23,601 bases of DNA from a virus. The notes under the pieces are model-generated. The model did not search any database. It saw only the letters and a program-made list of their open reading frames with translations, and was not told where the DNA came from. The DNA lies in the IMG/VR virus record IMGVR_UViG_3300030098_001028, positions 1 through 23,601 of that record; one strand, 5' to 3'. Positions 1 to 23,601 of the stretch are shown here, piece after piece. The position numbers and the translations under genes are program-made. Position 1 is the stretch's first letter; each line of letters opens with the position of its first letter.

Positions 1-1
1 C

Positions 2-670
2 AACGCTCGTTTGTTCTCACAACTTGCTGGTTTATTTGGTACTGCTTTAAGTGGTAATGCACTTGATGTTGGTAAAGCTGCTGGTTCTGGTGCTGCTGAA
101 GCTAACTATTTAACAGCTTCTACAATTGCTCAAGCTCGTAACAAGTTGGGTGAGCGTGGTGAAGAGCCAGATATCTTGGTTGTTCATCCAGCAGTTGCTT
201 ACTACCTATATCAGGTAGGAATGTTGACATTCTCTACCTCTGCGATGGTTTCTTCAGGAAACATCACTTGGGGTGGTGGTGGAGTTGGAGTAGGTGCTAA
301 AGAAGTTGGTCAATTTGCTGGTTGTAAAGTCATTGTTGACGAAGCTGTTAACACTGTTGCTCCTGGTTCTTCAGGTCACATCACTGAGTACTACTGCTAC
401 CTACTCAAAGGCGGCACAATTATGGAAGGTGTTCAGCAGGATCTAAGGATTGAAGCTGATCGCAACATTTTAAGTAAGCAGAATGTACTTTCTGTTGACT
501 ATCACACTGCGTATCACGTAATGGGTACTAAGTGGACTGATGCTGGAGACAACCCAACCAATGCAAATTTAGCTACTGCTAACAAGTGGTCTGCTACTTA
601 TGACATTGATTTGATTCCTATGGTTCAGATCACAGTTAACACACCATTAGATACAACTACTATTTCTTAA
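2..670 (+). CDS. Major capsid protein, C-terminal part (5' end outside window)
   Basis: The reading frame is open from the first base of the window, so this is the tail end of a longer gene; the TTG at position 11 is very unlikely to be its start. The protein shows the pattern typical of phage coat proteins of the HK97-fold type: a 'DILVVHPAVAYYL' strand (the site where related proteins have V.HS.VY..L), a region ending in 'GCKVIVDEAV', then 'YYCYLLKGGTIMEG', an acidic/basic stretch 'IEADRN' and 'HVMGTKW' near the end. This order (surface loop, 'G..VIVDD', 'Y..YLFG.GAI', 'R...HP.G.KW') is what I know from the family; no database search was possible. Codon use is rich in GGT, GCT and ACT, as expected for a highly expressed capsid gene. 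It is the last gene before a terminator at about 892-923, which separates it from the connector genes. Confidence 0.82.
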   Translation, partial: NARLFSQLAGLFGTALSGNALDVGKAAGSGAAEANYLTASTIAQARNKLGERGEEPDILVVHPAVAYYLYQVGMLTFSTSAMVSSGNITWGGGGVGVGAKEVGQFAGCKVIVDEAVNTVAPGSSGHITEYYCYLLKGGTIMEGVQQDLRIEADRNILSKQNVLSVDYHTAYHVMGTKWTDAGDNPTNANLATANKWSATYDIDLIPMVQITVNTPLDTTTIS

Positions 671-698
671 GTTATAGTGGTTATTGAACTCTTTTGGA

Positions 699-890
699 AT
701 GGGCTTGAATGCCCCGAAGATGTTTTAACTAACATCTTTCAACCCGAAAATTCACGGGTGTAACGGCAAGGGTAAAGACTCTGCGATGTAAACCGTCACC
801 AATTTTATTTGGTGCTGACTGACCTCTTTTGAGTAGTATCGGGCTGACGGGATTTTCTGTGGGATGACGGTTTTAAAGGAGTTTCAATAA
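699..890 (+). ncRNA. Putative structured RNA element between capsid and connector genes
   Basis: The 291 bases between the capsid stop (670) and the next gene (962) carry no convincing ORF but many potential helices on the + strand. Perfect short hairpins are 701-704/711-714, 717-724/731-738 (8 bp, loop TTAACT), 742-746/755-759, and 797-802/809-814. AACCGTCA at 791-798 pairs over 8 bp with TGACGGTT at 865-872. A near-copy TGACGG at 845-850 can take the same partner, and so can ACGG at 763-766. These helices exclude each other. The element ends just before a rho-independent terminator. I do not recognise a known riboswitch, tRNA, tmRNA or group I/II intron core. It could be a structured 3' UTR of the capsid mRNA, a phage small RNA or a conditional terminator; the pairings are seen, the function is inferred. 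Confidence 0.35.
841..870 (+). repeat. Direct repeat GGGNTGACGG, two copies 20 bases apart
   Basis: GGGCTGACGG at 841-850 and GGGATGACGG at 861-870 differ at one base. Both contain TGACGG, which is complementary to CCGTCA at 793-798, so they offer alternative partners for one upstream strand. They could also be a tandem protein-binding site. The repeat itself is directly visible. Confidence 0.6.
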
Positions 891-891
891 T

Positions 892-923
892 AAAAGAGCC
901 TCACTTTCGGGTGGGGCTTTTTT
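892..923 (+). terminator. Rho-independent terminator after capsid region
   Basis: AGCCTCAC (897-904) and GTGGGGCT (911-918) form an 8-bp stem with a single T-G wobble and the loop TTTCGG, followed directly by a T run (918-923). An A run at 892-895 precedes the stem. It ends the capsid transcript and should reduce read-through into the connector genes, which are needed in far fewer copies per virion. Confidence 0.85.
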
Positions 924-961
924 ATGACGCTACAATATAAGGGAAATGTATTTTAGGGATT

Positions 962-1492
962 GTGGCTGCAACTATCGTTGCCACGTTGAAGTCTGCAACA
1001 GCTAATAGCTATGTGACTTTAGCTGAAGCAAACACTTATTTTGAAACCGTTCCAGATTCAACGACTTGGGACAATAAAACTGACGACCAAAAGAACAGAG
1101 CTTTAATATCTGCTACTAGATGGATTGATAGCCTTAACTTTTACGGTGATCGTTGTGACGAGTCCCAATCATTAAAATGGCCTAGAAATAACTACGAAAT
1201 TGATAATGTTGAGCTTGCTTGTACTGCAATACCAAACAGCATTAAGTATGCACAGTATGAACTAGCAAGATCATTAGCAAATGAGACAGATGCAATAACT
1301 GGTAACAAAGGTACTGACGGAACTTACGAAGAGGTCAAAATAGGGGACATGGAGGTTAAATACAACACTGATAGTCAGGGTGTTGGAACGATTAACAATG
1401 TTTTTGACGTTTATCCTTGGTTGCAGTCCTATCTTGGTGCTTATTGTCTTGGTGGAAGTGGCAGCTATCAAGTTCGGGTAGTTAGAGGTTAA
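962..1492 (+). CDS. Head-tail connector protein, DnaT_2-like family
   Basis: The 176-residue product has the N-terminal signature 'ANSYVTLAEANTYF' followed by 'DQKNRALISATRWID' and 'SLKWPR'. This matches the phage family annotated as 'putative DnaT-like ssDNA-binding protein' (DnaT_2), whose position next to capsid genes indicates a head-tail adaptor attached to the portal. Here too it is the first gene after the capsid. The GTG start at 962 is a choice: it gives the usual 15 or so residues before the conserved block, but the purine tract AGGGA (955-959) lies only two bases upstream. The frame is closed by TAA at 938-940, so no ATG start exists upstream in this frame. The stop lies two bases before the next gene. 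Confidence 0.72.
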   Translation: MAATIVATLKSATANSYVTLAEANTYFETVPDSTTWDNKTDDQKNRALISATRWIDSLNFYGDRCDESQSLKWPRNNYEIDNVELACTAIPNSIKYAQYELARSLANETDAITGNKGTDGTYEEVKIGDMEVKYNTDSQGVGTINNVFDVYPWLQSYLGAYCLGGSGSYQVRVVRG

Positions 1493-1494
1493 TC

Positions 1495-1881
1495 ATGGCA
1501 GGAGCATTAGACACAGCATTTAAAGCAATTGCCAAGCAGGTTGTATCTGATTTAGGAACAGCTTTAAACACTACGATTACTTACTCTGTTAACAAAAAAG
1601 GTAGTTATGATATTGCTATTGGGAAGCAATTAATTCAAACAACAAATTATACAAATATTAAAGTTCCAATTGAATTTATACAAACAGAACAAGTTGACAG
1701 TAGAGAATTGAGATTAGCAAAGTTATATATTACACCTGATTTAATAGGAAATCATCAACCTACTGTTAACGATGAGATTATTTTAAATTATGGAGGAGGT
1801 GAAAAAGTTGCTCAGATAGTTGATATAGATACGAAACGTGGTGGACAGGTTTATCTACATACAATCCAAGTGAGATTCTGA
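1495..1881 (+). CDS. Probable head-closure (stopper) or head-tail joining protein
   Basis: This 128-residue protein is mainly beta-rich and sits between the connector and the HK97 gp10-like neck gene, the usual place of the head-closure protein (SPP1 gp16 or lambda FII type). Visible features are an N-terminal helix, a middle 'KVPIEFIQTEQVDSREL' segment, and a C-terminal 'PTVNDEIILNYGGGEKVAQIVDID' stretch, which resembles the 'P..GD.I...G..Y.V..V' pattern of small beta-barrel joining proteins. The call rests mainly on position and size; sequence recognition is weak. The ATG at 1495 follows the previous stop by two bases, and the stop TGA overlaps the next ATG (TGATG). Confidence 0.5.
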   Translation: MAGALDTAFKAIAKQVVSDLGTALNTTITYSVNKKGSYDIAIGKQLIQTTNYTNIKVPIEFIQTEQVDSRELRLAKLYITPDLIGNHQPTVNDEIILNYGGGEKVAQIVDIDTKRGGQVYLHTIQVRF

Positions 1882-2417
1882 TGGCTAAAAATCCAGTTTT
1901 TTCGGCTGACAAGGTTGCTGGAGATCTTGAGTTTAAATTAAATAGAGACTATAACGCTTTAATCAAAAAAGTAATAAAAAGACTGTCTACAAAAAAAAGA
2001 AGTCCAGTTTATACAGGTTTTTTTGCTTCTAGCTGGAAAGCTCAGGGTGTTCCTATTAAGCCAACAGATAAAGTTGAAAAATATCAACCTTGGTCATTAA
2101 TTAAAGAACAAATTAATGCTGGAAAAACTCCTAGAGAAAGAAAAGCATTGTCAAGATCATTATCAAAAGTTGAACCAAGATTTGAAGTTAGAAGAACTTT
2201 CGATATTAAAAGAAGTGTTTATATTGGTAATAAAGCACAATATTCTATTTATGCCTTAGAGTCAGGGAAAGTTCAACTTTTTATGCAAGGAGAAATAGGT
2301 CAATTAATAAAAGAAACAATGGGTGATAAAGGTAAGATGTTTGTTGCTGGAGAAGTAGGAATAGGATCTTTTGGCAAAACTTCTGGTCAAGAGTATATTC
2401 GTTATACGGAGTTTTAA
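1881..2417 (+). CDS. HK97 gp10-like neck / minor tail protein
   Basis: The 178-residue product carries 'SPVYTGFFASSWK' at about residues 41-53. This is the hallmark 'SPVDTG.L..SW' motif of the HK97 gp10 family, which forms part of the neck between head-closure protein and tail terminator. A second family-like block, 'VYIGNKAQYSIYALESGK' (about 113-130), corresponds to the usual 'v.N.apYA..lE.G'. The protein is very basic (many Lys and Arg up to residue 110) and about 40 residues longer than the commonest family members, because of an insertion between the two blocks. It overlaps the upstream stop by one base and is followed after two bases by the tail terminator gene. Confidence 0.72.
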   Translation: MAKNPVFSADKVAGDLEFKLNRDYNALIKKVIKRLSTKKRSPVYTGFFASSWKAQGVPIKPTDKVEKYQPWSLIKEQINAGKTPRERKALSRSLSKVEPRFEVRRTFDIKRSVYIGNKAQYSIYALESGKVQLFMQGEIGQLIKETMGDKGKMFVAGEVGIGSFGKTSGQEYIRYTEF

Positions 2418-2419
2418 TT

Positions 2420-2848
2420 ATGGCACTTGCAAATGTTAGGGCTGCATTAGAAAGAGCTGTTACTGATGCAGTTCGCAAAGTTAATCCAACCATTAAGATG
2501 GTTTACGACAATACTTCTTATACGATTCCAAGTAAGACTGTTAAATATATAACAATGACAATTAATTTTGCTCAAGCAACATTGCAAAATCAAGGTGATT
2601 CTTCTGATTATTATTTAGGTGTTGCTCAGTGTAATATTTATGTTCCAAAAAATAATGGTACGGCTGAACTTTCTAGTATTAGTGAATCAGTGATTGATGG
2701 ATTTACTTCTGTTAACAGTTCATCTTATGAGGATACGTTTGCTTGCAGTCCTAAAACAAGAGATGTAATAGGACCTTCTGTATTAGAAATTGAAGATAGA
2801 TCTCATTTTGTAGGTGTTATTTCTTGTCAATTTACCGCAAGCGTATAG
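2420..2848 (+). CDS. Tail terminator protein (gpU-like / DUF4128-like)
   Basis: The 142-residue protein begins with a short helix ('ALANVRAALERAVTDAV') and continues as alternating strands, with 'YITMTINFAQATLQN.GDSSDYYLGVAQCNIYVPKNNG', an arrangement seen in phage tail terminator-like proteins that cap the tail tube and bind the neck. The 'GVISCQFTASV' ending also fits. Position supports the call: it comes right after the HK97 gp10-like gene and before the tail chaperone. In lambda-like phages the tail-tube gene would follow here, but only 28 bases separate this gene from the next. Confidence 0.68.
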   Translation: MALANVRAALERAVTDAVRKVNPTIKMVYDNTSYTIPSKTVKYITMTINFAQATLQNQGDSSDYYLGVAQCNIYVPKNNGTAELSSISESVIDGFTSVNSSSYEDTFACSPKTRDVIGPSVLEIEDRSHFVGVISCQFTASV

Positions 2849-2850
2849 TA

Positions 2851-2867
2851 TTATACTAATAGTATAA
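2851..2867. repeat. Perfect 7-bp inverted repeat between tail terminator and chaperone genes
   Basis: TTATACT (2851-2857), a three-base spacer AAT, and AGTATAA (2861-2867) form a perfect palindrome directly upstream of the chaperone ATG at 2877, followed by a short T run (2870-2874). It is all A/T except one pair, so it is weak as a terminator. It lies where it could hinder or time ribosome entry at the chaperone gene, whose start has no clear purine-rich binding site. Confidence 0.4.
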
Positions 2868-2876
2868 GATTTTTAC

Positions 2877-3233
2877 ATGGAAGCGATTGAACTTCTTAAA
2901 AACAAATTTGGTGTTAGTCAAAAATATAGACACGATGTAATCGTAGATGAACAGGTACTTTTAAGTATTTATTGGTATCCTTTAACGATTGCAGAAAGAG
3001 AATCAATAATGACAAGATCCAAAGATGATGAACTTGGCAATGACTTTGCTTTGAATCTTATGATTGAAAAAGCATTGGATGAAAATGGCAAAAGATTATT
3101 TCAAGATGGACATCGTGCCACTTTAAGAAGAGAAATTAATGCAGGTGTTTTGCAAGAAATTCAACTTGCGATGATGGCTTCAGGTCAAGAAAACAAGGTG
3201 GAGGAAGCGAAGACAGACTTGAAAAGCAAATAG
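2877..3233 (+). CDS. Tail assembly chaperone (gpG-like)
   Basis: This 118-residue protein contains 'YWYPLTIAERESIMTRS', the pattern ('.W.PLTW.ER......') common to tail assembly chaperones that coat the tape measure protein before tube assembly. It lies immediately upstream of the tape measure gene, as expected. Its last codons read TTG AAA AGC AAA TAG. A second frame opens at 3223 and encodes a gpT-like domain, so this protein is probably made both alone and as a longer fusion of about 175 residues. The C-terminus is highly charged. It is preceded by an AT-rich hairpin at 2851-2867. Confidence 0.7.
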   Translation: MEAIELLKNKFGVSQKYRHDVIVDEQVLLSIYWYPLTIAERESIMTRSKDDELGNDFALNLMIEKALDENGKRLFQDGHRATLRREINAGVLQEIQLAMMASGQENKVEEAKTDLKSK

Positions 3234-3405
3234 TGACTGGTATTTTATATTTGCGTTAGCAAAAGAGTTAGGGATGACTGTTTCAGAGTTAACTAAAAAA
3301 TTAACTGTTGAAGAATTAATAGGATGGGCTGCTTTCTATGAAGTAAAGAACGAAGAAGAAGAAAAAATGAGATCTCGATCAAAATCGACTAGAGTTCAAA
3401 GATAG
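3223..3405 (+). CDS. Frameshift extension of tail chaperone (gpT-like domain)
   Basis: This frame is +1 relative to the chaperone gene and opens after a TGA at 3220-3222. It encodes 'NSDWYFIFALAKELGMTVSE' and then 'LTVEELIGWAAFYEV', which is the well-known C-terminal domain of phage G-T fusion chaperones ('DW.f.faLA..lGmtv.eL......E...W.a.yel'). There is no good start before the conserved DWYF motif; the only ATG (3274) falls inside the domain. The natural reading is a programmed +1 shift in the short overlap 3223-3233. The best slip site is A AAA (3222-3225), where tRNA-Lys can move one base forward and still pair fully. The alternative is AAA before the UAG stop at 3228-3233. A -2 shift would give the same frame but re-pairs poorly. 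The tail ends in an Arg/Lys/Ser-rich stretch. Confidence 0.72.
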   Translation, partial: KANSDWYFIFALAKELGMTVSELTKKLTVEELIGWAAFYEVKNEEEEKMRSRSKSTRVQR

Positions 3406-3412
3406 AGGTATT

Positions 3413-3445
3413 ATGGAAAGATATTGTAACGGGTCGATTCAATGA
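3413..3445 (+). CDS. Possible 10-residue leader peptide upstream of tape measure gene
   Basis: ATG at 3413 opens a frame encoding MERYCNGSIQ. Its TGA (3443-3445) overlaps the tape measure start ATG at 3442 in an ATGA junction. AGAGG at 3404-3408 lies four bases upstream of this ATG, whereas the tape measure ATG itself has no obvious ribosome binding site. This would allow translational coupling. It may equally be chance, since the ORF is very short. Confidence 0.3.
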   Translation: MERYCNGSIQ

Positions 3446-5940
3446 GTGATTATGGCATAAATTTAAAAGTTAGCAGTAATGGTGGAGCTGAGATAAAGAA
3501 GCTTTTTGATCAATTTAAAAATTTAGAAAGACAAGTAGATGCAACTCAATCTAAATTAAAAAGTTTAAACGAACAAAATAAAAAGATAAAAGCCGAACAA
3601 AATGCTTTAACTGCAACAATAGCTGGCTTTGGTGAAGGCGTTAAAGTTACAGCAACAGTTTTAAAAGCTTTTACGGAAATTTTTGTAAAAAATAAAAAAG
3701 CAATAAAAGATAATAATAAAGCAATTAGAGAAAACAGAGCAGAGTTAAAAGCAGCAAAAGAAGCAAGACAAGTTGCTATAAAACAACAACTAGACGAAAC
3801 AAAAGCTTTCCAGCAAAGTAGTAACACAATAATGAAAAGTAGTCGTCAATTAGACGAGTACATAAAACAACTTTATGCGTTAAAAGCAGCAGTTAAAGGA
3901 GGACCACAAAAACAAATTATTAGTGATTCAATAACAAAGGCAGATTTTACAAAACAATTTAGAGATTTAGAGGCTCTTAGAGATGGTGCTAATCGGGTAG
4001 CAAGAGCTTATAGCATGATGTTTCAAGGTAAAGGAGGTTTATCTTTTGGTAGGGGTAAAGGTATTAGCGAACTTTTACAATTTGATCCAGGAAATACTGA
4101 AAAAGCTATTAATTCTTATATTAATTTGCTTCGAGGATTACAAGTTCAATTAGATAAAACAAGTCAAGAATATAGAGAAACAACATCAAGGATTCAGCAA
4201 ATGAATCAGGCTTTAAATACAAGCCCGTTTGATATCAAAGGTGTTAGTGCAAAAGAAGGAGATGCAAATCTTTATGGACCTAAACCTTCTCGTAAGACTC
4301 AGATGTTCAGCATGCCTGGTGGTATGTTCTATGAACGGGGTGGAATGGCTGCCAGAAAGAAAGGAGCCTTAAATAGTGCATTAATTGGTGGAGCGTTCCC
4401 TGCTTTGTTTGGCCAAGGTTTAGGAGCTTCTATTGGTGGTGGTTTGGGTGGTGGAATAGGAGGAATGTTAGGGGGAGGATTAGGTTTTGGATTGTCTTTG
4501 GTTGGAACACAAATAGGAGCGCAAGTTGATGCTTTGGTAAATGCAACTAAAAAGACAGGAGATGCTTTAGGTGATTTAACACAAGATGCAGATGTATTAG
4601 TAGCAGCTCTAGGTAATACAAATAACGCTTTAGGTCAAAGAGTTAAGTTAATAAAACAAGCTGATGGTTCACAAGCTGCTTTTGCAGAAGCAGTCAAGCA
4701 AACAACATCAATAGTTGGGGTAAAAGGAGTAAAAGCTTTAAAACTTTATGGTGATGAGACAAGAGAAATACAAACAGGTTTAGCTCAAATTTTCCTACAG
4801 TTCCAATCTGGTTTAGCAAAAGTCAATCAGTTCCTTGGCGTAACAAAAGCTCTTGCAGACTTATTACCAAGAGATGTATCAAGTGAATTACAAGATCTTA
4901 TTAAAAATCCAAAAACTAAAAATTTGCCTATAACTGGCTCTAGGACCAATCTTGATGCTACGAATATTGCAGAACAAATAAGAAAGATTGAAAATCCTCG
5001 TGGTATAAAAGAAATGTTATATTCTGAGACTAATAAATTTAGACTTGGAAATTTAAAAGAAGACGCTAAAGAACTAATTAAAATAGGAAATCAAACAGTT
5101 AATAATACAATTGCTCAAGAATTGTTTAATAAAGAACTTAAACATCAAGTAGAAATAAATAACACAAAAGGTTATTTAGCAAGACAAGAAATAAGGGATC
5201 GCAAAAAACTTAATGATATGATTCGAGAATATGAAGAATTAGTAGGAAGAGAAGCTGGAGACAATGAAATACAAAGATTTAAAGATTTAATACAAGCAAC
5301 AAGTGATTTAACTTTAGGCATAACATTAGTTAATAATAAAATCGAAGAATTAGATCGAGAATTAATTCAATTAAATGACTCAGGATATCAAGTAGTGCAA
5401 GCAGCAGAAGCAATAGGTAGTGCTTTTAGTGAATCATTTAAAGGAATTATTAAAGGAACAATGAGTGTTCGAGAAGCATTTGCAAATATGTTTAGTCGAA
5501 TTGCAGATCATTATTTAGATATGGCAGCACAAATGGCTGCGGTTCAAATGCAAAAAGGAATATTGAGTTTGTTTAACTTTGGGACAAATCCTACAGGTGG
5601 CATAGGTATGGGTCATGGAGTTTTTAGTGGAGCTAAATTGCCTACTGGGGGATCAATAAATTATGACTTTTTCAAAGCATCAGGAGGCCCAGTATCAGGG
5701 GGTTCTCCTTATGTTGTTGGGGAAAGAGGTCCAGAATTATTTGTTCCAGGTTCTAGCGGTAATATCGTTCCAAATCATGCAATGGGAGGAACAAATATTG
5801 TTGTTAACGTAGATGCTTCTGGTTCAGAAGTTCAAGGCAATGAAGGACAAGCCGCTATGCTAGGGAGAGCGATTTCGTCAGCCGTCACAGAAGAAATTGC
5901 AAGACAAAAAAGACCAGGAGGACTACTTTCCGCAGCGTAA
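3442..5940 (+). CDS. Tail tape measure protein
   Basis: The 832-residue protein has the typical build of a siphovirus tape measure. It starts with a long Lys/Ala/Asn/Gln-rich coiled-coil region (about 15-135) and a second helical part (about 135-265). A glycine-rich hydrophobic stretch follows at about 310-365 ('GGGLGGGIGGMLGGGLG'), a candidate membrane-inserting segment. The C-terminus contains 'SFKGIIKGTMSVREAFANMF' at about 672-691 and 'GGSPYVVGERGPELFVP' near 755-772, both common in lambda-family tape measures. By the rule of about 1.5 angstrom per residue it would set a tail near 125 nm. It is the longest gene of the tail-assembly block, directly after the chaperone frames and four bases before gpM. 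The ATG at 3442 overlaps a possible leader ORF. Confidence 0.9.
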   Translation: MSDYGINLKVSSNGGAEIKKLFDQFKNLERQVDATQSKLKSLNEQNKKIKAEQNALTATIAGFGEGVKVTATVLKAFTEIFVKNKKAIKDNNKAIRENRAELKAAKEARQVAIKQQLDETKAFQQSSNTIMKSSRQLDEYIKQLYALKAAVKGGPQKQIISDSITKADFTKQFRDLEALRDGANRVARAYSMMFQGKGGLSFGRGKGISELLQFDPGNTEKAINSYINLLRGLQVQLDKTSQEYRETTSRIQQMNQALNTSPFDIKGVSAKEGDANLYGPKPSRKTQMFSMPGGMFYERGGMAARKKGALNSALIGGAFPALFGQGLGASIGGGLGGGIGGMLGGGLGFGLSLVGTQIGAQVDALVNATKKTGDALGDLTQDADVLVAALGNTNNALGQRVKLIKQADGSQAAFAEAVKQTTSIVGVKGVKALKLYGDETREIQTGLAQIFLQFQSGLAKVNQFLGVTKALADLLPRDVSSELQDLIKNPKTKNLPITGSRTNLDATNIAEQIRKIENPRGIKEMLYSETNKFRLGNLKEDAKELIKIGNQTVNNTIAQELFNKELKHQVEINNTKGYLARQEIRDRKKLNDMIREYEELVGREAGDNEIQRFKDLIQATSDLTLGITLVNNKIEELDRELIQLNDSGYQVVQAAEAIGSAFSESFKGIIKGTMSVREAFANMFSRIADHYLDMAAQMAAVQMQKGILSLFNFGTNPTGGIGMGHGVFSGAKLPTGGSINYDFFKASGGPVSGGSPYVVGERGPELFVPGSSGNIVPNHAMGGTNIVVNVDASGSEVQGNEGQAAMLGRAISSAVTEEIARQKRPGGLLSAA

Positions 5941-5943
5941 ATT

Positions 5944-6285
5944 ATGGCAACTTTTCCTTCTATAGCTTCTACCTACGGTGTTACGAAAACATCGCAACCT
6001 AGTACAAGAATTACTCAATTTGGAGATGGGTATCAAGCAAGGATTCAGTTTGGAATGAATCAAAATCCAAAAGTTTATAGACTTACTTTTAATGTTTCTG
6101 AAACTGATTCAGACACTATTGAAACTTTTTTAGATGCAAGAGCTAGTGACTCTGACTGCTTTACTTGGACACCACCTGGAGAAAGTTCATCAGGTAAATA
6201 TATTTGTCCCTCTTGGACTAAGACTATTCCATACTTGAATCGAGCAACTATAAGAGCAACATTTCAGGAGGTATTTGAAGTGTAA
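5944..6285 (+). CDS. M: Tail-tip protein, lambda gpM-like
   Basis: At 113 residues it matches lambda gpM (109 residues). It carries the family signature 'TRITQFGDGYQARIQFGMN' at about 22-40 (compare 'v..v.FGdGy.qr...G.N'), then 'YRLTFNVSETDSDTIETFLDA' and 'FTWTPPGE', where gpM proteins have 'F.w.pp'. This protein forms the ring where the tail tube meets the tip complex. The stop TAA overlaps the next ATG (TAATG), and the order M-L-K-I-J that follows is that of lambda. Confidence 0.85.
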   Translation: MATFPSIASTYGVTKTSQPSTRITQFGDGYQARIQFGMNQNPKVYRLTFNVSETDSDTIETFLDARASDSDCFTWTPPGESSSGKYICPSWTKTIPYLNRATIRATFQEVFEV

Positions 6286-6839
6286 TGGCTGTACCTGTTA
6301 GCGAATTACAAAAACCAAACCCTAGTGCAATTATTGAGCTTTTTATTCTTGAGTTAAATTCAACAATTCACGGAGCTAGTACTGTATATCGTTTTCATGC
6401 TGGAGCGAGTCAAAATGCAAATGGAAATATTGTTTTTGCTGGTCAATCTTATACAAAAATGCCCATAGAGGCTGACGGTTTTGAATACAACGGTAAGCAG
6501 TTACCAAGACCGACACTTAGGATTAGTAATATTTTAGGAACAATTACAACATTACTTTTAACGCTACCTATGGGATTAGAAGGCGCAAAAGTAACTCGAA
6601 GAAGAACGCTTCTTAGATATTTAGATGCTGCTAATTTTCCTAATAACAACAGTCCATACACCCCTGATACGTCTGCGTTATTTCCAGATGAAATTTATGT
6701 AATTGATCGTAAATCAGTAGAAACAAGAGGACTTGTTGAATTTGAACTTGCTGCAAAAATAGATGTGATGGGTGTTCGTTTACCTAAAAGACAAGTTTTG
6801 CCTGACGAGTTCCCTGGCATTGGATCGTTTTATTCATGA
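6285..6839 (+). CDS. L: Tail-tip protein, lambda gpL-like, lacking the Cys-rich Fe-S domain
   Basis: The first about 165 residues fit gpL: 'ELQKPNPSAIIELFILEL' at the start, 'FAGQSYTKMPIEADGFEYNG' (about 51-70), 'LPRPTLRISNI' and 'EIYVIDRK', ending with 'LPKRQVLPDEFPGIGSFYS'. Lambda gpL is 232 residues and has a C-terminal domain with four cysteines that bind an iron-sulphur cluster. This protein stops at 184 and contains no cysteine at all. The stop overlaps the start of gene K in ATGA, so the missing domain is not simply displaced into another frame. The N-terminal domain presumably still forms the tip ring. Confidence 0.85.
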   Translation: MAVPVSELQKPNPSAIIELFILELNSTIHGASTVYRFHAGASQNANGNIVFAGQSYTKMPIEADGFEYNGKQLPRPTLRISNILGTITTLLLTLPMGLEGAKVTRRRTLLRYLDAANFPNNNSPYTPDTSALFPDEIYVIDRKSVETRGLVEFELAAKIDVMGVRLPKRQVLPDEFPGIGSFYS

Positions 6840-7543
6840 GTTGGAAAGCTAAAGCCTTATCTCATGCAAAGGCAGAAGACCCTTATGAATCTTGTGGTTT
6901 ATTAGTTGTTGTTAAGGGGAAAGAAACTTATTTTGCTTGTAAAAACTTGGCAGACAAGCCAAAAGATATGTTTATTATTGACCCAGAAGATTGGGCAAAA
7001 GCAGAAGACACAGGAGAAATAACAGCCATTATCCATAGCCATCCAGTAACTTCACCAGAACTGTCTATGGCAGACAAGGTTGCTTGTGAGAAAACAAAAC
7101 TTAAATGGTATGTAGTGCAACCAAATTTAGAACAATGGGTTGAGTACGAACCATGTGGCTATACAGCACCCTTGATAGGTAGGAAATGGGTATGGGGCGT
7201 TAATGACTGTTGGTCCCTTTGCCGTGACTACTATAAACAACAGCTAGGAATAGAATTAAGAGATTGGGATAGACCTATAAGTTCAGATGAGTTTATAAAA
7301 GATCCTTGTTTTGATCGTTGCTTTGCTGATACAGGATTTAGAGAACTAAGACCTGACGAAGAGTTACAGAAAAATGATTTAGTATTAATGAAGATGCGAT
7401 CTCAGGGTTTTAATCATATTGGTTTATATCTGGGTGATCAGTTGCTTTTACATCATTTACAAGATCGTTTATCTAGTCGTGATTTATTAGACGAATGGCT
7501 ATTAAGATGTATTGGAAAGAGGATTCGTTATGAGTTTGCGTAA
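6836..7543 (+). CDS. K: Tail-tip peptidase gpK: JAB/MPN plus NlpC/P60 domains
   Basis: The 235-residue protein has two enzyme-like domains. Residues 1-105 form a JAB/MPN (Mov34) domain with Glu18 near 'ESCGLL' and the metal-binding JAMM motif HSHP (67-70) followed by Ser77 and Asp80. Residues 107-235 form an NlpC/P60 domain with the likely catalytic Cys125 in 'NDCWSLCRDYY', His194 in 'NHIGLYLGD', and a third polar residue at His206 or His207 ('LLHH'). All key residues are present, so both domains may be active. In lambda-like phages gpK is a tail-tip protein thought to act on the cell wall during entry or in tip maturation. It overlaps gene L by 4 bases and gene I by 14. Confidence 0.88.
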   Translation: MSWKAKALSHAKAEDPYESCGLLVVVKGKETYFACKNLADKPKDMFIIDPEDWAKAEDTGEITAIIHSHPVTSPELSMADKVACEKTKLKWYVVQPNLEQWVEYEPCGYTAPLIGRKWVWGVNDCWSLCRDYYKQQLGIELRDWDRPISSDEFIKDPCFDRCFADTGFRELRPDEELQKNDLVLMKMRSQGFNHIGLYLGDQLLLHHLQDRLSSRDLLDEWLLRCIGKRIRYEFA

Positions 7544-8150
7544 AATAAAACTATACGGCGAATTGGCTAAGTTTGTAGGTGAGCGTGTTTTAGAAGCGGA
7601 AGTAAATAACGTAGCTCAGGTAATGAAATTCTTGTGCGTTAATTTTAAAGGCATAGAAAAACACATGTATGACCAGCAATATAAAGTATCGGCTGGAAAT
7701 TGGAATTTATCAGAAGAAGAGTTGCACTATCCAACAGGGCAGAGTGATATTTCTATTGTTCCTGTTGTTGGTGGGGCTAGGGGTAATGTAGGAAAAATAA
7801 TAATAGGTTCTATTTTGATTTATGCTGCTGTTCAAACAGGTGGTCTTGGTGCTGGTGGCGCACTTAAATTTACTGCTGGTGGTTTTGCGTCTACATCTGG
7901 TGCTTTTTCAGCAGCAGCTTTAGCAGGAAATATTGGTATTGGTTTAGTTCTTAGTGGGATAGCTGGCTTGTTAACACCTGTTCCTCCTGTTCCTTCTTCA
8001 GAACAAGATCCAAGGCTAAGTTTTAGTTTTAGTGGGCTTCAAAATACAAGTCGTGCTGGCGTTGCTGTTCCTATCGTCTATGGTTCGGAAGTATTAGTTG
8101 GTTCTGTTGTTCTCTCAGCAGCAATAGAAACCGTACAAGTTGAGGTGTAA
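7530..8150 (+). CDS. I: Tail-tip assembly protein, lambda gpI-like
   Basis: The ATG at 7530 was chosen over the upstream TTG at 7512 because AGAGGA (7518-7523) lies six bases before it; this gives 206 residues (lambda gpI is 223). The N-terminus is a small ubiquitin-like fold ('IKLYGELAKFVGERVLEAEV', then 'QSDISIVPVVGGARG'). A hydrophobic Gly/Ala-rich part follows, perhaps membrane-active, and the C-terminus carries the family signature 'QNTSRAGVAVPIVYG..VLVGSVVLSAAIE'. gpI is needed to assemble the tip together with gpJ, K and L. It overlaps the end of gene K and ends two bases before gene J. Confidence 0.85.
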   Translation: MSLRKIKLYGELAKFVGERVLEAEVNNVAQVMKFLCVNFKGIEKHMYDQQYKVSAGNWNLSEEELHYPTGQSDISIVPVVGGARGNVGKIIIGSILIYAAVQTGGLGAGGALKFTAGGFASTSGAFSAAALAGNIGIGLVLSGIAGLLTPVPPVPSSEQDPRLSFSFSGLQNTSRAGVAVPIVYGSEVLVGSVVLSAAIETVQVEV

Positions 8151-8152
8151 TT

Positions 8153-11100
8153 ATGGCTAATTTTGTTATTGGTTCAGGTGGTGATAGTAAAGGTGGTGGA
8201 GGCGGTGGCTCAACCGCTAAAGATAATCTTGAATCTGCGCAATTTGGTCGAGTTCTTGATCTTCTTTCAGAAGGTGAAATAGGCGGCTTAGTAGACGGTA
8301 AAAAGTCTATTTTCCTAAACAATACACCTTTGCAAAATGCAGATGGCTCTGAAAATTTTAAAAATGTTACTTATTTAGACAGGGTTGGAACATCTTCTCA
8401 AACAGTTATACCTTTAACTGAAAATACATCAACTGTAGTGAATACAGGTTTTTCTACTGTTAATAAAGGAACAATCGACGAGAATGGTAATCTTACTCCT
8501 ACACCAAGGATAGTACAAATAGCTGCGTCAGATCCCCCTATAGATGCAGTCAAAGTAACAATATCTGTTCCACAATTACAAAAAATTACTGATGATGGTG
8601 ATATTGAAGGGAGTGAAATTGATTTAGAAATTGCTGTTCAATATTCAGGGGGAAGTTATCAAACTAAAGTATCTGGTGATAATGGAAAAATAAAAGGTAG
8701 AACAGGAGATTTATATCAAAAAGAATATTTAATTAATTTAGATGGTGCGTTTCCTGTAAATATAAAAGTCACAAGAATTACAGATGATTCAACAAATCCA
8801 AAATTAGTGAATGCGTTTCAATGGAATACTTACACAAAGATTATTTATGATTCAAGAACTTACCCTAACTGTGCGTTAGTTGGGATAAAGATTGATGCTG
8901 AACAGTTTTCAAGTATTCCTAAGAGAACATATTTAATTAAGGGCAAAACAGTTCAAATACCGCATAATGCAACTGTTAGATCTAATGGAAGTCTTCAGTA
9001 CTCAGGAACATTTAACGGGACGGTAGGGGGTGCAGAAGTTACTAATGACCCAGCTTGGATTTTATATGATCTATTAACTTCTTCAAGGTATGGATTAGGT
9101 ACAGACCCTGTAACTAATGCTGGTTATTTGGCTGAGGCTGACTTAGATAAATTTTCCTTCTATGCAGCTTCTCAGTATTGTTCCGAACAAATTACTTACA
9201 CTTTAGATGGTTCTACTGTTACGGAACCTCGTTTTACTTGCAATGTAAATATACAAACAGCACAAGAAGCCTATACCGTAATTAATCAATTATGTTCCGT
9301 ATTTAGAGCGCAAGCTTATTGGCAGGCAGGCTCTGTTGCTTTAACACAGGATTCACCTCAAGATACAAGTTATTTGTTCAGTATTGCAAATGTTTTAGAA
9401 CCAGGTTTTACATATCAAACAAGTAGTCAAAAGAACAGAACTACTGTTGCTGTTGTTAGATACTTTGATAACGAATTAAGAGATTACGGTTATGAAGAAG
9501 TAAAAGACACCGCTGCTATTGCAAAATACGGATCAATCGTTAAAAATATCGATGCTTTTGCTTGTACGAGTAGAGCGCAAGCCCAAAGATTAGGTAAATG
9601 GCTTTTATATACAGAAAATAATGAGCGTGAAATTTGTTCCTTTGTTACTTCTATAGATGCAGGTGTTGTATGTAGGCCAGGTCAAATAATAGAAATAGCT
9701 GACGAAATGAGAGCAGGTTCTAGAAGAGCAGGACGGATAAAAAGTGCAACAACTACAGCTATCACAGTCGATGATGCAACAGGTTTAGTAGCTTCTAGTA
9801 GTCCTACTCTTTCAGCTATCCTTTCAGATGGTTCAGTTGAAACTAAACCTATAAGCAGTATTTCATCAGGTGTTGTTAATTTATCTTCTGGTTTTTCTTC
9901 TGCGCCTAATGCAAATACATTATGGGTGTATCAAAATTCAAGTATACAAACTTCTACTTGGCGTGTTGTATCAGTAGAGGAACAAGATGGTATTAATTAT
10001 GCTGTAACTGCTGTTTCTTATAATTCTTCTAAATATTCAAATATTGAAAGTGGAATATCATTAACTACACGAAATGTTACGAACTTAAATGTAGCTCCCG
10101 CTGCGCCTGCTGCTGTTCAAGGTTTTGATAGTGATGGTAATGCTTATACACATCCTGCGATAGATACAACCGAATTGATTTATGAAAACTTAGGTAGTGC
10201 AAGAGTCAAAATAATAGTTTCTTGGATTAATAACACCGCTGATGCTTATGTTCGTTTTAGATATAACAATAATGATTGGCAATCAAGAATTGCAGAAAAG
10301 ACAAAACAAATTGAGATATTAGATGTTGTTGCTGGAACGTATGAAATAGAGGTTTATAGCGTTAGTGCATCAGGTTTAAGATCAGTAAATCCCGCTACGA
10401 AAACACATACAGCGATAGGGAAAACAGCACCTCCAACAGATGTTACTGGTGTCACTTTGACTCCTATAGATCAAGAAAGAGGACTACTCCAGTGGGATCA
10501 AAGTACTGAGAAAGACGTATTAATTGGTGGAAAAGTTCTAATTGGACAATCCACAAACGGCTCTGCTAGATGGGCTGATGCAACAATTGTTTTAGAACAA
10601 GATGGAAATACTACTAGCGCAGAAGTCCCTTTGTTACCTGGATTAAATGCGTACTTAATTAAATTTAAAGACGATGGAGGCCGTATCTCTACTGGTCCTT
10701 CTTCAAACTTAATAGCCGATTGGGATGCAACAAAAGCAACTGTTATAATGCCTTCTGTTACTGATCGTTTATTTGTTCAATTTGTTGATGAGCATACAGC
10801 TAATTTTACAGGTACAAAAACAAATACAACATATGATTCAACGTTAGATTCTTTAAAATTATCAGTTTCTAATAATGCGACCGCTGCTAGTGGTGAATAC
10901 TATTTTGCAAATTCTGTAGATTTGAATCAAATTTATGACGTGAATTTAACGAGAGAGTTAGTAAGTTTTATGTTTGATGACGAAAGTCTTTGGGATAGTA
11001 AAAGTGCTTTGATTGATACCTGGGGTTTGATAGATGATGAGGTTGCTTTAACTTCTAGTGATTGTAATGCTGTCGTTGAATATAGAGCAACAAATGATGA

Positions 11101-11512
11101 TCCTAGTTCGTCACCAACTTGGAGTGATTGGCAGCAGATAGTTAATGGGTTAGTAAGAGCTAGAGGATTACAATTTAGAGTTAAATTAACAAGTACAAAT
11201 GTTGATCAAAATATTGCAATTAGAAGACTTGGGATTACTGTTGAGCTTCAACCTAGAACGGAAAGTATTACTAATGCAGTTACAACGGGTTCAGCTCCAT
11301 ATCAAGTTAATTTCGCCCATGGTTTTTACCAACCGCCTAGTGTTTTTATCACGCAAGTAGCTAGCAGTAGGGAAGTTGGTGATTATCCTGAAATAGATAA
11401 TATTACTCGCACAGGTTTTGAAGTAACATTTAAGAATACAGCCAATGACAGTAGCCATGCCCGATCATTTGTTTGGGGAGCGTCTGGCTTTGGTAATCAG
11501 GTATCAGTATGA
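8153..11512 (+). CDS. J: Central tail-tip / host-specificity protein gpJ-like
   Basis: At 1119 residues it is close to lambda gpJ (1132). After a Gly-rich start ('KGGGGGG') come 'DLLSEGEIGGLVDG..SIFLNNTPL' and 'YPNCALVGIKIDAEQFSSIP' (about 240-260), then 'DPAWILYDLLTSSRYGLG' (about 300-317), all typical of gpJ hub domains. The middle holds 'VINQLCSVFRAQAYWQAG'. Residues from about 640 onward contain fibronectin type III-like segments ('TAPPTDVTGVTLTP'), and the C-terminal domain differs from lambda, as expected for the receptor-contacting end. The product is the tip hub that closes the tube and extends as the central fibre. GAGGTG precedes the ATG. The stop overlaps the next gene in ATGA. Confidence 0.9.
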   Translation: MANFVIGSGGDSKGGGGGGSTAKDNLESAQFGRVLDLLSEGEIGGLVDGKKSIFLNNTPLQNADGSENFKNVTYLDRVGTSSQTVIPLTENTSTVVNTGFSTVNKGTIDENGNLTPTPRIVQIAASDPPIDAVKVTISVPQLQKITDDGDIEGSEIDLEIAVQYSGGSYQTKVSGDNGKIKGRTGDLYQKEYLINLDGAFPVNIKVTRITDDSTNPKLVNAFQWNTYTKIIYDSRTYPNCALVGIKIDAEQFSSIPKRTYLIKGKTVQIPHNATVRSNGSLQYSGTFNGTVGGAEVTNDPAWILYDLLTSSRYGLGTDPVTNAGYLAEADLDKFSFYAASQYCSEQITYTLDGSTVTEPRFTCNVNIQTAQEAYTVINQLCSVFRAQAYWQAGSVALTQDSPQDTSYLFSIANVLEPGFTYQTSSQKNRTTVAVVRYFDNELRDYGYEEVKDTAAIAKYGSIVKNIDAFACTSRAQAQRLGKWLLYTENNEREICSFVTSIDAGVVCRPGQIIEIADEMRAGSRRAGRIKSATTTAITVDDATGLVASSSPTLSAILSDGSVETKPISSISSGVVNLSSGFSSAPNANTLWVYQNSSIQTSTWRVVSVEEQDGINYAVTAVSYNSSKYSNIESGISLTTRNVTNLNVAPAAPAAVQGFDSDGNAYTHPAIDTTELIYENLGSARVKIIVSWINNTADAYVRFRYNNNDWQSRIAEKTKQIEILDVVAGTYEIEVYSVSASGLRSVNPATKTHTAIGKTAPPTDVTGVTLTPIDQERGLLQWDQSTEKDVLIGGKVLIGQSTNGSARWADATIVLEQDGNTTSAEVPLLPGLNAYLIKFKDDGGRISTGPSSNLIADWDATKATVIMPSVTDRLFVQFVDEHTANFTGTKTNTTYDSTLDSLKLSVSNNATAASGEYYFANSVDLNQIYDVNLTRELVSFMFDDESLWDSKSALIDTWGLIDDEVALTSSDCNAVVEYRATNDDPSSSPTWSDWQQIVNGLVRARGLQFRVKLTSTNVDQNIAIRRLGITVELQPRTESITNAVTTGSAPYQVNFAHGFYQPPSVFITQVASSREVGDYPEIDNITRTGFEVTFKNTANDSSHARSFVWGASGFGNQVSV

Positions 11513-12543
11513 CTAATCTAAGAGATTACATTATCGACAATGTAAGTGGGTCAGCATTTAGAACAGAGCTGAATCAGATTTTAGGAGACATACAAACTAC
11601 TAATTCAGGACCATCAGCACCAACAACAACGATTGCTTACAAACTTTGGGTTGATACGACTAATAACAAATTAAAGATTAGAGATAGTGGTAATAATAAT
11701 TGGATAACACTTGGTTCAATTTCTGAAAATCTTGGTTTAGCACCGACAGAAAATCCGCAATTTACAGGTAAATACATAAGGATACCCTCTGGAACCACAG
11801 CTAATAGACCTTCCTCGCCTGATGAGGGAGACGCACGATTTAATACAACAACCAAATTACTTGAATTTTTTGCTGGTACAAATTGGTCAACTAACGGCGC
11901 AAAACTTGACGTTTTTACCTTCACGGCAAACAATGCAACTCAAACATTTACACCTCAAGAAGGCCGATCATTTTTCTTGGTAATTTGCACAGGAGGGGGA
12001 GGTGGTGGCTCAGGTGTAACAGTTCACGGATCGCCTTCAAACTATTGGGGCGCACCTGGTGGAGGATCAGGAGGGACTGCAATCAGAGGTTATACGAGAG
12101 CCGAACTTGGCACATCCGCAAGTATTGTTGTTGGCTATGGTGGAGCTGGTGGAGTAGCTGGAGGTGGTTTCGGAGGCAATGGAGGAGCTAGCTCTTTTGC
12201 ACCACAAAATCAAAATAGTAGTACTTTAAATGCAACAGCGGGTAGTACTTCTCTTCCTGCATACGATACTTCAGCCGCCGCTTCAGATATGGGCAGACCT
12301 GGAAATCGTGGTTTTGCAACTGGGGGGCAGATAAACCTTGCTGGAGACAAAGCCGAATTTCAAACAATTAATAATTATACTGGGACTACTGCAAGTGGAA
12401 TAGATATAGTAAATATGCAATCATCGGGAGGCTCTAGCTTTTGGGGAAAAGGGCCAGGTTCTGGTGCCGATGGTAATTGGTCTAATGTAAATGCAGCGGG
12501 GGCAGCGGGAACAGATGGAATAGTTGTTATTCTTAGTTTTTAA
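11509..12543 (+). CDS. Tail fibre protein with glycine-rich adhesin domain
   Basis: This 344-residue protein has three visible parts. Residues 1-85 form an N-terminal region likely to attach to the hub. Residues about 90-128 form a fibre module, 'IPSGTTANRPSSPDEGDARF', shared with the end of the 1329-residue fibre. Residues from about 155 to the end are glycine-rich: 'TGGGGGGSG', 'GGGSGG', 'GYGGAGGVAGGG' and 'AAGAAGTDGIVVILSF'. The last part resembles the glycine-rich fibre domains annotated Gly_rich_2, and more loosely the polyglycine sandwich adhesins of some phages. Glycine-rich loops suit variable host contact. It starts in an ATGA overlap with gpJ, so the two are likely translated together. 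Confidence 0.75.
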   Translation: MTNLRDYIIDNVSGSAFRTELNQILGDIQTTNSGPSAPTTTIAYKLWVDTTNNKLKIRDSGNNNWITLGSISENLGLAPTENPQFTGKYIRIPSGTTANRPSSPDEGDARFNTTTKLLEFFAGTNWSTNGAKLDVFTFTANNATQTFTPQEGRSFFLVICTGGGGGGSGVTVHGSPSNYWGAPGGGSGGTAIRGYTRAELGTSASIVVGYGGAGGVAGGGFGGNGGASSFAPQNQNSSTLNATAGSTSLPAYDTSAAASDMGRPGNRGFATGGQINLAGDKAEFQTINNYTGTTASGIDIVNMQSSGGSSFWGKGPGSGADGNWSNVNAAGAAGTDGIVVILSF

Positions 12544-12604
12544 AACTTTTTAGATGCAGAATATTGTGATAGGTGTTGTTACCATATAGGAAAACGTTAA
12601 TCCT

Positions 12605-12946
12605 ATGGCAATAGCACCAGGAACGTATAATATGACGATCCAGCGAAGATCGGATCATACTATAAGTATTAACTTAAAGGACTCAAACAATGCTGCCATT
12701 AATTTGACGGGATGTACATTAACCTCTCAAATTTGGGATACTAATCGTACTACTAAAGCAGCAGATGCAACTGTAAGTATTACTAACGCTTCAGGTGGTG
12801 TATTCACATGGAGCGTGACTGATACTCAAACAGCCACGTTTGCCGCTGATGAGTATAGATACGATGTTCTATTGACTAATGCTTCGGGACTGAAAGAATA
12901 TTGGTTAGAAGGTATCATTTACATGGATGAAGGATACACCTCATGA
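12605..12946 (+). CDS. Small Ig-like / BppU N-domain-like baseplate or fibre-attachment protein
   Basis: The 113-residue product is almost all beta-strand: '[20 protein letters not shown]', '[15 protein letters not shown]', '[15 protein letters not shown]' and '[17 protein letters not shown]'. This follows the plan of small phage proteins ('rGdt....l.d..g.p.dLTG......i') related to the N-terminal domain of lactococcal BppU, which anchors receptor-binding proteins. It overlaps the collagen-like fibre gene by 4 bases (ATGA), which fits a role as adaptor or cap for that fibre. The 61 bases upstream contain a weak promoter-like pair (TTGTGA at 12564, TATAGG at 12585, 15-base spacer) that I would not rely on. 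Confidence 0.55.
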
Positions 12947-15900
12947 CCTCAGTCAATGTCACAACAAATAAAAACACGGTAACTGTTAACGAGGACAATA
13001 GTTCAGTTATTACCGTAGTCAGTCAGGGGCCACAAGGACCACAAGGTATCCAGGGTGAGACGGGTATAGGTTCGGCTACTGTAAGTATTGGAACTACCTC
13101 TACTGGGAACGCTGGGACGGACGCTTCTGTTAGTAACACTGGTACGGGAACAGCAGCAGTATTAAATTTTACGATTCCGAGGGGGAATACAGGATTAACA
13201 GGACCAACTGGATCGCAAGGTTCACAAGGAATACAAGGTGAGACAGGCGAGACAGGACCAACGGGACCCACTGGTCCTCAAGGAAGTCAGGGATTAACTG
13301 GAAGTACGGGGCCACAAGGTATTCAAGGCGAGACAGGTCCGACAGGACCCACTGGCCCTCAAGGAATTCAAGGGGCTACTGGGAACACTGGGCCACAGGG
13401 AATCCAAGGAGAGAAGGGAGACACAGGAGATACAGGCTCGACAGGACCTCAAGGCCCACAAGGGATTCAGGGAGTACAAGGAAATACAGGTGCTACAGGA
13501 GCTTTTGGTGGTGCGACTTTTGACTATACATTCGATACTTCAACCGTTGATAGTGATCCAGGTGCAGGTAAAGCAAGATTTAACAACGCAAATATTTCGT
13601 CGGCTACTCTTTTATATATAGATGACACTGATGACGGTGGAACAGATGTCCAAGCTTATTTAAGGACAATTGATGATTCTACTTCGACAATAAAAGGGCA
13701 TTTCAAAGTATCAAATAAAACTGATCCTAACGACTTTGCACTGTTTACAATTTCAGCGGCAACTGAAGCCACTGGATACCACAAAGTAACTTGTGCTTAT
13801 GTTTCTGGTTCGACTTCTTTTAGTGCAAGTGAAGATATTGTTTTAACTTTTGCGAGAACTGGAGACAAAGGCGATACAGGACCAGCAGGTGCAGCGGCAA
13901 CTATTACTGTAGGTTCTACGAGTACAGGAAGTGCAGGATCTAACGCTTCTGTTACTAATAGTGGTTCGTCTAGTGCTGCGACTTTTGACTTCACGATACC
14001 AAGAGGAGACACAGGAGCGACTGGTCCACAAGGTATTCAAGGAGCTACTGGTGCTACTGGACCTCAAGGGATTCAAGGAGCGACGGGTGCGACGGGTGCG
14101 ACGGGTTCGGCAGGTGCTGATGGAAAAACACTTTTAAACGGTTCTGGTGTTCCTGGCTCAGGGCTTGGAGTTGACGGAGACTTCTATATAGACACAGCAA
14201 ACGACAATATATATGGTCCAAAAGCTAGTGGAGCATGGGGGAGTGGAACATCATATTTACAGGGTGCGACTGGAGCGACTGGAGCCACTGGCCCACAAGG
14301 TAGTGCGGCTTCTATAGCTCTGGGAACAGTTAGCACAGGTGCGGCAGGATCAAGCGCGTCAATCACAAATAGTGGTAGTTCATCGGCTGCTACTTTTAAT
14401 TTCACTATCCCAAGGGGAGATACTGGAGCAACTGGTCCCGCAGGTCAAGATGGTGTAGGTATTACGGCTGGAGACAAAGGGGATGTCACAGTTTCGGGAA
14501 CAGGCAACAATACATGGACTATTGATAATGAGGCGATTACTAATGCAAAAATATTAGATGACACAATTGCAGAGTCAAAACTAGATATTCATGCAGCTCC
14601 AAGTGGTACTAACAAGTTTTTAGGTTATACAGCAAATGGGATGGAGTGGGCTGTTCCTCCAGACACCAACACAACATATTCAGTACAAGATGGCGAATTA
14701 TCTCAGAATAATTTCACTGATGCGTTGAAAACAAAGCTTGATGGAATTGCTACGTCTGCGAATAATTATTCCATCTCTTCTGATTTGCTTGATGAGGATA
14801 ATATGGCGACTAACTCAGCGACTAAAGTTCCCAGTCAGCAGAGTGTAAAAGCATACGTTGATGCCAATAGTTCCGATACAACTTACACAGCAGGAACAGG
14901 TCTGCAATTATCTGGGACGCAGTTTTCAGTAACGTCTCTTGCTCTTACAACAGTTCAGGAAGCGGCTAACGAAACGGCCATGCTTGCGTTAACAACTCAA
15001 GAGGGTGATGTTGTTGTTCGTACTGATGAGAATAAAACCTATGTGAAGAATAGTGGTAGTGCTGGAACGATGGCAGATTTCACTCTGCTACGGACCCCGA
15101 CTGATGCTGTTCTTTCTGTTAATGGGAATACTGGAGCAATTACAGCAGCCCAAATCGCAAGTGCAGTTGAAGCGGCTTCGGATTCAAATACTTTCACGGA
15201 TGCAGACCATACAAAACTAGATGGAATAGAAGCTAGTGCTACAGCAGACCAAACAGGGGCAGAGATCAAGACCGCCTACGAAGCCGAGTCAGATACAAAT
15301 GCCTACACAGATGCAGAAAAAACTAAGTTAGCTGGTATAGAAGCTTCAGCTACTGCTGATCAAACTGGCGCAGAAATTAAAACTGCTTATGAGGCAGAGG
15401 CTGACACTAATGCTTTTACTGACACGTTAAAAACAAAGTTAGATGGTATTGCTACAGGCGCAGAAGTAAACGTTCAAAGTGATTGGAACTCTTCTTCAGG
15501 TGATTCTCAAATACTTAATAAGCCAACAATCCCAACCAATACAGATACAACTTATTCAATCTCTTGTGTTGATGGAGACAATACAGATGAAGAGAAGATT
15601 CGTCTAACCGCTGGAGGTGACGGAAGTGGTACAGATGATGTTGTTCTTGAAGCTGGTACAGGTTTAAGCATTGCCAGATCAGGCGATAAGATTACTTTTA
15701 CAAATACGCAAACCACATCAGGCACTGCAGATTTAGCAACCGAAATTACAGTTACAGCTAATAACTCAACTGATGAAACTGTTTATCCATTATTTGCTGA
15801 TGGAGCAACAGGTAGTCAAGGAGCAGAGACAGATACAGGTTTAACTTATAACCCAAATTCAGGTGAGTTAACTGCTGAAAAATTTCTAGCTAGTGGAACA

Positions 15901-16932
15901 ATTGGAAGGGTTCAAGCAGACAATAGCCTCGCATTTTCAAGTGGTGGAACGGAACATCTCCGTGTAGATACCGATGGAAGGTGCATTGTGGGAGGCGGTA
16001 CTCATTCAGGTGATTCAAACCTCGTCGTTAAAGGTGATAGCAACTTAGATAGCAACAATCATGCAGTATTAGGTTTGTTCGGAGACGCAGTAGTTTCAGC
16101 AGCAAACACCGAATTAGCACAATTAAAATTTGGTGCTAGCAACACAAATACTGGCAACGCACAGATTCGTGTTAAGTCAGATGCAGCATGGGGAAGCGGT
16201 GATTTTCCAACAGCAATGTTGTTTGAAACAACGCCTGATGGGTCTGACATAATGACAACTGCCCTAACTTTAGACAGCTCACAAAACGCTACGTTTGCAG
16301 GGACGGTTACAAGTACTGGTTTAACAGTCGGTACCAATAAACTTTACGTTAACACTACGACTGATTGGGTTGGTATTGGGACTACAACCCCTGTTGGAAC
16401 TTTAGATTTAGGGAGTTCAACTAACAGCGTAGGTCTATTTTTCCATAACAGTGTTACAGGAAGCTCTAACAACGATGGAGCATACATTCAATTAGCAAGT
16501 CCAAGTTATTCACAACATGATCTATCTATAGTTAACAGAGAAACTGGGTCATTGGTATTAGGAACAGACGAAACAACTGCCCTGACCATCGACAGTTCAC
16601 AAGATGCCACTTTTGCAGGGAATATTTTGATGAGTGGAACAGGTGTTATTGATATACCTGCAGGCACAACAGCACAAAGACCTGCATCAGGAGATACAGG
16701 GATGTTTAGATATAACACTACCCTTGATCAGTTTGAAGGTTACTCCTCTACTGGATGGGGAGCTATTGGTGGTAGTGTAGAGACAAAAATATTAGAGACA
16801 CCTCAAACTATTAGTCAGAACTTGACTCTTACATCTAATAAAAACGCTTTATCAATAGGTTCTGAAGTTGCCGTAGCTAATACTTATAATGTAACTGTTC
16901 CCTCTGGCTCTAGTTGGAGCATTTCACAATAA
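12943..16932 (+). CDS. Large tail fibre protein with collagen-like repeats
   Basis: The 1329-residue protein is a modular fibre. Gly-X-Y collagen-like tracts occur at about residues 28-42, 81-187, 306-316, 354-394, 440-453 and 491-504 and would form rigid triple helices, so the fibre is probably a trimer. Between them sits a roughly 40-residue beta module in three copies (about 44-84, 316-356, 454-494), each ending 'F(T)IPRG'. Residues about 590-850 contain several '[11 protein letters not shown]' segments and a pair of 37-residue repeats. The C-terminal third has a beta-rich module with '[15 protein letters not shown]' twice (near 1105 and 1210) and a final '[16 protein letters not shown]' block. 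No intramolecular chaperone peptidase was recognised at the C-terminus. It starts in ATGA overlap with the small Ig-like gene and ends in TAATG with the next fibre gene. Confidence 0.85.
13072..14424 (+). repeat. Three copies of a 40-residue fibre module between collagen tracts
   Basis: Copies lie at about 13072-13194, 13888-14010 and 14302-14424. Their common protein pattern is 'V/I-x-x-G-x-x-S-T-G-x-A-G-x-x-A-S-(V/I)-x-N-(S/T)-G', then 'AA', an aromatic/aliphatic strand and 'F(T)IPRG(D/N)TG', which leads into a collagen tract. Copies two and three are closest to each other. Such modules are common in phage collagen-like fibres and are prone to recombination. Confidence 0.75.
15223..15444 (+). 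repeat. Tandem 37-residue fibre repeat, strongly recoded at DNA level
   Basis: Two adjacent units (15223-15333 and 15334-15444) begin with the same 22 residues ([12 protein letters not shown], then [10 protein letters not shown]). My codon comparison finds 15 of these 22 codons different, all synonymously. The units also share DTNA and KTKL further on. Related '[11 protein letters not shown]' segments occur at 14728-14760 and 15430-15462 in this gene and at 17211-17243 in the next. Confidence 0.8.
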
Positions 16933-17594
16933 TGGCTTACGGTTCTATAAAGGTTGACAAAATTATCACTGATAATGGCAGTGGTACAGACATTGAGTTA
17001 ACGCTTCCAAGTGCAGCCCCATCGGCTGCGGGTAAAGTTTTAAAAGCTTCTTCAACACCTACAACCCTTGAATGGGCTGATGATTCTGCTGAAACAAACT
17101 TAACAGCTACAGCTTCAGGTACGGCTTTAACAGTTGTTTCCAGCTCAGGCACTAATGTTGATTTACCAGCAGCTTCTACATCAGCTTGGGGCGTGATGAC
17201 TGATGAGGACAAGACAAAACTTGACGGTGTTGCGACTGGTGCGACAGTTGGAGTTGAGGCCACTGGTGGCACGTTTACGGGTTCAGTTGTCTTTGAAGAT
17301 GCAATTAATGAAAATGTTTTTGCAATAACTGATGCAGCCAGTGTTGCGTTAGATCCTGATAATGGTTTGATTCAGACGTGGACTTTAGGTGCCAGCCGTA
17401 CCGCAACAGATTCATTGACATCAGGGCAATCAATGATGCTAGTTGTCACAGCGTCTAGCAATAGTATTACATGGCCTACGATTCAGTGGATTGGTGGTAC
17501 AGCTCCTACTTTAAGCTCTTCTGGTACAACAGTAATTGAGTTATGGAAAATTAGCTCTACACTCTACGCAGCCGCTATTGGTGATCCTTCCTAA
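16932..17594 (+). CDS. Fibre protein, cyanophage '[11 protein letters not shown]' type
   Basis: The ATG at 16932, which overlaps the previous stop by one base (TAATG), was chosen over the TTG at 16914; it gives 220 residues starting '[20 protein letters not shown]'. From memory, this N-terminus is common in fibre or virion proteins of marine cyanophages and uncultured marine phages. Further on are 'LPSAAPSAAGKVLKA', a 'DEDKTKLDGVATGA' segment shared with the large fibre, and a beta-rich C-terminal domain with 'SLTSGQSMMLVVTASSNSIT' and 'IQWIGGTAPTLSSSGTTVIE', like capping domains of phage fibres. It may be the distal part of the preceding fibre, encoded as a separate protein. Confidence 0.68.
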   Translation: MAYGSIKVDKIITDNGSGTDIELTLPSAAPSAAGKVLKASSTPTTLEWADDSAETNLTATASGTALTVVSSSGTNVDLPAASTSAWGVMTDEDKTKLDGVATGATVGVEATGGTFTGSVVFEDAINENVFAITDAASVALDPDNGLIQTWTLGASRTATDSLTSGQSMMLVVTASSNSITWPTIQWIGGTAPTLSSSGTTVIELWKISSTLYAAAIGDPS

Positions 17595-17596
17595 TC

Positions 17597-18973
17597 ATGA
17601 GAAATCATGCGGTAAGAAGTTCTCTAGCTTATGTTCCTGCTACGGTTCCGTGGAACGAGCATGAACCAATACATATCTTATCTACTGAAGATAGTTCAGG
17701 GAATCATTATCTACACGGGTTTAACATTAATGGTGGAAGAATTGGCACTCTAGAGTTATCACAAGATGATCTAAATGGAGGTCAATATTTTATATGGAAA
17801 GGATGTGTTGTCCTATTCCCAGAAATGACTGATAAAAGATGGTATATCATTGATATTGCTACTTGGACTGAAAAAGCCACAGGCGATCTAACACATACTC
17901 TAGGGAAGGCTGTCCCTAGTATTAGGTATGCATCAGGAAATAATCTTTCTTTACAAGGGATGCTTTGGACAGGAGATAATGCATCGTGTCGTATGAATAT
18001 ACATCGGATAACAGTAAGTATAAGTGCGCCTAATACCTATACGGTAAGTTCTTCAAATGGTGCAACTTACAATCCAACTTCAAGCGGTGACGGTGTTGCT
18101 TATTTTGTCCATAGCAATGGACACACAAATCATTCAGAAGATACTTACTTAGACAATATGTCCCAAACGAGAGGAACAATAGGCTTTTTTAATAGGACAA
18201 GAGGTTCTTATACGTCTTTATCTTCTCGTATGGTTTGTATGTCTAACAATGGAAATGCAAAGACAGTTAGTTTCTTTACAACTAGTACAGCTGGAGCAAT
18301 ATCTAACGTGAAAACCAATGTAATAGAAGGTAATGCTTCTCGTAGTTTTGGTATTCCGATTGATACGTCAAGAGCTTTAATATGTGTCTTTGATAAAATG
18401 TTTTATGTCACAGATACAACATCAAATCCAAGTGGAGATTTTGATGATAAAGAATTTGATATTCAAAATGCTTCGGCGGATGGTGTGTCTTGGAGTGTTG
18501 TTAATCTCTGGGAATATGGTGCCCATAATGATGGACAAGCATTTGCTACTAGCAATGGTAGATTCTACATTTTGATGAAAAACAATGGAGGTGGCTCGAC
18601 TGGCGGTTGGAACTACAAGTATGGATATGTTTCAAGTATGTCGGCTGGAGACAAAACACCTACTTTGTTAGCTGGAGATTATAAGCCTATTGCTAAATAT
18701 AATTCTATTCCTTTAAATTCTATCGTTCAGGCAAATGAAAATGGTTATGTTTCTATTGCTGTAGGCAAGGTGACAAGTTGGGACTCAACAAATGGGACTA
18801 ATTGGAATGGAGTGGTGGAGTTTAGACATTTTAATGGTGACACTCAAGTAGGAACGACACAAACGGGAACAATTCCCGCTCAATATATTGGCGGTGAATT
18901 TAATCAGAATTGGCAATACTCAACAGCCGATAGAGGGAGTAACCTTATGTATAGCGGTACTGCTTTAAGTTAA
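17597..18973 (+). CDS. Putative receptor-binding protein 1 with MRNHxVR N-terminal tag
   Basis: I do not recognise the family of this 458-residue protein. It begins 'MRNHAVRSSLAY', nearly the same as two later genes (19416 and 20510) whose remaining sequences are unrelated. The rest is rich in Ser, Thr, Gly, Asn and aromatic residues with many predicted short strands, as in beta-propeller or beta-sandwich adhesins. Examples are 'GGRIGTLELSQDDLNGGQYF', 'KRWYIIDIATWTEKATGDLT' and 'NGRFYILMKNNGGGSTGG'. No transmembrane segment is visible. It is followed two bases downstream by a tail-fibre assembly chaperone, a strong contextual sign that it is a fibre or receptor-binding protein. The start follows the previous stop by two bases. 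Confidence 0.6.
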   Translation: MRNHAVRSSLAYVPATVPWNEHEPIHILSTEDSSGNHYLHGFNINGGRIGTLELSQDDLNGGQYFIWKGCVVLFPEMTDKRWYIIDIATWTEKATGDLTHTLGKAVPSIRYASGNNLSLQGMLWTGDNASCRMNIHRITVSISAPNTYTVSSSNGATYNPTSSGDGVAYFVHSNGHTNHSEDTYLDNMSQTRGTIGFFNRTRGSYTSLSSRMVCMSNNGNAKTVSFFTTSTAGAISNVKTNVIEGNASRSFGIPIDTSRALICVFDKMFYVTDTTSNPSGDFDDKEFDIQNASADGVSWSVVNLWEYGAHNDGQAFATSNGRFYILMKNNGGGSTGGWNYKYGYVSSMSAGDKTPTLLAGDYKPIAKYNSIPLNSIVQANENGYVSIAVGKVTSWDSTNGTNWNGVVEFRHFNGDTQVGTTQTGTIPAQYIGGEFNQNWQYSTADRGSNLMYSGTALS

Positions 18974-18975
18974 CT

Positions 18976-19419
18976 ATGGCTGAATATAGAAGGCGATCAG
19001 ATGGCTTGCTTGTAGAAGGCGATCACGAGTTAAGAGCTGCTAGCCCTAATGTAAGTTTTCCTTCTGATTTAAAAGAATCAACTTTAAATGCTCTTGGGTG
19101 GGACGTAGTGCAAGAAACGCCTCAACCTACTACTACTGTTTATCAACAAGTGGTTAGAAATGGTGTTGTTAAAGATTCCCTTAAAAGATGGAAACAACAA
19201 TATGAAATACATGAACTTAACAAAGAGGACATTGATCGTTTAGTAGGATCTGATGTCAGAGATGAAAGAAATGAGTTATTGAAGGAAAGCGATTGGACGC
19301 AGAATAGAGATGTCACATTGTCTAATGATGCTGAGTGGAGAACTTATAGAGAAAACTTAAGGAATATACCGACTCAAAGTGGTTTTCCTCATAACGTTGT
19401 GTGGCCTACTAGACCATGA
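18976..19419 (+). CDS. Tail fibre assembly chaperone-like protein 1
   Basis: The C-terminal 60 residues of this 147-residue protein are diagnostic: 'RNELLKESDWTQNRDVTLSN', then 'WRTYRENLRNIPTQSGFPHN' and 'VVWPTRP'. This is the conserved domain of phage tail fibre assembly / tail assembly chaperone proteins (Phage_tail_APC-like), which help fibres fold or trimerise. The N-terminal half carries 'SPNVSFP' (about 24-30), also found in the second chaperone (21341), and a variable middle presumably contacts the client fibre. It lies directly behind putative receptor-binding protein 1 and overlaps the next tagged gene by four bases (ATGA). Confidence 0.78.
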   Translation: MAEYRRRSDGLLVEGDHELRAASPNVSFPSDLKESTLNALGWDVVQETPQPTTTVYQQVVRNGVVKDSLKRWKQQYEIHELNKEDIDRLVGSDVRDERNELLKESDWTQNRDVTLSNDAEWRTYRENLRNIPTQSGFPHNVVWPTRP

Positions 19420-20510
19420 GAAATCATTTTGTTAGGAGTTCATTAGCCACCTCAACAGCAGAAATCCTTGATGTAGATGAGGTTTTTGGGGCGGTAGCAT
19501 ATTCAGGAAATGGTTCGACAAGTGGTAAGGCTTTAACCTTTGGGGCTGGGGTAGATATGCTAGGTAAAGGTGGTATGGGCTGGGTAAAATGCCGTGAAGA
19601 TGGCAGTACAAGCCACATCATACAAGACTCAGAAAGAGGCTTAGGAGAAAGTAATTCTTCTTATGGATATACAAAAATTCTCCTTGCAGACCAAAACAGA
19701 AGTGAAGGATATAATCAATATCCCCAAGGTTTTATAAAAGAACTTACAAGCACTGGTTATAAAGTTGCGAGGGGAAGCAGTAGCACGTCTAACGATGGAG
19801 CAAACAAGGTATCGCATGATTATGTTGCTTATGCCTTTAGAAAGGCTGCAGGTTTTTTTGACATCAAGACTTGGACAGGAAACGGTGTTTCTGGCAGAGA
19901 AATTGCACATGATCTAGACAGCGTTCCTGGGGCCATTTGGATAAAGAAAACCAGTGGTTCAGCGGATTGGTGGTGTTATCACAGACAAACAGCAAGCTCG
20001 TCACCAGAAGATTATTATTTAGTACTTAATGAAACGGATTCAAAAGTAAATCAATCGTCTTTTATGAATGATACGGCCCCGACTTCAACGCATTTTACTT
20101 TGGGAAATTCTGACAATGTTAATGGAAACAGTCAAACCTATGTTGCATATATTTTTGGACATAATGATGCTCGCTTTGGTTCATCTCAAGATAAATCTAT
20201 AATCCATTGTGGAGGCTATTACGGAAACGGTAGTACTAACGGAACTACAGTTAACATTGGATGGAGACCCCAGTTCCTAATTTTTAAAAATCCTAGTAAT
20301 TCTTCTATGCACTGGAGGATGTATGACACGGAAAGAGGTATTAACGCAGGAAATGACCCAAGGCTTATGCCAAACACCGATGAGGCAGAGCAGAATACAT
20401 TCGATAAATTAGATTTAACATCAACAGGGTTTCAAACACAGCACACAGGAAGTGATATGAATCAGAATAATACCTTGATTACTTATATTGCTATTAGGGA
20501 GGCTTGGTAA
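19416..20510 (+). CDS. Putative receptor-binding protein 2, MRNHxVR tag and three DUF7483-like repeats
   Basis: The 364-residue protein starts 'MRNHFVRSSLAT'. The remainder seems to be three divergent tandem repeats of roughly 105-125 residues. They open with 'AVAYSGNGS' (about 26-34), 'IKTWTGNGVSG' (about 150-160) and 'CGGYYGNGSTNG' (about 265-276), and close with 'YVAYAF' (136-141), 'YVAYIF' (242-247) and 'ITYIAI' (355-360). Each also carries a motif such as 'GAIWIKK' or 'QFLIFKN', followed by an aromatic segment. From memory this matches a domain frequent in marine phage fibre proteins (DUF7483-like), of unknown exact ligand. It overlaps the previous chaperone by four bases, and its stop overlaps the next ATG. 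Confidence 0.65.
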   Translation: MRNHFVRSSLATSTAEILDVDEVFGAVAYSGNGSTSGKALTFGAGVDMLGKGGMGWVKCREDGSTSHIIQDSERGLGESNSSYGYTKILLADQNRSEGYNQYPQGFIKELTSTGYKVARGSSSTSNDGANKVSHDYVAYAFRKAAGFFDIKTWTGNGVSGREIAHDLDSVPGAIWIKKTSGSADWWCYHRQTASSSPEDYYLVLNETDSKVNQSSFMNDTAPTSTHFTLGNSDNVNGNSQTYVAYIFGHNDARFGSSQDKSIIHCGGYYGNGSTNGTTVNIGWRPQFLIFKNPSNSSMHWRMYDTERGINAGNDPRLMPNTDEAEQNTFDKLDLTSTGFQTQHTGSDMNQNNTLITYIAIREAW

Positions 20511-21319
20511 TGAGAAACCATTACGTTAGAGCAGCAGCAGCAGGTGGTGGCGATACTTTCGTAACTGATAATTTAGTCTTTCATCTAGACGCTGCGAATA
20601 CAGATTGCTATTCAGGTAGTGGAACAACGGTTAATAGTTTAGTTAATAACCATACGAATGATCATTGGGGAGATATGGAGTGGTCTAGCGATAGCGGTGG
20701 AAATACAGGAGGTTATTTTTATGTAGATGGTACGCAAAATACAAGCCTGCAATTTCCATATTCAACAGATTTTGAGATGATGGCTTATGCGTCAGGAAAT
20801 TCTACTGTTACCGTTACAGACTATTCGTGGGAGTGGTGGTGGTATGGAGATGACGTTCCAGTTGACGGAACTGTAGGTATGTATTTTGCTTTTTTGAGGG
20901 CTACCAATGATGGAGAAGTTAGTGGTTCCGATCTTTCCCAGAATAACCTTGGTGGTTATATGTTTTATAGAACTGCCAGCGATCAAGAACGGTTCTATGT
21001 AAGACAAGCTAGTTCCGTAAATACAATTGTAAAGAGTTCGCATACGTGGAGTGGAAGCAAATGGCAGCATTATGTCTTAACTAGGTCAGGAAATAATCTT
21101 AAATTTTATATAGATAATGGAACTGCTAACACTGCGACTCAAACACCTCCTTCCTCTAATAACTACTCAAACACCAAAAAATTCAATATTCTCACTGTTT
21201 ATGGTAATAACCATGAATTTGAGGGAAGGCTTGGTGTTATGCGTTTTTATCAAGGTAAAGCTTTAACAGCAGCCGAAGTTGAACAAAACTATGATGCAGA
21301 GAAGTCAAGATATACTTAG
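20510..21319 (+). CDS. Putative receptor-binding protein 3, MRNHxVR tag and LamG/concanavalin-like lectin domain
   Basis: ATG 20510 was preferred over TTG 20504 because AGGGAGG (20496-20502) sits seven bases upstream, and because the protein then begins 'MRNHYVRAAAAG' like its two neighbours; length is 269 residues. The body is a laminin G / concanavalin A-like beta-sandwich: 'DNLVFHLDAANTDCYSGSG' at the start, 'YSWEWWWYGDDVPVDG' in the middle, 'SKWQHYVLTRSGNNLKFYID' (about 183-202) and the typical ending 'GRLGVMRFYQGKALTAAEVE'. Such domains often bind glycans, so recognition of cell-surface polysaccharide is likely though not shown. The stop is 21 bases before a second fibre assembly chaperone. 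Confidence 0.75.
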   Translation: MRNHYVRAAAAGGGDTFVTDNLVFHLDAANTDCYSGSGTTVNSLVNNHTNDHWGDMEWSSDSGGNTGGYFYVDGTQNTSLQFPYSTDFEMMAYASGNSTVTVTDYSWEWWWYGDDVPVDGTVGMYFAFLRATNDGEVSGSDLSQNNLGGYMFYRTASDQERFYVRQASSVNTIVKSSHTWSGSKWQHYVLTRSGNNLKFYIDNGTANTATQTPPSSNNYSNTKKFNILTVYGNNHEFEGRLGVMRFYQGKALTAAEVEQNYDAEKSRYT

Positions 21320-21340
21320 CATAAGAACAAAGTCTTTATC

Positions 21341-21862
21341 ATGTACGTCAAATTAAAAGACAACGCTGTTGAAAAATTTCCTTATTCAATAAGCGATTTA
21401 AAAAAAGATAATCCAAACGTCTCGTTTCCTAAGATTTTTTCTAGTGAAATAATGGAAACTTTCTCACTTGCGGATGTGACTGTTGATGCAAAACCTTCTT
21501 TTAATTCAGTAACACAAACAGTTTCACAAAAAACAAATCCTGAACTTATCGATGGCAAGTGGGTATTGAAATGGGATGTAAACGATAAAGCTCAATCTAT
21601 TGTTGACCAAGACAAATTAAATGAACAACGAGAAATTAGAAGAAAAAGGAATGAGCTACTATCTCAATCTGATTGGAGTATTAATAGTGATAGTCAGTTA
21701 ACTGAGGATGAAGTAACGAAATGGAAAACATATAGACAAGAGTTGAGAGACGCAACAAAGCAAACTAGTTTCGCAGGTTCTTCTACTGCCCTGCCTTTTG
21801 TTAGCTGGCCCACAAAACCAGCAACTACAACCCCACAACCTGATCCAGAAGACGTAATATAA
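21341..21862 (+). CDS. Tail fibre assembly chaperone-like protein 2
   Basis: This 173-residue protein repeats the plan of the chaperone at 18976: 'NPNVSFP' near the N-terminus (about 24-30) and a conserved C-terminal domain 'RKRNELLSQSDWSINSDSQL', 'WKTYRQELRDATKQTSFAGS' and 'VSWPTKP'. The two are clearly paralogous at both ends but diverged in the middle. It also has a Thr/Pro-rich tail after the WPTKP motif. Its place after putative receptor-binding proteins 2 and 3 suggests it serves one or both of them. Confidence 0.75.
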   Translation: MYVKLKDNAVEKFPYSISDLKKDNPNVSFPKIFSSEIMETFSLADVTVDAKPSFNSVTQTVSQKTNPELIDGKWVLKWDVNDKAQSIVDQDKLNEQREIRRKRNELLSQSDWSINSDSQLTEDEVTKWKTYRQELRDATKQTSFAGSSTALPFVSWPTKPATTTPQPDPEDVI

Positions 21863-21875
21863 GTGCTGGCCGAAC

Positions 21876-21904
21876 AAGTCAGGGATAGACAATAGGTTTA
21901 TAAT
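21876..21904 (+). promoter_or_regulatory. Possible promoter before the membrane-protein trio
   Basis: TATAAT at 21899-21904 is a perfect -10 hexamer in one of the few longer gaps of the late region. At 17 bases spacing the -35 place holds AAGTCA, which is poor. The gap (21863-21948) separates fibre genes from three membrane-protein genes, so separate expression would be sensible. Chance occurrence in AT-rich DNA cannot be excluded. Confidence 0.3.
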
Positions 21905-21948
21905 TTGGGAGCAATATATTATTTTCATGGTGGAAAAGCTTTCCCTGC

Positions 21949-22152
21949 ATGATTAAGATTCTCACCTATATAAATACAGCCTCACTTGTTTTGGCTGTAT
22001 CTGTTGGTACGTTGGCTTACTTTAATCGTGGCAAGATTACAGAATCTATAATGAGTGAAGTGCAAAAGCAGTTGCCTTCTCTTGTTAAAGGAGCAATGCC
22101 ATCAATACCAAGCGTCCCGTCATCAACTGGCCCTGTGCTTCCTTTTAAATGA
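21949..22152 (+). CDS. Small single-span membrane protein
   Basis: The 67-residue protein has one clear hydrophobic helix at about residues 8-25 ('INTASLVLAVSVGTLAYF'), then 'NRGKITESIMSEVQKQ' and a Pro/Ser-rich tail ('PSIPSVPSSTGP'). From memory, cyanophages carry similar short proteins with an N-terminal helix followed by a low-complexity Pro- or Gly-rich tail near virion genes. Size and topology also fit a holin or spanin-like protein, but no endolysin is present in the window. A short inverted repeat GGAAA/TTTCC (21932-21944) lies just before the start. The stop overlaps the next ATG (ATGA), so the two genes are probably coupled. Confidence 0.6.
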   Translation: MIKILTYINTASLVLAVSVGTLAYFNRGKITESIMSEVQKQLPSLVKGAMPSIPSVPSSTGPVLPFK

Positions 22153-22706
22153 TTCAATTCAAGTCATTTAACGGCCTAACTTCTCTTGTTCTGGGCGGTG
22201 GTTTAATTGCTACGAACTTTATGAGTCTTTCTTTGCTGGCTCGTAAGGATGGAGGCATCCCTGACATAGCAAAGCTTTCCAATACTCCTTACAGCAGTAT
22301 TCAAATTAGAAGTGAGACTGGTGCTGATGGTGCAGAAGAGTGGAGTTTTGCAAGCCGTCAACACGATCCAAAAACAATGTTGTTCTACGAAGATTCAGAA
22401 CAACCTACATTTAATGGTGGTGTAAAGAAAAAACATATCCATAAAGAATCAGTTGCTCAGTTTGCAATTTTCCCTAAAGGAGAGGGCGGGACACTTACAG
22501 CAAAACAGATTGAATGTATTGAAAAACAAGCTCAAGGTAGAAGTAATGGACAGATGATTGCTGATGCTGGATCGGTTCAGGTGACACCAGCCTTGGCAGG
22601 GGTTCCAATTGTAGGGCCAGTATTAGCAGGAATATTTTTTGGTCAAGCTAGAAAACAAGTAGGAAATGTTGCTAGTGATCTTGCTGGTCAATGGAACGAC
22701 TGCTAA
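22149..22706 (+). CDS. Membrane-associated protein of unknown function, cyanophage-type
   Basis: The 185-residue protein has two hydrophobic segments, at about 9-30 ('GLTSLVLGGGLIATNFMSLS') and 147-165 ('PALAGVPIVGPVLAGIFFG'). They flank a soluble middle of about 115 residues that includes 'KKKHIHKESVAQFAIFPKGE' and 'LTAKQIECIEKQAQGRSNGQ'. I cannot assign a function. It is coupled to the upstream small membrane gene by an ATGA overlap, and its stop is directly followed by the next ATG (TAAATG). The tight coupling of three membrane proteins suggests a complex, either in the virion (membrane passage of DNA) or for lysis. Confidence 0.6.
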   Translation: MIQFKSFNGLTSLVLGGGLIATNFMSLSLLARKDGGIPDIAKLSNTPYSSIQIRSETGADGAEEWSFASRQHDPKTMLFYEDSEQPTFNGGVKKKHIHKESVAQFAIFPKGEGGTLTAKQIECIEKQAQGRSNGQMIADAGSVQVTPALAGVPIVGPVLAGIFFGQARKQVGNVASDLAGQWNDC

Positions 22707-23552
22707 ATGGAAATAGAAGATATTTCTGTTAGGGAGATACCTGAAGCCTCGATTGATACAACATTTATTTCTACACCTGATCCTGTAATACCTAACAACA
22801 TAGGTTTTCCGATTATTCAAATGCCTGGCTGTGTAAGGGCTAGGACATTAACGAATAAAAATCTTGTAACTTCAGATCCATCGGGGAACTTTTATGTCTG
22901 TGATGGCAATATGCCAACGCTTGAAAGTATGGCTGTTGACTGGGACGGATTTACTGCTGTTGAACCTGAGCAAGAAGAAGTAGTAGAAATAAAACCTCCA
23001 ACTCCTAAAATTGTTCCTCCTGTTAAACCAAAGAAATCAAAAAGGAAGAAGAGAAAGGAAGTGGAAGAGAAGGATGGCAAAGATAACGAGGAGGGAAATA
23101 CCGATGTAGGGCAACAAGATCTAAAAGCTCCAACTATTGATGGACAGTTTATTGTAACTAAACTTCCTTGCCCGCCTTTAGATACACTTGCTAAAACTCC
23201 TGTTGGTTCGTTAGGTAAAGGAGGACTTGCAAGAATTAAAGGATGGAAAAGAGATGAACTTACAGGTAAGTGTGAAACGGTATGGGAAGGCTTAAATCCT
23301 ATAGAGATAGCAGGGAATTACGCTCCACAGCCTACGGTTCTTGTTAATACATCTGCTATTGCAATTACATCAGTTATTGGTGTTACTGTCATTGGTCAGC
23401 CGATAGCTAAACTTTTTCAAAAACAAATTAAAGGGCAAGTTAAAAGCTTATCTAAGAAAATTACTAAAAAGCTGTTAGCTATTCGGGGGAAGAAGCCTCC
23501 TGTAAAGTCCCTCGCTGATAGGAGAAAGGAGCAGAGGGATTCTCGGAAATAG
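22707..23552 (+). CDS. Cyanophage-type structural or membrane-linked protein with Pro/Lys-rich linker
   Basis: The 281-residue protein starts 'MEIEDISVREIPEASIDTTF' and continues 'ISTPDPVIPNNIG'. From memory this resembles uncharacterised proteins encoded next to structural genes in marine cyanophages; I could not verify this. Residues about 90-135 form a Pro- then Lys/Glu-rich flexible linker ('KPPTPKIVPPVKPKKSKRKK') reminiscent of periplasm-spanning linkers. The second domain follows at about 140-205, then a hydrophobic segment at about 211-230 ('VLVNTSAIAITSVIGVTVIG') and a very basic tail. Four cysteines (42, 65, 155, 189) are placed in pairs on the two domains. It is the last complete gene in the window. 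Confidence 0.6.
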   Translation: MEIEDISVREIPEASIDTTFISTPDPVIPNNIGFPIIQMPGCVRARTLTNKNLVTSDPSGNFYVCDGNMPTLESMAVDWDGFTAVEPEQEEVVEIKPPTPKIVPPVKPKKSKRKKRKEVEEKDGKDNEEGNTDVGQQDLKAPTIDGQFIVTKLPCPPLDTLAKTPVGSLGKGGLARIKGWKRDELTGKCETVWEGLNPIEIAGNYAPQPTVLVNTSAIAITSVIGVTVIGQPIAKLFQKQIKGQVKSLSKKITKKLLAIRGKKPPVKSLADRRKEQRDSRK

Positions 23553-23577
23553 AATGTTTATGATCTGGCAGTGTATT

Positions 23578-23583
23578 AGGAGG
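23578..23583 (+). promoter_or_regulatory. Perfect ribosome binding site AGGAGG near window end
   Basis: AGGAGG is an ideal ribosome binding site, but the remaining 18 bases have no ATG, GTG or well-spaced TTG start (TTG at 23585 is only one base away). It may serve a gene starting beyond the window, or be accidental. Confidence 0.3.
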
Positions 23584-23601
23584 ATTGACTAGCCTTACAT
23601 C

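What the first reader, a model, noticed from the sequence alone, without database searches (positions are those of the whole stretch)
17597..21862. Array of three unrelated putative receptor-binding proteins sharing an MRNHxVR tag
Three genes (17597, 19416, 20510) start MRNHAVRSSLA, MRNHFVRSSLA and MRNHYVRAAAA, then encode unrelated bodies: an unrecognised beta-rich protein, a triple DUF7483-like repeat and a LamG-like lectin. A short constant head on different variable bodies suggests a common docking peptide that plugs alternative adhesins into the same site of the tail tip. It would let the phage collect host-range modules, or carry several at once.
Basis: partly seen in the sequence, partly recalled or inferred. 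Interest (0 to 1): 0.72.

Follow-up and report, generated by a model that had tools for sequence, protein, structure and literature searches.

The report
Plug-tagged adhesins for one fibre socket
Three different receptor-binding-type proteins of a marine virus of bacteria start with the same seven-residue peptide, and related viruses show that such peptides are almost always paired with one matching end-piece on the tail-fibre protein encoded just before them, which suggests a standard connector for exchanging host-recognition parts.

Summary
The three MRNH[AFY]VR starts are real, exactly placed, and conserved as protein rather than DNA. The three bodies are unrelated at sequence level. The tag recurs in relatives.

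The larger finding lies just upstream. Gene 16932-17594 ends in a ~110-aa C-terminal domain ('socket B') that is 83% identical to the copy in a phage with different tail-tip genes. I retrieved socket B by its own sequence, blind to what follows. 45 of 47 distinct downstream genes began with [RL][SN]Hx[LV]R; of the two misses, one is a start-calling error. A second, unrelated domain ('socket A') was followed by PIQQxxLG-type heads in 69 of 69. No cross-pairing was seen. Both sockets are always C-terminal (247/247). One phage carries both pairs. LamG and DUF7483 bodies occur on both heads.

Best explanation: the tag is a plug that fixes an adhesin to the tip of the fibre encoded immediately upstream, analogous in role to T2/S16 gp38 on gp37 and to short peptides of SP6/K1-5/KP34. 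Docking to gpJ is not supported. A PF16778 chaperone gene follows 38 of 42 class-B adhesins but 4 of 86 class-A ones. Three plugs per socket, as here, is rare. Physical docking and virion incorporation are inferred; structure predictions failed.

The parts
12943..16932 (+). large collagen-like tail fibre; only its last ~105 residues are shared with the fibre of G001
   Evidence: Pfam Collagen and many PHROG tail-fibre matches; residues 1223-1327 match the G001 fibre at 50%
16932..17594 (+). small fibre protein (220 aa) that carries the socket-B domain at its C-terminus; proposed docking partner of the tag
   Evidence: first ~100 residues barely alignable and last ~110 highly conserved between window and G001; always directly upstream of the first tagged gene
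17253..17591 (+). socket-B domain (residues 108-220 of the 220-aa protein)
   Evidence: blind retrieval of 61 viral loci by this domain; C-terminal in 73/73 ORFs; followed by the class-B head in 45 of 47 distinct cases
17597..18973 (+). tagged adhesin candidate 1 (458 aa), unknown body
   Evidence: start MRNHAVRSSLA; relative (74%) only in G002; no Pfam, PHROG or PDB match
17597..17617 (+). plug peptide MRNHAVR
18976..19419 (+). APC1, PF16778 tail assembly chaperone
   Evidence: E=1.4e-20; 70% identical in G001 although the body before it differs there
19416..20510 (+). tagged adhesin candidate 2 (364 aa), DUF7483 body
   Evidence: PF24299 E=3.8e-44
19416..19436 (+). plug peptide MRNHFVR
20510..21319 (+). 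tagged adhesin candidate 3 (269 aa), LamG body
   Evidence: PF13385 E=1.6e-11; same body with a class-A head in L033
20510..20530 (+). plug peptide MRNHYVR
21341..21862 (+). APC2, PF16778 tail assembly chaperone
   Evidence: E=6e-16; 84% identical in G001

Best explanation
MRNHxVR is an N-terminal plug. It attaches a separately encoded adhesin to a cognate C-terminal domain (socket B) of the small fibre protein encoded immediately upstream (16932-17594), at the fibre tip. The plug is followed by an Ala/Gly/Ser-rich linker and then any of many unrelated bodies, here an unknown fold, DUF7483 and LamG. Shown by sequence: the tag and its conservation, a socket domain that is always C-terminal and directly precedes tagged genes, two mutually exclusive socket/plug classes, and body exchange between heads. 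Inferred: physical binding, position at the fibre tip, receptor-binding function of the bodies, and competition of the three bodies for one socket, so that virions carry one or a mixture. The PF16778 proteins are probably assembly chaperones of class B, whatever the body.
For: Blind retrieval by socket B: 45 of 47 distinct downstream genes carry the class-B head, none the class-A head; blind retrieval by socket A: 69 of 69 carry the class-A head (68 by pattern, L255 by a GTG start), none class B. Fisher p=2e-38 for A/B specificity. Sockets C-terminal in 174/174 and 73/73. G001 carries both cognate pairs. The cassette is shared between phages with different tail-tip genes. LamG and DUF7483 bodies occur on both heads. 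Head codons vary synonymously at invariant residues. Head and socket distances correlate among pairs with unrelated bodies (r=0.54, p=5e-4). Genes 2 and 3 of the window carry the tag although they are not adjacent to the socket. Cultured phages with divergent sockets have a short hydrophobic or basic head on the next gene.
Against: No physical evidence. AF2 models of the socket protein and of adhesin 1 are unusable (pLDDT 38 and 30) and no complex could be modelled. Socket and first plug are adjacent, so co-inheritance inflates the correlation; the N/S to W/F covariation rests on about two changes on the tree. One true class-B exception (L166, MTNKFILAAAGG). No virion proteomics found.
Confidence: 0.74

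Rival explanations
1. The tagged proteins are transient chaperone caps of the upstream fibre (as T4 gp38 or the Alteromonas phage fibre chaperones), released before the virion is finished; the head is their fibre-binding part.
For: Same gene position as fibre chaperones; fibre-capping chaperones are known in marine phages (PMC10579305).
Against: Bodies are too diverse for one chaperone task: 12 and 13 unrelated clusters, with LamG, DUF7483, Gly-rich and beta-propeller types. Class B has its own PF16778 chaperone next door. Three such proteins for one fibre would be redundant.
Confidence: 0.1
2. The tag docks to another virion part, such as gpJ or the large collagen-like fibre, and its adjacency to the socket is linkage only.
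For: The last ~105 residues of the large fibre are also shared with G001 at 50%.
Against: G001 lacks a gpJ relative. The genes upstream of the small fibre vary, and sockets occur on fibres with many different N-termini, some of them long single fibres, so the socket domain is the constant neighbour.
Confidence: 0.08
3. The shared head is only a recombination anchor or hitchhiking 5' end carried along with the socket gene, with no function of its own.
For: Socket and first head are adjacent and co-inherited; bodies change just after the head.
Against: Amino acids are invariant while synonymous codons vary; tags on genes 2 and 3 are 1.8 and 2.9 kb from the socket; divergent phages keep the motif at 60-75% socket identity.
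Confidence: 0.06
4. The shared start is a translation-initiation or regulatory element, conserved at the nucleotide level.
For: It lies at the 5' end of genes that overlap or nearly touch the preceding gene.
Against: Codons vary synonymously, including AGA versus CGT for the invariant Arg7. Class-A and class-B heads differ completely.
Confidence: 0.02

Closest known systems
T2/PP01/S16 gp38 distal adhesin on the gp37 fibre tip
   Same: Separate adhesin with an N-terminal attachment part that fits only its own fibre tip: PP01 gp38 did not work on T2 gp37 until its N-terminal 113 residues were replaced by those of T2 (PMC12892980). Gene directly downstream of the fibre gene (from memory).
   Different: Here the conserved attachment part is about seven residues, bodies are unrelated, several adhesins share one plug in some phages, and the window's bodies are not poly-glycine sandwiches.
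Short N-terminal conserved peptides of tailspikes in SP6/K1E/K1-5 (7 and 11 residues) and KP34-type phages (MALxxLV)
   Same: Several receptor-binding proteins carry a short shared N-terminal peptide thought to attach them to an anchor (PMC6872550).
   Different: Different peptides; the anchors described there are N-terminal anchor or T4gp10-like domains, not a C-terminal domain of the fibre encoded next door; the bodies there are depolymerases.
Alteromonas phage host-recognition modules with fibre and cognate chaperone cap (V22, A5)
   Same: A marine fibre module exchanged between distantly related phages, with a cognate partner protein (PMC10579305).
   Different: There the partner is a chaperone; here it is a set of unrelated lectin-like bodies with one head.

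Membership tests
T2/S16-type gp38 distal adhesin | Separate gene directly downstream of the fibre gene whose tip it caps | tested here: met
   Directly behind the socket fibre gene, for the first tagged gene
T2/S16-type gp38 distal adhesin | N-terminal part binds the fibre C-terminus | not testable with these tools
   Cognate sequence pairing only; no complex modelled
T2/S16-type gp38 distal adhesin | Poly-glycine-II sandwich receptor-binding body | tested here: not met
   Window bodies are unknown, DUF7483 and LamG; Gly-rich bodies occur only on some class-A heads
SP6/K1-5/KP34 short-peptide tailspikes | Two or more receptor-binding proteins of one phage share a 7-11-residue N-terminal peptide | tested here: met
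   Three proteins share MRNHxVR
SP6/K1-5/KP34 short-peptide tailspikes | The peptide itself (for example MALxxLV) is the same | tested here: not met
   MRNHxVR differs from the heptapeptide quoted in PMC6872550
SP6/K1-5/KP34 short-peptide tailspikes | T4gp10-like or anchor-domain docking site | tested here: inconclusive
   Socket B has no Pfam or PDB relative; fold unknown
PF16778 phage tail assembly chaperone (genes 18976 and 21341) | Profile match above the gathering score | tested here: met
   73.3 and 58.5 bits against a cut-off of 26.6

The most novel reading that the evidence does not exclude
Marine tailed phages of different morphologies share an undescribed connector standard: a few mutually exclusive plug peptides, each read by its own C-terminal fibre socket, with class B assisted by a PF16778 chaperone. 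Through it unrelated adhesins are exchanged, and some phages such as this one load several adhesins onto one socket.
Probability: 0.55. Interest if true: 0.85.

Novelty: new variant of a known kind. Interest (0 to 1): 0.72.

Why it matters
How ocean phages swap host-recognition proteins is poorly known, and their adhesins are hard to spot because the bodies are unrelated. A short head paired with a recognisable socket gives a sequence rule for finding adhesin genes in uncultured viruses: one scan confirmed 333 socket-A stretches in the viral collection. It is a concrete, testable assembly code that predicts which adhesin sits on which fibre.

Tried and rejected
AF2 models of the 458-aa protein and of the socket protein were too poor to use (pLDDT 30 and 38), so no fold search was run. 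PDB sequence searches with both socket profiles and with the 458-aa family gave no credible match. Homology between socket A and socket B was not detectable (hhalign 0.4%). The N/S to W/F covariation was rejected as strong evidence after building a tree: about two changes. The genome collection gave one weak partial match to socket B, in Flavobacterium. Most other hits of the first loose tag pattern were chance ORFs. Literature searches for the tag strings and for MPIQQ found no description; only open-access papers were searched. Translation-element and recombination-anchor readings were rejected on synonymous codon variation and on the tags of genes 2 and 3.

Full report
Observation. The three ORFs and their starts are as described. 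Each begins right at or overlapping the end of the previous gene (2-nt gap, ATGA overlap, TAATG overlap). Pfam finds one DUF7483 domain in the second protein, not a triple repeat, and Laminin_G_3 in the third; the first has no known relative outside contig G002. Profile comparison of the three families gives no more than the tag. A loose DNA pattern for the tag found two further phage contigs. G002 has the same three genes in the same order. G001 has two tagged genes: DUF7483 in the slot before APC1, where the window has the 458-aa protein, and LamG. Slot 1 thus holds different bodies in different phages beside a conserved neighbour.

Where the partner is not. G002 has gpJ at 87% identity. G001's genes between the tape measure and the fibres show no similarity to gpJ or its neighbours. 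What G001 and the window share is a cassette that starts with the last ~105 residues of the large fibre and the small fibre gene 16932-17594. In that small gene the first ~100 residues are barely alignable, while the last ~110 are 83% identical.

Heads are exchanged on bodies. In L033 the same LamG body (62%) starts MSPIQQLLLGTG instead of MRNHYVR, with the boundary at VTDNLVFHL. A scan for MPIQQ-type starts found 100 stretches in viral contigs, and nearly all the full-length genes directly follow a fibre gene with one common C-terminal domain, although those fibres begin in many different ways. I call this socket A, and the C-terminal domain of 16932-17594 socket B.

Blind test. Socket B was searched by its own peptides and the gene behind it was then read. 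Of 47 distinct downstream genes, 45 start with M(R/TL/IL)[SN]Hx[LV]R. Both exceptions come from L166: one is a miscalled start whose true start is MRSHRLR, the other is MTNKFILAAAGG. Socket A was searched by its own peptides: 69 of 69 distinct downstream genes carry the PIQQ-type head (68 by pattern; L255 starts at GTG with VSPIQQMLLG). No A-B cross-pairing was seen (Fisher p=2e-38). Sockets are C-terminal in 174/174 and 73/73 ORFs. G001 carries both pairs. In GenBank phages found through more divergent sockets (S-CREM2, CRP-1, S-B28, S-CBS2, Sphaerotilus and Limnohabitans phages), the next gene again starts with a short but divergent head. A third pair may exist in CRP-4, CRP-13, CRP-603 and Mel-JY34, but it rests on few records.

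Selection on the peptide. Across 80 distinct MPIQQ genes and 39 MR-type class-B genes, key positions are invariant in amino acid while synonymous codons vary. The second and third tags of the window lie far from the socket gene, so adjacency does not explain them. Head and socket distances correlate when bodies are unrelated (r=0.54, p=5e-4), although shared descent of neighbours contributes. An N/S to W/F covariation is mostly one or two ancestral changes and is not counted.

Bodies and chaperone. Bodies fall into 12 (B) and 13 (A) single-linkage clusters. They include LamG, DUF7483, Gly-rich and beta-propeller types. LamG and DUF7483 occur on both heads. A PF16778 chaperone gene follows 38 of 42 testable class-B genes and 4 of 86 class-A genes. 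That suggests the chaperone serves the class-B connector or fibre rather than a given body; this is inference.

Mechanism. The most likely picture is that the protein 16932-17594 forms a distal tip and its C-terminal domain takes up the N-terminal peptide of an adhesin made from the next gene. Three adhesins with the same plug would compete for one socket, giving virions with one or several specificities. Only four loci show more than one plug per socket, so the window phage and its relative G002 are unusual in carrying three. Binding, tip position and receptor binding are inferred. The nearest functional precedents are gp38 on gp37 in T2-type phages (PMC12892980) and the 7- and 11-residue peptides of SP6/K1-5 and KP34 tailspikes (PMC6872550). 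The pairing rule, these peptides and these socket domains were not found described in the open literature searched.

Host. The best gpJ matches are Prochlorococcus siphophages at 35-39%, so a picocyanobacterial host is possible but unproven.

Noticed in passing
window 11509-12543 (residues 90-126) and the C-terminal part of 12943-16932: A shared fibre motif (IPxGTTAxRPxSxDxGxxRxNTTxxxxE) occurs in two different fibre proteins of the window and in G001 and G003 fibres.
   Followed up: no
window 21949-23552: Three small genes (67, 185 and 281 aa) of unknown function directly behind the cassette are conserved in G001, G002 and, more weakly, L033.
   Followed up: no
L018, L291, L292, L293: A possible third socket/head pair: fibres ending in a WPxxxAPxLT...DGGxxWxGFxAG domain, followed by heads such as MATKKKLLQAAAG or MSNVKKLMMTAASAG.
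   Followed up: partly
L148:4000-5568: Second tagged gene preceded by a reading frame that fuses a chaperone-like start (AIIDGTTVK) to a socket-B-like end (STLYGATVGGLG), perhaps a recombination scar.
   Followed up: no
L166: Two socket-B genes in tandem; the second is followed by an off-consensus head MTNKFILAAAGG, the only true class-B exception.
   Followed up: partly
class-B loci among L139-L199: PF16778 chaperone genes go with class-B adhesins (38 of 42) but rarely with class-A ones (4 of 86).
   Followed up: partly
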